From Nitrososphaerota archaeon (GTDB lineage Archaea > Thermoproteota > Nitrososphaeria > Nitrososphaerales > Nitrosopumilaceae): a stretch of DNA of 64,000 bases. Below are positions 1-64,000 of this stretch, piece after piece. Made by a program: the position numbers and the translations under genes. The notes beneath the pieces are model-generated. The model had not been told where the DNA came from. It did no database searches and worked only from the letters and a program-made list of their open reading frames with translations. How positions within the stretch are numbered: position 1 is the first letter of the stretch; each line of letters begins with the position of its first letter. The stretch is taken from assembly GCA_021325595.1 (NCBI GenBank), contig JAJPGX010000018.1:1-64000 (forward strand), written 5' to 3'.

Positions 1-858
1 AATTACAATAAAGAAAGATGATAAAAATTTGGTTTGATTTTTTATTTTTAATTTCTCATTTTCAGAACGAATGAGAATATAACCCGAAAGGGGAACAAGC
101 AATACTAGCAATACATTACTATCAGGTGATGATACATCATGTACAAAGATTAGTAAATTATTATTGAATTGGTGTAGATCATTTTCTGCTGCTACAAAAA
201 TTGGTGATACCATTACATCAAACTGTGCAAGATTAAGTTGCGGTTCTTTGTCAAGATTTTGCAAAATTTGATCCGCAAATTGTTGTGGCAATTTCATAAC
301 ATCATTGTATGACACCTGTGGCGATTCAAATACAATGGCCTTCCCGTTGTATCGTATTCTTTCCGGGTTTAAGATTCTATCAAGTGTTGTAATTTTTTCA
401 GGTTTTATTTGGGTAGGTAAAAATATAGCTTGATCCATGTGAACTGTTTGCAATGTTAAAGTATCAGTTAACAGTACGATTTTGTTTGTTGTTCTAATCT
501 TTGTCAAATCATTTTGTAAATTATTGCTATCATCATTTGTATTAACACTGATGGATTCTTCAAGACTTACTGTTGTATGTTTTGGGGTTACAGTATTGTC
601 TGCCATATGTTTATCAGAATCCTCAACAGATGAATAACCAAAAAGTAAATCAGCTCGTCCTCTTTTTTGTTTTTTAGTGACAACGTCTGATCCAGAATCA
701 AATTGATCGTCAGTATTTTTTGTATTTTGAGCAGTAGAGAATGGCAGATAGTTGTAGCTGATATAATTAGAATTATGCATTATTGTAACAACAGTACTGC
801 AAGTTAGCAAAGTTATTCCAGCTAAAAGAAATATTGACAATGTAGATTTTTTATTCAA
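1..858 (-). CDS. Membrane-anchored protein, C-terminus cut by window edge
   Basis: An open frame of 286 codons runs to the left edge without a stop, so the C-terminus is missing. It starts with TTG, and a perfect GGAGG (complement of 867-871) lies 8 bases upstream. A hydrophobic segment at residues 5-27 is followed by a Thr/Asp/Lys-rich linker (about 35-95), then a mixed domain of about 140 residues, then a second hydrophobic segment (about 248-263) before a basic stretch. The middle domain is probably outside the cell between two membrane anchors. I do not recognise the family. The ribosome binding site and the regular frame make it a convincing gene; its function is unknown. Confidence 0.75.
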   Translation of the reverse strand, partial: MNKKSTLSIFLLAGITLLTCSTVVTIMHNSNYISYNYLPFSTAQNTKNTDDQFDSGSDVVTKKQKRGRADLLFGYSSVEDSDKHMADNTVTPKHTTVSLEESISVNTNDDSNNLQNDLTKIRTTNKIVLLTDTLTLQTVHMDQAIFLPTQIKPEKITTLDRILNPERIRYNGKAIVFESPQVSYNDVMKLPQQFADQILQNLDKEPQLNLAQFDVMVSPIFVAAENDLHQFNNNLLIFVHDVSSPDSNVLLVLLVPLSGYILIRSENEKLKIKNQTKFLSSFFIVI

Positions 859-1127
859 AATAAATTCCTCCGCACAATAAATCAAAATAATTTTGGTCTG
901 CATTGACTAAGTATGTACCGTCCAAAATAGGATGTCTTGTTTCTATGTCCATTGCTTATATTCAGTATATCTTGAACGTCAATTAATCAGGCGGAACTTT
1001 GTAGGTTTTAAAAAATCCATTATGGTAATTTGTGATGTAAACAGATCCATTTTGGCATGCCCATTTTTAATGTCAAATTATCAATAAATGTGATTTAATT
1101 GATGATTTTGTGTTTTTGCAACCAAAG

Positions 1128-2102
1128 TCATATAGCTGATCTTTTTTCTTGTTTATCCAAATTTTTTTTCCTAAATTTACTGCCCCACTTTGCCCATATT
1201 ACAATAAATGCAAGAGCTACAATTGGAGGACCAATGAAAAGTATCAGAACTGCTGAGCTTAGGTTCAAGTTTCTCGCGGGCTGAATAACAGGCACACTAC
1301 TTTTTACTTCAGATGGGTTTTCAAATACCATAGTGGAATACTGTACAGATGAATCCGTATTGCCTATTTTTTCAAACTTAAATTCTACAGATCCTGGATG
1401 ATTAAATACAAAATATTTGTAGCCTCCAGTATACTGTGTTGCGTCATCAGTTGAGAATATCTCTGTCCCATTTTGTGTTATTGTAAAGTGATATGGCGTA
1501 GAGGTCATAAATTCAGCCGAAGTATATGGATCATAGAAATTGAAAACAAATGTGATCTTCTCTCCTGTTAGAATAACATGTGGCTCCCATGAAAGATCAA
1601 CTTCAACTTGTTTACCGTCAGTGTATTTTACAACTGGCCATTTGTCAATCTTATTTCCTTGCGCGTCAGTGGCAAAATCAGGTATTGCCTGATTTACAAC
1701 TATTGCTCCAACCATCCAAGGATGTATTGTACAGAAATAATAGAATGTTCCTTCCTTGTCAAAGGTAAAAGCCCAAGACTGTCCGGGCTTGAATGGGCCA
1801 CTGTCAAAATAACCATCAGACTTTCCCTCCAACTTGGCCTGAGCTATCTGGCCTCTATCAACTCCTATACCGCTTGTGACCGTGTGAATCTCTTTGTCTG
1901 AATTAATCCATGTTACGGTATCACCTTTTTGTATTGTCAAGACCGGTGGAGAATACCAAAATTGAGCCGGTGTATCAAAATGTGGATTTGATGCACCTAG
2001 AGGAATTGTTATTGTTCCATTATCAGCAAAAGCCACTTGGGTAGGAACAACTATGAATAAGACCAGCAACAAAACATACAAAGTAATATAAAATTGCGAC
2101 AT
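1128..2102 (-). CDS. Membrane-anchored cupredoxin (plastocyanin-like blue copper protein)
   Basis: A probable electron-transfer protein on the outer face of the membrane. A signal peptide covers residues 1-26. A cupredoxin domain follows (about 28-137) with a full type 1 copper set: His73, then Cys124, His127 and Met130 in the motif CTIHPWM. A second beta-rich domain (about 140-270) precedes a C-terminal membrane helix (about 293-315) and a Lys/Arg-rich tail. Ammonia-oxidising archaea encode many such proteins, which are thought to replace cytochrome c in their respiratory chains. The physiological partner cannot be read from the sequence. It is divergent from the antiporter gene at 2182. Confidence 0.88.
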   Translation of the reverse strand: MSQFYITLYVLLLVLFIVVPTQVAFADNGTITIPLGASNPHFDTPAQFWYSPPVLTIQKGDTVTWINSDKEIHTVTSGIGVDRGQIAQAKLEGKSDGYFDSGPFKPGQSWAFTFDKEGTFYYFCTIHPWMVGAIVVNQAIPDFATDAQGNKIDKWPVVKYTDGKQVEVDLSWEPHVILTGEKITFVFNFYDPYTSAEFMTSTPYHFTITQNGTEIFSTDDATQYTGGYKYFVFNHPGSVEFKFEKIGNTDSSVQYSTMVFENPSEVKSSVPVIQPARNLNLSSAVLILFIGPPIVALAFIVIWAKWGSKFRKKNLDKQEKRSAI

Positions 2103-2181
2103 CTAAATTTTGCATATATCGCATTTCATTTATTTCATTCCAAACTTTTAAACATATTAAAAATCAACAATAGTTCGCAAG

Positions 2182-3534
2182 TTGTTATTTAGCATTTTAC
2201 CGTTATTATTTACATTAGAAAATTCAACTTACTCTGATAAGATACAACAAGTACTCAATTCAAATTTTTTGAGAGATAGTATTTCCAACCTAAACCATTA
2301 TTTAATTAATGATGTATTACATGGAATCAATCTAGCATCAGCTGAAGTTGTTCTACTTGCAGTAGGAATTATAATATTCATTGGTGTTGGCGGCGAGGCA
2401 TTTTTCAGAAGAACCGGCATACCAGATGTTACTTTTCTTATGGTCTTTGGCGTAATTGTAGGACCGATCTTAGGTATTGTAAATACTGGGGTGGTTTTGA
2501 AGATCGTTCCATATTTTTCAGCACTTGCATTGATAATAATCATGTTTGACGGTGGACTCAACTTAGACATTAGAAGCATAATCAAGACTGCCCATTTTGC
2601 AGCTTTGCTTGCAGTTGCAGGTTTTGCAATTTCTACTATTTCGGCTGCAGCTATAGCAGTATATGGTCTTGGTTGGCACTGGATAGATGGGCTGCTATTA
2701 GGAATAATGATAGGTGGCAGTAGCTCAATTGTTGTATTTGGTCTTGTTCGAAGATTAAGTATTTCAGATGAGACAAAAGCCATGCTCAGTTTGGAATCCG
2801 CAATTACAGATATTCTTTCAACAATTGGAGCATTTTTGTTGTTTAACCAGATCGCATCACATACTTTTGATCCTAATCTAATTGGCATAACTGCAGCTAG
2901 ATCCATAGAGGTTGGCTTGATTCTTGGTTTTGGAGTTGGGTTACCATGGATGTATCTAAGCTCAAGGTTATCAGATGCGAAACACTCCTACATGTTAACA
3001 CTTGGAATTTTATTTGTGTTATTCTTTTTAGCAAGATCCTTTGGAGAATCAGGTGCACTTACAGCATTGATTTTTGGTTTGATGTTGGGAAACAGAAAGG
3101 TTCTTGGACGTCGCCTTAGAATCAAGATGCCTGAAGTTTCAACCGAAAATTCATTTCATGAACAGATAACATTCATCGTAAGATCTTTCTTCTTTGTGTT
3201 CATTGGTCTACTTGCGAATTTTGGTCAGTTTGGATTTATCGTATTTGGAATAGCAATGGCAATTGTGTTTTACATTGGACGGTTTGGAATATCAAAGGCA
3301 ATACTTACCAAAAGATTTTCCGCATTTGAAAGAAAGGTAACATCTGTTATGCTTCCACGTGGATTAGCAGCTGCAGTATTGGCCACCTTTCCATTAACCC
3401 TTGGCCTGCCCAATGCAGCTGCATATCCACAGATAATTTTTGTAGTCATAATTTCTACGGTAATAATTACTACCATAGGTCTTGGAAGCGCAAAAAAACT
3501 TCAACCAAAAGACACATTTATTTCAGATACTTGA
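2182..3534 (+). CDS. Cation/proton antiporter, CPA family (variant TD motif)
   Basis: An integral membrane antiporter of 450 residues with about 12 hydrophobic helices, probably exchanging Na+ or K+ for protons. The start is TTG. A first hydrophilic stretch (about 11-50) precedes the helical core. A glycine/serine-rich helix (GGSSSI, 178-183) and Thr209-Asp210 in the sixth-helix region match the ion-binding area of CPA antiporters, but the usual Asn-Asp or Asp-Asp pair is Thr-Asp here. The C-terminus is short, with no TrkA-type cytoplasmic domain. Its stop abuts that of the convergent glnA. A second antiporter at 15941 carries the classical ND pair, so the two may differ in ion or stoichiometry (inference). 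Confidence 0.85.
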   Translation: MLFSILPLLFTLENSTYSDKIQQVLNSNFLRDSISNLNHYLINDVLHGINLASAEVVLLAVGIIIFIGVGGEAFFRRTGIPDVTFLMVFGVIVGPILGIVNTGVVLKIVPYFSALALIIIMFDGGLNLDIRSIIKTAHFAALLAVAGFAISTISAAAIAVYGLGWHWIDGLLLGIMIGGSSSIVVFGLVRRLSISDETKAMLSLESAITDILSTIGAFLLFNQIASHTFDPNLIGITAARSIEVGLILGFGVGLPWMYLSSRLSDAKHSYMLTLGILFVLFFLARSFGESGALTALIFGLMLGNRKVLGRRLRIKMPEVSTENSFHEQITFIVRSFFFVFIGLLANFGQFGFIVFGIAMAIVFYIGRFGISKAILTKRFSAFERKVTSVMLPRGLAAAVLATFPLTLGLPNAAAYPQIIFVVIISTVIITTIGLGSAKKLQPKDTFISDT

Positions 3535-4980
3535 TCATGTATCAATATACATTGAAACTTCCCAGGGAGTAGGGGTTTGTGCAAAAGCATCGTATTCTGC
3601 ATATTTCATGGATATGTAAGCATCAAGGAAATCTCTACTAAACACTTGCTCTAGAAATTTCTGGTCGCTTTTTAGTGATTCCAAAGCATCTTTTAGTGTA
3701 CTTGGAAGTGATCTTATTTTATAATTTCTTTTTTGTTCAGGTGTAAGCCGGTAAACATTTTCCTCAACATGATCACCTGGATCTTTTTTATTTTTTATTC
3801 CATCAAGACCTGCCAAAAGCAATGCTGCTTCAAGTAGATAGATGTTGGCAGTTGGATCTGGAACACGATATTCTATTCTTTTGCTTTTTTCATTTCCTCT
3901 CGAATACATTGGAATCCTAATTGCAGATGATCTATTACTTATTCCCCAGCATACATTGACTGGTGCTTCAAAATCAGGTACAAGTCTTTTGTATGAATTA
4001 GTTGTAGGATTAGATATAGCACATAGTGCATCTGCGTGATCAAGCAAACCTCCTATATAGTATCTACCCAATTGGCTAAGTTCAGCAACTTTATCATTGG
4101 GATCATACATCATGTTCTTTTCTTTATTCCAAACACTTTGATGCATGTGCATTGCTGATGCATTGTCACCATAGATTGGTTTTGGCATAAATGTCGCAAC
4201 TTTTCCATTTTTCTTTGATTTTACTTTCACAAGATTTTTTGCAGTGACAACATTATCTGCTGCAACAATTGTCTCATTATGTATTAGATTTATCTCACAT
4301 TGACCAGAGGTAGCAACTTCATGATGTTGTGCTTCTACTTTTATTTGAAAATATTTGTACATGTCATCACAGATGTCTTTTCTTATCCTATCAAGTGTGT
4401 CCCTTGGTTGTGCAGGATAATAACCACCTTTTAGATCTATTCTAGTACTTGCGTTGCCTCTTGTCCATGGCGCTTCACTAGATTCTATCGAATATCCTGA
4501 ACCACCATACGATTGCATGGCCCCTATAGATGACGGAAACAAACTAATTCTGTCAAAAATAAAAAATTCAAGTTCTGGCCCCCACACTGCTCTAGATAAT
4601 TCAAAATTTTTCAACTCTTCTACTGCTTTTACAGCTATTCCTCTCGAATCTCGATTGTATCTCACATGGGAAGAATCTGATACCTCATAAAGATCAACAA
4701 ATATTCTTGCATTTTTTCGTTTATTATCATCATAGTCAGGAGGTAATATTTTGAAAGTAGTGACATCAGGAAGAAGTACCATATCTGATCTATTGACTGA
4801 TTTGAATCCACGGATAGAACTTGCATCAAGTTTTTCAAGACCATTCTTGAAATGATCTTCTGTAAGTGAATAAGATGGAATTCCTACGCTGTGAAGCTCA
4901 CCAAAAATATCAACAAACCAAAAATCAACAAAGTCAATCTCCTGTTCCTGTAATTTTTTAATGATGTTGCTTTCCGTCAT
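3535..4980 (-). CDS. glnA: Glutamine synthetase, type I
   Basis: Forms glutamine from glutamate, ammonia and ATP; the main ammonia-assimilation enzyme of the cytoplasm. At 481 residues it has the length of GSI. Visible family signatures are the N-terminal beta-grasp domain (DFWFVDIFGELHSVGIPS, 18-35), the metal/glutamate motif GPELEFF (134-140), the SGQCEINL strand, the ATP-site motif HMHQSVW, and the NRSSAIRIP segment. The region corresponding to the adenylylation loop reads ENVYRLTPEQ rather than NLYDLP, so control by adenylylation is doubtful. It lies 21 bases downstream of the kamA-like gene on the same strand, probably co-transcribed, and is convergent with the antiporter. Confidence 0.96.
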   Translation of the reverse strand: MTESNIIKKLQEQEIDFVDFWFVDIFGELHSVGIPSYSLTEDHFKNGLEKLDASSIRGFKSVNRSDMVLLPDVTTFKILPPDYDDNKRKNARIFVDLYEVSDSSHVRYNRDSRGIAVKAVEELKNFELSRAVWGPELEFFIFDRISLFPSSIGAMQSYGGSGYSIESSEAPWTRGNASTRIDLKGGYYPAQPRDTLDRIRKDICDDMYKYFQIKVEAQHHEVATSGQCEINLIHNETIVAADNVVTAKNLVKVKSKKNGKVATFMPKPIYGDNASAMHMHQSVWNKEKNMMYDPNDKVAELSQLGRYYIGGLLDHADALCAISNPTTNSYKRLVPDFEAPVNVCWGISNRSSAIRIPMYSRGNEKSKRIEYRVPDPTANIYLLEAALLLAGLDGIKNKKDPGDHVEENVYRLTPEQKRNYKIRSLPSTLKDALESLKSDQKFLEQVFSRDFLDAYISMKYAEYDAFAQTPTPWEVSMYIDT

Positions 4981-5001
4981 GTCTTTGTTTGTTATATTGT
5001 G

Positions 5002-6402
5002 TTATGGAGGTCCGCCACTTGCTGTGCTGTTGTCCTTTCCAACAGCCTTTGAATCTTTTTTCAAAATCTTTTTCAATCCATCCTCAAAGAAGAATTTCTT
5101 ACCTGAGAATGGTTCTAGATCATCAATCCAAATTGCTCGTTTGTCATATTTTGCAAGAAATGGTTTTTGAACCCATTTAGGATCCCTTCCTTGCAAAAAC
5201 CTCATAACAATAGCTTTTAGTTGTCCTACTTTTGCAACTCCTAAAACTTGTATCTTTCCAGGTGTAGAAGACATGCTTGGCCCTCTGACTGTTCTGCATA
5301 AACCTCCTACTTTTTGATAGGCATCCCGAAATATTTCCTGTGCTCGTATCAATGGAACCCCAAAATAGTGTTGCGCGCCAGTATCTCTTACTACAAACAT
5401 ATAGTATGGAATCATCCCCAAAGAGACTTGTTTTTTCCACATTTGCGCCCAGAGATTAGGATCATCGTTGATGTGTCTAAGAACTGGTGATTGTGTTCTG
5501 ATTTGCGCACCTGTTTCTCGAATTGAGTAAATTGCGGTCTTTACTGCATCTGTTGAAAGCTCAATTGGATGATTAAAGTGGGCCATAAATGAAAGATGTA
5601 TTCCCTTTCTTGTCACCCTATTGAATAGATCAAGAGTTTCTTGCGAGTCATCATCTGATATGAATTTGTAAGGCCAGTAAGCTAACGCTTTTGAACCAAT
5701 ACGAATAGTCTGTAGATTGGGCAGATCCGCATCCAGTATGGAATCAACGTATTGTGATAGTAACCTTGCCTTCATGATCATTGGATCTCCACCTGTAAAG
5801 AGGACGTCTGTTACCTCTGGGTGCTCTTTTAAGTATTGAATTAGAAGATCGGTCTCGTGCATAGCAAACTTGAGTTCTTCCATGCCGACAAATTGTGGCC
5901 ACCTAAAGCAAAAACTACAGTAAGCATGACATGTTTGTCCCTGACTTGGAAAGAAAAGGACGGTTTCTTTGTATTTGTGTTGCATTCCATAAAGTTTGGT
6001 TCCATCTTTAAGTTTTGGAACATTATGTTCCATTTGACCAGCAGGATGTGGATTTAGTTGTAATCGTATTTTGTTGGCAATTTTTTGGATCTCTTTTTTT
6101 TCTAGACCTTTTTTCAGAGCATTTGCCATTTTAAGATAATGTTTAGGTCTTAGCATATTTTTTTGCGGAAAATTTAGAATAAATATAGGATCATTTGGTA
6201 CTGCTTTCCAGTTTATGAGTTGCTCCACTACATAATTATTGGTCTTAAAAGGCAGAACATTTCCCACAACTTCAATCTCAAAGTGTTTTTCCTGTGATAA
6301 TTTTTTTATTTGTGGAATATCACGAAAATTTGTTAAGGTATATGATTTGTATTGTGGGGAGCTAAATTCACTCCAAGTATCATCAAATTTCTGTAACCCC
6401 AT
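5002..6402 (-). CDS. KamA-family radical SAM protein (lysine 2,3-aminomutase-like)
   Basis: A radical SAM enzyme of 466 residues. The [4Fe-4S] site is Cys158-x3-Cys162-x2-Cys165, followed by the SAM-binding glycine motif FTGGDP. Overall order and length match the lysine 2,3-aminomutase family, which moves an amino group from C2 to C3 using PLP. The usual C-terminal PLP-lysine context of classical KamA is not obvious; a TPGK near residue 395 is the best candidate. The substrate could be lysine, glutamate or another amino acid. Beta-amino acids serve as osmolytes in some archaea (known of the family; inference here). It is the first gene of a two-gene unit with glnA. Confidence 0.82.
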   Translation of the reverse strand: MGLQKFDDTWSEFSSPQYKSYTLTNFRDIPQIKKLSQEKHFEIEVVGNVLPFKTNNYVVEQLINWKAVPNDPIFILNFPQKNMLRPKHYLKMANALKKGLEKKEIQKIANKIRLQLNPHPAGQMEHNVPKLKDGTKLYGMQHKYKETVLFFPSQGQTCHAYCSFCFRWPQFVGMEELKFAMHETDLLIQYLKEHPEVTDVLFTGGDPMIMKARLLSQYVDSILDADLPNLQTIRIGSKALAYWPYKFISDDDSQETLDLFNRVTRKGIHLSFMAHFNHPIELSTDAVKTAIYSIRETGAQIRTQSPVLRHINDDPNLWAQMWKKQVSLGMIPYYMFVVRDTGAQHYFGVPLIRAQEIFRDAYQKVGGLCRTVRGPSMSSTPGKIQVLGVAKVGQLKAIVMRFLQGRDPKWVQKPFLAKYDKRAIWIDDLEPFSGKKFFFEDGLKKILKKDSKAVGKDNSTASGGPP

Positions 6403-6565
6403 ATATTATGATATGATTCATCGTATTTATTTCGTTCGCAAAAATTTTTCATTATTTTTATTTTTAGGAAAAGATTTAACAATAATGAAACAAAATAAAA
6501 ATCAAATATTTCGTCTCGAAAATAATTTCTCTCAAATTAACAAAAATGAACATTTTCCTCTCACA

Positions 6566-6581
6566 CATTTAAATAAATATA
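6566..6581 (+). promoter_or_regulatory. Probable TATA box of the MscS-like gene
   Basis: An AT-rich element ATTTAAATAAATAT stands 17-32 bases before the ATG at 6598, the spacing expected for a leaderless or short-leader archaeal transcript. The 195-base gap shared with the divergent kamA-like gene contains no other element I can name. Confidence 0.45.
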
Positions 6582-6597
6582 GAGTGAAGGAAATCCA

Positions 6598-8370
6598 ATG
6601 GTAGAGCCTTCATCAGTTGGGCAAATTCAAAATCTTTCCTCCTTGATTTTATCAAATAATGATCTACAGATTCAACTAATTATTTTGGTAGTTGGTCTAG
6701 TAACAATTTTTTCAATTTATTTTAAATTTGCAAATTGGATTCGCAGGCTAAAATTTAGTTATACACGACCACATCTCTCGCGTTTCATACGCAAAGCCAT
6801 TCTGCCATTTTTTGCTCTTGCATTGATATCTACTACGAATTTTTACATACAAATTTATGATTTATTTGATGAGTCTGAAGTTTCTTCCACAGGAATACCC
6901 ACAGTAAAACAAACTTTTGCCAAGATCCTAAATTCTATTAACATATTGATTATCGGATATACAGTATCTCAGTTGGTTCCCATTATTTTACGAAAACATG
7001 ATTCAGACCAAAAAGAAAGAGAAGATTTTGAGAATTGGAAGACAAAACGTGGATTTCCAGATGATCCGTGTGGCAATTGTGACGTATGTCGTGGAAATCG
7101 ATATGGTATTTGTGAAAATACACCGGATCTATACCACAAGTTTTTCAAATGGATGCCGCCTACAGAAATTCCTCCCGAGTTTACAAAGGAAGAATTTCAA
7201 AAATATATGAATACTGAAGAGGGCCGCAGACACTTGGAAAATTACAGAGTAGGCGGCATGACAATAGGTAGTTATCAAGAAATCATAAAAGATCCGTTCA
7301 AGAAATGGAAAGAAGTTGAACGAGAAAAATATGAAAGATATTTGAACTTGTGTTTGAATGGAAATAATGCTTCAGGACGCATACTTAGCCTGAAAGTAAG
7401 ACCTCGTGAAATTTATTCAATAGATGATTGGATGGAGGTTAAACGACTCAGCGATTACGAATATGTTGTACCTGGTGGCAAGCCTCCAGGATATTTTGAA
7501 CAGAAACAAAAATCCATGCCTAGATCTGTTAACCAAATTCTCCCAATTGGAATTTTTATTGCAACCATATTGGGCGTAATCACATGGTGGGGTGTAGATT
7601 TGGTGGTAGTTGCTACTGCAACAGGTGGGCTAGGAGTAGGAGTAGGTTTGGCACTCAAACAAACCATGGAAAATTACTTTGCGTATTTGATAATTAGAAA
7701 GAACAAGACAATACAAGAAGGAGATCGAGTTCAGCTGAGTACTGGATTTAATGGATATGTGCACAGTATAACTCCAGGAGTCACATACATACGACACGCA
7801 CTCAATGAATCACTAGCCATCATTCCCACAAATCAATTAATCAATGAACAAATTCTCAACTTTACGAAAGAATTTTCATATGTTCCAGCCACAGTCAAAG
7901 TAGGAGTATCATACCTCAATGACCCAAAACAAGTGGCTGCCATATTGATTAAAGTTGGAAAATTAACAATGTTACAATCTAAAGATGAAAAGGGTAGACA
8001 CCTAGTTATCCAAAAAAATTGCCCCTATCTAGAGGAAAACCAACCAAGTTGTGGATGTGACAAGAATGCCCTGGCAGATATAGATCAGCCAGTAGTAAGG
8101 TTTGAAGATTTTAACGAGTCATCATTGGATTTTACTTTGTGGGTTTATGCAAAGGATTATGGTTCGCAGTTCAAAGTGAAGACGGATATGCGTATGATAA
8201 TGTATGAGGAGTTTAAGAAATATGATATCAGAATACCATGGCCGATAAGGACTATTTATCAGGGAGATGAAAAGAGAGAATCCGAAGAAATTTCCAAATT
8301 AGATAAAGAACGAGAAAAGATCAAATCACAGTTTGGTGTAGGTGATATTTCTTTAGATGAGAATAAGTAA
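6598..8370 (+). CDS. MscS-family mechanosensitive channel with two cysteine clusters
   Basis: A 590-residue membrane protein. Three N-terminal helices lie near residues 25-47, 66-84 and 110-131. Then comes a hydrophilic insert of about 170 residues containing Cys158, Cys161, Cys164 and Cys172. The MscS core begins with two further helices (about 310-360); the pore helix is rich in Gly/Ala (ATGGLGVGVGLALKQ), followed by the beta domain (KTIQEGDRVQLSTGFNGYV) and the alpha/beta vestibule. A second cluster, Cys475-x9-Cys485-x-Cys487, sits in the C-terminal domain. MscS channels release solutes on hypo-osmotic shock. The cysteine clusters are not part of ordinary MscS and suggest metal or redox sensing (inference). 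The C-terminus is a charged helix. Confidence 0.88.
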   Translation: MVEPSSVGQIQNLSSLILSNNDLQIQLIILVVGLVTIFSIYFKFANWIRRLKFSYTRPHLSRFIRKAILPFFALALISTTNFYIQIYDLFDESEVSSTGIPTVKQTFAKILNSINILIIGYTVSQLVPIILRKHDSDQKEREDFENWKTKRGFPDDPCGNCDVCRGNRYGICENTPDLYHKFFKWMPPTEIPPEFTKEEFQKYMNTEEGRRHLENYRVGGMTIGSYQEIIKDPFKKWKEVEREKYERYLNLCLNGNNASGRILSLKVRPREIYSIDDWMEVKRLSDYEYVVPGGKPPGYFEQKQKSMPRSVNQILPIGIFIATILGVITWWGVDLVVVATATGGLGVGVGLALKQTMENYFAYLIIRKNKTIQEGDRVQLSTGFNGYVHSITPGVTYIRHALNESLAIIPTNQLINEQILNFTKEFSYVPATVKVGVSYLNDPKQVAAILIKVGKLTMLQSKDEKGRHLVIQKNCPYLEENQPSCGCDKNALADIDQPVVRFEDFNESSLDFTLWVYAKDYGSQFKVKTDMRMIMYEEFKKYDIRIPWPIRTIYQGDEKRESEEISKLDKEREKIKSQFGVGDISLDENK

Positions 8371-8419
8371 CCGTTTGATTTTCCAAAATCTTTGTTCATG
8401 ATCTAAAGGTACAATTTAC

Positions 8420-8851
8420 TCAGGAAGATTCTACTGCTCTGGAAAATTCATCGAAAACTTGGTCGATTCCCTTTTCTATCTTTCCCTTCGCCATAAATCC
8501 AACAAGCTTGAGTTTTCCTGCAAGTTTGAAATCTCCATCCACTATAACCTTGGTTCCTTCTGCAACTGTCTCATATGTTGTCACAATATGGCTGTCTTTT
8601 GCGTCCCCCGACAATATGTAGACTTCGTCTATATGTGGTCGTGTTAGTATGTGTTTTGTGGTTTGATGTATTTCCCTTCCAACAATAACGGAATAATCTT
8701 CTGTTGTTACTGTATTTCCCTCCTTTGATATCACTTTGACCGATTTGAAAAATTGTGGAAACCTAGTTGGGAGATGCTCAAAATCAGTAACCAAGTCGAA
8801 GATCTTTTCCCTGTCTGCCTTGATCACTCTTTCAACTTTTACTTTTGGCAT
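8420..8851 (-). CDS. SRPBCC (START/polyketide-cyclase-like) protein
   Basis: A soluble protein of 143 residues with the typical opening of the SRPBCC superfamily: a first strand with a VERVIKADREKIFDLVTDFE pattern, the middle FPQFFKSVKVI, and a long C-terminal amphipathic helix after GDFKLAGKLKLVG. Members form a deep pocket for hydrophobic ligands and act as cyclases, lipid carriers or coenzyme Q-binding proteins. No ligand can be assigned here. It is convergent with the MscS gene, and its start faces the gene at 8933, about 80 bases away. Confidence 0.8.
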   Translation of the reverse strand: MPKVKVERVIKADREKIFDLVTDFEHLPTRFPQFFKSVKVISKEGNTVTTEDYSVIVGREIHQTTKHILTRPHIDEVYILSGDAKDSHIVTTYETVAEGTKVIVDGDFKLAGKLKLVGFMAKGKIEKGIDQVFDEFSRAVESS

Positions 8852-8932
8852 TATTTTGTTTTCACATATCTAAAATTAAAAGTTGTAGTTGTGTTCACTT
8901 ACTTTAAATTAAGTGTAAAGTCTTTGAAGCAG

Positions 8933-9748
8933 ATGTCAGAGGATCTCACAAAGGTTGTAGAAGAATTGATAAGTTCTGGCAAGGGAGATCTAACAAGACT
9001 ACAAAACATTTTGGAACTATTACGCAGAGGAACGCCTATTAGTGATTCTGATCAAGACTATATTGAATCAATATCAGGTAAGCATGAGTTTACTGCAAAT
9101 GATTTGCCCGTAGAGGTTCCAACTGATATTCCTGTCATACCAAAAGATTATTCTAGCGATAATCCTGGCTTTATGTCAGAAATTCCCACAGACACACCTG
9201 TTGAAACGCCAGATAATGATAACGCAGAATCAAATACACGTGATAAAAAAACAAATACCAAAAAAAGAGTAATTTCAATTGCAGTTATTGCTGCAATAAT
9301 CATCATATCATATACCGTACTTGATGTCTATGCAGTCAACTCATTACAGTTTAGGCCCCATCGGGGAACACAAGCAATCATATCCGATACCGAGATTTCA
9401 ATCCAATCTGATGCTTGTAATCCATCATACTTTCCTGTCTCATTTAGTAAATATCAGATAACAGCATTTTACAAATCAGAAGTAATAGAGACTGCCACAA
9501 TTGGAGGAGGAACACTTTCTCCAAAATCGGCATCAACCTTTGATGGAATATTTGCGCTAAACAAGGATGTAATTACAAAATATCAAAATACAAGCGAGCA
9601 ATTTAATGCATCAAATGCACAGATAACCACAAAGGTATATGCCCCAATTTTTGGATTTATCCCTTATGCAGTCGAAAAAAATTATGGCGCAGATCAATTC
9701 CAAAAAATAATTAAAAACGGACCTCCTGAATTGTACAGTTGCCAATAG
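8933..9748 (+). CDS. Single-pass membrane protein with SHOCT-like N-terminus and LEA14-like outer domain
   Basis: I place the start at the ATG at 8933; upstream codons in frame overlap the divergent gene and encode no conserved sequence. Residues 1-50 form a helical module (DLTRLQNILELLRRGTPIS) clearly similar to the first 50 residues of the protein at 18071. A Pro/Asp/Thr-rich linker (52-105) leads to a basic stretch, a membrane helix (about 112-132) and an outside domain whose pattern (CNPSYFPVSFSKYQITAFYK) resembles LEA14/WHy domains, which occur in desiccation- and stress-related proteins. Function unknown. It converges on the thioesterase gene, whose stop begins at the next base. Confidence 0.72.
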   Translation: MSEDLTKVVEELISSGKGDLTRLQNILELLRRGTPISDSDQDYIESISGKHEFTANDLPVEVPTDIPVIPKDYSSDNPGFMSEIPTDTPVETPDNDNAESNTRDKKTNTKKRVISIAVIAAIIIISYTVLDVYAVNSLQFRPHRGTQAIISDTEISIQSDACNPSYFPVSFSKYQITAFYKSEVIETATIGGGTLSPKSASTFDGIFALNKDVITKYQNTSEQFNASNAQITTKVYAPIFGFIPYAVEKNYGADQFQKIIKNGPPELYSCQ

Positions 9749-10231
9749 CTAGCTTTTCTTTCGTTCCTTGAGTCGTTGTAACATTCTTTGTTCCCCTTCT
9801 GCAAATCTTCGCTTGTCATCCTCTGTTTCGGGTTTCAAGGGAGGAACTTCTACAGTCTTGCCATCACTTCCAAGCGCCACTGATGTTACATAAGCAGTAT
9901 TTGTCAGAGTTCTTTTTCCGGTCATCAGATCTTCTGCTTCAACTGTTATTTCGATTTCCATTGATGAACGATGGGCATAGGTCAACCTAGCGTTTAGAAT
10001 TAGTGCATTTCCAACAAATACTGGCCTTAGAAAGTTCACTCTATCAATTGATGCGGTAACAGCATTTGTTCTTGAATGCCTTTGGGCAACAAGACCTGCA
10101 ATAAGATCAATCTGTTTTAGTATCTCACCACCAAAGACGTTTCCCGCAGGGTTTGCATTTGAGGGAAACATCCTTACCGTCATCTCAGCCTTGGATTCTT
10201 CGGGACTTTTTGGAGGCAACATAATCAACAC
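9749..10231 (-). CDS. Acyl-CoA thioesterase, hotdog fold (YciA/ACOT type)
   Basis: Hydrolyses acyl-CoA to the free acid and CoA. The 160-residue protein shows the single hotdog domain: ANPAGNVFGGEILKQID (24-40), with the helix residues that line the active site, then ASIDRVNFLRPV and a strand ending NTAYVTSVAL, typical of the YciA/BACH group. The C-terminal 35 residues are charged and helical. The substrate cannot be named; housekeeping removal of stalled acyl-CoA is the usual role. The start codon ATG lies 19 bases from the end of the small membrane-protein gene, in the same orientation. Confidence 0.88.
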   Translation of the reverse strand: MLIMLPPKSPEESKAEMTVRMFPSNANPAGNVFGGEILKQIDLIAGLVAQRHSRTNAVTASIDRVNFLRPVFVGNALILNARLTYAHRSSMEIEITVEAEDLMTGKRTLTNTAYVTSVALGSDGKTVEVPPLKPETEDDKRRFAEGEQRMLQRLKERKKS

Positions 10232-10249
10232 ATCAAATCAGAGATGAAT

Positions 10250-10453
10250 TTATGAGTTATTATTTTGTTTATAATATTCGTCTTGGTCCTCGTTTGTGGA
10301 ATTGTAGGAATATAACGAATCGTCTCGCACATAAGTACCAGAGTTGGCAAATTTACTATCATCTGTTCCTTTTTTGCCGTATAACTTTCTTACTACTATT
10401 CCTACTGGTCCACCAATTGCAATTATCACAAGTAACATTACAATATCAACCAT
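10250..10453 (-). CDS. Small single-pass membrane protein
   Basis: A protein of 67 residues with a hydrophobic helix at residues 3-22 (DIVMLLVIIAIGGPVGIVV), a short basic stretch RKLYGKKG, and a polar tail rich in Asn, Ser, Tyr and Asp. By the positive-inside rule the tail is cytoplasmic. It precedes the thioesterase gene by 18 bases on the same strand. I do not recognise a family. Confidence 0.55.
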   Translation of the reverse strand: MVDIVMLLVIIAIGGPVGIVVRKLYGKKGTDDSKFANSGTYVRDDSLYSYNSTNEDQDEYYKQNNNS

Positions 10454-10541
10454 TATTCATCTACGAGCGTCATGCTGAATAAACCTATTCAAGAAAATCA
10501 CTAGAATCAGATTATATTTTAGCCAAAATTACAACAATACA

Positions 10542-10748
10542 ATGAAGTATTTTTGGTGGAGACTAATAGATTACGTAATAGGAGCATTGGTTGGGGGTCT
10601 TCTTGTCTTTATTGTCAATCGTTATCTGTGTCACAAATGTCTTGGTGACGCGACGTTTGTATTTTTGCTTGGCATATGGATAGGTTTTATGCTTTTTTGT
10701 AATTTTATGTTTCAGAAATTTAAACCACAAAGTGTTCAGAAATCTTAG
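10542..10748 (+). CDS. Small two-helix membrane protein
   Basis: A protein of 68 residues with two hydrophobic helices, about 8-27 and 38-56, separated by a short loop with two cysteines (LCHKC). It has a basic C-terminus. The ATG follows a region without a clear ribosome binding site, as is common for leaderless archaeal genes. No family recognised. An inverted repeat lies just downstream (10758-10777). Confidence 0.5.
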   Translation: MKYFWWRLIDYVIGALVGGLLVFIVNRYLCHKCLGDATFVFLLGIWIGFMLFCNFMFQKFKPQSVQKS

Positions 10749-10757
10749 AGTGGCAAA

Positions 10758-10777
10758 CCTGTTTTTCCAAAAACAGG
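10758..10777. repeat. Perfect inverted repeat between two genes
   Basis: Nine-base arms CCTGTTTTT and AAAAACAGG flank two cytosines. The position just after the stop of the gene at 10542 fits a transcript-end hairpin, but the tight loop and the A-rich downstream arm also fit a protein-binding palindrome. There is no U-tract after it. Confidence 0.5.
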
Positions 10778-10837
10778 GGAATCGTGTATGGAACTATACA
10801 GAAAACAAATATAGTAATCGAAATATCCATCTGTTAA

Positions 10838-11251
10838 ATGGCAAAGTTCTTTGATGATTTTTGCAGAGATGTAATTTCTCTAGATCCAAAGATAAGATTT
10901 GCAGGAATTGCTGATGGGGATGGCACAATTGAAGGATTCTATGAAAGAAAGGGTCTCAAACCGCTTATGAAACCAGAAGAGAGAGCACAATATGCAATAA
11001 CTGCAGCTACAAGACAGTACACCAGACTAAGATGGGAATATCTACTTGGTCGAATCGTCTATGCAAGTTCGCATTATACAAAATTGACACGAGCTACAAT
11101 ACCAATTGCAGACGAGAACAGCAGGCTTGCTCATGTGCTTCTTTTGTCATTTGATGCAAATGCTGATGATTTCCATCAAATCATAACAAAAAAGATCATA
11201 CCTTTGATAAAAAAGAATATGACAAAATTTGTAAAAGAAGCAGAAAAATAA
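10838..11251 (+). CDS. Conserved small archaeal protein, function unknown
   Basis: A soluble alpha/beta protein of 137 residues. It opens with FFDDFCRDVISLDPKIRFAG, then the strand-turn GIADGDGTIEGFYER and a long helix, followed by a strand pair with IVYASSHYTKLTRATIPIA and a C-terminal Lys-rich helix. This layout recalls small ligand or roadblock-like folds, and it resembles a group of uncharacterised proteins that I know mainly from thaumarchaea. Nothing in the sequence shows catalysis: there is no conserved metal or nucleotide motif. The stop lies 4 bases from the convergent gene at 11256. Confidence 0.6.
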   Translation: MAKFFDDFCRDVISLDPKIRFAGIADGDGTIEGFYERKGLKPLMKPEERAQYAITAATRQYTRLRWEYLLGRIVYASSHYTKLTRATIPIADENSRLAHVLLLSFDANADDFHQIITKKIIPLIKKNMTKFVKEAEK

Positions 11252-11255
11252 AAAA

Positions 11256-11594
11256 TCAGTTACCAATATTTACAGAAGGTCTTTCAAGTCCTCTTTGATC
11301 AATGTATGATTGAACTCTATGATCAGAGCATACAGGAATGTTTTGGTCATTACTTTGCTGACAAAACTGCTTTATCTGTAACATCTCTTGATCACAATCA
11401 GATGTAGGTGTAGAGGAACAAGAATCTACGTCATCTTCAAGCGTAGCAATATTTTGTGGATTTTGGTTCGGGCTTGCAAACAGATTATCTCCCGTTGGTT
11501 GTTGGGATAGAAATGGCGAGCCGATAAAGTAAAACGAAAAGGCAACCACCGAGGCAAGAAACAAGGCGAGTCCAAGTCGTTTATTTCTATCCAT
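11256..11594 (-). CDS. Membrane-anchored small exported protein with four cysteines
   Basis: A protein of 112 residues whose residues 6-26 form one hydrophobic helix after a basic start (MDRNKRLG), so it is either anchored or cleaved. The outside part is polar and has Cys residues in DSCSSTPTSDCDQ, near KQFCQQ and near PVCSDH, four in all, which could pair as disulfides. No family recognised. It follows the exported protein at 11623 on the same strand by 28 bases. Confidence 0.6.
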   Translation of the reverse strand: MDRNKRLGLALFLASVVAFSFYFIGSPFLSQQPTGDNLFASPNQNPQNIATLEDDVDSCSSTPTSDCDQEMLQIKQFCQQSNDQNIPVCSDHRVQSYIDQRGLERPSVNIGN

Positions 11595-11622
11595 AAAGAT
11601 CAGTAGATTAAATTGCTGCTAT

Positions 11623-12045
11623 CTATGTTGCTTCTATTTTCATAGAAAGTGTTGGAGATAACGCATTTGGGTTGTCAATTCCTTCCCACACAAAGATCTG
11701 AGCAGTATAAATTCCCGGAACAGTAGGCATCCAAGATTGTGCAGGACTAAGTGTTTGACTAGAGTCAAGTGATCCCGTAAGCCAAGATAATGAAATAACA
11801 ACTCCGTCCTGATTTTGTATCTGAACCAAATATGCAAAGGTCTGTGGTTTGTCCTGATTGTTTACAATATCAGCAGCTATTTGGATTTGTTTGTTAACCT
11901 TTGTGTGCCATACACCATTTTCAAAAGTTGCAGTAGATGTATTATTTGCATTTGGTGATATTGTAAGACCCTCAGAATACGACGTTGGGATCATCAAGAT
12001 CGTAGATAATGCCAAAACAAGTACAATCATCAAATAGTTTCGCAT
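11623..12045 (-). CDS. Secreted beta-sandwich protein
   Basis: A protein of 140 residues with a clear signal peptide (1-24, ending TSYSEG) and a single beta-rich domain with alternating hydrophobic residues (FAYLVQIQNQDGVVISLSW) that ends in a strand with GIYTAQIFVWEG. The pattern fits an immunoglobulin-like or CARDB-like exported domain, frequent in thaumarchaeal surface proteins. No partner or ligand can be given. Probably in one unit with the gene at 11256. Confidence 0.62.
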   Translation of the reverse strand: MRNYLMIVLVLALSTILMIPTSYSEGLTISPNANNTSTATFENGVWHTKVNKQIQIAADIVNNQDKPQTFAYLVQIQNQDGVVISLSWLTGSLDSSQTLSPAQSWMPTVPGIYTAQIFVWEGIDNPNALSPTLSMKIEAT

Positions 12046-12065
12046 CAGGTGTGTTCTATTTTATC

Positions 12066-12296
12066 TTATTTTTTAGGGTTTGGAGTTGTCCTTACTTCGA
12101 TTATTTTATCTCGTAATTTTTCACCAGACATTATTCTCACATTTGATCGACTTACACCAAAATGCTTTGCAATTTTTTTAACAATCTCAACATTTGCCTG
12201 TCCTTTTACTGGTTTTGCCATTATGCCAATCTCAATATGATCATCTTTTACCTTAATGAAATCCCTGTGAAATGACACTGAAGTTTTGTAAAGCAT
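12066..12296 (-). CDS. DUF167 (YggU-type) protein
   Basis: A protein of 76 residues from the ATG whose complement is 12294-12296. Longer versions reach back to 12353 but add a hydrophobic stretch foreign to the family and overlap the divergent gene. The DUF167 signature is visible: EIGIMAKPVKGQANVEIVKK (26-45), followed by the FGVSRSNVRIMSGEKLRDK helix-strand. The family is small, widespread and of unknown function, perhaps RNA-related. In many genomes it occurs as a stand-alone gene, as here. Confidence 0.82.
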   Translation of the reverse strand: MLYKTSVSFHRDFIKVKDDHIEIGIMAKPVKGQANVEIVKKIAKHFGVSRSNVRIMSGEKLRDKIIEVRTTPNPKK

Positions 12297-12347
12297 ATAC
12301 AGTAAAACAATGTTAAGACAAATATTAAAGATAAGAGCAGGCAATAC

Positions 12348-12581
12348 GTGCAAAATAATGATGACGATCTAGAGAGACTGCATCTCTTAGATGTAATATC
12401 AAGACAGGGAATCCATGCACTTTCAAGAGAAGAACTTGAGAGATTACACACATTAATTGAGAAGAAAGATTATAGTCATAACCCAAAGGCACAAAAATCC
12501 AAAGCAAAGCTTCTCAAAAAAATTGGAAATGCAATTTACGATCATTATCAAAAACAGGGCAATTCATTTAAAACAAGCTAG
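12348..12581 (+). CDS. Small helical charged protein
   Basis: A protein of 77 residues with a GTG start. Two amphipathic helices are predicted: LERLHLLDVISRQGIHALSR with the following ELERLHTLIEKK, and a Lys-rich C-terminal helix. The repeated LERLH motif (about residues 8-12 and 30-34) gives it a short internal similarity. No family recognised. It is 20 bases upstream of the VTT-domain gene and probably co-transcribed with it. Confidence 0.55.
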   Translation: MQNNDDDLERLHLLDVISRQGIHALSREELERLHTLIEKKDYSHNPKAQKSKAKLLKKIGNAIYDHYQKQGNSFKTS

Positions 12582-12601
12582 AAGAATGGTCAGATAAGAT
12601 A

Positions 12602-13099
12602 ATGCTAAGCGAGTTTATACAATCTGTACTACATGATACATTATTCATAAAATATGGATTACTTGGGCTTTTTTTCAATGGAGTTTTTTCAAGTTTTATT
12701 CCAATACCAACTGAACTTACTGTCTCTGCACTGCTCTTGGCAGAGATCAACCCAATTGATGTGTTTTTGGTACTCACGATTGGATCTATAATTGGAGGTT
12801 ATATTGCGTATTATCTAGGCTACAATGGAAGACTGCTCAAAAAACTTCGAAAGACTCCAGAAAAGAAATACGAAGAGAAAAGCGCTGGCATAATGACCAA
12901 ATATGGATGGTTTACAGTGATTTTCTTGTCTCCTTGGATTCCAATAATAGGTGATGTCGTATCAATTGTAGCTGGCACAAAAAAATACAGTCTTGTAAAG
13001 TACACAGTTGCAATGACTACAGGCAAAACAGTAAAGTCGGTTGCAATTGTGTTCTTTGGAGTTCATTTCATCCATTGGCTAACAAGTATTCTACGCTAA
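12602..13099 (+). CDS. VTT-domain (DedA/SNARE-associated) membrane protein
   Basis: An integral membrane protein of 165 residues. It shows the VTT pattern: a re-entrant segment with FFNGVFSSFIPIPTELTVSA (24-43), a glycine-rich helix IGSIIGGYIAYYLGYNGR, and the FLSPWIPIIGDVVSIVAG re-entrant loop with its conserved proline and glycine. VTT proteins include lipid scramblases and polyprenyl-phosphate or membrane-homeostasis transporters. The short length matches the YqaA-type branch. Substrate unknown. Confidence 0.82.
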   Translation: MLSEFIQSVLHDTLFIKYGLLGLFFNGVFSSFIPIPTELTVSALLLAEINPIDVFLVLTIGSIIGGYIAYYLGYNGRLLKKLRKTPEKKYEEKSAGIMTKYGWFTVIFLSPWIPIIGDVVSIVAGTKKYSLVKYTVAMTTGKTVKSVAIVFFGVHFIHWLTSILR

Positions 13100-13138
13100 A
13101 TCAAAGATATATTACTCGTATTTTAGAATCACAGTATC

Positions 13139-15619
13139 GTGAAGACTGTTTTTCCAATAAATTATGATCTCAAGTTTGAGCCAGATTTTAAGACATTTAC
13201 TTTCAAGGGAAAAGAAAAAATCTTAATTCATGCAACAAGACCTGTAAACCAGATAGTTTTCAATTCTGCTGAGATCGATATCAAGAGATGTTCAATATCA
13301 TGGAATGGTAAAGAGATCAGGGCAAAGGCAAGACTTGCTAAGGAAAAAGAGGAAATAACAATAATTTTACCTCAGAAAATTTTTGGCAGAGCCTATCTTT
13401 CAATAGATTTTGTCGGTCATCTAAATGACAAACTTGTGGGATTTTACAGAAGCAAGTACAAGTACAAAGGAAAGGAAAGATATCTTGCCACAACCCAATT
13501 TGAGGCAGCGGATGCCAGAAGAGCATTTCCCTGCTGGGATGAACCAGAGGCCAAGGCAAGTTTTGATGTAACACTTGTAGTAGACAATGCCCTTTCTGCA
13601 ATATCCAACATGCCTATAATTTCGAAGAAAAAAACGGGTGCCAAAACAACGTACAGGTTTGATAAAACTCCAGTAATGTCCACATATCTTCTCTATCTTG
13701 GAGTAGGTGATTTTGAATACATTCAGGGCAAATCAGGAAAGACGGTTGTTAGAGTAATCACAACACGTGGAAAAAAACATCTAGGAAGACTCTCACTTGA
13801 ATTTACGAAGCAATTTCTGTCATATTTCCAAAGATATTTCAAGATTGCATACCCACTTCCAAAAATTGACATGATTGCAATACCAGATTTCGCATCTGGT
13901 GCAATGGAGAATTGGGGAGCAATTACGTTTAGAGAAACCATCTTGCTTTATGATCCAAAGACGTCATCGACTGAAACAAAACAACATATCGCAGAAGTGA
14001 TTGCACATGAATTAGCACACCAGTGGTTTGGCAATCTTGTAACCATGAAGTGGTGGAACGATTTATGGTTAAACGAAAGTTTTGCTACATTTATGGCAAC
14101 AAAGGCAGTTGATTCATTATACCCAGAATGGGACTTTTGGGATCAGTTTCTTATTTCAGAAATGACCGGAGGTCTTAGTCTTGACTCACTAAGATCTTCA
14201 CACCCAATTGATGTAAAAGTAAAAAGTCCATCAGATGTCAGACAGATATTCGATGAGATAAGCTATAACAAAGGAGGATGCGTATTGATGATGCTTGAGA
14301 ATTTTATCGGTCAAGAAAAATTCAGGCAAGGACTACACAGTTATCTTACAAAACACAAGTATGCAAATGCGACAACCGAAGATCTATGGGATGCACTTGG
14401 TGCTGCATCAAAACAACCGGTAGCGCAAATGATGAACACATGGGTAAAGCAGGTTGGATATCCAATAATTGAAGCTACTGTTAGAGATTCCAATGTAAAA
14501 TTAGTACAGAAGAGGTTTTTATTAGAAAATAGTGCCAAGGCAAAGCCTGGAAACTGGATAATTCCACTATCTATTAGAACTGGAGAGAAAACCATATCCA
14601 AATTAATGAGAGGTCCTGTCACCATACCATTCAAGGGATGGTACAAGGTAAATGATGGACAAAAGGGCTTTTACAGAGTAAAATACGATGACGAGTCTTT
14701 GGATACCTTGGGGTGGAAAATTGAATCAAAGGCGATATCAAATGTCGATCGCTGGAGCATACATCATGATGTCTACGCATTGTGCATATCAAATCAGATA
14801 CCTCTTAAAAAATATCTTGACTTTGTCAGACATTATGAGGAAGAAGATGATTATGTGGTACTATCAGACATTACAGGAAGTTTGAATTTTCTATATACAT
14901 TATTGTCACAAGAAGAAGCAGGATACCATATAAAGCAGTTCAACCAAGATTTCTTTAGGAAAATATTTGATAAATTAGGATGGGATGCAAAACCAAATGA
15001 AAGACCAACAACTGCACTTCTACGAAGTCAGATAATAGGTTCACTTGGAAAGCTAGATGATGATGAAATCATAAATGAGGCACAAAAAAGATTTGAAAAT
15101 TTTCTAAAGACCGGCTCGTTGAACCCAGACTTGCGAAATGCAGTGTATTCTATTGTGGCTTGGAATGGGAATTCAATCACGTACAAGAAAATGCTTTACA
15201 TGTATCGTAAATCCCCAACACAAGAGGAGATGGTTAGATTGTTGAGCTCACTTGCAAATTTTCAAGACAAGGCGTTACTAAGAAAGACGCTATCCTTCGT
15301 GTTATCTAAAGAAGTTCGTACACAAAATCTCTTCCAGCCGATTGCAAGGCTAGTTACAAATCCAATTGGAAAAGATCTTGTTTGGCCGTGGGTAAAAAAG
15401 AACTGGAAAGGAATTGTGTCAAGATTTGGAGTGGGAAATCCTTTGTTAAACAGAATAATTGGCAGTGTATCAATTGAAGCTGATATGAAAAAAGAAAAAG
15501 AAATCAAACAATTCTTTGCAAGACATCATGTTCCGGGAACTGAGATGAAGATTGCACAGACCTTAGAGAGAATAAGAATTCACGCAAAATTTATTCAAAA
15601 TACAAGAAAAGAATTCTAA
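13139..15619 (+). CDS. M1-family zinc aminopeptidase (tricorn-factor F2/F3-like)
   Basis: Removes N-terminal residues from peptides, probably trimming proteasome products in the cytoplasm. At 826 residues it has the usual length for archaeal tricorn-interacting factors. The substrate motif GAMEN is at 254-258, the zinc site HELAH at 290-294, and the third ligand Glu313 lies in LNESF, 18 residues on. The N-terminal beta domain (1-190), thermolysin-like domain (190-430) and C-terminal helical ERAP-like domain (500-820) follow in order. The start is GTG. No tricorn gene is visible in the window. Neighbours (the VTT protein and a small membrane protein) do not suggest a special role. Confidence 0.95.
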   Translation: MKTVFPINYDLKFEPDFKTFTFKGKEKILIHATRPVNQIVFNSAEIDIKRCSISWNGKEIRAKARLAKEKEEITIILPQKIFGRAYLSIDFVGHLNDKLVGFYRSKYKYKGKERYLATTQFEAADARRAFPCWDEPEAKASFDVTLVVDNALSAISNMPIISKKKTGAKTTYRFDKTPVMSTYLLYLGVGDFEYIQGKSGKTVVRVITTRGKKHLGRLSLEFTKQFLSYFQRYFKIAYPLPKIDMIAIPDFASGAMENWGAITFRETILLYDPKTSSTETKQHIAEVIAHELAHQWFGNLVTMKWWNDLWLNESFATFMATKAVDSLYPEWDFWDQFLISEMTGGLSLDSLRSSHPIDVKVKSPSDVRQIFDEISYNKGGCVLMMLENFIGQEKFRQGLHSYLTKHKYANATTEDLWDALGAASKQPVAQMMNTWVKQVGYPIIEATVRDSNVKLVQKRFLLENSAKAKPGNWIIPLSIRTGEKTISKLMRGPVTIPFKGWYKVNDGQKGFYRVKYDDESLDTLGWKIESKAISNVDRWSIHHDVYALCISNQIPLKKYLDFVRHYEEEDDYVVLSDITGSLNFLYTLLSQEEAGYHIKQFNQDFFRKIFDKLGWDAKPNERPTTALLRSQIIGSLGKLDDDEIINEAQKRFENFLKTGSLNPDLRNAVYSIVAWNGNSITYKKMLYMYRKSPTQEEMVRLLSSLANFQDKALLRKTLSFVLSKEVRTQNLFQPIARLVTNPIGKDLVWPWVKKNWKGIVSRFGVGNPLLNRIIGSVSIEADMKKEKEIKQFFARHHVPGTEMKIAQTLERIRIHAKFIQNTRKEF

Positions 15620-15671
15620 ACTTCAAGATATTTACCTAATGTTTAATAGTGTCACAAATTGAGCATCGCTA

Positions 15672-15875
15672 ATGAAAGCTCCTCCCTCAAAGACAAAGTT
15701 GCGAATAATAACCATAATGTTTCTTGTAGCAGGAATATGGGGAATTTTCATGGGTCTTTTTGTGTTTGAAAAGCCAAATTTCATACTCACCTCACTTGGC
15801 ATAGTCAACATTTCGCTGGCTATTTATCTTGGATTTCGTCTCTTAAAAAAAGACAATACAAATAGAAGAAAATAG
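15672..15875 (+). CDS. Small two-helix membrane protein
   Basis: A protein of 67 residues with a basic N-terminus (SKTKLR), two hydrophobic helices (about 11-32 and 36-56) and a Lys/Arg-rich tail, so both ends should be cytoplasmic. The glycine-rich first helix (VAGIWGIFMGLFVF) suggests tight packing or oligomerisation. It lies between the aminopeptidase and the antiporter, all on the same strand. Function unknown. Confidence 0.55.
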   Translation: MKAPPSKTKLRIITIMFLVAGIWGIFMGLFVFEKPNFILTSLGIVNISLAIYLGFRLLKKDNTNRRK

Positions 15876-15940
15876 CAATTTTATTTGTTTTTTCTAATTT
15901 TTGGAACCATTTTTATAATTTAGCAACTTGAAAGAGGAGG

Positions 15941-17230
15941 ATGGTAGAAACACTTAGCGTGTCACATTTGTTATCTAATGAATACATCATTCCTATTTTC
16001 CTTGGAACGATTTTTGTTGCTTCATTGTTTGCTTCAAAGATCAAAATTCCATACACCATGGTATTGGTTGCAATTGGGATCGTAATTTCAGTTACACATT
16101 TGTTTGGAATAAGCATACTTAACATAGGAGACCTAAAGATTGGTCCTAAGCTAATTCTCTATTTCATTGTCCCTCCGTTGATCTATGAAGCAATGATGAA
16201 GGTAGACAGAGAACAGTTTAAGCTAATAAGAATAACGGCTCTCGTATTAGCTACTGTTGGAGTTGTTCTTGCAACAATAGTTGGGGGACTATTGCTAACA
16301 TACGTAGCTGGCTTGCCTGCAATTACAGCTTTTGCCTTTGCTGCATTGATTGCTCCTACTGATGCTGCCATTGTAATAGAAATTTTCAGACGAGTAAAGG
16401 TTCCCAGACCACTTGCTGCCCTCATGGAATCAGAAGCCAGTTTTAATGATGCTACTGGCGTTATCATATTTTCTTCAATATTTGCAATTGCTGTAGCACA
16501 GGGTTTTGTCGTTGACACATCCACACCTGTTGAAGCAATCAATATTAACATATTAGATGAAGCCGGACATTTTGCAATAGTATTTTTCGGAGGCATTGCA
16601 ATAGGTCTTGGACTTGCTGCAGGTGCAGGCTTTCTGCACAAGCTTATGGATGAACCATTTTCAGAAACAGCATTGTCTGTCGCGGTATTATTTGGATCAG
16701 TGGTTATTGCAAATACACTTGAAGTTTCAGGACTTGTAGCAGCTGCTGCTGCCGGATTATACTTTGGCACTGTAACAATGAGAAAACAAGAAATCATAAG
16801 CGATAGAGTAAGATCATATACCTCTAACTTTTGGGAAATGATTGCCTTTTTTGCAAACTCGATTGCCTTTCTCTATCTAGGATTAAGTATGGATGTAGTT
16901 AGAATAGGGCAGAATTTACCACTAATAGGATTAGCATTTGCGGTCGTATTAGCAGCAAGAGCTGCTTCAACATACCCAGTTTTGGCAGCAATTCACAGGT
17001 TTACAAAAGAAAAGGTGCCAAAAGAATGGAGACATGTAATAATGATAGGCGGTATGCGTGGTGCATTATCGGTGGCACTTGTTGCAACACTACCAGAAGG
17101 CGAGTTTAAAGAGACGCTCAAAGCTATAACTTTCGGTGTGGTACTATCATCGCTCATAATACAATATAGTACTTTATCTAGATACATCAAAAAGGCATTC
17201 CCAGAATCAACCGTAACTAACAACAACTGA
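15941..17230 (+). CDS. Na+/H+ antiporter, CPA1 (NhaP) type
   Basis: A 429-residue antiporter with about 12 membrane helices, expected to expel Na+ in exchange for protons. The ion site has the CPA1 landmarks Thr140-Asp141 (ALIAPTDAAI) and Asn169-Asp170 (ESEASFNDATG). Other conserved features are PPLIYEAMMK (78-87), where substrate-access residues sit, and GGMRGALSVALV near residue 370, a hallmark of NhaP. The C-terminal tail is short. The ATG follows a good ribosome binding site (AGAGGAGG at 15931-15938). It differs from the antiporter at 2182 in its ion-site motif. Confidence 0.93.
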   Translation: MVETLSVSHLLSNEYIIPIFLGTIFVASLFASKIKIPYTMVLVAIGIVISVTHLFGISILNIGDLKIGPKLILYFIVPPLIYEAMMKVDREQFKLIRITALVLATVGVVLATIVGGLLLTYVAGLPAITAFAFAALIAPTDAAIVIEIFRRVKVPRPLAALMESEASFNDATGVIIFSSIFAIAVAQGFVVDTSTPVEAININILDEAGHFAIVFFGGIAIGLGLAAGAGFLHKLMDEPFSETALSVAVLFGSVVIANTLEVSGLVAAAAAGLYFGTVTMRKQEIISDRVRSYTSNFWEMIAFFANSIAFLYLGLSMDVVRIGQNLPLIGLAFAVVLAARAASTYPVLAAIHRFTKEKVPKEWRHVIMIGGMRGALSVALVATLPEGEFKETLKAITFGVVLSSLIIQYSTLSRYIKKAFPESTVTNNN

Positions 17231-17259
17231 AATATACTCAAATAATTTTAATTTTTACA

Positions 17260-18069
17260 ATGACTTCAAGCTCTGATCTAAACAAGATAGTTCTTGAGGG
17301 TATAACATATGCCAAGCTTGAAAAACATAAAAATGCAATTTCATTTTTTGACAAGGTCTTAAAACAAGATCCCAACCATGTCGATGCGTTGTATAATAAA
17401 GGAGTGTCATTACTAAAGATTGAAAAAAAGAAAGAGGCCATGACTTGTTTTGAAAAAATTCTAGAGACACAACCAAATCATGTTGAATCACTTACAAATC
17501 TAGGAAACTTGATCTCAGAGTCAGGTCAGTTTGCAAAGGCTTTAATGTATTATGATAGAGCTCTTCAAGTTGATCCAGATTACACTCCAGCGTCATATAA
17601 CAAGGCCATTTCAACAATACGACTTGAGAGATTTGATGATGCGATGCAATGTCTAAACAAGGTACTAGACAAAGAACCTGATAACATATCTGCTATTTAC
17701 TACAAGGGAATTGTCCTTGGCAAACTAAAAAATCATGAACTAGCACTTGCTTGTCTTGATATAGTCTTAGAAAAAGAACCAGAAAATTATGAAGCAATGT
17801 TTTACAAAGCAAATGAATTGTCAGAGATTGAAAGACACCAAGAAGCAATTACTATATTTGATACCCTACTAAAGCAATATCCAAAAAATGGGACAATAAT
17901 TTATGCAAAGGCAAGATGTAAGGCAGGACTTGGGGAAAATAATGATGCATTGGTTCTACTGGCCCAGGCAGTCTCATACTATGGAAAAACAATCAAGACA
18001 TGGGCTGTGAAGGACCCAATATTCGATAAGCTAAAAGAGGATGGCAGATTCAAGACTATTGTAAAGTGA
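17260..18069 (+). CDS. TPR-repeat protein
   Basis: A soluble scaffold of 269 residues built of about seven tetratricopeptide repeats of 34 residues. Examples are the segment around HKNAISFFDKVLKQDPNHVD (24-43) and those around FAKALMYYDRALQVDPDY and FDDAMQCLNKVLDKEPDN. Such arrays bind partner proteins. A basic, less regular end (about 235-269) caps the array. Its stop lies 1 base before the start of the gene at 18071, so the two are almost certainly one transcript. They stand directly upstream of the tubulin-like gene on the same strand. No enzyme domain is present. Confidence 0.88.
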   Translation: MTSSSDLNKIVLEGITYAKLEKHKNAISFFDKVLKQDPNHVDALYNKGVSLLKIEKKKEAMTCFEKILETQPNHVESLTNLGNLISESGQFAKALMYYDRALQVDPDYTPASYNKAISTIRLERFDDAMQCLNKVLDKEPDNISAIYYKGIVLGKLKNHELALACLDIVLEKEPENYEAMFYKANELSEIERHQEAITIFDTLLKQYPKNGTIIYAKARCKAGLGENNDALVLLAQAVSYYGKTIKTWAVKDPIFDKLKEDGRFKTIVK

Positions 18070-18070
18070 C

Positions 18071-18370
18071 ATGTCAGAGGAGATACTAAAAAAATTAAAG
18101 CATTTGATTGCGGCAGGTATTGGAGACACCAGAAGGTTGCGTGATATGCTAGACACAGTAAAACGGGGGGAACCCCTTGTTCTTTCAGATTTTAAGTATA
18201 TTGAAGAATTGACAACAGTCAAAACAGAACAACAGGATAAATCCGCATCACCTACACCTAAACTTGCCAATATGGATGAATCACTTAGTCTTTTAAGGAT
18301 AAGGCTTGCAGAAGGTAGTATTACAATAGAAGAATTTCGTGAACTGAAAAAGGCAATAACTGAAGACTAA
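18071..18370 (+). CDS. Small helical protein with SHOCT-like C-terminus
   Basis: A protein of 99 residues. The first 50 residues (ILKKLKHLIAAGIGDTRRLR onward, then LVLSDFKYIEEL) match the N-terminal module of the membrane protein at 8933. A polar linker leads to a C-terminal SHOCT-like hairpin (SLLRIRLAEGSITIEEFREL), a short oligomerisation or anchoring motif often found at protein ends. It is tightly coupled to the TPR gene upstream, with one base between stop and start. The function is unknown. Sharing its module with a membrane protein suggests a common partner (inference). Confidence 0.7.
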   Translation: MSEEILKKLKHLIAAGIGDTRRLRDMLDTVKRGEPLVLSDFKYIEELTTVKTEQQDKSASPTPKLANMDESLSLLRIRLAEGSITIEEFRELKKAITED

Positions 18371-18533
18371 GAATGATTCATGCTTAAATCTTAAATTCCA
18401 AAAAGCGAATTTGGTTTGTAGGTAAAACTTTGCAAACAGTACAATTTCATGTCTATAACAATCAAGTACAGACTTCACAATCTTATACTGGCTGGTTAAA
18501 GTGCAGAGTTTCGTTTTCATATAGTGATTAGAG

Positions 18534-19925
18534 TTGTCAAAGCATACCCCGCTTCCACCAGCCCCAGTACTTATGACATCTTTTGGCCATTGTGGCATAG
18601 GTTTGGGTGCCGAAGCATATAGAAGATTATTGCTTGATGTTGGTGCAGACCCACTAAAGCCTGTTTTAAAGGGAGAAAAAGAAGAGGCCCAAGTGCTGAA
18701 AAGATACGGTAGTACCATTTTGCGTTTTCCAAATTCGTATGGAGGAAGTGAGATACCTCTCATACCAAGAGCATTACTCATAGACCTGGATCCAAGAGCT
18801 GCAAACCTCATTTTACAATCATATCCCGACTTGTTTGCTCTCAGAGACAAGCATGTAATACATGGAGCGGGAGGAGCTGCAAGAAATTGGGCAGAGGGAA
18901 GAACTAGATTTATCAAAGAAGTTAGCACGAAGTATGACTTGCAAAAACAACTTTCAGGACTTTCACCAGAACCAGTAAGAGGATTTACAATCCCATTTGC
19001 CATGGGTGGCGGAACCGGTAGCTCATTTGCAAGTGCATTTATGCAATACATAAAAAAAGATACAAAAGAACACGCAACGATTGCTTCTTTTGGATTGCTA
19101 CCAGAATTTGGATGGGATCCTGTTATACTTGAAGCTGCTGCAATTAATATTGTAATGAATTTAGAACACCAAATTAAATACAGCGATTGTTCAATACTGT
19201 TTTCCAACAAGACGTTGCGACAGCTTGCTCACAAACATGAAAAAAGACTAGATAAGATGCAATCAATTATTGATGATTTGCCAAAAGAACACGAAGTTGG
19301 ATGGAAAGACTACAGAGGAATGAATCTAATTGCAGCAAATGCAATTTCCATGTTTATTGCGTCATTTGCAAGAGAAACAGAGTGGGACATGTCAAACTAT
19401 AGAACATGGCTTGCCACAAAGAGGCCGAGGTTTGCAATACCATGGGTAATTCCAATCATGCCAGAGGAAAGACAGTGGAGTAGTGATTTGTTGCCAGGAT
19501 CCACCAAGACAAATACAATGGATGCAATTGTAGAACACATCAACAAAAAAGAAGATGCCGTACTGTTTGACATTGATGAAAATGATGTAAGAGACAAGGG
19601 AGGTCCAAAGGACTCTTGTTGTGCCTTGGTCAAGATCAAAGGCGAATTCGATGTTAAGGAGAGAGAGATTCTTAAGAATATGATAAAAGACAGATTCCAT
19701 ATTGAAGAAGCTAGAATGATCTTCATCAAGATACCAATATTAGAAAGTGAACAAGCAAATGTTACAATCCTCGTAAACACCAAAGCAATAGGACCAAAGA
19801 TATTAGAAATTGCAAGCGAGGCAGAAGCGTCATGGGATGCGTACAAGGAAGAATATGGCAAATGGGGATTGACTACAGAGGAATTCAAACAGAGCCTTAT
19901 GGATGTCGTCCACGAATTTAGCTAG
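18534..19925 (+). CDS. Tubulin-like protein (tubulin/FtsZ superfamily)
   Basis: A 463-residue protein that follows tubulin landmarks in order: the nucleotide loop FGHCGIGLGAEAYRRLL (17-33), PRALLIDLDP (78-87) at the place of tubulin's PRA-(V/I)-DLEP, GAGGAARNWAEG (111-122) where tubulin has GAGNNWAKGH, and the phosphate-binding signature GGGTGSS (158-164). A C-terminal alpha/beta domain follows. The T7 loop that completes GTP hydrolysis in a filament is not clearly recognised; the segment RGMNLIAANAI lacks the expected aspartate. The start is TTG. It is followed after 3 bases by a coiled-coil gene. It could polymerise as a cytoskeletal filament (inference). It is not the FtsZ of this genome, which lies at 34006. 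Confidence 0.82.
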   Translation: MSKHTPLPPAPVLMTSFGHCGIGLGAEAYRRLLLDVGADPLKPVLKGEKEEAQVLKRYGSTILRFPNSYGGSEIPLIPRALLIDLDPRAANLILQSYPDLFALRDKHVIHGAGGAARNWAEGRTRFIKEVSTKYDLQKQLSGLSPEPVRGFTIPFAMGGGTGSSFASAFMQYIKKDTKEHATIASFGLLPEFGWDPVILEAAAINIVMNLEHQIKYSDCSILFSNKTLRQLAHKHEKRLDKMQSIIDDLPKEHEVGWKDYRGMNLIAANAISMFIASFARETEWDMSNYRTWLATKRPRFAIPWVIPIMPEERQWSSDLLPGSTKTNTMDAIVEHINKKEDAVLFDIDENDVRDKGGPKDSCCALVKIKGEFDVKEREILKNMIKDRFHIEEARMIFIKIPILESEQANVTILVNTKAIGPKILEIASEAEASWDAYKEEYGKWGLTTEEFKQSLMDVVHEFS

Positions 19926-19928
19926 GGC

Positions 19929-20474
19929 ATGTCAGACTTTACATTTTTAGAAGAAGTTGCAAACCGCATTAAGACAAACAGGAATCAATTAAAAGATGTA
20001 GAAGACGAGCTTGCAACAGTAAATTTTAGGATTCACGAAATTCCATTGAAGAGTTCAACAGAATCTACTTTTGCAAAGATGATAGGCGAAGAATATCATG
20101 ATGCCACAGGAGATCTTGAAAAGGCAAGAGAGAGATTAAGTTTACAAAAAGAAGATTTGTCAAATAAGATAAAAGAAGACATTTCTACATTCATTACTGA
20201 ATTCACATCACCAGATCTTGTAATACCACTAGAGCCAAATCCAAAAATTGCTGACGGTAACACCACTTTCAAATATAGAGGAGGCGCTGTCTTCAGAAAT
20301 GTGCTTGACATACTAAGTGAATTACTTGGTTTGAGTGCACCAATACTTGTAAAAGATGTAATGTTTTCAGCTTCTGAGATAATCATAAAAGTAAAAGATG
20401 AATACGAAGCCAAACAAAAATTTCTAAACAGTATGCATGAAGTACAAAAGACGCTTTCAATTAAAAGAAAATAA
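19929..20474 (+). CDS. Coiled-coil protein, partner candidate of the tubulin-like protein
   Basis: A soluble protein of 181 residues. Two long helices with heptad patterns (about 3-35 and 58-95, for example KARERLSLQKEDLSNKIKED) form a coiled coil; a small alpha/beta domain follows (about 100-181, with GGAVFRNVLDILSELLGL). No known family is visible. It starts 3 bases after the tubulin-like stop, so the two must be co-expressed, and a structural or regulatory partnership is a reasonable inference. There is no membrane helix. Confidence 0.68.
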   Translation: MSDFTFLEEVANRIKTNRNQLKDVEDELATVNFRIHEIPLKSSTESTFAKMIGEEYHDATGDLEKARERLSLQKEDLSNKIKEDISTFITEFTSPDLVIPLEPNPKIADGNTTFKYRGGAVFRNVLDILSELLGLSAPILVKDVMFSASEIIIKVKDEYEAKQKFLNSMHEVQKTLSIKRK

Positions 20475-20540
20475 TCTGATCGCCTCTGTTCCTGCAAATA
20501 CCAGTATAAGATATAACAAGGTAAAAACTGCCAAATTGTA

Positions 20541-22082
20541 TTGAAGTCAAAGACAAAAAAAATACTGGCTATATCATTTATGGCTATTTTCGTTATTTCT
20601 ACAGTTAGTGTTGCAAGTCTGGGTGCCCCTAAAACAGCTCCACAAAATACACAAACTGGAACCACCATAACAAACACCCCCGCTGACAACTATCCTGATA
20701 GCAAGAGGCCCACATTCTGTGAGACGGGCGGAGCCGAATCTAACTCATATATTACAGAATACAAGATACCTACCGCTTGTACACAACCTCTTGGAATAAC
20801 AACTGATCCTTCAGGAAACATATGGTTTACCGAATCTAATTCTGGAAACATAGGAAAGTTCGATCCTGTAAACAAAAAGTTTGAGGAGTTTACAAACCCA
20901 CAATGGCAAAAAGGCGAAAAATCAATGATGTGGGGTATAGAGTACATGCCAGATGGAAAGTTGTGGTATACAGATTCACAGCATAATCTAATCTGGAAAT
21001 TTAATCCGGTCGATAAAAGTTACACAAAGTTCATCTTCCCAAAAACAAGCGGACAAGAAGCTTTTCCTCAAATGCTAGTGAAAAATGGAAATAATTTGCT
21101 AGTAAATGACTTTACTGGAAAGAAAGTAGTAATGTTTAGTACTGATCAAACTGGGCAGACATTACAATCAAATGTAATTCCCTCTCCTGGCAATTACAAT
21201 TTTACAAGTACAATGATCCCAGATTCCACTGGAAAAATATGGTATACAGTATGGATATACCAACAAGGAGGATCACTTGTAAGATATGACCCACAAACAG
21301 GTAATTACACACAATACAACTTACCGATTGACATGCAAGCTCCAAATGGTATTTCAGTGGATTCTAATGGAAAAATATGGCTAACCGATACTGCAAGTAG
21401 TTACTTTTTCAATTTCGATCCTTCTTCAAAACAATTTACAAAATTCATCACCCCTCCACCTTCACCATTAACATATGGTAATGCATCAGGATTAATCAAG
21501 ACACCAATATCAAGACCATATTGGAATTACTTTGACGACCAAGGAAGGTTATGGTTCAATGAACAGGTAGCAAACAGTCTTGCAGTATTTGATCCTGCAA
21601 CGAATTCACTTGTAGAATATCAAATACCATCAAAGAATCCCAATTGGGCAGACTGCGGCACCATGTCAAATTGCGGTGTAGCTCAAGTACTAGACTTTAC
21701 CGTATCACATGACAAGGTGTGGTTCACAGAATGGGTTGAGAACAATATAGGCGTATTAAATACAACATCTATTCTACCCTTTGAACTAACAGGTGCCCAT
21801 CCAGTTACGTTGCATCGTGGTGAGAATTCAAATGTCTCCTTAACAGTTGTTCCAAAAGATCATATGAGTTCCCCACTTGACATTGTTACTGCCCAGACAG
21901 CAGGCCCAAACAATATCATAATTTCATCTCCTGAAAAAGAGATTTCAGTAGATAAAACAAAAACCATTAGTGTCAATGTATCAGCAGATAGTTTTGCAGT
22001 TCCTGGAACCTATAACATACTAGTTGGTGCAAGGTATAATGATGTCACCATATCAAAAATAATACCCATAACAATACAATAA
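20541..22082 (+). CDS. Secreted Vgb/SMP-30-like beta-propeller protein
   Basis: A 513-residue exported protein with a TTG start and a signal peptide over about residues 1-30. The body (about 60-415) consists of repeats of the type GNIWFTESNSGNIGKFDP, characteristic of streptogramin-lyase-like (Vgb) propellers, roughly seven blades. A C-terminal beta domain (about 420-513) looks like a CARDB/Ig-like module. Family members bind or cleave lactones or act as surface binding platforms. No catalytic residues can be assigned, so the enzymatic label is not safe. It is 4 bases upstream of truD but probably functionally unrelated. Confidence 0.85.
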   Translation: MKSKTKKILAISFMAIFVISTVSVASLGAPKTAPQNTQTGTTITNTPADNYPDSKRPTFCETGGAESNSYITEYKIPTACTQPLGITTDPSGNIWFTESNSGNIGKFDPVNKKFEEFTNPQWQKGEKSMMWGIEYMPDGKLWYTDSQHNLIWKFNPVDKSYTKFIFPKTSGQEAFPQMLVKNGNNLLVNDFTGKKVVMFSTDQTGQTLQSNVIPSPGNYNFTSTMIPDSTGKIWYTVWIYQQGGSLVRYDPQTGNYTQYNLPIDMQAPNGISVDSNGKIWLTDTASSYFFNFDPSSKQFTKFITPPPSPLTYGNASGLIKTPISRPYWNYFDDQGRLWFNEQVANSLAVFDPATNSLVEYQIPSKNPNWADCGTMSNCGVAQVLDFTVSHDKVWFTEWVENNIGVLNTTSILPFELTGAHPVTLHRGENSNVSLTVVPKDHMSSPLDIVTAQTAGPNNIIISSPEKEISVDKTKTISVNVSADSFAVPGTYNILVGARYNDVTISKIIPITIQ

Positions 22083-22085
22083 GAA

Positions 22086-23285
22086 GTGACTCCTAAACTA
22101 GATAACCTGATAGGAATTTCAGTCTATTCTACCAAGTCTTCAGGTTCTGGAGGCAAGATAAAGTCATCACCAGAACAGTTCTTTGTCTCCGAAATTCTCA
22201 AAGAGAAAATACTAGATGCGATATCGCAATCCGGAACATACACAGTATACAAATTAAAAAAAACTGGGATCGATACAAATCATGCATTATCTGAAATATT
22301 CAAAAAATACGGATTAAGATTAAAGGCATTGGGATTAAAGGATGCTAATGCTACTACTGAACAATATGTCTGTGATATGAGTGGAGGTAGAGCGAACCAG
22401 CGCATCATTACAAACAAGTATATTCTTGAAGAAATTGGTCATGTCAAAAAACCGCTTACCAAAAAGGATATGATTGGAAATCATTTTAAAATAAAAATAG
22501 ATGGTGCAGATTTTAAGAAAATATCAGAGTTTTCTGAATATGACAGGATCATCAATTTTTATGGATATCAGAGGTTTGGTAGCAAAAGACCAGTCTCACA
22601 CATTATTGGTAAAGCTATAATACAGAAGAATTTTGATTTTGCAGTGGAGATGCTTCTTTCACATACATCAGAGTACGATTCTCCTGAAAACAGCAGAATA
22701 CGTGAAGCGCTAAAAAACAAGTCAAACTATACTAATATTTTCAAAGATATTCCATACAGTATGGATACAGAAAGAATTGTACTAAGAGAAATGATAGAAC
22801 ATGGAGACTCGCTCAAGGCACTCAGAGCTATCCCGATTCAACTTAGACGGTTTTTTGTAGAGGCTTTCCAATCGTATATCTTCAATAAAACAATGTCACT
22901 AGCTTTTGAGTACGGCCAAGAATTAGTTAAACCTGAACAACATGACGTTTGTTTTGATAGAAACGACAACCTAGGAAGATTTGAAAATAATCCTGAGCAA
23001 AGACTAGCAATTCCTCTTGTAGGTTATTCATACTCTAAAAAAAACAGGTTTGATAATGAAATATCAAAAGTTCTTGATTTTGAACAGGTTAAATCAAAGG
23101 ATTTTTTTGTCAAGGAAATGCAGGAAGTAAGTGAAGAGGGAGGATTTAGGCAAGCTGTGATTTCATGCAAGAACTTTTCAATAGACGAACCTTATGTGAA
23201 CTTTACATTGTCAAGAGGATCATATGCAACAATATTACTCAGAGAGATCATAAAACCATCAGATCCGGTGGCTGCAGGGTTTTAG
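22086..23285 (+). CDS. truD: tRNA pseudouridine synthase D
   Basis: Converts uridine to pseudouridine in tRNA (position 13 in bacteria). The 399-residue protein has the TruD catalytic motif GLKDAN with Asp86 as nucleophile, preceded by the KxGxDTNHAL segment (59-68). The mid-domain YGYQRFGSKRPVSHIIGKA is the family's RFG motif region, and an insertion domain follows, as in archaeal and eukaryotic Pus7-like members. It starts with GTG 4 bases after the propeller gene. Confidence 0.93.
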   Translation: MTPKLDNLIGISVYSTKSSGSGGKIKSSPEQFFVSEILKEKILDAISQSGTYTVYKLKKTGIDTNHALSEIFKKYGLRLKALGLKDANATTEQYVCDMSGGRANQRIITNKYILEEIGHVKKPLTKKDMIGNHFKIKIDGADFKKISEFSEYDRIINFYGYQRFGSKRPVSHIIGKAIIQKNFDFAVEMLLSHTSEYDSPENSRIREALKNKSNYTNIFKDIPYSMDTERIVLREMIEHGDSLKALRAIPIQLRRFFVEAFQSYIFNKTMSLAFEYGQELVKPEQHDVCFDRNDNLGRFENNPEQRLAIPLVGYSYSKKNRFDNEISKVLDFEQVKSKDFFVKEMQEVSEEGGFRQAVISCKNFSIDEPYVNFTLSRGSYATILLREIIKPSDPVAAGF

Positions 23286-23329
23286 AAAACAACGTTAATT
23301 TTTATAATGAAAATATTGGTACAAACAAC

Positions 23330-24817
23330 ATGTTTGACAACATGTTTTCCAAAGCAATCAAAGCTCCAGAATTTCCTTCGGATTTTAACTGGATCAATAC
23401 CACAGACCCACTTTCTTTAGAGAAGTTAAGAGGTCATGTGGTTATACTAGATTTTTGGACATATTGCTGTATAAATTGCATGCATACTCTACCAGTTCTT
23501 GCACAGCTTGAAAAAAAATATCAAGATAAACCTGTAGTATTTATAGGAGTTCATTCTGCCAAGTTCTTTAACGAACAGGACAAAAATAACATAGAACAAG
23601 CAGTTGGAAGATATGAAATCACACATCCTGTTATAGTTGACAAGGAAATGTCAATCTGGCGTCAATACAGTGTAAAGGGATGGCCCACAATTGTAATAAT
23701 AGACCCAACAGGAAATCTAGTATACAGACAGTCAGGCGAAGGACAAAAAGAGATGATAGAGGACATTATTGATACACTGTTAGAAAAACACGAAAAAAAA
23801 CATACTTTAGCAAGAGAGCCCATAAAGATAACAAGAACACATCACAAACGCAATGCCATTTTATCATATCCTGGTAAAATATCAATTGCAAATGGAAAGA
23901 TTGCCATATCAGATTCCAATCATAATCGCATAATCATATCAGACCTATCAGGGAAGATAGAAAAAATAATTGGCAACGGAAGCGCAGGATTAATAGATGG
24001 TTCATTTTCAGAAGCCAAATTTTTTAGGCCACAGGGTGTTGTGTGGATAAATAATTGCATAGTTGTTGCAGACACTGAAAATCATGCCTTACGAGAAATT
24101 GATCTAGATAAGAATAAAGTCACAACGCTTGCTGGAAATGGAAAGCAAGGTCAGTGGGCATCAGCAGGAGGCAGTGGTAATGATGTATCGCTATCCTCCC
24201 CCTGGGATGTAGCAGTAAAAGATGATCAAGTGTTCATTACTATGGCTGGAAATCACCAGATTTGGACTTGTGATTTGAAATCTAGGTTGGTTAAACCATT
24301 TGCTGGAAATGGGTATGAAGACATCGTCGACGGCCCAAGAATGCAAGCTCAACTTGCTCAGCCAAGTGGAATAACCATTTACAATGATCTTATTTATTTT
24401 GTAGACAGTGAAACTTCATCTGTTCGCAAGATTGATTTGAAAACTGATCATGTGCAAACAATTGTAGGTCATGGATTATTTACGTTTGGACATAAAGATG
24501 GAAATACAAATGAGGCGTTATTGCAACATCCACTTGGCATATCAGCCACATCAAATAGAATTTTTGTAGCAGATACGTACAATTCAGCCATACGCATGAT
24601 AGACTTGGAAAAACAAAATGTTTCTACACTAATAGGAAAAAACGGATCAAAGGGAGTTTGTAGGATTGGTGATCCAGAATGCGATACGCTTGGACTTTAC
24701 GAGCCAAGTGATGTCAAGATGCATGATGAAAAATTATACATTGCAGATACAAACAATCATTTGATTCGAGTCTATGATCTTAAAACAAACTTGTTAACTA
24801 CTTTGAATATCAGATAA
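23330..24817 (+). CDS. Thioredoxin-NHL repeat protein (NHLRC2-like)
   Basis: A 495-residue protein from the ATG at 23330; earlier codons in frame overlap truD. Residues 9-165 form a TlpA-type thioredoxin domain with the active site Cys47-Ile-Asn-Cys50 inside TYCCINCMH, the same CCINC motif as animal NHLRC2. The rest is a six-bladed NHL propeller (repeats such as GVVWINNCIVVADTENHALR and GISATSNRIFVADTYNSAIR). There is no signal peptide, so it appears cytoplasmic, unlike most TlpA proteins. Its target is unknown. Combining an oxidoreductase with a binding propeller suggests redox control of specific partners (inference). Confidence 0.86.
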   Translation: MFDNMFSKAIKAPEFPSDFNWINTTDPLSLEKLRGHVVILDFWTYCCINCMHTLPVLAQLEKKYQDKPVVFIGVHSAKFFNEQDKNNIEQAVGRYEITHPVIVDKEMSIWRQYSVKGWPTIVIIDPTGNLVYRQSGEGQKEMIEDIIDTLLEKHEKKHTLAREPIKITRTHHKRNAILSYPGKISIANGKIAISDSNHNRIIISDLSGKIEKIIGNGSAGLIDGSFSEAKFFRPQGVVWINNCIVVADTENHALREIDLDKNKVTTLAGNGKQGQWASAGGSGNDVSLSSPWDVAVKDDQVFITMAGNHQIWTCDLKSRLVKPFAGNGYEDIVDGPRMQAQLAQPSGITIYNDLIYFVDSETSSVRKIDLKTDHVQTIVGHGLFTFGHKDGNTNEALLQHPLGISATSNRIFVADTYNSAIRMIDLEKQNVSTLIGKNGSKGVCRIGDPECDTLGLYEPSDVKMHDEKLYIADTNNHLIRVYDLKTNLLTTLNIR

Positions 24818-25087
24818 TTAATCAAAGAAATTTTGTGGAATTATGCCCTGTTTTATGGCAAAATCTTTGGCTTGGTCAAAATTGAATTTTCCTCCGTGGT
24901 ATTGGTCCCACACGTAATCAAGCATTTCAGTCTTAGACATTCTTTCTTTATTTCCTATTAATTCCGGGTTTTTACCGATAACAGAAGTACAGAGGTTTTC
25001 AAGATCAACATATTCAAATTTATCAAGTAGTGATTTTAATTGTTCAAGTGATTCGTCTTTTTTCTTAGATCTGCCAAATAGTCCCAT
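24818..25087 (-). CDS. Small soluble helical protein
   Basis: A protein of 89 residues opening with MGLFGRSKKKDESLEQLKSL, then helices and a last segment with FNFDQAKDFAIKQGIIPQNF. The Lys-rich start resembles short SHOCT- or adaptor-like proteins but no family is certain. It converges on the NHL gene, the two stops being adjacent. An ATG start with AT-rich sequence upstream is consistent with expression from its own promoter. Confidence 0.58.
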   Translation of the reverse strand: MGLFGRSKKKDESLEQLKSLLDKFEYVDLENLCTSVIGKNPELIGNKERMSKTEMLDYVWDQYHGGKFNFDQAKDFAIKQGIIPQNFFD

Positions 25088-25173
25088 GGATACATGCCAT
25101 ATACTGCCACTTAAAAATCTAGATTGAGGAACATAAGGTTAAAAGATTTAAGATCGTATTATCTTAGAATATT

Positions 25174-25404
25174 GTGGAAAAAGCATACATTTTGATTGGA
25201 TGTGAGCTGGGCTCTGAAAATGACATTGTAGAAAAGGTATTGAAAATTGACAAGATAAAAGATGCCAGGGTTGTTTATGGCGATTACGATATAGTAGTAG
25301 AGGCAGAAACTGATACCGAAGCACAAATGGACAATTTGATTACGAAAAAGATTCGAAAGTTGGACAAAGTTAGAACCACTATTACTTTGGGCGTCGTAAA
25401 TTAA
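25174..25404 (+). CDS. Stand-alone Lrp/AsnC ligand-binding (RAM) domain
   Basis: A protein of 76 residues that consists only of the alpha/beta ligand-sensing domain of Lrp-type regulators, with no DNA-binding domain: CELGSENDIVEKVLKIDKIK, then VVYGDYDIVVEAET and TTITLGVV. GTG start. Such RAM proteins form dimers or octamers, bind amino acids and may tune full-length Lrp proteins or enzymes. A relative lies at 60767. It overlaps the convergent membrane-protein gene by 23 bases. Confidence 0.85.
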   Translation: MEKAYILIGCELGSENDIVEKVLKIDKIKDARVVYGDYDIVVEAETDTEAQMDNLITKKIRKLDKVRTTITLGVVN

Positions 25405-25591
25405 TTACAATTCCCATGCCCATTATGACCCCACCAGATATTGCAATTAAAATTCCATTTAGAATCCACTTTGGGTTTGAATACATAAAAGACGTGGTAG
25501 GTCCTACAATAGAATTTCCTTGCAAGTAAAAAATTATTCCGAATATTATAACTGCAACACCAAAATTTATGGTAATTTTCCCGATTTTCAT
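25382..25591 (-). CDS. Small two-helix membrane protein
   Basis: A protein of 69 residues with two hydrophobic helices (about 8-25 and 42-62) and the tail NLRRPK. The ends are basic, so both should face the cytoplasm. Family unknown. Its 3' end overlaps the RAM gene by 23 bases on the opposite strand. Confidence 0.5.
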   Translation of the reverse strand: MKIGKITINFGVAVIIFGIIFYLQGNSIVGPTTSFMYSNPKWILNGILIAISGGVIMGMGIVINLRRPK

Positions 25592-25697
25592 TATATATGA
25601 TAGTTCATGAGATGATAAAAGGTAAAAGGAGTTGATAATTTAGGCAAAATCCTTTGGATTCGCTTCTTTAATTCGGTTTTTAAAATCAAAATTTGAA

Positions 25698-26387
25698 TTG
25701 GACGAATGGGGACCAGACCTATTTGAGATGAGGCATAGTAGAAGCTGGTTGGATATTACCATTTTTGCGTCAGCAGCATCACTTGCATTAATTGTTTATT
25801 TGATATTTGGACCCGATATTGACCGAATAACAAAAGACTCCCCCATAATTATCGATTTGATGTTTATTCCATCTTTTGTAATAGGATTACTGTATGGAAT
25901 AAAAATAACTGATAGAGTAATGAGTCCTTCAGGACCACGAAGTCCAATAAAGAGAGCCATATTCAAGATATTTTTATTCATATTTGTTATGGGCGCCATC
26001 ATTACCTCAGTATCGTTTGCACTTCACGGAGGCGCACATCAACCACACAAGTCCATATTTCATGATGGTTTCATTCCATGGTTAACAGAATTCATACAGG
26101 CAAATGGAGGTTTGACATTTCTAATCATATCAAGTATTACAATAATGGCTGCTGCGACAAAACGCATAGTTGGCATGGATGGATTCTTAAGTAAGATCTT
26201 TACGTTTGTTGGGACATACATTTTCTTTTCTATGATAGCTCTTAGCTTGACACATAGTGAACCTGCACACTCTCAAGTTTACTTGTATGCATTCTATCAA
26301 GCAGGAATAGTGGGTGGAATATTTTATCAATTTAATAAATTTACTTCCCGCGCAAATATTTGGGAAGATTATATGAATGGATATTAG
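25698..26387 (+). CDS. Six-helix membrane protein, family not recognised
   Basis: An integral membrane protein of 229 residues with about six hydrophobic helices. A short acidic start (DEWGPDLFEMRHSRSW) precedes the first helix at about 17-39. Three histidines in SFALHGGAHQPH (around 106-117) lie near the membrane edge and could bind metal. The start is uncertain: TTG at 25698 is the only usual start before the first helix, and the frame stays open for 18 codons upstream. It ends 4 bases inside the convergent gene at 26384. Confidence 0.6.
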   Translation: MDEWGPDLFEMRHSRSWLDITIFASAASLALIVYLIFGPDIDRITKDSPIIIDLMFIPSFVIGLLYGIKITDRVMSPSGPRSPIKRAIFKIFLFIFVMGAIITSVSFALHGGAHQPHKSIFHDGFIPWLTEFIQANGGLTFLIISSITIMAAATKRIVGMDGFLSKIFTFVGTYIFFSMIALSLTHSEPAHSQVYLYAFYQAGIVGGIFYQFNKFTSRANIWEDYMNGY

Positions 26388-26893
26388 ATTCTGCGCATTT
26401 TCGTTGTAAAAAGCATTACAATTACGATAGATGTCATCATAACAAGTTCGGCCATACCTGAAAACTCTGGCAGATAGGTTGTACCCATTATGTTAGTCGT
26501 TATATCACCTGTTTGATTAAATTTTAAAACTACAAGTGACGAATTACCACTGTTTATTATTAGAGGTGATATCTGTTGACCGTTTTGGATTACAGTCAGA
26601 TTTCCATTTATTAGGTCGTGAGGTATTTGGATTTCTGCAATGTTTCCATCATGTGCACTATTGCCTTCGAAAATTAACTCTTTGTTGTCTTTGTTTAAGG
26701 TAACATTTTTCATATCATAGTTTGATACAGTAGTTACAACAAAATTGTAGTCATCTGCTTTTATTTTCCAGTTCCATTTTATTCCCTGATGATCTAGTGC
26801 CATATGTTGTGGAACAGCAGGCGTTTGTCCATAAGCTTGTACAAACAGCAATCCGGAAATTAGTAATGACAATAAAACTAGAACAGATTTCAA
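26384..26893 (-). CDS. Exported protein with C-terminal anchor
   Basis: A protein of 169 residues: signal peptide (1-22, ending VQAYGQ), a beta domain (about 30-135) and a C-terminal hydrophobic helix (about 145-162) before a basic end (TKMRRI), a typical archaeal surface-anchor layout. The IPHDLINGNLTVIQNGQQIS segment recalls the LPRDLIDAK...FIVLVDG segment of the protein at 28087, suggesting a shared domain. It overlaps L15e by 4 bases in the same orientation, an unlikely functional link but one transcript. Confidence 0.68.
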   Translation of the reverse strand: MKSVLVLLSLLISGLLFVQAYGQTPAVPQHMALDHQGIKWNWKIKADDYNFVVTTVSNYDMKNVTLNKDNKELIFEGNSAHDGNIAEIQIPHDLINGNLTVIQNGQQISPLIINSGNSSLVVLKFNQTGDITTNIMGTTYLPEFSGMAELVMMTSIVIVMLFTTKMRRI

Positions 26894-27357
26894 TTCTTCA
26901 GGCCGGGAAGAATTCCACGTATTTCTTTGTCTTTGAATACTCGTGGATGGGATGGATCAGCTAGTATTATTTCATACCAAAGATAAATACCATCTTGATA
27001 GAGATAATAAGAACCTAAAAGTTCCATGTTCGGATATTTTTCCAATACTCTTCGCTCAGCAACTCTTTGCATGCTAAGTGCTGGCTTTATTCTAACTACA
27101 CCTAGATGTTTTGGTCTTCTACCTGCCACCGGTCTTTGTTTGCGCATGTTTCCTCTGCCTACACGCATTCGAATTACAACGATTCCTTGTTTTGCTTTAT
27201 ATCCCAATCTCCTTGCTTTTTGAATCCTACTAGGTCGTGTGATTCTAACTAGAGCATTTTGTTTTCTCCATTCAATTGCCTTTGCCCTTAGTTCTGGAGA
27301 ATTTTCCTTCCACATTCTAAGCCAGACTTGCTCTTGGTGACTGGTCATACTCGCCAC
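26890..27357 (-). CDS. rpl15e: Ribosomal protein L15e
   Basis: A large-subunit ribosomal protein specific to archaea and eukaryotes. The 155 residues are Arg/Lys-rich with the family pattern WRKQNALVRITRPSRIQKAR (26-45), GYKAKQGIVVIRMRVGRGN and RPKHLGVVRIKP, and the C-terminal GLKN. The first Met or Met4 may be the start; the shorter form opens MTSHQEQVWLRMW. It lies alone among exported-protein genes. Its upstream neighbour is divergent with 87 bases between. Confidence 0.96.
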   Translation of the reverse strand: MASMTSHQEQVWLRMWKENSPELRAKAIEWRKQNALVRITRPSRIQKARRLGYKAKQGIVVIRMRVGRGNMRKQRPVAGRRPKHLGVVRIKPALSMQRVAERRVLEKYPNMELLGSYYLYQDGIYLWYEIILADPSHPRVFKDKEIRGILPGLKN

Positions 27358-27444
27358 TACTAACTTACCCCTTAATATTCTGTTAGAAACTAGAACCCCT
27401 AAAATCGGAATAAATTAGTGGAAGCCTATTTATGAAAATGGTTT

Positions 27445-28086
27445 TTGTTATTATTTGTGGCATCATCTAAAATCATACAAGCCATCCTGTTAGGAATCCT
27501 AGTTATTGGTATCCAGCAAAGTTTTGCTTCACCTTCTTTTACATTAACTACAAGTAAACAGATTTACGAATATGGTGATTATCTAGCAATTAATTTTCAG
27601 GTGTCAGAAATAACAGGAGATCAGATACTTTTACAGATAATAGATTCTGCTGGAAATTCAAGTTCGCCCATTCCAATTCAGATAAGTAAAACAAACACTA
27701 CAATAATTGCTCCCATTCCATTTTACAAAACTACTTACAATCCAGGAACTTATAAAATAGATGCGGAATATTCTGGCTTCAAATCTAGTACTTCTTTTAA
27801 AATCATAGATTCTGGGAGAATTGCAATACCACCACAATACAAAACATTAGTAACTTCGTCACCCAATCACATACTTGATACCAAGGATTATGCTGCACTT
27901 ATACAAGAATTGATACATTTTGACATAATCAAAGGTCCAAACCATAATGACCAAAAGACTAATCCAATAAACATACCTTCTTGGCTTAAAGGCAATGCAA
28001 AATTGTGGGCAGATGGTTCAATTACAGATAATGAATTTGGGCAGTCAATCCAATATTTGATTCAAAAAGGAATAGTTTCAGTCTGA
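27445..28086 (+). CDS. Secreted protein with thaumarchaeal-type C-terminal motif
   Basis: A protein of 213 residues with a signal peptide (about 1-28) and a beta-sandwich (about 30-125), plus a C-terminal helical module (about 140-213) containing IPSWLKGNAKLWADGSI and FGQSIQYLIQKGIV. That module recurs in many exported thaumarchaeal proteins and probably binds a surface partner. The start is TTG at 27445; GTG four codons on is an alternative. It is convergent with the gene at 28087. Confidence 0.7.
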   Translation: MLLFVASSKIIQAILLGILVIGIQQSFASPSFTLTTSKQIYEYGDYLAINFQVSEITGDQILLQIIDSAGNSSSPIPIQISKTNTTIIAPIPFYKTTYNPGTYKIDAEYSGFKSSTSFKIIDSGRIAIPPQYKTLVTSSPNHILDTKDYAALIQELIHFDIIKGPNHNDQKTNPINIPSWLKGNAKLWADGSITDNEFGQSIQYLIQKGIVSV

Positions 28087-28818
28087 TTATTTTCTAGTCT
28101 TTCTTTGATTATTCTTTTTTACAGACGATGCAATCGCTATAATTACTACAATAATAATTGCAGTAATAATAGAATATTCCGTGAGTTGTTTTTTGTCTAG
28201 ATTCAAAGGAGTATTTGATAAATTAAAATTTAATATAGATACAAATTGGTGAATAATGTCTTGCGTGGGTTCTGTATTCTGTGTATTATTTTGTTGAGTT
28301 GAAGGTGGATGTGATGGTAATACCTGTGTTTGGTTTTGTTGGATTTGTGGTTCAATAGGTTTCTGTGGAATCGGAGTGGTTTGCTGAGTATTATTTTGAG
28401 AGACTAGTGCGGTAGTTCCTAGACTAGTACCGATAATCTCAATATCTTTATTTTCAGAACTTAGTTGAATCAAAATTGTACGTGTTTGTGGAGTGTTATT
28501 TGTTTCTACATAATTTGCAAAAACACCATCTACTAGAACAATAAATGATTCATCAGAGCCATCGCTTTTTTTTGCGTCAATTAAATCTCTAGGCAAAGTT
28601 AATTCAACAGATGCCGAAGGTCTAGTTACTTGTACTGACAGTTCCAAGCTAAGCGAATCCTTGTTGGCTTGAATACCTTGAATTGTGGAATCTTTTGTAT
28701 TGTAATTTATTTGGTAATTTGAACCAGAGAAAACAGATAGTTGCCCGCTATCTGCCACCACTGAAGCAAATGATATTGTTAATAGGAATAGGATTGCTGA
28801 TAATAATTTTGGACTCAA
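28087..28818 (-). CDS. Exported protein with Gln/Thr-rich stalk and C-terminal anchor
   Basis: A protein of 243 residues: signal peptide (1-22), a beta domain (about 25-130) with LELSVQVTRPSASVELTLPR, a Gln/Pro/Thr/Asn-rich stalk (about 140-195) and a C-terminal membrane helix (about 212-232) followed by a Lys/Arg tail. This is the design of an archaeal surface protein lifted off the membrane. Its TTG start is directly after the stop of the serA-like gene, so both share a transcript. Ligand unknown. Confidence 0.72.
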   Translation of the reverse strand: MSPKLLSAILFLLTISFASVVADSGQLSVFSGSNYQINYNTKDSTIQGIQANKDSLSLELSVQVTRPSASVELTLPRDLIDAKKSDGSDESFIVLVDGVFANYVETNNTPQTRTILIQLSSENKDIEIIGTSLGTTALVSQNNTQQTTPIPQKPIEPQIQQNQTQVLPSHPPSTQQNNTQNTEPTQDIIHQFVSILNFNLSNTPLNLDKKQLTEYSIITAIIIVVIIAIASSVKKNNQRKTRK

Positions 28819-29751
28819 CTATATTACGCCACGAAGAATCATTATTATTTTTTCGGCTATAATGTTTGCAGCCAGGGATTGTGCTTCTTTTGTCTGAGCA
28901 CCTATATGCGGAGTGCAAACTACATTTGGAAGCGTTGCGAGTTTGTTTCCAGTAGCTGGTTCTTTTTCAAATACATCCAATGCTGCGCCAGCTATTCTTT
29001 TTTCCTTTAATGCACCATAAAGTGCATCTTCATCAATTATTTCCCCTCTTGAGGTATTGATAAGATAGACATTCTTTTTCATTTTTGATATTCTTTGTAA
29101 ATTTACAAGATGTCTAGTTTCCTCGGTTAGAGGAACATGAAATGAAATAAAATCAGCACTTGAAATCAATGTGTCTACATCTGCTTTTATCAAACCTACC
29201 TCACGTACAAAGTCATCAGGTATTGGGATTACATCAAAACCTATGATATTCATATTAAGCCCCTTAGCTAGTCTTGCTAGTCTTTTTCCTATGTTACCTA
29301 ATCCAACTATTCCAAGATATTTTCCTGAGAGTTCAGTTCCCATTAGATCTTTTTTGAGCCAGTTACCATTTCTAATTTCTCTGTCTGCTCTTGGGATTTC
29401 TCTTGCAAGTGACAACATGAGACCAAGTACCAATTCAGCTACAGCATTCATGGCACCCTCTGCCGCATTGATTACTCGGATGTTTTTTGCTTTTGCTGCT
29501 TCAACATCAACATTATCAAGTCCCACACCCACACGCGCAATTATCTTGCATTGTGTCGCACGATCAATCATATCTTTTGTTATCTTTGTTCTGCTACGAA
29601 CAATTATGATATCAAAATTTGCTATCTTTTCTTTAATTTGCTCCGGTGTTATTTCAGGCTCATAGGTTATTCGTAGACCGTTTTTTTGTAGTATTTCATT
29701 CAATAACGGTGCTACTTGATCACAGATTAAGACTGATTGATTCATCGACAT
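28819..29751 (-). CDS. serA: D-3-phosphoglycerate dehydrogenase-like (SerA family)
   Basis: Oxidises 3-phosphoglycerate to 3-phosphohydroxypyruvate, the first step of serine synthesis. The 310 residues make the short form: substrate-binding and NAD domains only, without the ACT or ASB regulatory domains. NAD binding is shown by LGIVGLGNIGKRLARL (about 145-160), and the catalytic Arg, Glu and His by NTSRGEIIDEDAL and CTPHIGAQT. Other 2-hydroxyacid dehydrogenases share this design, so substrate assignment is likely but not proven. No serB or serC homologue is present in the window. Confidence 0.82.
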   Translation of the reverse strand: MSMNQSVLICDQVAPLLNEILQKNGLRITYEPEITPEQIKEKIANFDIIIVRSRTKITKDMIDRATQCKIIARVGVGLDNVDVEAAKAKNIRVINAAEGAMNAVAELVLGLMLSLAREIPRADREIRNGNWLKKDLMGTELSGKYLGIVGLGNIGKRLARLAKGLNMNIIGFDVIPIPDDFVREVGLIKADVDTLISSADFISFHVPLTEETRHLVNLQRISKMKKNVYLINTSRGEIIDEDALYGALKEKRIAGAALDVFEKEPATGNKLATLPNVVCTPHIGAQTKEAQSLAANIIAEKIIMILRGVI

Positions 29752-29821
29752 GAATGAAGACCATCAGGTACAGAATATAATCATTTATGTGAATTAAACA
29801 AAAAGGAAAAAGGTTGGGTGT

Positions 29822-31159
29822 TTAACCACCAATTTGTTTCGCTATTTCTGCAGCTCGGTCATCTGTACATAGACAGTGAACTATTTCTTTTTGTGGAATG
29901 CTATTCTTGCCCAATGGAGGTACTGCATCCGATGGGTTTGGCATGTCACCTGGACCATATCCTAATTTGAATGGGTCACCTGCGACAAATACCGTAGCAG
30001 CTCCAGTGAAGATTGCTGCATAGTCATGGTTAACTGCAACATATGCACCTGGTTCATCAAATACAACATCTACTGTTGCTCCTTGTGAACCTCCAATTTC
30101 CCAAGACTCAGTTGCCTGAGATTGGATTCTGTTTCCTTGTACCACACGGTCTAGTTGTTCACCAACTATGTGGAAGAAAACGGGCATGTTACCTTGGTTC
30201 TCTACAAATAGTCTGTAGTGAACACCAGTATCAACAAACAGTGGATGCCCTTGATACTGTTTAAGGTCTGCAGAATTCCATGGTTGTGCGACAAAGATGT
30301 TCTTGTTTGCATCGCCCTTGACTAACTTGTTTATGTCTGCATTTGGAGTATAACCGAAAGCAAATCCGTTAACAACTGTTTGAGTTGTGTTATGTAGGAA
30401 CATTGCAGTCTGATCATAGCTACCGTCTGCTGTCAAGTACAATTGATTGTACTCTAAGACAAATTCTTTTGCATCAGGTTCATAACGCAAGTGTTTGAGT
30501 ACGACTTGACCATTTACTACGTCAGTCTTCTCAGCGACAAATGGTGTGTATCCATTCAATGGGTCAACGATTGTCAATCCGTACATTCCGGAAAGAACGT
30601 GTTGGTCCATTGCTGCTACGTCTACACCAGAACAATGGTATTTGAATTGTCCAGCTGATTCAGCGATGTAGGCGTATGTTTTTGATGTACCTGGCAAAAC
30701 TTTGCCAAAGTTAGTTGCAGATATTTGAGATGCATGCATATCATTTCCGTGAGGTGTTGCTTCTGATGACGGTACAGTAAGAGTCATTCTGATGATGTCA
30801 CCTTGTGTAACTCTTATTGTCGGTGCTGGAACCTGACCGTTAAAGGTCATGGCGTGGTATTTCCCACCGCCCATAATAGGCAAGTCAACGCTTTGAGCTG
30901 TTAACTGTACATCTACTACGTGACGACCTGCTTTTGCCATCGCATCAACTTCATCAGGTGAAAGTGCTGCAAATGCTCCTGGCATTTGTAGTTGTAGTCC
31001 ACCCATGTCACTCACTATCTGAGCAGTTGTGTCAGTATTGACACTTGGAACGCTCAGTTTTGATGCAGACATCTGTGTCTGTGAATACGTGCTAGCGAAC
31101 AATATTCCTGCTACTGCCACTACTGCGACAATAGACAGCATACTGGTTCGTCTGTTCAT
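29822..31159 (-). CDS. nirK: NirK-like copper nitrite reductase / two-domain multicopper oxidase
   Basis: An exported two-domain cupredoxin enzyme of 445 residues; a signal peptide covers about 1-27. All ligands of copper nitrite reductase can be placed: type 1 copper His137, Cys176, His187, Met192; type 2 copper His142, His175 and, from the second domain, His378 in VNHDYAAIF. The H-C pair at 175-176 links both sites. The loop between the type 1 cysteine and histidine is two residues longer than in bacterial NirK. In ammonia-oxidising archaea this protein is abundant and connected with NO/nitrite chemistry, though its exact role is debated. A short tail has HCLCTD, a possible extra metal or disulfide site. 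Confidence 0.92.
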   Translation of the reverse strand: MNRRTSMLSIVAVVAVAGILFASTYSQTQMSASKLSVPSVNTDTTAQIVSDMGGLQLQMPGAFAALSPDEVDAMAKAGRHVVDVQLTAQSVDLPIMGGGKYHAMTFNGQVPAPTIRVTQGDIIRMTLTVPSSEATPHGNDMHASQISATNFGKVLPGTSKTYAYIAESAGQFKYHCSGVDVAAMDQHVLSGMYGLTIVDPLNGYTPFVAEKTDVVNGQVVLKHLRYEPDAKEFVLEYNQLYLTADGSYDQTAMFLHNTTQTVVNGFAFGYTPNADINKLVKGDANKNIFVAQPWNSADLKQYQGHPLFVDTGVHYRLFVENQGNMPVFFHIVGEQLDRVVQGNRIQSQATESWEIGGSQGATVDVVFDEPGAYVAVNHDYAAIFTGAATVFVAGDPFKLGYGPGDMPNPSDAVPPLGKNSIPQKEIVHCLCTDDRAAEIAKQIGG

Positions 31160-31179
31160 CGTTTCGAATGTTTCACTCT

Positions 31180-31191
31180 AAATATATTAAC
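31180..31191 (-). promoter_or_regulatory. TATA box of the NirK-like gene
   Basis: On the minus strand the sequence AAGTTAATATATTTAG surrounds these bases, with its TATA core about 21-32 bases before the ATG. The distance predicts transcription starting at or very near the start codon. This promoter is strong-looking, in line with the high expression known for this gene in related organisms. Confidence 0.65.
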
Positions 31192-31298
31192 TTATTGGGC
31201 ATTTCCGAACTAAAATTGTAGTTTTTTTCAAAACAAAGTCAAGCTCTGTCATTTTTTGAAAAGCGAATGAATATTAGGAAAAATCTTCTAGGGTTGAC

Positions 31299-32660
31299 GT
31301 GAAATTTAGAACAGATAAAGATTCGCTGGGTGAAGTACAGATTCCAGTTGACGCATACTATGGGGCATTTACAGCCCGTGCAATAAAACAATATCATGTA
31401 AGCGGTCACAGGTCACACCCATACCTGATAATGGCATTTGTTATGATCAAGAGATCGGCTGCTATTGCCAATATGAAAACTAAATCTCTTGATAAAAAAA
31501 GAGGCAATGCAATAATCAGAGCATGCGATAAAATTTTGTCAGGAAAGTATTTGGATCAGTTTGTAGTTGAAGCAATTAACTCGGGTGCAGGAACTGCTTT
31601 TAATATGAACACAAATGAAGTTATTGCAAATATTGCATTAGAGATTTTAGGAAAAAGAAAAGGAAACTATGAAGAATTGCATCCAAATGATCATGTCAAC
31701 ATGTCACAATCAAGTAACGATACATTCCCAACTGCTATGCATGTTTCAATTTTATTTAATGTAAATCAAGTCATTCCCATAATAGATGATTTGATCAAGG
31801 CATTATTAAGAAAGGCAAAGGAGTTTTCAAGTTATCAAAAAATTGGAAGAACTCACTTGATGGATGCATTACCAGTAAGCTTGGGAAGTGAATTTGCAGC
31901 ATATGCAACAGCTATATCAAAAACAAGAGATGCAATAGTTGAGGCAAAAAAAGAATTAGAGTATGTTGCATTAGGAGGAACAGCAGTTGGCAGTGGGGCA
32001 AATACTCCAAAAGGATACAGAGTTGCTGCAATTACAGAGCTTGCCAAAATATCAAAACTTCCACTCAAACCTCAAGCAGATATGCAGTTTGGATTACAGA
32101 GTAAGTTTGCTGTTGCAAAGGTTTCATCTGCATTAAGAAACCTAGCTTTGGAATTAGGCAGAATATCAAATGATATTAGATTAATGGCATCAGGTCCAGT
32201 TGCCGGCCTCTCAGAAATTGGTATTCCTGCAGTACATGCTGGTTCATCAATAATGCCGGGCAAAGTCAATCCGTCTCTTGCAGAGTGTATGAACATGGTT
32301 TGCTTTGACATAATTGGAAAAGACACTACAGTTGCACTTGCAGCACAAGCTGGCCAATTTGAATTGAATGTTATGTTACCGGTAATGGTTAAGGCAGTAT
32401 TAGATTCATTGGATATGCTACGAAACTTTGTTCCAATATACTCAAGAAATCTCATAGAAGGACTAACTGCAAATAAGGGAAAACTTCGCCAGTATATCGA
32501 AAATAGTCCAGTCATAGTAACACTTCTTGCACCAAAGCTTGGATATCAAGTCTCAGCAGATCTTTACAAGGAATCGCTCAAGACTGGAAAAACTATCAGA
32601 CAACTTGTGATTTCCAAAGAATTGTTGAGTGAAAAAGAAGTAAGTGCATTATTGGGATAA
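31299..32660 (+). CDS. fumC: Fumarase, class II (fumarase/aspartase superfamily)
   Basis: Converts fumarate to malate in the cytoplasm, needed in the CO2-fixation cycle to regenerate intermediates. The 453 residues show the superfamily signature GSSIMPGKVNPSLAE (about 324-338), the SSNDTFPTAMH segment and GRTHLMDALP; the histidine in GRTH matches fumarases, where aspartases usually have GRTQ. Aspartase activity is therefore less likely but not excluded. GTG start. Its stop lies 2 bases before the methylthiotransferase start. Confidence 0.9.
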   Translation: MKFRTDKDSLGEVQIPVDAYYGAFTARAIKQYHVSGHRSHPYLIMAFVMIKRSAAIANMKTKSLDKKRGNAIIRACDKILSGKYLDQFVVEAINSGAGTAFNMNTNEVIANIALEILGKRKGNYEELHPNDHVNMSQSSNDTFPTAMHVSILFNVNQVIPIIDDLIKALLRKAKEFSSYQKIGRTHLMDALPVSLGSEFAAYATAISKTRDAIVEAKKELEYVALGGTAVGSGANTPKGYRVAAITELAKISKLPLKPQADMQFGLQSKFAVAKVSSALRNLALELGRISNDIRLMASGPVAGLSEIGIPAVHAGSSIMPGKVNPSLAECMNMVCFDIIGKDTTVALAAQAGQFELNVMLPVMVKAVLDSLDMLRNFVPIYSRNLIEGLTANKGKLRQYIENSPVIVTLLAPKLGYQVSADLYKESLKTGKTIRQLVISKELLSEKEVSALLG

Positions 32661-32662
32661 AA

Positions 32663-33931
32663 ATGGCAAAAATTTGGGTGGAAGCTTATGGATGTTCTGC
32701 AAGCTTTGCAGATTCTGAGATGATCTCAGGGCTTATAGTAAATGGAGGTCACACTCTTGCAAATAATTCAAAAGATGCTGATTTGAATATGATAGTTACT
32801 TGTTCTGTAAAAGACGCTACGGCAGATAAGATGGTTCATAGAATAAAAAATCTCAAGACAAAACCATTGATTGTTGCAGGGTGCTTGCCAAAAGCAGAAA
32901 AGGATACTGTTGAAAAATTCAGCCCCAAGGCAAGTTTACTTGGTCCAGCGTCAATAGGTAAGACACTAGATGTCATAGGATCCACATTAAAGGGAATAAA
33001 GAGAATCGAGATAAACGATATAGACGAACCAAAAATCGGGCTTCCGAAGATAAGACTAAACCCAGCAGTTGGAATTATCGAAATTGCAAGCGGTTGCATG
33101 AGTGAATGCACTTTTTGCCAGACAAAATTAGCCAAAGGTGACTTGCAGAGCTACAGGGTTGGAGATATTGTAAGGCAAGTAAAAAGTGAGATCAATGATG
33201 GGTGCACCGAGGTGTGGTTAACTTCAACTGATAATGGATGTTATGGTTTGGATATAGGTAGCAGTCTACCAGAATTGATAAAAACGGTATCAGAAATCCC
33301 TTCAGAATTTATGATTAGGGTTGGAATGATGAATCCAATGTACTTGCCACGCATCAAAAAGGATCTTTTAAAAAGCTATGAAAATGATAAAGTCTTCAAA
33401 TTTCTTCATATTCCAGTACAGAGCGGAAGCGACCAAGTTTTAAAAAACATGAAGCGAGGTCACACATCCAAAACATTTCTAGAAGCAAATGAGGAATTTA
33501 GGGAAAGATTTGATAAATTTTCGATGTCTACAGATATCATAGTAGGCTTCCCTACTGAGACAGAAGATGATTTTCTTGAAACTGTCAGATTACTCGAAAA
33601 AACACGGCCGGATATTGTTAATCTGTCTAGATATAGCGCTAGACCAGGCACAAAAGCGTCCAAGATGAAACAGGTTGACGTCTCAGAGGTAAAGCGTAGA
33701 AGTAAGATAATCTTTGATCTAACCAAGAAAATAGCTCATGAGAGGAACAAATCATGGATTGGGTGGAAAGGCATGGTTTTGTTCGATGAGATGTCAGACA
33801 ACATAGTAAAAGGTAGAAACTTTGCTTACAAACAGGTGATAGTAGACAAAAAGGTCAATCTTGGACAAAAACTCGAGGTAAAGATAACAAAAGTGTCTTC
33901 TAGTAGCTTGTTTGGTGTATTGGCGAGCTAA
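32663..33931 (+). CDS. tRNA t6A37 methylthiotransferase (CDKAL1/e-MtaB type)
   Basis: Adds a methylthio group to t6A at position 37 of tRNA. The 422-residue protein has the UPF0004 N-domain (VEAYGCSASFADSEM, with Cys11 as an iron-sulfur ligand), the radical SAM site Cys145-x3-Cys149-x2-Cys152 and a C-terminal TRAM domain (about 360-422). The IPVQSGSDQVLKNMKRGH segment is diagnostic of methylthiotransferases. The archaeal/eukaryotic subgroup modifies t6A, MiaB and RimO being the other types. It is coupled to fumC by position only. Confidence 0.93.
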   Translation: MAKIWVEAYGCSASFADSEMISGLIVNGGHTLANNSKDADLNMIVTCSVKDATADKMVHRIKNLKTKPLIVAGCLPKAEKDTVEKFSPKASLLGPASIGKTLDVIGSTLKGIKRIEINDIDEPKIGLPKIRLNPAVGIIEIASGCMSECTFCQTKLAKGDLQSYRVGDIVRQVKSEINDGCTEVWLTSTDNGCYGLDIGSSLPELIKTVSEIPSEFMIRVGMMNPMYLPRIKKDLLKSYENDKVFKFLHIPVQSGSDQVLKNMKRGHTSKTFLEANEEFRERFDKFSMSTDIIVGFPTETEDDFLETVRLLEKTRPDIVNLSRYSARPGTKASKMKQVDVSEVKRRSKIIFDLTKKIAHERNKSWIGWKGMVLFDEMSDNIVKGRNFAYKQVIVDKKVNLGQKLEVKITKVSSSSLFGVLAS

Positions 33932-34005
33932 ATTTTTTAGATCGGAGTTTGGATCAAAACTAATCAACAAAGTTTTTTAATTAATTTGGCAAGCAGAAAG
34001 GGAGC

Positions 34006-34959
34006 ATGGAGTTTAAAATGCAAGATCCGGTACTAGTTGTTGGCCTAGGAGGAGCCGGTTGCAGACTTGCATTGGAAGCCAAGGAAAAACTAGGTTGCGA
34101 TTGTCTTTTGATTAGTAATGATGCAAGAGACTTGAACCATGATGTATCCAAGATTCTGATAAATACAACTCCCATTCTTAATCCATCCACCTATCTTATT
34201 AGAGGAGTATCTTTTGGTGCCAAAGAATCCCTAGAATCAAAAATAGACAAATACTCTACTATAATTATAATAGCAAATCTTGCTGGAAAATCAGGTGCAG
34301 CTTTATCGCCAGTCGTTTCCCATATTTCAAAAGAAATGGGAAAAAATGTACTTTCTTTTGGCATTATGCCCTTCAAGTTTGAGAAAGACAAAATATTTTT
34401 CTCAGGAGTTTCACTAAAGAGATTGAAAGCTAGTTCAGATTGCACTGTAATCATAGATAATGATGCGTTACTTGATAGTAATCCAGACCTAACTCCAGAT
34501 TCTTGTAATTTGATTACAAACTCAGCGTTGCTTCAAGTAATATCCACCCTTAGAGACTCGTCAATACCATTACAGACCAACATACTTTCCACAAGCAAGG
34601 ATATTACAGATGTTGAAACGTCGTTAAGAGACTCTATCAAAATGCTCTATGAAGATGCGTCACCAAATGGAATCAAGAGTGCATTAATGTATGTAGTGGG
34701 CGGGAACAAAGTTCCAATAGGGATTTTGAATTCAATGGTAAATACAATAAGTGGGATTTTTGGTGATGATAGCACACGAGTAAGCTTGTCAGTAACTGGG
34801 GGAGACAGTTCAAAAGTAGTATTGCTGACTTCGATAGAAGGTGAAACACGTTTTGATAAATATGATCCACTTGGGTTCATTCCAAAAGAAAATGTACTAG
34901 ACTGGGAAGAACCAGATGCGAGTGTAAAAATTGATCTTGAATTAGAACAGATAGAATAA
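34006..34959 (+). CDS. ftsZ: Divergent FtsZ homologue
   Basis: A protein of 317 residues in the FtsZ family by its N-terminal nucleotide-binding start VVGLGGAGCRLALEAKEKLG (11-30), length and helix/strand order. The phosphate-binding signature GGGTGTGAAP is replaced by AGKSGAALSP (93-102), so nucleotide binding or hydrolysis should be altered. Thaumarchaea are known to have such divergent FtsZ proteins beside a Cdv/ESCRT-type division system, which probably does the main work. The C-terminal part keeps the FtsZ second domain but ends in an acidic tail. It stands at the end of the methylthiotransferase strand, with 74 bases between, and converges on L31e. Confidence 0.85.
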   Translation: MEFKMQDPVLVVGLGGAGCRLALEAKEKLGCDCLLISNDARDLNHDVSKILINTTPILNPSTYLIRGVSFGAKESLESKIDKYSTIIIIANLAGKSGAALSPVVSHISKEMGKNVLSFGIMPFKFEKDKIFFSGVSLKRLKASSDCTVIIDNDALLDSNPDLTPDSCNLITNSALLQVISTLRDSSIPLQTNILSTSKDITDVETSLRDSIKMLYEDASPNGIKSALMYVVGGNKVPIGILNSMVNTISGIFGDDSTRVSLSVTGGDSSKVVLLTSIEGETRFDKYDPLGFIPKENVLDWEEPDASVKIDLELEQIE

Positions 34960-34968
34960 ATTATTTAG

Positions 34969-35328
34969 TTATTTCTCTGGCGATTTTGTAGTTTTCTTTT
35001 CTTCCTTCTTTGGTTTTTCTTCTACTTTCTTTTCTTCCTTCTTTGGTTTTTCTTCTACTTTCTTTTCTTCCTGATATTTAGATACTATAATGTTACCGTC
35101 GTCATCCTTGCTTAGTTTAACTCGTATCTTTCTTGGTGGGTGTCTTATTCCTCGCGCCCATACTAAATGGCTGATATCTTCTTCAATCTTGACAGTATCA
35201 GATTTCATATGTTTTGAGGCAAATTCTCTGATCATATTGATAGCTCTCTTTGCTCTCTGATTATTAGGAGATAACAATACCTTACCTAAGTTAATTGTGT
35301 AGATTCGTTCTAATGATTCCTCTGACAA
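34969..35328 (-). CDS. rpl31e: Ribosomal protein L31e with repetitive Lys/Glu tail
   Basis: A large-subunit ribosomal protein of archaea and eukaryotes. Residues 1-85 are the L31e domain (RIYTINLGKVLLSPNNQRAK at 8-27, then HLVWARGIRHPPRKIRVKLS). Residues 86-119 are a tail in which VEEKPKKEEKK occurs twice, encoded by a 33-base tandem repeat. L31e proteins normally end soon after the core, so the tail is an addition. It starts with TTG, directly after the L39e stop, as in the usual archaeal L39e-L31e pair. The eIF6 gene that often follows is not here. Confidence 0.95.
   Translation of the reverse strand: MSEESLERIYTINLGKVLLSPNNQRAKRAINMIREFASKHMKSDTVKIEEDISHLVWARGIRHPPRKIRVKLSKDDDGNIIVSKYQEEKKVEEKPKKEEKKVEEKPKKEEKKTTKSPEK
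34993..35071. repeat. Tandem 33-base repeat in the L31e gene
   Basis: Two identical 33-base units (34993-35025 and 35026-35058) are followed by 13 bases of a third. They encode the VEEKPKKEEKK repeats of the L31e tail on the minus strand. The exact identity of the two copies points to recent duplication by slippage, so tail length may vary between strains. Confidence 0.85.
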
Positions 35329-35487
35329 CTATCCCACCCTCACATCAGTCCTGCGCCATTGTCTTCTCTTTGGATTAGATCTTACTCTTCGCTTAGTTTT
35401 TGCTATTATCCAAGCTGGAACTGGCGAATTTTGTTTAAGTTTCCTCATTAGCCTAGTTTTCCTAGGAGTTGACTTATGAGCAGCCAT
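35329..35487 (-). CDS. rpl39e: Ribosomal protein L39e
   Basis: A very basic protein of 52 residues that is one of the smallest ribosomal proteins, lining the exit tunnel in archaea and eukaryotes. It starts MAAHKSTPRKTRLMRKLKQN and continues with the diagnostic PVPAWIIAKTKRR and WRRTDVR segments. The ATG is read from the complement of 35485-35487, and its stop TAG is immediately followed by the TTG start of L31e, so the two are translationally coupled. Confidence 0.97.
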   Translation of the reverse strand: MAAHKSTPRKTRLMRKLKQNSPVPAWIIAKTKRRVRSNPKRRQWRRTDVRVG

Positions 35488-35541
35488 AAAAATTGGAAAA
35501 TCCAGACCTCTTTTTAAATGAATCTAAGTTTTGTGAACATT

Positions 35542-36099
35542 TCATGAAATGAGTTTTGTATGAATCTGTCTTAACATCCTAGCTGACGCTCCCCATATTA
35601 TATGATTATTGAACGTAAACACAAACATCTCTTGAATGGATTTGTGATTAGGATCAGTATCATCTTGCATAGTATTCAATAACGGAATTAATGGAATTTT
35701 CAATACAGATGCAATTTCTGAATTAGGATGTATTTCCGGTGTGGCATCCATGATAGTTATGAATGGCGTAATTTTAAATCCGGAATTTAAGGTTGTAACA
35801 GTTTTGAGTTGTCCTATTATTGATTCTCTTTCAATTTCTATTCCTAGTTCTTCTTTTGTTTCACGTATTGCAGTAGATAGTAGGTCGTGATCTTTAACAT
35901 TCCATGTTCCCCCTGGAAAAGAGATTTCACCTGCGTGGTGATTCATTGTCTTTGGCCTTTCTGTCATTATTATTGTTGGAATTTTACCATAGATAATTAT
36001 CAACACCGCCGATAATTTTCCTGTGTTATTATTTAGAACTTCAGGGGTAAGTGGACTAGCAAGTGTTTTTTTTATCAATACAAGATCCAACATCATCAC
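35542..36099 (-). CDS. Nudix hydrolase, CoA-pyrophosphatase-like
   Basis: A 185-residue Nudix protein, expected to split a nucleoside diphosphate linked to another group. The Nudix box is at about residues 58-83: GGTWNVKDHD followed by the helix TAIRETKEELGI, with the metal-binding REx3EE pattern. The upstream SFPGG and one extra residue in the box are typical of the CoA/NUDT7-8 branch, so CoA or acyl-CoA may be the substrate (inference). It follows the metH gene on the same strand by 30 bases. Confidence 0.82.
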   Translation of the reverse strand: MMMLDLVLIKKTLASPLTPEVLNNNTGKLSAVLIIIYGKIPTIIMTERPKTMNHHAGEISFPGGTWNVKDHDLLSTAIRETKEELGIEIERESIIGQLKTVTTLNSGFKITPFITIMDATPEIHPNSEIASVLKIPLIPLLNTMQDDTDPNHKSIQEMFVFTFNNHIIWGASARMLRQIHTKLIS

Positions 36100-36129
36100 A
36101 TCTCACTTGAACTCTCATCCAGACAGTCA

Positions 36130-38634
36130 TCAGAGTACAAAATATTCAGCCTCAGGATGATGTACTACAATGGCTGCAGTAGATTGTTCAGGTATAATCT
36201 GTCCTGCCTCAGTTAAAGTCATTCCAGATTTTTCTGGATCTAATAACTTCCACACAAGATGATGTTGTAACACATCAGGACAGCTTGGATATCCCCAACT
36301 ATATCGTAGTCCTCTTTTTTCTCCCAAATGCAATTCTTCTCTTATCTTTTGATTTATCCATTCTGCCATAGCCTCAGCGGTTTCTACAGCCATTCCATGA
36401 AGATAATAAGCATCAGCATACCTGTCATCTTTATTCCATTGTTCAATTATTTTAGACACCTTGGTTCCCACAGTAACTGCCTGAAATGCTACCACATCAT
36501 CTTTTCCAAAATAGTCTGTGATGCATAGGTGCTTTTCTTTAGATGAACGCGGAAAATCAAAAGTTAGTTTTTTGCCATCAGGCCCATCCACTACCAATTT
36601 GTCATCTTCATTGTGGCATCTGAAATACCCATACACTGCTCTTGGTTCAAATAATTTTTCGGAAAGAATTCTTTGTTTCCACTCTTCAAATAATTTTTCA
36701 TGTTCTTCTTCAGATTCTTTGGCAGACTTGCCACGTACACCCCAAGATAGAACAAACAGAGATTTTTTGTTTATGAATTTCCATATGTTATTTAGATCAA
36801 TATCATTTGGTTCAAGTCTAAATGCAGTGTTTATTTTGGGTGGGATTGGAGGAGTTACAGGGATTATTCCACTGTGAGTATATTTTTCATCACCTTGTCT
36901 TTGAATTACAGTCTCTGTCCATTTTTCAAGTCGCTCTTTCCATTCCTTCACAAATTGTTGTCTCTCAGATGAGACTAGCTTATCCATAGTCTTTAGACCA
37001 TCAAACATGGTTTTACAATAGAACATACCCGGTTGGTAGATTCCACCTTCCTTTGCTATCCTATTGATATAATTACTATTAATTGCAGCACCGCCACACA
37101 GTATTGGAATTTTCATTTCATTTTTTCTTGCATGTTCTACAAAATACTGCATCTGTTTTGATGTTGATACTAACAATGCAGAAAGACCTATTGCATCTGC
37201 CTTTACTTCATCTATTTTTTCAAGAAATTTTTGTAATGGAACTTGTTTTCCTAGATCAAATACAGCATATCCGTTATTCTCAAAGATTGTTTTTACAAGA
37301 TTTTTTCCTATATCGTGAACGTCTCCATAGACAGTTCCAAGAACAAGCTTTCCCTTTGTTGCCCCATCTTGTTTTAACAGATATTTTTCAAGCTCAGATA
37401 CTGCTGCTTTCATGCACTCTGCTGATTTCAAAACAAAGGGTAAGATTAGTTCACCTGAACCAAATTTATCACCAACTTCTTTCATTGCAGGTAGCAGATC
37501 CTCATTGAGCGTTTTGATAGCAGCAACGTGTGTCACTTCTTTTGTTTCTTCAATAGACAGCCTACCATTATTATTTACTAGATTGTGTTTTCCTACAATT
37601 TTTTCTGCAATGGCACTAACAACATCATTTTCAATTCCGTCACGTAATCTATTTACAATTCTAAAGTTTGCCCTCTTTCCCCCATTCCAAGATGGATCAA
37701 TCTCAATTTTTTTAGTAGTTATTTGAACAGTATTTTTAGTGCTTTCAAAATAAGATATGAAGTCAGCTAACGCATTTTGGTGTTTGTTAAATATTAGATC
37801 TTCGGCAAGTTTTCTTTCCTTCTCATCAATTTCAGTATACGGAATTACGTCTTTTGGATTGATTATGACAGTATCAAGTCCTGCTTTTACTGCATGATAC
37901 AAGAACACTGCATTTAGTATTTTTCTTGCATGTGGAGCCAAGCCAAAACTTACATTACTGAGACCTAATGTAGTGAAGGAATTTGGAAATCTTTGTTTTA
38001 CTAGCTTAATTCCTTCTATGGTGTTTTTTCCTGCGTCCTGAAACTCTTGCTCACCAGTAGCCAGGGTAAATGTAAGCACATCAAAAATGAATTGATCTTC
38101 ATGCAGGTCATATTTTTTACCTGTTTCCAAAAGAAGTTCTGCCGTTTCTAGTTTTTCCTGGGGTGTTTTTGCCATTCCCTTTGGACCAATACACATAGCA
38201 ATTGCTGGAACACCATATTTTACCATCAATGGTGCCAAGGAATGAAACCTAGAACCATTTCCCTCAAGATTAATCGAATTTATGATGGGTTTTCCTGGAA
38301 TTTGTTCAAGTGCAGCTTCAATTACTTTAGGTTCTGTTGAGTCTATAACCAGAGGAGATTCAATTTCTAGGCTCAGGACTTTTACTAGTTTCTTCATAAA
38401 TTCAAGCTCATCAGATCTTTCCGTAGTAGCTACACAAACATCAAGGCAGTGAGCTCCATTGTCTACTTGATCACGAGCTAGTTTTATCAACTCTTCAAAG
38501 TTATCACTTAGGACGCATTCTTTTGCCTTCTTTGAACCTTGTGCGTTTAGTCTTTCTCCAATGATTAGAGGTGGCGGACTCTGTTTAAGTTCAATTGATT
38601 TTAGTGCAGAACTTACCCTAGAAATTTTCAACAA
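36130..38634 (-). CDS. metH: Cobalamin-dependent methionine synthase, folate/B12/activation part
   Basis: Transfers a methyl group from methyl-tetrahydrofolate (or a related pterin) via cobalamin to homocysteine. This 834-residue protein contains the pterin-binding domain (about 15-290), the cobalamin cap (about 320-420), the cobalamin domain with the axial-ligand motif DVHDIGKNLV (about 440-449) and the AdoMet-dependent reactivation domain (about 610-834, with RYSWGYPSCPD). The homocysteine-binding domain is encoded separately just upstream at 38665. Thaumarchaea make B12, so this isoform is natural. Electron donors for reactivation are not visible nearby. Confidence 0.93.
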   Translation of the reverse strand: MLKISRVSSALKSIELKQSPPPLIIGERLNAQGSKKAKECVLSDNFEELIKLARDQVDNGAHCLDVCVATTERSDELEFMKKLVKVLSLEIESPLVIDSTEPKVIEAALEQIPGKPIINSINLEGNGSRFHSLAPLMVKYGVPAIAMCIGPKGMAKTPQEKLETAELLLETGKKYDLHEDQFIFDVLTFTLATGEQEFQDAGKNTIEGIKLVKQRFPNSFTTLGLSNVSFGLAPHARKILNAVFLYHAVKAGLDTVIINPKDVIPYTEIDEKERKLAEDLIFNKHQNALADFISYFESTKNTVQITTKKIEIDPSWNGGKRANFRIVNRLRDGIENDVVSAIAEKIVGKHNLVNNNGRLSIEETKEVTHVAAIKTLNEDLLPAMKEVGDKFGSGELILPFVLKSAECMKAAVSELEKYLLKQDGATKGKLVLGTVYGDVHDIGKNLVKTIFENNGYAVFDLGKQVPLQKFLEKIDEVKADAIGLSALLVSTSKQMQYFVEHARKNEMKIPILCGGAAINSNYINRIAKEGGIYQPGMFYCKTMFDGLKTMDKLVSSERQQFVKEWKERLEKWTETVIQRQGDEKYTHSGIIPVTPPIPPKINTAFRLEPNDIDLNNIWKFINKKSLFVLSWGVRGKSAKESEEEHEKLFEEWKQRILSEKLFEPRAVYGYFRCHNEDDKLVVDGPDGKKLTFDFPRSSKEKHLCITDYFGKDDVVAFQAVTVGTKVSKIIEQWNKDDRYADAYYLHGMAVETAEAMAEWINQKIREELHLGEKRGLRYSWGYPSCPDVLQHHLVWKLLDPEKSGMTLTEAGQIIPEQSTAAIVVHHPEAEYFVL

Positions 38635-38664
38635 ACTAATCTCAGATCACTTTTCTCTAAATAC

Positions 38665-39633
38665 CTAACGTTTACTTTCTGATTCCTTTTCGTCAATTAC
38701 CTTTCTAAGTAAAGCAATATGTTCTTGATTGGTACCGCAACAACCACCAATAATTCTTACATTTTCATATTGAGATACAAAATCGCTCATGACTTTGGCC
38801 ATTTCTTGCGGCGACATTTTGTAAACTGCTTTACCACCCTGATTTTCAGGCATTCCTGCGTTGGGCATTACTAGAATTGGAAGATCATTTTGTTCATTTA
38901 GCCACTGCACACTCGGAGTCATCTCAATTGGACCAGTAGAACAATTCAGTCCAAATGCGTCAATTCCCATATTTGACACCGTTGTATATGCTGCTTGAAC
39001 ATTTGTGCCCAGAAGCATTTTTCCATATTTATCCAATGTAACATTTGCTATAATTGGTATTTTTTTTCCAGTTTTTTTAAACGCATTATGGCATCCCTCT
39101 ATTGCGAGCTTTACTTCAAGTATATCTTGACTTGTTTCAATTAGAAGAGCGTCTACTCCTCCAAGAATCAAACCTTCGGCCTGTATCTCAAATGCTTCAC
39201 GTATTTCATCAAGTGGTTTTTGCCCAAGCGAAGGATCATTTGAGCTTGGTAAAAATCCAGTAGGCCCCATTGAGCCAATAACATATCTTGGTTTATCTGT
39301 AAATTCTTTGCAAACATCTACTGCTAGCTGTGCAATTTTTTTGTTAAATTCCAGAGTTTTGTCACCATATCCATATTCTTCCAATTTTAGTTTATTTGAA
39401 CCAAAACTATTAGTCTCGATACAGTCTGCTCCAGCTTTCAAATATTGACGGTGAATATTTTTTATCCATTCAGGTCTTGTAAAGCAAAGTCCATCATTGA
39501 AGCCTTCTTTATTATCTGGAAAATCTTCTGGCTTTGGATTTAATTTCTGAATTTCAGTACCCATAGCACCATCAAAAAGAACAATTTTTTGTTTCATCAT
39601 ATCATTTAGAGGAATCTTTTCAATCAAATACAA
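38665..39633 (-). CDS. Homocysteine S-methyltransferase domain of a split methionine synthase
   Basis: A 322-residue protein corresponding to the N-terminal homocysteine-binding module of MetH. The zinc site is shown by a cysteine in NSFG/GLNCSTGP and the C-terminal pair in GGCCGT. The start of the barrel reads IVLFDGAMGTEIQKLNPKPED. It lies 30 bases upstream of the gene for the rest of the enzyme. The two proteins must act together, unlike one-chain MetH of most bacteria. Alternatively it could be a stand-alone SAM- or SMM-dependent enzyme, but the context argues against it. Confidence 0.92.
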   Translation of the reverse strand: MYLIEKIPLNDMMKQKIVLFDGAMGTEIQKLNPKPEDFPDNKEGFNDGLCFTRPEWIKNIHRQYLKAGADCIETNSFGSNKLKLEEYGYGDKTLEFNKKIAQLAVDVCKEFTDKPRYVIGSMGPTGFLPSSNDPSLGQKPLDEIREAFEIQAEGLILGGVDALLIETSQDILEVKLAIEGCHNAFKKTGKKIPIIANVTLDKYGKMLLGTNVQAAYTTVSNMGIDAFGLNCSTGPIEMTPSVQWLNEQNDLPILVMPNAGMPENQGGKAVYKMSPQEMAKVMSDFVSQYENVRIIGGCCGTNQEHIALLRKVIDEKESESKR

Positions 39634-39725
39634 TAAGGGTTGGTTCTAATCGATTTAATTTTGTTTTGTTTTTTATCATTAAAATCACATTCAAAAGTTA
39701 TAATCAAGTAAAGAAAACAGGCATT

Positions 39726-40481
39726 ATGACAATAATCTATGAGATCAATCCTCCCAAGGTGATTCAGGATAAGATACTGTCTCATAAAGAATTGAGTGAG
39801 TCGGTAGAGAATTTAAAAGATCGGGCCATTCAGGTTGGAAATCTATGTGATGGTATACACCTCACAGATTCCGTCTTGGGCATACCTAGAGTTTCACCCA
39901 TAACTGCAGGTTTTTTTATTAAGAATACTAACAGCATGATCAAAATTTCAGCAAGTGTAAGAGTAAGAGACAGGAATATCATATCAATCACTCAAACAAT
40001 TTGTGATGCCATTTTATTGAACTTGAATGGAATTTTAATTCTGAAAGGTGATGTGCCTCCAACAGGTCCAAAAGATTCCAAACTTGTTCCAAGTGACGTT
40101 GTCAGACAATTTAACGAGCAGGGGTTTGGAAAAAAACTTGACTTTTATCTTTCAATACCAAGTAATCCAGACTTTGCAAAAATTCACAAGAAAATTGAAT
40201 CCCAACCAAAAGGATTTGTAACTCAGGTGATTAGTTCCATAGATCAGGTTACAAGAATTGTGGATAAATTAAAACCTCATGGGTTTACAATAATTCCATG
40301 CGTTCTGTTATCAACTCAAAAAAATAAAAAATCCGCACAAATGCTAAACCTTGACTGGTCAGGTTATAGTGACAATTTAACTGAATTTGTAAAAAAGGTA
40401 CATAAAATAGCTGGAAATGTATTGGTAAGTTCTCCAAACGATTTTACTGGAGCACTTGAGCTTTTAAAGAATCTCAGATAA
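39726..40481 (+). CDS. Methylenetetrahydrofolate reductase-like protein (MetF family)
   Basis: Supplies methyl-tetrahydrofolate (or an equivalent pterin) by reducing the methylene form. I place the start at ATG 39726 (MTIIYEINPPK, 251 residues). The MetF barrel shows EINPPK (about 6-11), where the family has its catalytic Glu near the flavin, GILILKGDVPP (about 115-125) and a C-terminal ACVLLS-like strand (IIPCVLLST). It is shorter than typical MetF (about 290 residues) and somewhat diverged, so cofactor use is uncertain. It is divergent from the split methionine synthase, a functional link in the methionine cycle. Confidence 0.82.
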   Translation: MTIIYEINPPKVIQDKILSHKELSESVENLKDRAIQVGNLCDGIHLTDSVLGIPRVSPITAGFFIKNTNSMIKISASVRVRDRNIISITQTICDAILLNLNGILILKGDVPPTGPKDSKLVPSDVVRQFNEQGFGKKLDFYLSIPSNPDFAKIHKKIESQPKGFVTQVISSIDQVTRIVDKLKPHGFTIIPCVLLSTQKNKKSAQMLNLDWSGYSDNLTEFVKKVHKIAGNVLVSSPNDFTGALELLKNLR

Positions 40482-40552
40482 ATATCTTCAATCCTCATGG
40501 AAATCTAGGTCTAGATTAAAATTAAAGAAAGATACACACCCATTGTCATTTA

Positions 40553-41602
40553 ATGAAAGCTTACACAATAATACCTGTTGTAATAGTTTCGGCATCATTT
40601 TGTTTTTTCTTCTCAAATAATGCTCTAGCTGAAGTGTGGATACCTGACAATGAATTTAGTGGCTATTATGATGCAAATGGGGTATATACCGTAATTGGTG
40701 CAGTGAAAAATACGGAGAATTATACCATAGTACCGGAAATAACCATAAATATCAATGATAGTGGGAAAGAGATTTCAGAGTCATACACCCTATCAGCAAT
40801 TGATTCTGCAAAAGACCTTCCCTTCAAGGTGGTGATACCATCAATAGAAAGTAAAAATGCAGTATTGGAAAAACCGAAAGTTACTTTCATACAAACAAAT
40901 CATAATTCTCCAAACATACAAGTCATTTATGATAAAACTTTGGTAAAACACCCAGATGGCCACACTAGTGGGTTTATAGTAAATAATGGTACAACCACTT
41001 ACCACGATGTAAGAGTTTATGCAGTAATTTATGGAAAGGATGGAAAAATGCTAGATGTCGGTAAAAGTGTAGAAAACATTGTAGGTATGAAGCCTGGAGA
41101 AAAAGTTGCTTTTTCAATGTATCCTGATCCTCAACATGCATCATATGTAAGCTATTATAGCTGCTTTGCCATAGGGGAGGATCCAACACAAACAACATGG
41201 GTTGAAAGAAATGGTGGAAGATTTTATTTCACGTATCTAACTAGCGGTGCAGTAGCTTATCCAAAATTTGATGATTTCAAACAAACTTTATCAGTTACTG
41301 TACGCCAGCCCTTCCCCGAACAAGGGTTTGTTAATTTCATGTTCCCACAAGAATCTGATGATCAAAAGTTCGCTGTGATGTTAGATAATAAACCAATAGA
41401 ATTTCTTCAAAGTAAAGATCCTGATGGTAACTGGCATGTAGCATTAAACTTGCCTCCAAGATCAGTTTCTCAACTTGAAATTTCAGGATTTGAATCACAT
41501 TCGTTGCTGCTAGTTGGAAACTATAGAATGTACCTTTTAATAATAATACCCATTGCAGCAGCTGGTATTAGCATAATAATTTGGAAAAAGAAAAAAGACT
41601 AG
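40553..41602 (+). CDS. Exported FxLYD-like surface protein with C-terminal anchor
   Basis: A 349-residue protein: signal peptide (1-26, ending NALA), two beta-sandwich domains (about 30-125 and 130-225) with the pattern VYTVIGAVKNTENYTIVPEI and the second DVRVYAVIYGKDGKMLDVGK typical of FxLYD/CARDB-type modules, a third beta region, and one C-terminal membrane helix (about 323-343) ending in KKKKD. A surface-anchored adhesin or scaffold is likely; the ligand is unknown. Confidence 0.75.
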   Translation: MKAYTIIPVVIVSASFCFFFSNNALAEVWIPDNEFSGYYDANGVYTVIGAVKNTENYTIVPEITININDSGKEISESYTLSAIDSAKDLPFKVVIPSIESKNAVLEKPKVTFIQTNHNSPNIQVIYDKTLVKHPDGHTSGFIVNNGTTTYHDVRVYAVIYGKDGKMLDVGKSVENIVGMKPGEKVAFSMYPDPQHASYVSYYSCFAIGEDPTQTTWVERNGGRFYFTYLTSGAVAYPKFDDFKQTLSVTVRQPFPEQGFVNFMFPQESDDQKFAVMLDNKPIEFLQSKDPDGNWHVALNLPPRSVSQLEISGFESHSLLLVGNYRMYLLIIIPIAAAGISIIIWKKKKD

Positions 41603-41607
41603 TCGGG

Positions 41608-42366
41608 TTACGCTAGACCCCAACGTGACATAACCTTTTTTTCAATTTTCTTGAAAACAAATCCATCTACTAATATTCCAATCATCATTATTACTATCAA
41701 GATCCCAGTAACTTGAGCAATGTTATTGTCATGTTTTCCAAGATTTAATAAAAAGCCAAGTCCGGCAATGGAAAATATTATTTCAGCGGCAATTACTCCC
41801 CTCCATGCATATGCCCACCCTTGTTTAAAGCCAGAAATTAGATATGGAAATGCCGCTGGAATTATTATGTTAGTAACGAGCTTCATACCACTTGCACCCA
41901 TATTTCTTCCAGCAGCAATGTAAGTAGGTGGGATGTTCTTTATTCCTGAATGTGTATTTATGGTAACAGCAAAGAGTGCCCCTGCAACCGTTACAAAAAT
42001 AACACCTGCATCAGTAGGACCAAACCATAAGAGTGCTAATGGCACCCATGCAACCGACGGTATTGATTGTAAGCCTAAGATTAATGATCCTATAGTTTGG
42101 TTAGCAGTTTCTATTTTAGCCATGAATATACCCAAAACTAGCCCTCCCACTATTGCGACTGCCAATCCAAGAACAAGTCGCCACATACTTGTAGCAATAC
42201 CAAAAAGAAGACTACCATTTGCTGTCTCATTTACCAAAGTTTGTCCTACTTGCACTGGAGAGGGTAATGCTGTCTCAGGTATTACATGGAGTAAAGATAT
42301 TGCTTCCCAAACAAGAATAATACCAACATAAAAAAGAATTTTTTTAACAGATGATTTATAGTTTAT
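41608..42366 (-). CDS. ABC transporter permease (SsuC/TauC/NitT type), probably AUA start
   Basis: Membrane part of an importer for organic anions such as sulfonates, nitrate, taurine or pyrimidine precursors; the substrate is not determined. If the start were the first usual codon (GTG at 42255) the protein would lack its first helix. In frame upstream, codons for ILFYVGIILVWEAI and LPSPVQVGQTL match the family's N-terminus, giving 252 residues, the family's normal length. The only plausible initiation is ATA (42366-42364) with a GAGGTGA Shine-Dalgarno 7 bases upstream, overlapping the ATPase stop. About six helices and the EAA-type loop (AAGRNMGASGMKLVTNIIIP) are visible. No substrate-binding protein is in the window. 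Confidence 0.84.
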   Translation of the reverse strand: MNYKSSVKKILFYVGIILVWEAISLLHVIPETALPSPVQVGQTLVNETANGSLLFGIATSMWRLVLGLAVAIVGGLVLGIFMAKIETANQTIGSLILGLQSIPSVAWVPLALLWFGPTDAGVIFVTVAGALFAVTINTHSGIKNIPPTYIAAGRNMGASGMKLVTNIIIPAAFPYLISGFKQGWAYAWRGVIAAEIIFSIAGLGFLLNLGKHDNNIAQVTGILIVIMMIGILVDGFVFKKIEKKVMSRWGLA

Positions 42367-43139
42367 TTAGATTCACCTCGTATACCAGTCATAACTTCGC
42401 TCTTTAGTTCCTCCAAAATTTCATGATAATATTTCTGCAAGTTTGTATCTTCAGCAAGTCTTGGTCGCTTGTAATCTATAATTACTTCTTTCTTAATTTT
42501 GGATGGCCTATTTTTAAAAATCATTACTCGGTTACCAAGAATTACAGATTCTGAGATGTTATGTGTGACAAAAATGATAGTTTTCTTTGTTCGTTCCCAT
42601 ATCAATTGCAGCTCAACTAAAAGTAGATCTCTTGTTTGTGAATCAAGAGCTGCAAATGGTTCATCCATCAAAAGTATTTCAGGATCCATTGCAAGTGCTC
42701 TAGCGATAGCAACTCTTTGTTTCATACCTGTGGATAGTTGATATGTGTACGAATCTGTAAACTTTGTTAATTGCATCATGTCTAGATATCTTTGTGAAAT
42801 TTCTCTACGTTCTTCTTTTGGTATTCCTGCCATTTTTAGTCCAAATTCCACATTATCAATTACCTTGAGCCATGGAAAAAGTGCACCTTCTTGAAAAACC
42901 ATAGTTCTATCTGGCCCAGTAGCAGATATTGGTTTTCCATTTAGCAAAATTTCTCCAGAATCTGGCTTTTCAAGTCCAGCAACTATATTCAGGAATGTAG
43001 ATTTACCACAACCAGAAGGACCAACAATGCATACGAAATCTCCTTCTTCTACATTCATGGTGATACCGTCTAGTGCAAGTACTGAATTTCCATTATGATC
43101 ATAGTGTTTTACGATGTTTTTAGCTTGCAGTTTTGTCAT
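42363..43139 (-). CDS. ABC transporter ATPase (SsuB/TauB/NitT type)
   Basis: Energises the permease that follows. I choose the ATG at 43139, as the upstream TTG lies inside the AAGGGGAAG Shine-Dalgarno. The 258 residues show Walker A GPSGCGKST (about 37-45), the Q-loop, a signature motif that reads LSTGMKQR instead of LSGGQ, Walker B LLMDEPFAALD (about 158-168) and the H-loop FVTHNISE. The change in the signature's third and fifth residues is tolerated in this branch. It overlaps the permease start by 4 bases. Confidence 0.92.
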   Translation of the reverse strand: MTKLQAKNIVKHYDHNGNSVLALDGITMNVEEGDFVCIVGPSGCGKSTFLNIVAGLEKPDSGEILLNGKPISATGPDRTMVFQEGALFPWLKVIDNVEFGLKMAGIPKEERREISQRYLDMMQLTKFTDSYTYQLSTGMKQRVAIARALAMDPEILLMDEPFAALDSQTRDLLLVELQLIWERTKKTIIFVTHNISESVILGNRVMIFKNRPSKIKKEVIIDYKRPRLAEDTNLQKYYHEILEELKSEVMTGIRGESK

Positions 43140-43260
43140 TTTTCTTCCCCTTAGCAATTGACAACAAGAGTCATTTGCATATAACAGCGTTATAATATTG
43201 CCATAAATAGTGATCGAATTTTAGCTTAGACTAACTCATTTTTCCTCACTAGAGAATTGA

Positions 43261-43337
43261 TTTTGATGTTTTGCAAAATCAAAAGACAGATCGCAATTCT
43301 GATCATAAAAGATAAATGCGAATTTCTGATCACAAAA
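43261..43337 (+). promoter_or_regulatory. Palindrome and repeated sites upstream of argG
   Basis: A palindromic block (43261-43284) has arms TTTTGAT and ATCAAAA around TTTTGCAAAA, itself a perfect palindrome. Downstream, two related elements GCAATTCTGATCA and GCGAATTTCTGATCA (43293-43305 and 43318-43332) share CTGATCA 27 bases apart. They straddle the expected promoter, with an AT-rich TATA-like block AAAAGATAAAT at 43307-43317, just before the ATG at 43345. They could bind an Lrp-type regulator, such as LysM at 48620; this is inference. Confidence 0.45.
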
Positions 43338-43344
43338 AATCTCA

Positions 43345-44532
43345 ATGAATGGAAAAGCAATTCTAGCTTTCTCTGGAGGTCTTGATACATCCGTTGTTAT
43401 AAAATATCTTCAGGAAAGACACAGACTTGATGTTGTAACAGTTACAGTAGATGTAGGTCAAGGTGATAATCTAAAAAAAATTGCTGCCAAAGCAAAAAGT
43501 TTGGGAGTTGTTAGACATTACAATATAGATGCAAGAAATGAATTTGTAAATAACTTTATTTTTCCATCAATCAAAGCAAATGCGCTTTATCAGAAAAAAT
43601 ATTGTCTTGCAACAGCACTTGCAAGACCACTTATTGCACAAAAAGTTGTAGAGATTGCAAAAAAAGAAAACGCTACCGCATTAGCTCATGGCTGCACAGG
43701 AAAAGGAAACGATCAAGTGAGATTTGATGTCACATATCATTCAGGTTCTAATCTACCAATTATTGCACCCATTCGTGATCTTAACCTTACCAGAGATGTA
43801 GAACTAAAATTTGCACAAAAACATGGAATTCCAATAGATGTTACGGCAAAAAGATTTAGTATAGATCAGAACTTATGGGGACGAGCAATCGAAGGAGGAG
43901 AACTAGAAGACGCATTTGAAGAACCTCCGGATGATGCATTCATTTGGGTCAAGACAAAAAATCTTCCAGATAGACCACAATATATGGAAATAAAATTTGA
44001 GATGGGAGTACCTGTTGCAATAGACGGCAAGACGATGAAACCAATTGAGCTAGTTAATTATGCAAACAAAAAAGCGGGCGCATGTGGAATAGGAATAGTC
44101 GATCATATTGAAGACAGAGTAGTAGGAATAAAATCAAGAGAGGTCTATGAGACTCCTGGTGCAGCATGCCTCATAGAGGCTCATACAGACTTGGAGAAAA
44201 TAGTCCTAACAAAACATGAACTCAGATTCAAAACAATGGTAGATATGGAATGGGCGTGGTTAGCATATTCTGGTTTGTGGCAAGATCCACTAAAATCAGA
44301 TTTAGATATGTTTATCAATACGAGTCAAAAGAGAGTTAGCGGAACTGTAAAACTAAAAATGTTCAAAGGGAGCTTACGAGTTGTTGGAAGAAAATCAAAA
44401 TATTCATTGTATAGTCATGACTTGGCTACCTATGGATCTGGATCAGTCTTTGACCAAACCTTAGGTAAAGGATTCGTTGAATTATGGGGACTTCAATCAA
44501 CAGAAGCTAATAAATTACTAAAAAAGAGGTGA
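43345..44532 (+). CDS. argG: Argininosuccinate synthase
   Basis: Joins citrulline and aspartate with ATP in the next-to-last step of arginine synthesis. The 395 residues show the ATP-binding PP-motif AFSGGLDTSVV (8-18), the citrulline/aspartate segment ALAHGCTGKGNDQVRFD and the later RDLNLTRDVELKFA region, all in the family's order. It opens the amino-acid island and is followed after 10 bases by lysW1. argH is not in the window. Confidence 0.97.
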   Translation: MNGKAILAFSGGLDTSVVIKYLQERHRLDVVTVTVDVGQGDNLKKIAAKAKSLGVVRHYNIDARNEFVNNFIFPSIKANALYQKKYCLATALARPLIAQKVVEIAKKENATALAHGCTGKGNDQVRFDVTYHSGSNLPIIAPIRDLNLTRDVELKFAQKHGIPIDVTAKRFSIDQNLWGRAIEGGELEDAFEEPPDDAFIWVKTKNLPDRPQYMEIKFEMGVPVAIDGKTMKPIELVNYANKKAGACGIGIVDHIEDRVVGIKSREVYETPGAACLIEAHTDLEKIVLTKHELRFKTMVDMEWAWLAYSGLWQDPLKSDLDMFINTSQKRVSGTVKLKMFKGSLRVVGRKSKYSLYSHDLATYGSGSVFDQTLGKGFVELWGLQSTEANKLLKKR

Positions 44533-44542
44533 AAGATCAAAA

Positions 44543-44710
44543 ATGAATTGTCCAGAATGTGATGCAATAATAAAAATTCCAGATGATGCGAGTGTTGGAG
44601 AAATAGTATCCTGTCCTGATTGCGGGGCAGATTTTGAGATCGCATCCAAAAACGGTAGCGTTTGTGAATTAAAGCATGCAGAAAAAGTAGGCGAAGATTG
44701 GGGAGAGTAG
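44543..44710 (+). CDS. lysW: Amino-group carrier protein LysW (copy 1)
   Basis: A 55-residue acidic protein that carries the growing amino acid on the gamma-carboxyl of its C-terminal glutamate, protecting the amino group in lysine/arginine synthesis. It has the zinc-ribbon cysteines in NCPECDAI and SCPDCGADFE, and the ending VGEDWGE required for attachment. A GAGGTGA Shine-Dalgarno overlaps the end of argG. The ligase gene starts at the next base after its stop. By position with argG, this copy may serve the arginine branch. Confidence 0.97.
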   Translation: MNCPECDAIIKIPDDASVGEIVSCPDCGADFEIASKNGSVCELKHAEKVGEDWGE

Positions 44711-45568
44711 ATGCCAAAAGTTCGCATCGTGTTTGACAGAGTCAGACTAGAGGAGAAGATGCTTGAGGAAAAGGCAATCGAGCTTGGACACGATACGAAA
44801 ATGGTAGATGCAAAAATTACCAAATTTACCACAGCAAGTAAAAAAACAGAATTTGATTTTGGCGATGTGGTAATCGAGAGATGTGTTAGTTATTTTCGCG
44901 GCCTTCATTTTACTGCTTGTCTTGAATTTCTCGACATTCCAGTAATAAACAGATTTGAAGTCGCAAACAATTGCGGAAATAAAATGCTGACCTCACTTTT
45001 GTTGAAAAAACACAATGTGCCAACACCTAAAACATACATATCATTTTCTTCAGAGGCAGCAATCGAGACATTAGAAAAGGAAGGATATCCACTTGTAATC
45101 AAACCAATAATAGGCAGTTGGGGAAGGGGTGTGATGCCACTCAAGGATAGAGATACTGCTGATGCCATAATTGAGATACGAGAACTAAACGATGGACCAT
45201 TAGACAGGATCTATTACCTACAAGAGATGATAAAAAGACCCCCAAGAGATATCAGAGTAATTGTAGTCGGGGATCAGGTTATTGCTGCTATGTATCGCAC
45301 ATCAACAGGCGGTTTTAAGACAAACATTGCACTTGGGGCAGAACCAATACCGTGTGAAATAACAAAAGAGCTTGAAGATGTCTGTTTACGTGCTTCTAAA
45401 GCAGTTGGCGGAGGAATTCTTGGCATAGATGTAATGGAAGATGAAAAAGATGGATTAGTAGTACATGAAATAAACAACACGGTAGAATTCAAAGGACTTG
45501 CAAAGGTTGCTAAACGAAATATTCCAAAGGAAATGATAGAATATGCTGTTAGATCAGCTATAAGATAA
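44711..45568 (+). CDS. argX: LysW ligase, probably glutamate-specific (ArgX)
   Basis: An ATP-grasp ligase of 285 residues that attaches an amino acid to the C-terminal Glu of LysW. ATP-grasp elements are visible: the YPLVIKPIIGSWGRGV strand-loop (about 127-142), YYLQEMIKRPPRDIRVIVVG (about 169-188) and HEINNTVEFKG with the metal-binding Glu/Asn. The substrate loop STGGFKTNIALGAEPIP differs from that of the second ligase at 50508. As it stands with argG and lacks the KNT motif of LysX (it has FKGLAKV), I assign it to arginine synthesis; the assignment is inference. It abuts lysW1. Confidence 0.85.
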   Translation: MPKVRIVFDRVRLEEKMLEEKAIELGHDTKMVDAKITKFTTASKKTEFDFGDVVIERCVSYFRGLHFTACLEFLDIPVINRFEVANNCGNKMLTSLLLKKHNVPTPKTYISFSSEAAIETLEKEGYPLVIKPIIGSWGRGVMPLKDRDTADAIIEIRELNDGPLDRIYYLQEMIKRPPRDIRVIVVGDQVIAAMYRTSTGGFKTNIALGAEPIPCEITKELEDVCLRASKAVGGGILGIDVMEDEKDGLVVHEINNTVEFKGLAKVAKRNIPKEMIEYAVRSAIR

Positions 45569-45598
45569 ATTACACCTTGTTATGGTAGGAGATCATCA

Positions 45599-46651
45599 AT
45601 GAAAGTTGGCGTAGTTGGAGCATCAGGGTATGTAGGAGGAGAAATTCTCAGATTGCTGGTAGGCCACCCCAAAGTCGAAATTGCTGCAGTAACATCAAGA
45701 CAATATGTTGGAGAATACATATCAAGAATTCAGCCAAGCTTGAAGGGTTTTATTGATCTAACATTTTCTGAGCTTGATTATGATAAACTATCTGACAAGT
45801 GTGATCTAGTATTTACTGCAGTACCGCATGGAACGGCAGTTGATATTGTAAAAGCATTCTATGATCGTGGAATGAAGGTAATAGATCTAAGTGCTGATTA
45901 CAGACTACATAACCCAGCAGACTATGACAAATGGTATGGTTGGCAACATCCACATCCAGAACTTTTATCAAAATCAGTCTTTGGAGTACCAGAGCTTCAT
46001 AGAGAGGCAATCAAAAACGCACAATTAGTATCCTGTCCAGGATGCATGGCAGTAACATCAATGCTTGCATTATATCCATTGATTAAGAAAAACATCATAG
46101 ATACAGAGCACATTGTTGTTGATTCAAAAATTGGTTCATCAGGCGCAGGTGCAGGGACACTTGCAGGAACGCATCATGCTATGAGATCAGGAGTAATCAG
46201 ACCTTACAAACCAGCAAAACATAGACATACCGGTGAGATAGAACAGGAATTAAGTGAGGCGGCTGGAAAAAAGATCAAAGTATCAATGAGTCCTCATGCA
46301 GTAGATATTGTAAGAGGAATATTATGTACAAATCATACATTTTTTACTCAAGAAGTAAGCGAGATGGATATTTGGAAGATGTACCGTGAACAATACCAAA
46401 ATGAAAAATTCATCAGACTAATTCGTGATAAGAAGGGATTTTATAAATTCCCAGATCCAAAGTTTGTCGTAGGTTCTAACTTCTGTGATATTGGATTTGA
46501 TATGGATGAAGATAATCACAGACTGGTTGTTCTTTCTGCATCAGACAATCTAATGAAAGGTGCTGCAGGTTCTGCCATACAAAACATGAATGTAATGGCA
46601 GGATTTAATGAAATGGAAGGTTTAACTTACTCCCCACTTACTCCTGTGTAA
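45599..46651 (+). CDS. lysY: LysW-aminoadipyl/glutamyl phosphate reductase (LysY/ArgC)
   Basis: Reduces the carrier-bound acyl phosphate to the semialdehyde with NADPH. The 350 residues show the NAD(P) fold start VGVVGASGYVGGEILRLL (2-19) and the catalytic cysteine in VSCPGCMAV (about 141-149), plus HRHTGEIEQEL near the substrate site. There is only one reductase in the window, so it likely serves both the lysine and arginine branches, as in Sulfolobus. It lies 30 bases from argX and 3 bases from the kinase. Confidence 0.94.
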   Translation: MKVGVVGASGYVGGEILRLLVGHPKVEIAAVTSRQYVGEYISRIQPSLKGFIDLTFSELDYDKLSDKCDLVFTAVPHGTAVDIVKAFYDRGMKVIDLSADYRLHNPADYDKWYGWQHPHPELLSKSVFGVPELHREAIKNAQLVSCPGCMAVTSMLALYPLIKKNIIDTEHIVVDSKIGSSGAGAGTLAGTHHAMRSGVIRPYKPAKHRHTGEIEQELSEAAGKKIKVSMSPHAVDIVRGILCTNHTFFTQEVSEMDIWKMYREQYQNEKFIRLIRDKKGFYKFPDPKFVVGSNFCDIGFDMDEDNHRLVVLSASDNLMKGAAGSAIQNMNVMAGFNEMEGLTYSPLTPV

Positions 46652-46654
46652 AAA

Positions 46655-47455
46655 ATGATAACAATAAAGATAGGAGGAAGTGTAGTGGATGGTCTTCATC
46701 CTTCAACGGTTTCAGACATAAAGAAAGTTTCAGAACAAGAAAAATTAATTCTAGTACATGGCGGAGGGAAGGAAGTAACAAAAATTTCAGAAGCGTTAGG
46801 AAAAGAACAAAAATTCATAGTTTCGCCAGGGGGTATTAAAAGTAGATATACCGACAAAGAAACAGCCGAGATCTTTACAATGGTAATGTCTGGCAAGATA
46901 AACAAAATGATTGTAGGCATGTTACAAAAAAATGGTATCAATGCAGTAGGTCTTTCAGGAGTTGATGGAAAAATAATACAAGCTGAAAGAAAAAAGAAAC
47001 TAGTAGTTATCAATGAAAAAGGTAGAAAGATGATAATAGATGGAGGATATACTGGAAAGATAAAAGATGTTAATGCAAGCCTAATACGCTCTATATTAGA
47101 CCAAGACTACGTACCAGTCATATCTCCAATTGCTTTAAGTGATGAATTCGATTTTCTCAATGTAGATGGTGACAGAGCAGCTGCATATGTAGCAGGAAAG
47201 ATGCAGTCAGACAAGATTCTTTTTCTCACAAATGTAGATGGATTACTCATGGATAATAAATTAGTAAAAAAACTGTCATTGGCAGAAGCCAAAGAAATTC
47301 TGCCAAAAATAGGTTTTGGCATGGAAAAAAAGATTTTAGCAGCAACTGAGGCGCTAGACATGGGAGTCAAAGAGGCACTAGTTGCCAACGGTCAAAAGGA
47401 AAACCCAATATCTACCGCAATAGCTCATGATAATTGTACGGTGATTTCAAAATGA
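46655..47455 (+). CDS. lysZ: LysW-aminoadipate/glutamate kinase (LysZ/ArgB)
   Basis: Phosphorylates the side-chain carboxylate of the carrier-bound amino acid. The 266 residues belong to the amino-acid kinase family: IKIGGSVVDG (4-13) and LVHGGGKEV (about 33-41) shape the phosphate site, and FLNVDGDRAAAYVAG with LFLTNVDGLL (about 169-200) forms the substrate and ADP site. No ACT domain, so there is probably no direct feedback site. Its stop overlaps the aminotransferase start as ATGA. Confidence 0.94.
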   Translation: MITIKIGGSVVDGLHPSTVSDIKKVSEQEKLILVHGGGKEVTKISEALGKEQKFIVSPGGIKSRYTDKETAEIFTMVMSGKINKMIVGMLQKNGINAVGLSGVDGKIIQAERKKKLVVINEKGRKMIIDGGYTGKIKDVNASLIRSILDQDYVPVISPIALSDEFDFLNVDGDRAAAYVAGKMQSDKILFLTNVDGLLMDNKLVKKLSLAEAKEILPKIGFGMEKKILAATEALDMGVKEALVANGQKENPISTAIAHDNCTVISK

Positions 47456-48627
47456 CTGAAGACCAATTTATGGGAAATATCTACCAAAGATTTCCTGTAA
47501 CAATAGAGCGCGGATTAGGAGCTCATGTATGGGATATCAACAACAAAGAATACATCGACTGTATGGGAGGATACGGGGTTGCACTAGTCGGACATTGCAA
47601 TCCAAGAGTTGTAAAAGCAATAAAAGCACAAATCGAAAAAATAATCACAGTACATAGTTCACTTTACAACAAAACAAGAGAAGAGTTTCTTGAAAATCTG
47701 ATCAAGATTGCACCCAAAGGATTAGATCAAATTTATCTTAACAACAGCGGAACAGAAGCCGTCGAAGCTGCCATCAAATTTGCGCGCAAGTTTACAGGAA
47801 GAAAGGGAATGGTGGCCATGAATGGTTCCTATCATGGAAAATCTTTTGGTTCTCTCTCAGTTACCTTTAATCCAAAATATCGCAAGTCGTTTGAGCCACT
47901 CTTAGGTGATGTAACGTTTTCCCCGTTTGGAGATATCGAAGCATTAAGAAAATCAGTTACATCAGATACTGCTTTTGTAATTCTAGAACCAATTCAGGGA
48001 GAAAGTGGAATACATGTGGCACCAGATGGTTTTCTGCAAGAGGTCAGAAAGATCTGCAATGAAAAAGGAGCGTTATTGATATTTGATGAGATTCAGGCAG
48101 GACTTGGAAGAACAGGGAAGCTATGGGCAAGTCAACACTGGGAGACAGTTCCTGATATAATGTGTCTAGCCAAAGGCATAGCAGGTGGGGTTCCCATGGG
48201 TGCAACACTTGTCAGATCAGAAATTCTTGCAACCATTAGTAAAGGAGAGCAATCATCCACATTTGGGGGAAATCCGCTATCTTGTGCTGCAGGAATAGCA
48301 ACTATACAAGCTTTGACAGAAGATGGATTAGTAGTTAATGCTGAAAAAATGGGAAAAATTTTCAGAGAAGGATTAGAAAGATTACAAGAAAAGCACAAGA
48401 TAATTCGAGAGATAAGAGGCAAAGGATTAATGATTGGTGTAGAGATGAAGTTTGACGTCAAAGATATTCTATATGATGGTATTGCAAATAACCTTCTTTT
48501 ACTTTATTCTGGCAAGAACATATTACGCTTACTACCTCCACTTGTAATTTCAGAGTCAGACATAAACAAAACTTTAGAAACACTAGACAACATATTAACA
48601 AAGGAGGAACAGCGAAGAAATGTATAG
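47452..48627 (+). CDS. lysJ: LysW-aminoadipate/glutamate semialdehyde aminotransferase (LysJ/ArgD)
   Basis: Transfers an amino group from glutamate to the carrier-bound semialdehyde, with PLP. I place the start at ATG 47452, overlapping the kinase stop, giving 391 residues; upstream codons lie within lysZ. Class III signatures: NSGTEAVEAAIKFARK (about 99-114), the LIFDEIQAGLGRTGK region and the PLP lysine in CLAKGIAGGVP. It overlaps the start of lysM by 8 bases, making a tight operon. Confidence 0.94.
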   Translation: MTEDQFMGNIYQRFPVTIERGLGAHVWDINNKEYIDCMGGYGVALVGHCNPRVVKAIKAQIEKIITVHSSLYNKTREEFLENLIKIAPKGLDQIYLNNSGTEAVEAAIKFARKFTGRKGMVAMNGSYHGKSFGSLSVTFNPKYRKSFEPLLGDVTFSPFGDIEALRKSVTSDTAFVILEPIQGESGIHVAPDGFLQEVRKICNEKGALLIFDEIQAGLGRTGKLWASQHWETVPDIMCLAKGIAGGVPMGATLVRSEILATISKGEQSSTFGGNPLSCAAGIATIQALTEDGLVVNAEKMGKIFREGLERLQEKHKIIREIRGKGLMIGVEMKFDVKDILYDGIANNLLLLYSGKNILRLLPPLVISESDINKTLETLDNILTKEEQRRNV

Positions 48628-49039
48628 AGATAAAACTGATGAAACAATAATTGAGATGCTAAAAAAGGATTCCAGACAATCTTTTGTAGAAATAGGACAA
48701 AAACTGGGGCTTTCAGAATCTGCAGTTAGAAGAAGAGTAAAAAATCTTACAGATGGTGGAACGATAAAGAAATTCACAATAGAGACAGGAGATGCAAATT
48801 CAACTAGTGCGATAATACTAATTTCAGTAGATTCTGCAACAGATACATCAAAGGTTTCTGCAAAACTTTCAAAATTACAAGGTGTTCATACAGTATATGA
48901 AATAACAGGACAGTACGACATAGCCGTGATAATTCGTGCACCAACAATTACAGACATCAATATTTGCATCGACAATTTAAGAAAAGTTCAAGGTGTTTTT
49001 GATACCAATACAGTGATTATTTTACGTACTGTGACTTAA
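48620..49039 (+). CDS. lysM: Lrp/AsnC-type transcriptional regulator LysM
   Basis: A 139-residue regulator with an N-terminal helix-turn-helix (QSFVEIGQKLGLSESAVRRR, about 19-38) and a C-terminal RAM domain (about 60-139) that senses an amino acid. In Sulfolobus, LysM binds near the lysW operon and responds to lysine; its place here, fused by overlap to lysJ, fits the same task. Downstream, direct and inverted copies of TTCGTCT lie before the homocitrate synthase gene (49047-49106) and are possible targets. Confidence 0.9.
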   Translation: MYRDKTDETIIEMLKKDSRQSFVEIGQKLGLSESAVRRRVKNLTDGGTIKKFTIETGDANSTSAIILISVDSATDTSKVSAKLSKLQGVHTVYEITGQYDIAVIIRAPTITDINICIDNLRKVQGVFDTNTVIILRTVT

Positions 49040-49046
49040 AACGATT

Positions 49047-49130
49047 TTCGTCTTGTTATTCTGATTATCGCTGAAATTCGTCTGATTTTTCTTCAAAATA
49101 GACGAAAAATGTACGAATATGCTTATATTC
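49047..49130 (+). promoter_or_regulatory. TTCGTCT repeats and TATA box before homocitrate synthase
   Basis: Direct copies of TTCGTCT at 49047-49053 and 49077-49083 are 30 bases apart (about three helical turns), and an inverted copy AGACGAA lies at 49100-49106 with 16 bases between. A TATA-like CTTATATTC (49122-49130) is about 27 bases from the ATG at 49155, predicting a leaderless transcript. Location between lysM and the lysine-branch genes suggests an Lrp-type operator. Confidence 0.55.
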
Positions 49131-49154
49131 ACTAAATAGATTACTCAATAACCT

Positions 49155-50345
49155 ATGGATGAACCAAATTACTTTGCATACAAGTATAATGAAATGGGAC
49201 CAAAGCCAAAGAAAATCCACATACTGGATAGTACGTTAAGAGAAGGTGAACAGCATCCAGGAGTTACTTTTTCAAATAAACAGAGAATACAGATTGCATG
49301 GATGCTTGATTATTTTGGCGTTGATCAAATTGAGATTTCACCTGTGGTGTCACCAGATCACAAAGAAGCTACAAAGACAATCATTAAGCAAGGATTGCGA
49401 GCTGATATAGTAGCACACGTACGTGCATTAAAAGAAGATGTTGATATTGCATTAGAATGCGATGCAACATGGATGGCAACATATCTTGGAATTTCTGATA
49501 TTCATATGAAAGATAAGCTAAGAATAACTCGTGAAGAGGCGTTAAGAAGAGCAGTCGAAACTGTAGAATATGCAAAATCACATGGATTCAAAATGAGATT
49601 TACAGTAGAGGACGGTAGTAGAGCTGATCCTGAATTTTTGATCAAGGTTTGCAAAGCCATTTCAGAAGCTGGAGTTGATAGAATTAGCATACCAGATACT
49701 GTTGGAATCATGAGACCAAGTGGAATGTACAATCTGGTAAAAACAGTAAGAGATAAAATCAAAACACCACTTGACGTGCATTGTCATAACGATATCGGAT
49801 TAGCGTTAGCAAATGCTCTTGCAGGATGTGATGCAGGCGCAGATCAAATTCACACAACTATAGATGGAATAGGAGAACGAACAGGCATACCGGCATTAGC
49901 AGAGACTGCTGTTGCATTGACCTACCTATACAGATCCCCAAATAATTTCAGACTAGATATGTTAATGGATCTTTCAAGACTAATAGAACAGTATACATCA
50001 ATTGTGCCATATGATTCAAAACCCATAGTTGGTGCAACTGCATACAAACACAAGGCAGGAACTCACTTGGCTGCAATTCTCAGAAATCCAGCTGCTTACG
50101 AACCAATTGAACCAAAGGTAGTTGGAAATAGAAGGAGAATCGTGTTTGGAGAATTGGCAGGAAAGAATGGTGCAGCTTATCTCATGTCATTACTAGGTTT
50201 GAACCAAGATGACGAACAGGCAAAAAAGGTAGCAGCAGGTCTAAAGAATCTAAGGATGGGGGATTTGCTTGAAATACCATTAGACGATCGACTCGAAAGA
50301 AAGATAATTAATGACACCCAAGTGAAGGTAAAGACAGGTAAATAA
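49155..50345 (+). CDS. lysS: Homocitrate synthase (alpha-isopropylmalate synthase family)
   Basis: Condenses 2-oxoglutarate with acetyl-CoA to homocitrate, the first committed step of the aminoadipate lysine pathway. The 396 residues have the DRE-TIM barrel signature LDSTLREGEQHPGVTFSN (24-41) and the metal-binding histidines in DVHCHNDIGLALAN (about 202-215), then GIGERTG and the communication domain with KHKAGTHL. It lacks the leucine-sensing regulatory domain of isopropylmalate synthases. Context (lysW, lysX and lysK follow) supports homocitrate over isopropylmalate or citramalate. Confidence 0.92.
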   Translation: MDEPNYFAYKYNEMGPKPKKIHILDSTLREGEQHPGVTFSNKQRIQIAWMLDYFGVDQIEISPVVSPDHKEATKTIIKQGLRADIVAHVRALKEDVDIALECDATWMATYLGISDIHMKDKLRITREEALRRAVETVEYAKSHGFKMRFTVEDGSRADPEFLIKVCKAISEAGVDRISIPDTVGIMRPSGMYNLVKTVRDKIKTPLDVHCHNDIGLALANALAGCDAGADQIHTTIDGIGERTGIPALAETAVALTYLYRSPNNFRLDMLMDLSRLIEQYTSIVPYDSKPIVGATAYKHKAGTHLAAILRNPAAYEPIEPKVVGNRRRIVFGELAGKNGAAYLMSLLGLNQDDEQAKKVAAGLKNLRMGDLLEIPLDDRLERKIINDTQVKVKTGK

Positions 50346-50346
50346 T

Positions 50347-50511
50347 ATGAAATGTCTAGAATGTGATGCTACTATCAATCCTCCAAAGGATTCTATGGAA
50401 GGAGAGATAGTAACATGTCCTGACTGTGGTGCAAGTTTTGAACTTGTAAAAGGATCATCTGGCTTTGAGTTGAAACCAGCACAAACTGTTGGTGAGGACT
50501 GGGGTCAGTGA
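50347..50511 (+). CDS. lysW2: Amino-group carrier protein LysW (copy 2), C-terminal Gln
   Basis: A 54-residue second carrier with the same zinc-ribbon cysteines (KCLECDA and TCPDCGASFE) and the tail VGEDWGQ. The last codon is CAG (50506-50508), so the attachment residue is encoded as glutamine, not the glutamate used by LysW. Either a deamidation step is needed, or the base is a sequencing change (GAG would give Glu). The stop TGA overlaps the GTG start of the ligase gene, which fixes the reading here. By position with homocitrate synthase and lysX it should serve the lysine branch. Confidence 0.95.
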   Translation: MKCLECDATINPPKDSMEGEIVTCPDCGASFELVKGSSGFELKPAQTVGEDWGQ

Positions 50512-51356
50512 GTTCAAATTTATCGATTCTCTACGATACCATCAGGTGGGAAGAAAAAGCACTCTTTGATGCAGCTAAAGAAAAAGGCATCAATACTAAG
50601 ATGGTAGATTGCAAGAGTCTCTCGATTAGTCTAGATAAAAGTAAAGAAGATTTCGGAACTGTGATACAGCGATGCGTAAGTTATTACCGGAGCCTTCATT
50701 CCACAGCGGCTTTGGAAGGAAAAGGTGTCAATGTAATAAATTCATTAAACACCAGCATCTATGCTGGAAATAAATTGTTCACGCATATGTTACTTCTAAA
50801 ACATGGGGTTCCTACGCCATATAGTGCAGTAGCTTTTTCAGAAGAAGCTGCGCTAGAATTGCTTGATAAAAAAGGATATCCAATGGTATTGAAACCAACT
50901 GTTGGAAGTTGGGGAAGAATGATCGCACTTTTAAAAGATCGAGATTCTGCAGAGGGAATAATAGAAAGTAGAGAAAGCATGTATCCAATTTACCAAGTGT
51001 ATTACTTGGAAGAATTTGTAGTTCGACCTCCACGCGACATACGTGCAATTATGGTTGGCGACAAAGTTGTTGCTGCAATATATCGATATTCCGGAGACGG
51101 GCAGTGGAAAACCAACATGGCATTAGGTGGAAAGGCCGAAGTATGTAAAGTCACAAAAGAGTTAGAAGACATGTGTATTAAAGCAAAAAATGCTGTCCAA
51201 GGCCAAATTGTTGGTATTGATCTCATGGAGAGTAAAGAAAATGGTCTTGTAATACATGAAATTAACAATACAACGGAATACAAAAATACTGTCAGAGTTA
51301 CTGGCGTAAATATACCAGCATTAATGATAGATTACGCACTAGAATCGAGAAAATAG
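50508..51356 (+). CDS. lysX: LysW-alpha-aminoadipate ligase LysX
   Basis: ATP-grasp ligase of 282 residues that couples aminoadipate to LysW. The elements YPMVLKPTVGSWGRMI (about 125-140), YYLEEFVVRPPRDIRAIMVG and HEINNTTEYKNT are visible. The last follows the bacterial LysX pattern (NHTMEFKNS) better than the first ligase does, and the loop SGDGQWKTNMALGGKAE resembles LysX rather than ArgX (recalled pattern, not tested). GTG start overlaps the lysW2 stop, forming a carrier-ligase unit. The neighbouring homocitrate synthase supports the lysine assignment. Confidence 0.87.
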   Translation: MSSNLSILYDTIRWEEKALFDAAKEKGINTKMVDCKSLSISLDKSKEDFGTVIQRCVSYYRSLHSTAALEGKGVNVINSLNTSIYAGNKLFTHMLLLKHGVPTPYSAVAFSEEAALELLDKKGYPMVLKPTVGSWGRMIALLKDRDSAEGIIESRESMYPIYQVYYLEEFVVRPPRDIRAIMVGDKVVAAIYRYSGDGQWKTNMALGGKAEVCKVTKELEDMCIKAKNAVQGQIVGIDLMESKENGLVIHEINNTTEYKNTVRVTGVNIPALMIDYALESRK

Positions 51357-51359
51357 AAA

Positions 51360-52499
51360 TTGGACTCATCAATCACCATCACACCCAGATATTCAGTAAA
51401 GATGCTAGAGAAGGCTCTAAGGTTATACACTCCGTCTCTGTCAGAAAAACCACTTGCAGAGTTTTTAGCAGACAAGTGTGATGATCTGGGATTTGAAAAT
51501 ATCAGAATAGATGATGTAGGAAACTTGATTGCCACAAAGGGTTCTGGATATCCAAGAATTTTGCTTTGTGGTCACATGGATACTGTTCCAGGAAAAATCA
51601 AAGTTAGAAACGAAAACGGTTTCATCTATGGTCGAGGTGCTTCTGATGCAAAGGCTCCACTAATGTCCATGTTGCTTGCTGCAGCATCATCTCAAAATAA
51701 CAATGGAACTGTAATGTTTGCAGCAGTGGTAGATGAAGAAGGAAATGCCACAGGCATAAAGAGCCTAGTAAAACAGAAGCCAGAAATAGATTATGCAATT
51801 TTTGGTGAACCAAGCGGTATTGGAAACATCACTATTGCTTACAAAGGAAGAATAGCGATAAATCTCAAAATAAATGTAGGAGACAGTGCGCATGCAAGTG
51901 CACCATGGCTTGCAAAAAATGCAATTGAGGAGTCATATGTATTTACAAGTGCATTAAAAAAATCACTAGAAAGTAATCAAGAAAATAAATCAAAAAGCAT
52001 GATGTTAACTGCAGCTTTAACAGAGATAAAAGGTGGAACAAGTCACAATGTAACTCCAGTAGAATGTGATGCCATAATGGACATACGAATTCCAGTAGAC
52101 ATGAATTGTAAAACAGTAGGAGAGAGAATAGCTACCACAGTACAAGAAGTTGCCAAAAAACAAGGAGTAAATGCATTTTATTCAGTGTTAGATGAAACAG
52201 AACCATTTGAGGCTCCACATACATCACCGTTGGTCAGAGCTTTAACTCTAGGAATAATAGATGTAGAAAAAACAAGACCACAATTGATACGAAAAACTGG
52301 TACTGGTGATATGAACATAATAGGAAATGCGCTAAACATCCCAGTTGTGACTTATGGACCAGGTGATCCACACGCATCTCATACGGTTGATGAGAGAGTA
52401 CCCACAGACGAATTTCTGAGGAGTATAGAGGTATTCAAAAGAATGCTATACCACATAAAGAGACTACATGATGTAAAACTTGTCAAGCCAACATCTTAA
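51360..52499 (+). CDS. lysK: LysW-lysine/ornithine hydrolase (LysK, M20 family)
   Basis: Releases finished lysine (and probably ornithine) from the carrier. The 379-residue M20 metallopeptidase has the metal ligands HMDTVPG (about 71-77), the catalytic DEEGNAT near residue 125 and the GEPSG region, then a dimerisation lid and the last His in PHASHTVDE. TTG start 4 bases after lysX. Only one hydrolase is in the window, so it likely acts on both branches, as known for Sulfolobus. Confidence 0.91.
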   Translation: MDSSITITPRYSVKMLEKALRLYTPSLSEKPLAEFLADKCDDLGFENIRIDDVGNLIATKGSGYPRILLCGHMDTVPGKIKVRNENGFIYGRGASDAKAPLMSMLLAAASSQNNNGTVMFAAVVDEEGNATGIKSLVKQKPEIDYAIFGEPSGIGNITIAYKGRIAINLKINVGDSAHASAPWLAKNAIEESYVFTSALKKSLESNQENKSKSMMLTAALTEIKGGTSHNVTPVECDAIMDIRIPVDMNCKTVGERIATTVQEVAKKQGVNAFYSVLDETEPFEAPHTSPLVRALTLGIIDVEKTRPQLIRKTGTGDMNIIGNALNIPVVTYGPGDPHASHTVDERVPTDEFLRSIEVFKRMLYHIKRLHDVKLVKPTS

Positions 52500-52537
52500 A
52501 AACGAAAGTCAAAATATACATCAAATCAAGATTTGTC

Positions 52538-53575
52538 ATGTTATGGTTTATTGGTTTTGGAATTTCAGGTCTTGACGGTACAAGTATAAGTGCATTACAA
52601 GTATTAAAGAAAGCAAATGTAGTATATTTTGAAAATTTTACAAGCCCCATAGGAAAGAGTGATCTGGTAAAAATCAAGAAACTTGTCAAGGGGAGATTTG
52701 TAATTGCTCCACGATGGATGGTAGAAGATGGAAAGACAATACTTGCAGATGCTGAAAAGAAAGTCGTAGTATTGTTATCGTATGGTGATCCCTATATTGC
52801 AACAACCCACATAGAACTGCGAGTAAGAGCTGAGACTGAGAAAATTAAGACAAGAACCATACATGCTGCATCGGCCATCACATCATTGATTGGTGAATGT
52901 GGCCTACATTATTACAAGATGGGAAAACCCGTAACCATAATGAAAGAGATCGCATCAATGAATACCGTATATTATACACTTTATGAAAACATGTTAAAAG
53001 GAAGTCACACTATGTTTATTTTAGAATACAACAGTGATGCAAACTTCTTTTTAAATCCTAAAGATGCCTTGGTAAAAATTCTAGAAACGGAGAAAGAGCA
53101 GAAAAGAAATGTAATTGATGAATCCACCTTTGCAATAATAGCGTCTAGGATTGGTTCAAAAAATCAGAGCATAACTGCAGGTAAATTATCCAAACTGATA
53201 AAATATGATTTTGGGAAACCACCACACACAATTATAATACCTGGAAGATTGCATTTTACAGAACATGATGCTCTCAAGACCTTTGCAAAATGTCTTGATG
53301 AACCATTTGACAATTCATCTAAAATTCAAAAAATTTCAGATCAAATGCTTCACAAATACGTTCCAAAAGCCCGCAAAGCCCTAGAAGAAGTGGTTAACAG
53401 ATTCAGCGAGGATAAGAATTTACAACCTGTAATTGAAAATGCCCAACTTTACCTAGACGATGCAGAAAAATTTCAAAAGGAGGGAAAAGAAGAGCTAGCC
53501 ATCTTGAGCGTTGGATATGCTGAAGGCTTAATTGATGCACTACGCCTCTCTAAAGGCATAGATCCCTGGACATAG
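52538..53575 (+). CDS. dphB: Diphthine synthase with C-terminal DUF357-like domain
   Basis: A methyltransferase that methylates the modified histidine of elongation factor 2 during diphthamide synthesis, using AdoMet. Residues 1-255 match DphB (IGFGISGLDGTSISALQVLK at 5-24, then LSYGDPYIATTHIELRVRAE). Residues about 262-345 are an added helical domain (KYVPKARKALEEVV, LYLDDAEKFQKEGKEELAIL, YAEGLIDALRL) that resembles the archaeal DUF357 helix bundle. I know DUF357 better as a stand-alone protein or joined to nucleotidyltransferases, and such a gene (ribL) lies 39 bases downstream. Confidence 0.88.
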   Translation: MLWFIGFGISGLDGTSISALQVLKKANVVYFENFTSPIGKSDLVKIKKLVKGRFVIAPRWMVEDGKTILADAEKKVVVLLSYGDPYIATTHIELRVRAETEKIKTRTIHAASAITSLIGECGLHYYKMGKPVTIMKEIASMNTVYYTLYENMLKGSHTMFILEYNSDANFFLNPKDALVKILETEKEQKRNVIDESTFAIIASRIGSKNQSITAGKLSKLIKYDFGKPPHTIIIPGRLHFTEHDALKTFAKCLDEPFDNSSKIQKISDQMLHKYVPKARKALEEVVNRFSEDKNLQPVIENAQLYLDDAEKFQKEGKEELAILSVGYAEGLIDALRLSKGIDPWT

Positions 53576-53617
53576 AGTTTATAGATAAATCAATTACAAG
53601 TATTTTCTGCTTTAGTG

Positions 53618-54241
53618 ATGTATTTGGATAAATTTGATAAAGAAATAATCTCTGCGTTCTACATCTCGTCATTATCTGGAGATACCCCAGTTGACATCAT
53701 AAGGCGTAAGGTTTCCATAAATTCTGATTATTTGAAACAAAAAATAGAATCCCTCATCGAAAATGGTTTTATCGAAAAGGACAAGAAAAGTCTAACAGAT
53801 CTTGGAAGAGGGGCCTTGAGAATAGTTCTTGCAGGTGGAGTTTTTGACATCATCCACCCAGGTCACTTGCATACATTAAGAGCAGCAAAGGCACTGGGAG
53901 ATGTTCTAGTTGTTGTGGTTGCTACAGACAAGACTGCACAAAAGATGAAAAATAGAATTCCACTTCACAACATGGAATTGCGCCGTGATCTTGTAAGCGC
54001 TTTATCTATGGTAGATCATGCCATGGTAGGATACGAGGGAGATATTTTCAAGACAGTGGAGGTAGTCAGACCAAATATAATCGCATTAGGATATGATCAG
54101 ATACACCAAGAGAAGTTCATAACAGATGGTTGCAAAAAAATCAATGTCGAAGTATCAATTGCCAGACTACAATCGCCAATTCCAGACATAAAAAGTTCAA
54201 AAATTGAGAATGATTACGGCAAATCAATCTATGGAATTTAA
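53618..54241 (+). CDS. ribL: FAD synthetase (RibL-type cytidylyltransferase family) with N-terminal winged helix
   Basis: Adenylates FMN to FAD in archaea. The nucleotidyltransferase domain (about 67-195) has the HxGH motif in GGVFDIIHPGHLHTLRAAK and the later ALGYDQ and SPIPDIKSSKI segments. The first 60 residues form a winged helix-turn-helix-like module (DTPVDIIRRKVSINSDYLKQ), absent from simple RibL. ATG at 53618 or GTG three bases earlier can start it. Its stop overlaps that of the convergent riboflavin kinase gene, giving a flavin gene pair. Confidence 0.88.
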   Translation: MYLDKFDKEIISAFYISSLSGDTPVDIIRRKVSINSDYLKQKIESLIENGFIEKDKKSLTDLGRGALRIVLAGGVFDIIHPGHLHTLRAAKALGDVLVVVVATDKTAQKMKNRIPLHNMELRRDLVSALSMVDHAMVGYEGDIFKTVEVVRPNIIALGYDQIHQEKFITDGCKKINVEVSIARLQSPIPDIKSSKIENDYGKSIYGI

Positions 54242-54927
54242 TTTGTAGATTTGATTGGTACTCGGATGTATATTTGAGAACCAGTCGAAAGTTTTGTTGC
54301 TTTTTTGATATTATCTTTTGATATTAGTTCAATTATAGAGTCGTCATGATGAGTTCTTTCTAGCAAAATCAGAGATGCATCGACTAGATTATTCACTTTG
54401 CAAGGGTAACATTTTACCCATCCATAGGTTCGTTTTCCATCTGAGAATCCATTTACCATTACTGCTGGATATCCTTCCAGACTTCGTTTTGCTTCTACAA
54501 ACTCTTTGTCTTTTAATTTTACATTAAGAGTGCCTGGAAATGGTACATAACCTAGCTTTGCTTTGAATTGTTTAGTATAACCCTTCATTGCCATGTAATA
54601 CGCACCTTCTCCCATACCTGACATTATCACTCCTCTAAACTCAATAGAAGATGGAGAAACCTCAAGACTTGATTTTAAAATGGAAAATATTTTTGTCATT
54701 TCAGAATGTCCCTTGGTTGTTATTCTAACAGAAACCTTTTGTCCTGTTCTCAGTCTTTCTATGTATCCATTTGCTTCAAGCTCTAGAAGATGTTTAGATG
54801 CAGCCTGTTGTGATTTTCGAATACTCTTGCCTAATGATGAAGTTGTTATTGGTATGAAATTATATCTTGCACCTTTTGTGAAAAGTTCTGCTAAAGTAAG
54901 TATGTGTTGTACCTTGAGTTCGGACAT
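54238..54927 (-). CDS. ribK: CTP-dependent riboflavin kinase with N-terminal winged helix (RbkR-like)
   Basis: Phosphorylates riboflavin to FMN with CTP, as is typical of archaea. The C-terminal domain (about 92-225) shows GVIMSGMGEGAYYMAMKGY, the CTP-binding and catalytic GTLNVKLKD (about 131-139) and GWVKCYPCKVNN. The first 85 residues form a winged helix (TSSLGKSIRKSQQAASKHLL), the design of RbkR, a known archaeal regulator that joins the kinase with DNA binding. It may regulate flavin genes in response to FMN/riboflavin (known of the family). It stands 6 bases after dnaG on the same strand. Confidence 0.9.
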   Translation of the reverse strand: MSELKVQHILTLAELFTKGARYNFIPITTSSLGKSIRKSQQAASKHLLELEANGYIERLRTGQKVSVRITTKGHSEMTKIFSILKSSLEVSPSSIEFRGVIMSGMGEGAYYMAMKGYTKQFKAKLGYVPFPGTLNVKLKDKEFVEAKRSLEGYPAVMVNGFSDGKRTYGWVKCYPCKVNNLVDASLILLERTHHDDSIIELISKDNIKKATKLSTGSQIYIRVPIKSTN

Positions 54928-54933
54928 TAAGTT

Positions 54934-56079
54934 TTATGCTACGCCAAGCTCTGTAAATGTTTTGAGCACTAGACCGTCTGTTGACTTGAGATTAGCTGCT
55001 CTATGTCCTATGACGCATTCAATTCCCGCTTGTTTTGCAGAATCAATTAGTCGTTGTGTAATTATTCCATCAAGTATTAGATATTTTATGCCTGAGCCTG
55101 GAGCAAGTTTTCCAACAACTTCACTTACTGGAACTTTGAATACTGGGTTTTCAGCGTCGTCTAGTGCAATTGCTTCTAAAGACTCGTTTAGATCTGGATA
55201 GACTTTTTTTGCAATAGCTGCAATTGGTTCATCTTTTGGATCTTGTAGTTTTGGTTTGGTTGTTTCTTTTTTCATATCTTCAGCAGTATCTTTGAGAATT
55301 TCTGCAATTTGCATAGGAGTAAGCTCTTCTACCTCAACACCCTCTGGAGCTCTGTGTACAACATCCACATGTACTAGTGATTTTAGCTCTTTTAGTATAA
55401 AACCACCTGCTCGGTCACCGTCTAAGAAAGCAACAACTTTTGCTTTAGAATCGCAAAGTGACTTGATAGATTCATCTATTCTTGCTCCTTCTATTGCAAG
55501 TGCATTATCAAATCCTGCTCTAAGTAGATTTATCACATCAGCTCGTCCTTCTACCAAGATTATCCAGGGTGAGTCAAACACGCCAGAGCCACATGCAAGT
55601 TTCTCTTTTCCAAAAGTTGCTAGCTTACCAGAAGAAGTTACGTCAGATACGTCCTTTAGCATCTCTTCTCCTTCGCTAATTGTCTTTGTTGACCACTTTT
55701 GTACAATTGCTTTTGCTCTATCTACAATTTCTTTTTTCTTGGCAGAACGCACATCGTCAATTGCTTCTAATTTGAAATTAGCTTGAAACGGACCAACCTT
55801 ATCTATGCTTTCAATTGCAGCAGCTATTAGTGCAGCTGTATTGATATCAGTACTCATAGGAATCAAGGCGTCACCTTTGGTTTGATTAGTCGAGCTCGTA
55901 GTGTTGACTTCTATCCTTCCTACTTTAGACACTTTTTGAAGCTCGTTTAGATTCATTTCTGGCCCAAGCAGTCCTTCTGTTTGGCCAAAAATTGCTCCGA
56001 TTATATCGGCTTTTTCAACGAGTCCATCGACGTCAAAGCTGAGCTTAACGTGATACTTGACAATTCCACCATATACCAA
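54934..56079 (-). CDS. dnaG: Archaeal DnaG (Toprim primase-like, exosome component)
   Basis: A 381-residue archaeal DnaG. Its Toprim core has WIILVEGRADVINLLRAGFD (about 172-191) with the catalytic Glu, and AKVVAFLDGDRAGG (about 213-226) with the DxD pair. The N-terminal domain opens KYHVKLSFDVDGLVEKADII. In archaea this protein associates with the exosome through Csl4 and may help bind poly(A)-rich RNA; primase activity has also been reported. The zinc-binding and helicase domains of bacterial DnaG are absent, as expected. Upstream lies another Toprim gene. Confidence 0.93.
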   Translation of the reverse strand: MVYGGIVKYHVKLSFDVDGLVEKADIIGAIFGQTEGLLGPEMNLNELQKVSKVGRIEVNTTSSTNQTKGDALIPMSTDINTAALIAAAIESIDKVGPFQANFKLEAIDDVRSAKKKEIVDRAKAIVQKWSTKTISEGEEMLKDVSDVTSSGKLATFGKEKLACGSGVFDSPWIILVEGRADVINLLRAGFDNALAIEGARIDESIKSLCDSKAKVVAFLDGDRAGGFILKELKSLVHVDVVHRAPEGVEVEELTPMQIAEILKDTAEDMKKETTKPKLQDPKDEPIAAIAKKVYPDLNESLEAIALDDAENPVFKVPVSEVVGKLAPGSGIKYLILDGIITQRLIDSAKQAGIECVIGHRAANLKSTDGLVLKTFTELGVA

Positions 56080-56102
56080 ATCATAAACCTCTTAATTTTT
56101 GA

Positions 56103-56525
56103 TCAATCTAGATTCTTGGCAGGCAGATATAAGTGCTTATTGGTTATCCAGTCATCATTTTCCACATAATGTGAGAGATCCTCGATGTTTTTGATCTTTC
56201 CTTTTGTGATAAGAGTAATCTTTCTTCTAAAAGTCAGATCTACGTTCATCCTATGTTGAAGAATAGAGATTATCCTTTTTGTCAAGTATCTACCTTTTCT
56301 GTCCGAATCAAGCAGTAAGACTAGTTTTCTATTAGTTGGCATTTTATCTACAAATTTGATAAGTCCTTTGAAGCTATGAAATTGAAATATCTTACCAGAA
56401 TAACCAATTTTTCTTAAAGCATGTTCATCGCGTTTACCTTCAACTACCACGATACTGTTTTTTATAGAATTTAATTTTTTTATCAAATCTTGCAAATCGA
56501 TTATTTCTTGATATTCAGGTCTCAC
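56103..56525 (-). CDS. Small Toprim-domain protein (RNase M5/primase-like)
   Basis: A 140-residue protein in the archaeal group of small Toprim proteins. The core has SIVVVEGKRDEHALRKIG (about 21-38) with the catalytic Glu and KLVLLLDSDRKG (about 64-75) with the DxD pair, then a Lys/Arg-rich end. I take GTG at 56525 as start; longer frames run into the divergent amidotransferase gene and have no family similarity (ATG at 56588 remains possible). The gene stands directly upstream of dnaG on the same strand. RNA processing or repair is likely. Confidence 0.83.
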   Translation of the reverse strand: MRPEYQEIIDLQDLIKKLNSIKNSIVVVEGKRDEHALRKIGYSGKIFQFHSFKGLIKFVDKMPTNRKLVLLLDSDRKGRYLTKRIISILQHRMNVDLTFRRKITLITKGKIKNIEDLSHYVENDDWITNKHLYLPAKNLD

Positions 56526-56568
56526 AAACTTATTTAGAAGAGAACATATTAAGTAATTTTCATCACCA

Positions 56569-57258
56569 ATGTCTGAAATTCTTGTCATCCAGAATGCAAA
56601 ATACGAAGGATTGGCAGTTTTGGGCGAACTTTTAAAAAAAGATGGGTTTGTAACAAAAACCATCTTTGCCAAGACAGAACCCATACCAACATCTAATCCA
56701 TCAGCTGTGATAATTCTTGGTGCACCTGAGAGTGCAAATGATGATCTGCAATATCTCAAAGATGAAATAAATCTAATTAGAAATTATGCAGAAAAAAATA
56801 TACCCATTCTTGGCATTTGCCTAGGTTCACAGCTTATTGCAAAGGCTTTTGGTGCAAGAGTATACCAAGGACCAAAAAAGGAAATAGGGTTTTATCAAGA
56901 TGTAGAGTTTGACAATCAAAAAGATTCCAGCCTTTTCCGTGGAATAAATAGTCCTGCCATAGTATTTCATTGGCATGGAGACACATTTGACTTGCCAAAG
57001 GGGGCTACCAGACTGGCACATTCAAAGCAATATGAGAATCAAGCTTTTAGGTTCAAAAGTGCGGTAGCAGTACAATTTCATTTAGAAGTAGACGAACCAA
57101 CAATCAGACTATGGCTTGAAAAGTCCAAGGAGGAATTAAGCAGTATTTCATATATAGATCCAGAGTCCATAGAAAAAAAGATCCCGCAATACATAGATGG
57201 TGTTAAGAACAACCTTACAATATTTTACAATAATTTCAAGTCGGAGTTCAATCTTTGA
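56569..57258 (+). CDS. Class I glutamine amidotransferase-like protein
   Basis: A 229-residue stand-alone glutaminase domain. The triad is intact: Cys84 in LGICLGSQ, His171 and Glu173 in QFHLEV. The overall sequence (FHWHGDTFDLPKGATRLAHS) fits the GuaA-like/YfeJ group that hydrolyses glutamine or gamma-glutamyl amides; the synthetase partner is absent nearby, so its role could be gamma-glutamyl hydrolysis rather than GMP synthesis. A TATA-like CATATTAAGTAA lies about 22-33 bases before the ATG. Confidence 0.87.
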   Translation: MSEILVIQNAKYEGLAVLGELLKKDGFVTKTIFAKTEPIPTSNPSAVIILGAPESANDDLQYLKDEINLIRNYAEKNIPILGICLGSQLIAKAFGARVYQGPKKEIGFYQDVEFDNQKDSSLFRGINSPAIVFHWHGDTFDLPKGATRLAHSKQYENQAFRFKSAVAVQFHLEVDEPTIRLWLEKSKEELSSISYIDPESIEKKIPQYIDGVKNNLTIFYNNFKSEFNL

Positions 57259-57264
57259 CAAAAG

Positions 57265-57275
57265 TTTAATATAAA
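57265..57275 (+). promoter_or_regulatory. TATA box of the acyl-CoA synthetase gene
   Basis: TTTAATATAAA lies about 90 bases before the TTG at 57365, predicting a leader of roughly 65-70 bases, unusually long for a thaumarchaeal gene. The leader ends in AAGGAG (57350-57355), a Shine-Dalgarno 9 bases before the TTG. Confidence 0.5.
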
Positions 57276-57364
57276 GACATTCAAACTTTTCGATCTGTCA
57301 TGATGTTTGAAACTAAAATACAGATCGCGCAATTAAAATCCACAAATAAAAAGGAGAAACCAAT

Positions 57365-59488
57365 TTGAATCCAGTAACAAAAATCTTTGAAGAAACTATT
57401 GCAACTGATCATAAAGTAATTACAGAAGAACTATCAAAATCAATACTGAAAAAATACGGGATCAAAGTACCAGGTTATGCCCTAGTCAATAATGCAAAAG
57501 ATGCTGTCAAGGCAGCCAAAAAGCTGGGCTTTCCTCTAGTTATGAAAGTGGTTTCACCGCAAATACTTCACAAGACAGATGTTGGAGGAGTAAAAGTTGG
57601 ACTACAAAACGACAAAGAGGTAAAAAAAGCATTTACGGAAATGTATTCAAGACTTTCAAAGAAAAAAGGCGTAAACGTAAAGGGAATACTACTTGAGAAG
57701 ATGGTACCAAAGGGAATTGAATTGATCGTAGGGTTACAAAACGATCCACAGTTTGGCCCAGTTATAATGGTAGGACTTGGTGGTGTGTTGACTGAGATTT
57801 TCAAAGATGTTTCTTTTAGAATGCTACCAATTACGGTAGATGATGCAAAATCAATGCTTGCAGAACTTAAAGGATCAAAAATATTACAAGGATACAGAGG
57901 AAGCAAGCCTATTGATCTTAATATGCTTGCAAAAGCATTGGTACAGATTGGCAAGATAGGGGTAGACAATGCTGCATACTTTGATAGCGTTGACTTTAAC
58001 CCAATTGTGGTATATCCAAAATCATACTTTGTAGTTGACGCAAAAATAATTCTAAGAAAAGAGGCAAAGAAAGATGCAATATCCAAAGCACAGCCAAACA
58101 TAGAGTTTATGGAGACATTCTTTACGCCACAGTCAGTTGCACTAGTTGGTGCGTCAGCCACTCCAGGAAAAGTAGGAAACTCTGTTCTTGACAGTATTGC
58201 AAAGCACGATTACAAAGGCAAAGTATATCCAATCAATCCAAAGGCGGAAGAGATCTTAGGTCTAAAGTGTTACCCAACACTTGAAGCAATACAAGAACCA
58301 ATAGATTTGGTTGTTGTATGTGTTGATCTTTCTGTAACTCCCCCAGTTCTAGAAGCTTGTGCAAAGAAAGGAATACACAATGTTGTAATTGTATCAGGTG
58401 GAGGAAAAGAACTCGGAGGAGAAAGAGCCGCTTATGAGGCAGAGATCAAACGATTATCAGAACAAAATAAGATTAGAATCATAGGTCCAAACTGCATAGG
58501 AATGTTCAATGCAGCAAACAGACTAGACTGTGCATTCCAAGGACAAGCAAGAATGGTACGTGCAAAACTCGGACCAGTAGCATTGTTGTCCCAGAGCGGA
58601 ACCATGGGAATTAGTTTCCTTGAAACTGCAGACACTTTTGGCTTGTCCAAGATGGTAAGCTATGGTAACAGGTCAGATGTTGATGAGGCAGATATGATTT
58701 GGTATCTTGCAAATGATCCTCAGACCAAAGTAATTGCGTTATACGTAGAAGGATTTGGAGATGGTAGAAAGTTTATCGAAACTGCAAAACGAGTAATGAA
58801 AGAAAAACACAAACCAGTAGTAATTTGGAAGAGTGGAAGGACAACACTTGGTGCAAAACAAGCTGCATCACATACGGGTTCGCTGGGAGGATCAAACGCT
58901 ATCATCATGGGAGCGTTCAAGCAAGCTGGAATAATTTCTGTAGATAGTTATCAAGAGCTTGCATCAGTAGTAAAGACACTTGCATGGCAGCCCCCAGCTA
59001 AAGGACCAAGAGTTGCATTAGTTAGCAATGGTGCAGGTCCAATGATTGGAGCGATTGATCAATTTGAAAAGTTTGGACTAGAACTTGGTAAAGTAACAGA
59101 AGCTACCCTAAAAGAAATGAAAGAACACTATCCGCCAACATATGTTATTGGAAATGGCAATCCTGTAGATGTTACAGGAGGTGCAAATGCTGATGATTAC
59201 AGATATGCAATACAAAAATTCATGGACGATCCTAACATCGATATTGTCATGCCATGGTTTGTGTTCCAAGATGACCCATTAGAAGAAACAATCATAGATT
59301 ATCTAGGAGAGTTTTCAAAACAAGGTAAAAAGCCATTACTTGTTGGTGGAAATGGTGGACCATACACTCAACGTGTATCAGCATTAATTGAAAAACATCA
59401 AGTTCCAGTATATGACGATATTAGAAACTGGGTAGCAGCTGCGGCGGCGGTATACCAGTGGGGAAAACACTACTCAGACAAGGTTTAA
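57365..59488 (+). CDS. ADP-forming acyl-CoA synthetase, probably 3-hydroxypropionyl-CoA synthetase
   Basis: Activates an acid with CoA and ATP, releasing ADP, which saves a phosphate bond compared with AMP-forming enzymes. The 707 residues hold an ATP-grasp domain (about 10-235), a CoA-binding domain (about 248-380, with [19 protein letters not shown]) and a ligase domain (about 390-700) with the phosphohistidine His503 in ASHTGSLGG. The next gene is a crotonase, an arrangement matching the N. maritimus pair studied for 3-hydroxypropionyl-CoA synthesis and dehydration in CO2 fixation. 4-Hydroxybutyryl-CoA synthetase is the alternative; position favours the first. Confidence 0.87.
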
Positions 59489-59514
59489 TTTCCACCAAAG
59501 TTTGGAGTTTCAAC

Positions 59515-60276
59515 ATGTCTCTAGTTAATGTTTCAAAAGCAGACGGAATTTGCACAGTCAAGATTAACAGACCAGACAAGCTCAATGCAATGAATATGGA
59601 TGTTGCAAATGACATCATAAAGGTCTTCAAAGAAATTGAAACAGATGATTCAACCAAAGTAGTAATAATCACAGGAGAAGGTGACAAAGCATTTTCTGCA
59701 GGTGCAGATATTGCATACATGTCAACGATCACCCCAATAGAATCAGAAACCTATGCAAAGTTAGGACACCTATTGACCGCAACTGTTGAAAATTGTAGCA
59801 AGCCTACAATTGCAGCAATCAATGGCTTTGCGCTTGGTGGCGGATGCGAACTTTCCCTAGCATGTGATATCAGAATTGCTGCAGACACAGCAAAAATGGG
59901 ACAGCCTGAAGTAACCATTGGTGTTTGTCCAGGATGGGGAGGCACACAGAGACTTCAGAGAATCATAGGTATATCTCAAGCTAAAGACCTTATTTTTACT
60001 GGTAGAATGGTAAAAGCCGACGAGGCCAAAGAATTAGGATTAGTAAACAAGGTAGTTGAACTTCCAAAATTGATGGAAGAAGCAACAAACATGGCAAAAA
60101 TGATTGCACAAAATTCTGCAATGGCAGTGAGGATGTCAAAAATTGCAATCAACAAGGGAAGAAACTCTGACATTGACACTGGTCTTTCTCTTGAATTATA
60201 CACGTGGGGGTTATGTTTTACCCATCCAGACAGAGCAGAAAGGATGACTGCGTTTGTCAATAAATCAAAGAAATAG
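59515..60276 (+). CDS. Crotonyl-CoA hydratase / 3-hydroxypropionyl-CoA dehydratase (crotonase family)
   Basis: I take ATG 59515 as start (253 residues). The crotonase fold has both catalytic glutamates: Glu112 in [11 protein letters not shown] and Glu132 in [18 protein letters not shown], and the oxyanion-hole glycine context [11 protein letters not shown] (about 59-69). In N. maritimus a protein at this position acts both as crotonyl-CoA hydratase and 3-hydroxypropionyl-CoA dehydratase, serving two steps of the 3-hydroxypropionate/4-hydroxybutyrate cycle. The neighbouring synthetase supports this (inference). Confidence 0.9.
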
Positions 60277-60361
60277 GCAAAGATCCAATCCTTGCTTACA
60301 TTTAATTCCGAATATGGACAGTATGAAAAGATTATTATAATTTAAAACCCGCATTGAGTTT

Positions 60362-60712
60362 ATGAGCAATGCGCAGACAACAAAACTAGTAACAATTACA
60401 CCAAAGGCTGCAGAGAAGGTTGTCGCTTTCATGAAGGAGGAAGCAGATAAACCAGAATTTCTCCGAGTCTACGTACAAGGTGGAGGATGCTCAGGTCTAT
60501 CATACGGAATGGGATTTGAGAAAAAAGCCGAAGAAGACGATCTTGTAATTGAGGAAAATGGTGTAAAGATGCTAGTTGACAGTTACAGTGCTGACTACCT
60601 AAAAGGCGCAAATATTGACTATATCGAAAGCCTCATGGGTGCTGGATTTAAGATAAACAATCCTAACGTGACCAAGTCATGTTCTTGTGGTCACTCATTT
60701 AGTACCTCTTAA
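60362..60712 (+). CDS. Iron-sulfur cluster carrier, IscA/ErpA/HesB family
   Basis: Binds and passes on iron-sulfur clusters for maturation of proteins such as radical SAM enzymes and respiratory components. The 116 residues have the three conserved cysteines: Cys43 in GGGCSGLSYGMGF and the Cys107-Ser-Cys109 pair in SCSCGHSF near the end. The expected signature order and length are complete. It has an ATG start with an AT-rich TTTAAA block about 20 bases upstream. Confidence 0.95.
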   Translation: MSNAQTTKLVTITPKAAEKVVAFMKEEADKPEFLRVYVQGGGCSGLSYGMGFEKKAEEDDLVIEENGVKMLVDSYSADYLKGANIDYIESLMGAGFKINNPNVTKSCSCGHSFSTS

Positions 60713-60766
60713 ATTCAGACTTCAAAATTTTTATTTTATGTGTCTAGTGTCAGACGGAGTTATTTT

Positions 60767-60994
60767 TTAAATTACAATAAGTGTCATAGTAGTAAGAACG
60801 TGTGGTACTTTTCTTACATATTTCGTTATTATCTCTTCCAAAGCTGAAGAGCTGGGGGCCTCAACTTTTATCACAACATCATACAACCCCAATACTCCAG
60901 TAACTTCACTTACTCCGCGGATCTCCATTAGACTCCTAATTACTGGGTTTTCTTTACCGGTTTCACAATGTATTGCCACAAATGCTTTGCTCAT
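60767..60994 (-). CDS. Stand-alone Lrp/AsnC ligand-binding (RAM) domain
   Basis: A 75-residue protein from the ATG at 60994; the longer frame overlaps the end of gdhA. It contains the whole RAM fold (GKENPVIRSLMEIRGVSEVT, then GLYDVVIKVEAP and TTMTLIVI) without a DNA-binding part. It is related to the protein at 25174. It may sense amino acids and pair with full Lrp regulators. It lies 35 bases from gdhA on the same strand, a context that fits nitrogen metabolism. Confidence 0.85.
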   Translation of the reverse strand: MSKAFVAIHCETGKENPVIRSLMEIRGVSEVTGVLGLYDVVIKVEAPSSSALEEIITKYVRKVPHVLTTMTLIVI

Positions 60995-61028
60995 ATCTAA
61001 TAATAGTAATTCTATTTGAAAATCGTTT

Positions 61029-62276
61029 CTATGGCCATAAGCCTCTAGCGTCAAATGCCTCTAACACTCGACCTACAGCAAGTACCATACTTGCCTTTCT
61101 CATATCTACATTATGTTTCTTAGATAACGCGTATGTATCATTGAATCCTCGCACTATATGATGCTCCATCTTTCCTGCTACCTCGTCAAATGTCCAATAG
61201 TATCTCTGTAGATTCTGTACCCACTCTAGATACGATATACAGACACCTCCAGAGTTAGCCAAAATATCTGGAATTACCATAATTTTATTTTTGAATAGAA
61301 CATCATCGGCCTCTGGGGTTGTTGGACCATTAGCTGCCTCTCCAATTATTTTACAATCAATATTTTTGGCAATTTGCGGTGTTATCTGGTTTTCAAGAGC
61401 TGCTGGGACTAGGACATCGCATGGAGTTGTAAGAAGTTCTTCAGTGGAAATCTTTTTGCTTCCTGGATATCCAACCACACTGCCATGTTTGTTCTTATAA
61501 TCTAAGACCTTCTTTGAATCAAGCCCTTTTGTGTTTACAATAGAACCTTTAGAATCACTTACAGCAATTATTTTTGCGCCCATTTTTTCAAGATATTCCG
61601 CCGCAAAAGTACCTGCGTTACCATATCCTTGGATTACTACCTTGGCACCCTTGAGTTTTAGTCCAACTTTTTTTGCTGCCTCTCTTACACAATATGCCAC
61701 ACCAAGACCGGTTGCTACATTTCTTGCTTGTGAACCACCTATTGGAATTGGTTTTCCTGTAATCACAGCTGGCTCTGCTTGCCCATGCATCATACTGTAG
61801 ACATCCATAATTTGCGCCATCTCTTTTCCAGTTGTGTAAACATCTGGTGCAGGAACATCTTTTCCTGGTCCTATAATTTCTGAAATTGCGTAAGCAAATC
61901 TTCTGGTAAGTCGTTCTTTTTCACCAGCAGAAAGTCTTTTTGGATCACAGATGATTCCCCCCTTCCCACCTCCAAATGGTACATCGACTATTGCACATTT
62001 CCATGTCATCCACATAGAAAGTGCCTTTACTTCCTCGATTGTAACATCTGGATGATATCTTATACCTCCTTTGAAAGGTCCTCTAAAATCATTATGTTGA
62101 GATCGATATCCGGTAAATACTTTGATTCTTCCATCATCCATGCGCACTGGAAGTGATACGGTAAGAATTTTTTTTGGAGTCGCAAGCATTTCATGAACTC
62201 CTGGGTCAAGTTTTAAAATTTTAGCTGCGTCGCCAAGCTGTTTTAGTGCATTTTGCCACGGGTCGATTTTAACCAA
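61029..62276 (-). CDS. gdhA: Glutamate dehydrogenase
   Basis: Interconverts 2-oxoglutarate plus ammonia and glutamate. The 415 residues show the substrate lysines in GGIRYHPDVTIEEVKALSMW (about 70-89) and CAIVDVPFGGGKGGI (about 95-109), then the NAD(P) domain beginning with VVIQGYGNAGTFAAEYLEKM (about 210-229). The start is TTG. Together with GlnA it provides both known routes for ammonia assimilation in this window. Cofactor preference is not decided by the sequence seen. A TATA-like block lies upstream. Confidence 0.96.
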   Translation of the reverse strand: MVKIDPWQNALKQLGDAAKILKLDPGVHEMLATPKKILTVSLPVRMDDGRIKVFTGYRSQHNDFRGPFKGGIRYHPDVTIEEVKALSMWMTWKCAIVDVPFGGGKGGIICDPKRLSAGEKERLTRRFAYAISEIIGPGKDVPAPDVYTTGKEMAQIMDVYSMMHGQAEPAVITGKPIPIGGSQARNVATGLGVAYCVREAAKKVGLKLKGAKVVIQGYGNAGTFAAEYLEKMGAKIIAVSDSKGSIVNTKGLDSKKVLDYKNKHGSVVGYPGSKKISTEELLTTPCDVLVPAALENQITPQIAKNIDCKIIGEAANGPTTPEADDVLFKNKIMVIPDILANSGGVCISYLEWVQNLQRYYWTFDEVAGKMEHHIVRGFNDTYALSKKHNVDMRKASMVLAVGRVLEAFDARGLWP

Positions 62277-62304
62277 TCTTAACCGATATGTCTCAATTCA
62301 TATT

Positions 62305-62316
62305 CTATTTAAATTT
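62305..62316 (-). promoter_or_regulatory. Probable TATA box of gdhA
   Basis: On the minus strand AAATTTAAATAG lies about 29-40 bases before the TTG start of gdhA. It is the only AT-rich core in the 47-base gap to the tatA gene and suggests gdhA has its own promoter. Confidence 0.45.
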
Positions 62317-62323
62317 GTTGAGA

Positions 62324-62674
62324 TTAGTTTGAAGGTGATCCTGTTCCTTCATTGGCAGAACCACCAAACTTTGAGTTTATCAGATTTCTTAATTCATCAT
62401 CAGATCGGTTAGTCGAATCGATTCCCAATGATTTTGCCATTGTTTCTAGTTTTTGTCTTTCAGTTGTAGCTGGTCCTTGAACAGGGATAAAATCACTTTT
62501 TGCACGTTGAAATTCATTTTGAACAACATTTCTAGTCTTGTTGTATTCTCCCATAAATTTTCCAATTTTTCTTGATACTTCAGGCAATCTCTTAGTACCC
62601 AACAAAAGGATCAGACCTACAAAGATTATGATTATCCATTCATTACCTATAATATCAAGAGAAAAATTTTCCAC
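62324..62674 (-). CDS. tatA: Sec-independent translocase component TatA/TatB-like
   Basis: Forms the pore or membrane-destabilising unit of the twin-arginine system, which exports folded proteins such as metalloenzymes. The 116 residues show a short N-terminal outside part, a single membrane helix (about 11-27, IGNEWIIIIFVGLILLLG), a hinge TKRLPEVSRKIG with the conserved Pro, an amphipathic helix and a polar tail. GTG start. No tatC gene is in the window. Confidence 0.88.
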   Translation of the reverse strand: MENFSLDIIGNEWIIIIFVGLILLLGTKRLPEVSRKIGKFMGEYNKTRNVVQNEFQRAKSDFIPVQGPATTERQKLETMAKSLGIDSTNRSDDELRNLINSKFGGSANEGTGSPSN

Positions 62675-62706
62675 GTTAGATTTTTGTGTTTTCCAAAATT
62701 AAAGCT

Positions 62707-63861
62707 TTAGACAATGAGCGTTTCTTTTTTCCTAAAAAGTACAAACCCACTCACAAAAAAACCTAGGACACACAAGATTAGGTATGGAATACCATTTCCA
62801 AATAAGTTTGCCATTATACCAGCAATTAGTGGCCCTAGAGCCCATCCTATTCCAAAAGTTGCTTCATATGCACCAATTAATGCACCCACATTTTCCCTAG
62901 TTTTTCTCATAATGATTTCAAAGGTGAGAGGAAAATACACACTAAAACCAAATCCTAGGATCAGTGCTGCCACTGAGAACTGTTCCATCGTACCAGAATA
63001 AAATAACAATAACATTCCAAATGCTATTGAAAGTGTTACCAAGACTAGACTTGGCAAAAGTCTTTTTACAAGAAAATTTGATAACAACAAGAAACCTAAT
63101 CTTGAAGCACCAAAGACAAAAAACAAGAGTTCTATATTGGATTCTGAAATTGATTTGTCATACATGTAAGCTGGCAAGATTGTCAAAAAAACTCCAAATG
63201 CCGCGCTAGAAAATAATAAAATCACAACGACTGATGGGAATTTTAGTAGTTGTTTTGTAGTACCTATTGAAAGAACGGTTCCATGGCTTGACTGTTTTTT
63301 TCTTGACAATATTAAAGATGAAACCAGTGCAGTAGCAATAGAAAAGGCGGCAATTTGAAATATGATTTTATATGTAACATCTAGATTTTGCAGTAAAAAA
63401 GATCCAACCAGTGGACCAATCATAATTCCTACAACAAAAAATGCCATAAATCTAGAAATTGATTTTACTCGGTTTTCGGGATTTGATGATTCTGAAATGA
63501 TGGATTCGCATGGTGGCCAAAAAAATGAATGTGCTATTCCCACAAGTATTCTAAAGATAATTACTTGCGGAACAGAGTTTGCTACAGATAGAAGATATAT
63601 CGATGCAGCATCAAGGGCTAGTCCTATTGATAAAAGAAAGCCATTGTTGAATCTATCAAGCAAAACACCCACAAAAACTGGGATAAACATGTATGGGATG
63701 AAATTAGAAAATCCAATTATGCCAAGATCAAAATAAGATGCGCCCAAATCTTTTGAAAATATAGGCACTATTGGATTATGCATCCCGTATGAGAATCCTA
63801 CCGTTAAGGCAATTATGTAAACCAGAATTATTCGTCGGTTTGTCTTATTTGTATGCAGCAA
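62707..63861 (-). CDS. MFS transporter
   Basis: A 12-helix major facilitator superfamily exporter. I place the start at TTG 63861, preceded at 9 bases by GGTG; the next upstream frame is foreign hydrophilic sequence, and the chosen start overlaps the end of the neighbouring gene by 17 bases. The conserved cytoplasmic loop motif is GVLLDRFNNGF (about 60-70), and GAYEATFGIGWALGPLIAGI shows the C-terminal half. Drug or metabolite efflux is the usual role; the substrate is unknown. Confidence 0.85.
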   Translation of the reverse strand: MLHTNKTNRRIILVYIIALTVGFSYGMHNPIVPIFSKDLGASYFDLGIIGFSNFIPYMFIPVFVGVLLDRFNNGFLLSIGLALDAASIYLLSVANSVPQVIIFRILVGIAHSFFWPPCESIISESSNPENRVKSISRFMAFFVVGIMIGPLVGSFLLQNLDVTYKIIFQIAAFSIATALVSSLILSRKKQSSHGTVLSIGTTKQLLKFPSVVVILLFSSAAFGVFLTILPAYMYDKSISESNIELLFFVFGASRLGFLLLSNFLVKRLLPSLVLVTLSIAFGMLLLFYSGTMEQFSVAALILGFGFSVYFPLTFEIIMRKTRENVGALIGAYEATFGIGWALGPLIAGIMANLFGNGIPYLILCVLGFFVSGFVLFRKKETLIV

Positions 63862-64000
63862 CCATGATTGCACCGCCCAGCATAGATGTCTCAAATTCCA
63901 CTTTTGAGAATTTTTCAAGTAGCATAGATTCCAGTTTTTTATTTTGTGGCCACAGCCGATAAGTACCATAAAGCGTAGCAAATTTTAGTCCAAGTTTTCC
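63845..64000 (-). CDS. C-terminal part of an unidentified protein (cut by window edge)
   Basis: A frame open from the right edge ends at TAA (complement of 63845-63847) and gives 51 residues, including LWPQNKKLESMLLEKFSKVE and FETSMLGGAIMVAAYK. It reads as ordinary protein, and its orientation and 17-base overlap with the MFS start suggest the two are one operon. The family cannot be told from this piece. Confidence 0.6.
   Translation of the reverse strand, partial: GKLGLKFATLYGTYRLWPQNKKLESMLLEKFSKVEFETSMLGGAIMVAAYK

Follow-up and report, generated by a model that had tools for sequence, protein, structure and literature searches.

Which of the genes around an archaeal relative of tubulin work with it? 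The question is raised by a block of four genes in the window, i.e., the whole stretch of 64,000 nucleotides analyzed here, which is contig C48 of a 1.64 Mb host genome that is 99% complete. An initial annotation had read the block as a possible single system, in which a tubulin-type filament protein is served by a TPR scaffold, a small SHOCT-like factor and a coiled-coil partner. The four same-strand open reading frames, separated by gaps of 1, 163 and 3 bases in order, were present as it had described them (Table 1). Median dN/dS values, taken over 8–11 close pairs, showed purifying selection on all four genes (0.077, 0.135, 0.025 and 0.058 for genes 1–4). Among seven local genes, gene 3 evolved slowest and gene 4 second slowest, followed by TruD (0.073), the TPR gene, an aminopeptidase (0.080), the NHE antiporter (0.083) and the SHOCT-like gene. 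Together, the open reading frames, domain matches and purifying selection indicate that the four genes are real and that the match to tubulin motifs did not arise by chance. The closest named relatives of gene 3 were from Ca. Nitrosotalea devanaterra, Ca. Nitrosotalea bavarica and related Thaumarchaeota bins (86–92% identity); judged by sequence, the host genome, that of an ammonia-oxidizing archaeon, groups with Ca. Nitrosotalea.

Table 1. Features of the locus and the second tubulin/FtsZ superfamily gene, in window positions.
Feature	Position	Strand	Remarks
Gene 1, TPR protein, 269 aa	17260-18069	+	Many TPR Pfam models, best 7e-34
Gene 2, SHOCT-like small protein, 99 aa	18071-18370	+	Pfam match below cut-off
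Probable promoter region of the pair	18390-18533	+	Conserved blocks CTTAAATCTTAAAT, GTCTATAACAATCAAG, GGTTAAAG within the 163-base gap; 15-locus alignment
16-codon ORF, MSITIKYRLHNLILAG then stop	18449-18499	+	Overlaps the conserved element upstream of artubulin
Gene 3, artubulin, 463 aa, TTG start	18534-19925	+	PF00091 at residues 15-231, then family-specific C-terminal half
Gene 4, coiled-coil partner, 181 aa	19929-20474	+	No Pfam family; directly 3' of artubulin in the loci examined
FtsZ-like protein	34006-34959	+	Second of two PF00091 genes in the genome

The tubulin relative and its GTP motifs

Gene 3 matched the Tubulin/FtsZ GTPase domain (Pfam PF00091) above cut-off, with an E-value of 6e-17. 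Its best solved relatives were Asgard tubulins (4e-18), followed by gamma-tubulin (about 1e-12), and the best 60 solved chains were all tubulins, whether a single sequence or a profile of 22 sequences was searched. The same search with the FtsZ-like protein of the genome returned FtsZ matches exclusively. On these matches, gene 3 is nearer to tubulin than to FtsZ, as the initial annotation had claimed, and the tubulin-type motifs that it had pointed out are present. The similarity to tubulin stopped at approximately residue 235; that is, the Asgard proteins AtubA/AtubB and OdinTubulin (PMC13394414) are the best solved matches in the GTPase domain only. The C-terminal half had no detectable match among solved chains, and the AlphaFold2 model of the protein, built on a shallow alignment, reached a pLDDT of 39.

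The full-length identity of gene 3 to artubulins was 76–92% within family f1, including 76–81% to those of groups g4 and g2, and 53–60% in families f10 and f13. By this measure, gene 3 is an artubulin, a family that already has a name. Artubulins were first described from Ca. Nitrosoarchaeum by Yutin and Koonin in 2012 (PMC3349469), and that of Ca. Nitrosotenuis was reported in 2013 (PMC3835317). Both are tubulin-like rather than FtsZ-like and have a separate FtsZ-like gene alongside, as in our genome. Therefore, a tubulin relative was correctly recognized at this locus, but it belongs to a known family, for which the two papers demonstrate no function. Later papers kept the placement of artubulins open (PMC9871819, PMC13394414); according to the 2026 paper (PMC13394414), it was never fully resolved.

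Artubulins had been called rare in archaea. This holds for a phylum-wide draw, in which 22 of 398 genomes carried one, all in f1, the family of the window, but not within the order, where 69 of 300 genomes did. In a class-level sample of 300 genomes, convincing matches were confined to the same order. A seventieth match within the order (G021), a fragment with 30% identity inside a frame of 904 residues, was rejected as spurious. A scan of IMG/VR yielded two tubulin-like fragments with 25–28% identity on viral contigs (L121 and L122). The Pfam model for ammonia monooxygenase matched nowhere and was therefore uninformative on f10 and f13.

The T1–T4 motifs (GHxGxGxG, DLDPRxAN, GGAARNWAEG and GGGTG) were invariant in 22 of 22 diverse artubulins, indicating that artubulin likely binds GTP. 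The T7 region read EWDMSN in all 22 copies. In alpha-tubulin, the corresponding sequence is NVDLTE. In FtsZ, it is NVDFAD (PMC3684127). In a hand alignment to these two sequences, used because the low-pLDDT artubulin model was unusable, artubulin appears to keep the T7 Asp and to carry Asn288, invariant in the 22 copies, three residues after it, at the usual place of the catalytic acid. Where GGGTG is usual, the FtsZ-like protein of the genome has the degenerate motif AGKSGAA, whereas artubulin has an intact GGGTGSS; no other member of the tubulin/FtsZ superfamily in the genome has kept its GTP motif intact. In its degenerate motif, the FtsZ-like protein resembles the Nitrosopumilus FtsZ Nmar_1262, which has AGKAGSA and was reported as non-polymerizing in yeast (PMC3684127).

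Neighbors that stay and neighbors that change

The same 300 genomes, drawn from the order, were searched for both artubulin and gene 4, and gene 4 was present in 69 of the 69 genomes with artubulin. In the junctions that we read, from families f1, f3, f10 and f13, the partner gene began 2–20 bases 3' of artubulin, with both genes on one strand; in a few cases, mechanical ORF calling took a start codon further upstream and placed the start earlier. In G296, the two genes are on different contigs. G002 carries artubulin twice, on separate contigs, and a partner gene of its own lies directly 3' of each copy. The gene trees of artubulin and partner share their main clades, i.e., f10, f13, g1, g5, g4, and g2 together with L035 and L036. 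The pair is kept across the four families while the upstream genes are unrelated between lineages. The fourth gene, which had been annotated as a coiled-coil protein, proved to be a conserved companion of artubulin. As the same coiled-coil gene lies next to artubulin in related genomes, the two very probably work as a functional pair, and the gaps of 2–20 bases indicate that they probably share a transcript.

The lasting unit of the block consists of its last two genes only. The NHE antiporter, TPR and SHOCT-like genes lie upstream of the pair in Nitrosotalea and its nearest kin (g1, g5, L031 and L033), and the SHOCT-like gene lies beside artubulin without the TPR gene in L034. Elsewhere, the gene upstream of the pair is CdvB/Snf7 in g4, an NreA-like gene (assigned by motif) in g2, an ABC transporter in f13, and a ribosomal or other translation gene in f10. 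In 14 f10 loci (f10 loci include, e.g., L082 and L085), the partner is followed by a third gene on the same strand, about 312 aa long, and in 13 artubulin is faced by a von Willebrand A-like gene; these two may be f10-specific associates.

These arrangements bear on the proposal that a TPR scaffold, a SHOCT-like factor, an artubulin filament and a coiled-coil partner act together as a four-gene cytoskeletal system. Within Nitrosotalea, the order TPR–SHOCT–artubulin–partner persists at loci whose NHE antiporter and Vgb/TruD neighbors have moved, and a loose link is therefore possible there. The Prosthecobacter tubulins BtubA/BtubB are also prokaryotic tubulin relatives near a TPR gene, that of bKLC (PMC3349469). 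However, they represent another branch of the family with two tubulins instead of one, and the TPR neighbor of artubulin is not a lasting one. Neither the TPR nor the SHOCT-like gene was found beside artubulin in g2, g4, f3, f10 and f13. The SHOCT match of gene 2 itself (E 0.0051, 17.0 bits) was below the Pfam gathering cut-off of 27. Gene 2 is the fastest evolving of the four and a lineage-specific neighbor, possibly an accessory. Its N-terminal module has four further copies in the genome, one in the window (8933-9076 (+), in a 339-residue frame) and others on C5, C45 and C4 of the host assembly (G000), which also speaks against a dedicated role in such a system.

In addition, the block is split by the 163-base gap, which contains a conserved promoter-like element. 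The conservation of its blocks in 15 loci suggests that the pair has its own promoter. The 16-codon ORF that overlaps this element is open in most Nitrosotalea-type loci and interrupted in several others, and was rejected as a leader peptide on that account. The DNA core of the element, GTCTAnAACnATCAAG, also occurs in g2 and in copy a of G002, even where the ORF is interrupted; conservation of the DNA itself is therefore a likelier reading of the element than a peptide.

Natural losses separate the neighbors further. In the Nitrosotalea-type genome G183, the NHE antiporter and TPR genes are intact, the SHOCT-like gene and artubulin are gone, and the partner is reduced to its last 40 residues with stops. 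In the g4-related genome G218, CdvB and the next downstream gene are intact, artubulin is gone, and the partner is a short broken piece. The partner is likewise broken and artubulin absent in G013 (f13), on a contig of 4.3 kb, and G279, a genome that is 89% complete, has neither gene. The losses in G183, G218 and G013 indicate that artubulin and its partner tend to go together and that the TPR and CdvB genes are independent of them. The joint disappearance of the SHOCT-like gene and artubulin from G183 agrees with a four-gene system, whereas the survival of the TPR gene there does not. The order of the four genes, which was to be checked in other thaumarchaea, therefore does not extend beyond Nitrosotalea and its closest kin, and the system that it had suggested is very unlikely; the TPR and SHOCT-like genes stand apart from the artubulin pair or are, at most, loosely linked to it.

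Two genomes depart from this pattern of loss. In G235 (L074) and G294 (L075), artubulin is reduced to its C-terminal 167–234 residues and the partner frame is still open, which speaks against the pair; the shortened artubulins may reflect early decay or an assembly join. The piece in L075 resembles g4 (92% identity) rather than g7, which suggests a transfer or an assembly join.

The CdvB neighbor raises another possibility, proposed in 2012, namely that artubulin acts with ESCRT-III (CdvB) in cell division; the coiled-coil protein would then be an adaptor between them. CdvB/Snf7 lies directly upstream of artubulin in all six g4 loci, with a dCMP deaminase (by motif) beyond it, matching the published Nitrosoarchaeum surroundings (PMC3349469), and we infer from this gene context that g4 is Nitrosoarchaeum. 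Snf7-type proteins were also present in most of the artubulin genomes tested. However, CdvB adjoins artubulin only in g4 and is absent at the window locus, unlike in the published Nitrosoarchaeum arrangement, and it outlived artubulin and the partner in G218. No profile similarity linked the partner to CdvB, and a relationship between them was rejected (hhalign probability 0.4%). The Nitrosotenuis artubulin is not linked to CdvB (PMC3835317). As the linkage is not general, the CdvB neighbor is no defining feature of the artubulin family, and an action through CdvB with the partner as adaptor is quite unlikely. That is, with the linkage confined to one genus in our sample and CdvB outliving artubulin, the earlier idea is narrowed.

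The coiled-coil partner and its possible role

The best AlphaFold2 model of the partner had a mean pLDDT of 86 (61–75 in the other four models) and consisted of a helical hairpin (residues 4–37 and 59–92) and a C-terminal alpha/beta domain (about residues 100–181). A Foldseek search of this model against the PDB gave no match at E 0.001, which counts against the pair reading. Coiled-coil and repeat chains, of which many were designed, were the only matches to the partner profile. Five f2 loci (L101–L105) carry a full-length partner without artubulin, beside radical SAM and acyl-CoA synthetase-like genes. In f8, a short protein corresponding to the C-terminal domain alone occurs without artubulin (L109:7617-8093 and 10 other loci), flanked in several genomes by genes for RNase P Rpr2 and Nep1. 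These occurrences also speak against an exclusive pairing; going by them, the partner family either predates its pairing with artubulin or extends beyond it, and artubulin may have recruited a C-terminal domain whose role is more general.

The nearest rival to a filament with a binding partner is a chaperone role, in which the coiled-coil protein would assist the folding or assembly of artubulin from outside the filament, comparable to eukaryotic tubulin cofactors. A small protein with a helical hairpin, whose gene lies immediately 3' of that of its client, would suit such a role, as would the C-terminal domain standing alone in f8, in some neighborhoods with Rpr2 and Nep1. The fold of the partner also resembled that of tubulin cofactor A very weakly (E 0.86), but this was not significant, and the full-length partner of f2 has no artubulin to serve. 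We consider the chaperone role unlikely.

As a whole, the observations are probably, though by no means certainly, best explained by artubulin and a dedicated coiled-coil partner as a two-gene unit, with a GTP-binding filament protein and a protein that binds it. Artubulin would most likely assemble into protofilaments, and the partner would bind artubulin and control its stability, assembly or bundling. If the T7 alignment is right, the Asn at the place of the acid would slow GTP hydrolysis between like subunits; filaments of artubulin only should therefore hydrolyze slowly, and their turnover may depend on the partner. A filament with a controlling partner is a tentative reading of these sequences, somewhat short of an even chance.

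The literature that we found did not discuss the partner. It may be meant in PMC3349469, where an unnamed 'conserved hypothetical protein' appears in the legend to Figure 2B. Coiled-coil genes surround archaeal tubulin-like genes in general (PMC9871819). The accessible parts of the Ca. Nitrosoarchaeum and Ca. Nitrosotenuis papers do not discuss a constant 3' coiled-coil partner, joint loss or occurrence in f3, f10 and f13. The artubulin family was already known; what these comparisons add is a conserved two-gene unit of artubulin and its coiled-coil partner, which we did not find described.

Since 2012, artubulin has been under discussion as possibly related to the ancestor of tubulin in eukaryotes. 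It is conceivable, though doubtful, that the pair forms a two-part archaeal cytoskeleton, in which a single dedicated protein binds and switches a slowly hydrolyzing artubulin filament, and that it does so in widespread thaumarchaea in which the FtsZ-like protein no longer has a GTP site. Artubulin and its partner would then be an independent counterpart of tubulin and a microtubule-associated protein. An adjacent partner that tends to be lost together with artubulin provides a specific handle on this family, i.e., a two-protein system open to expression, reconstitution and imaging.
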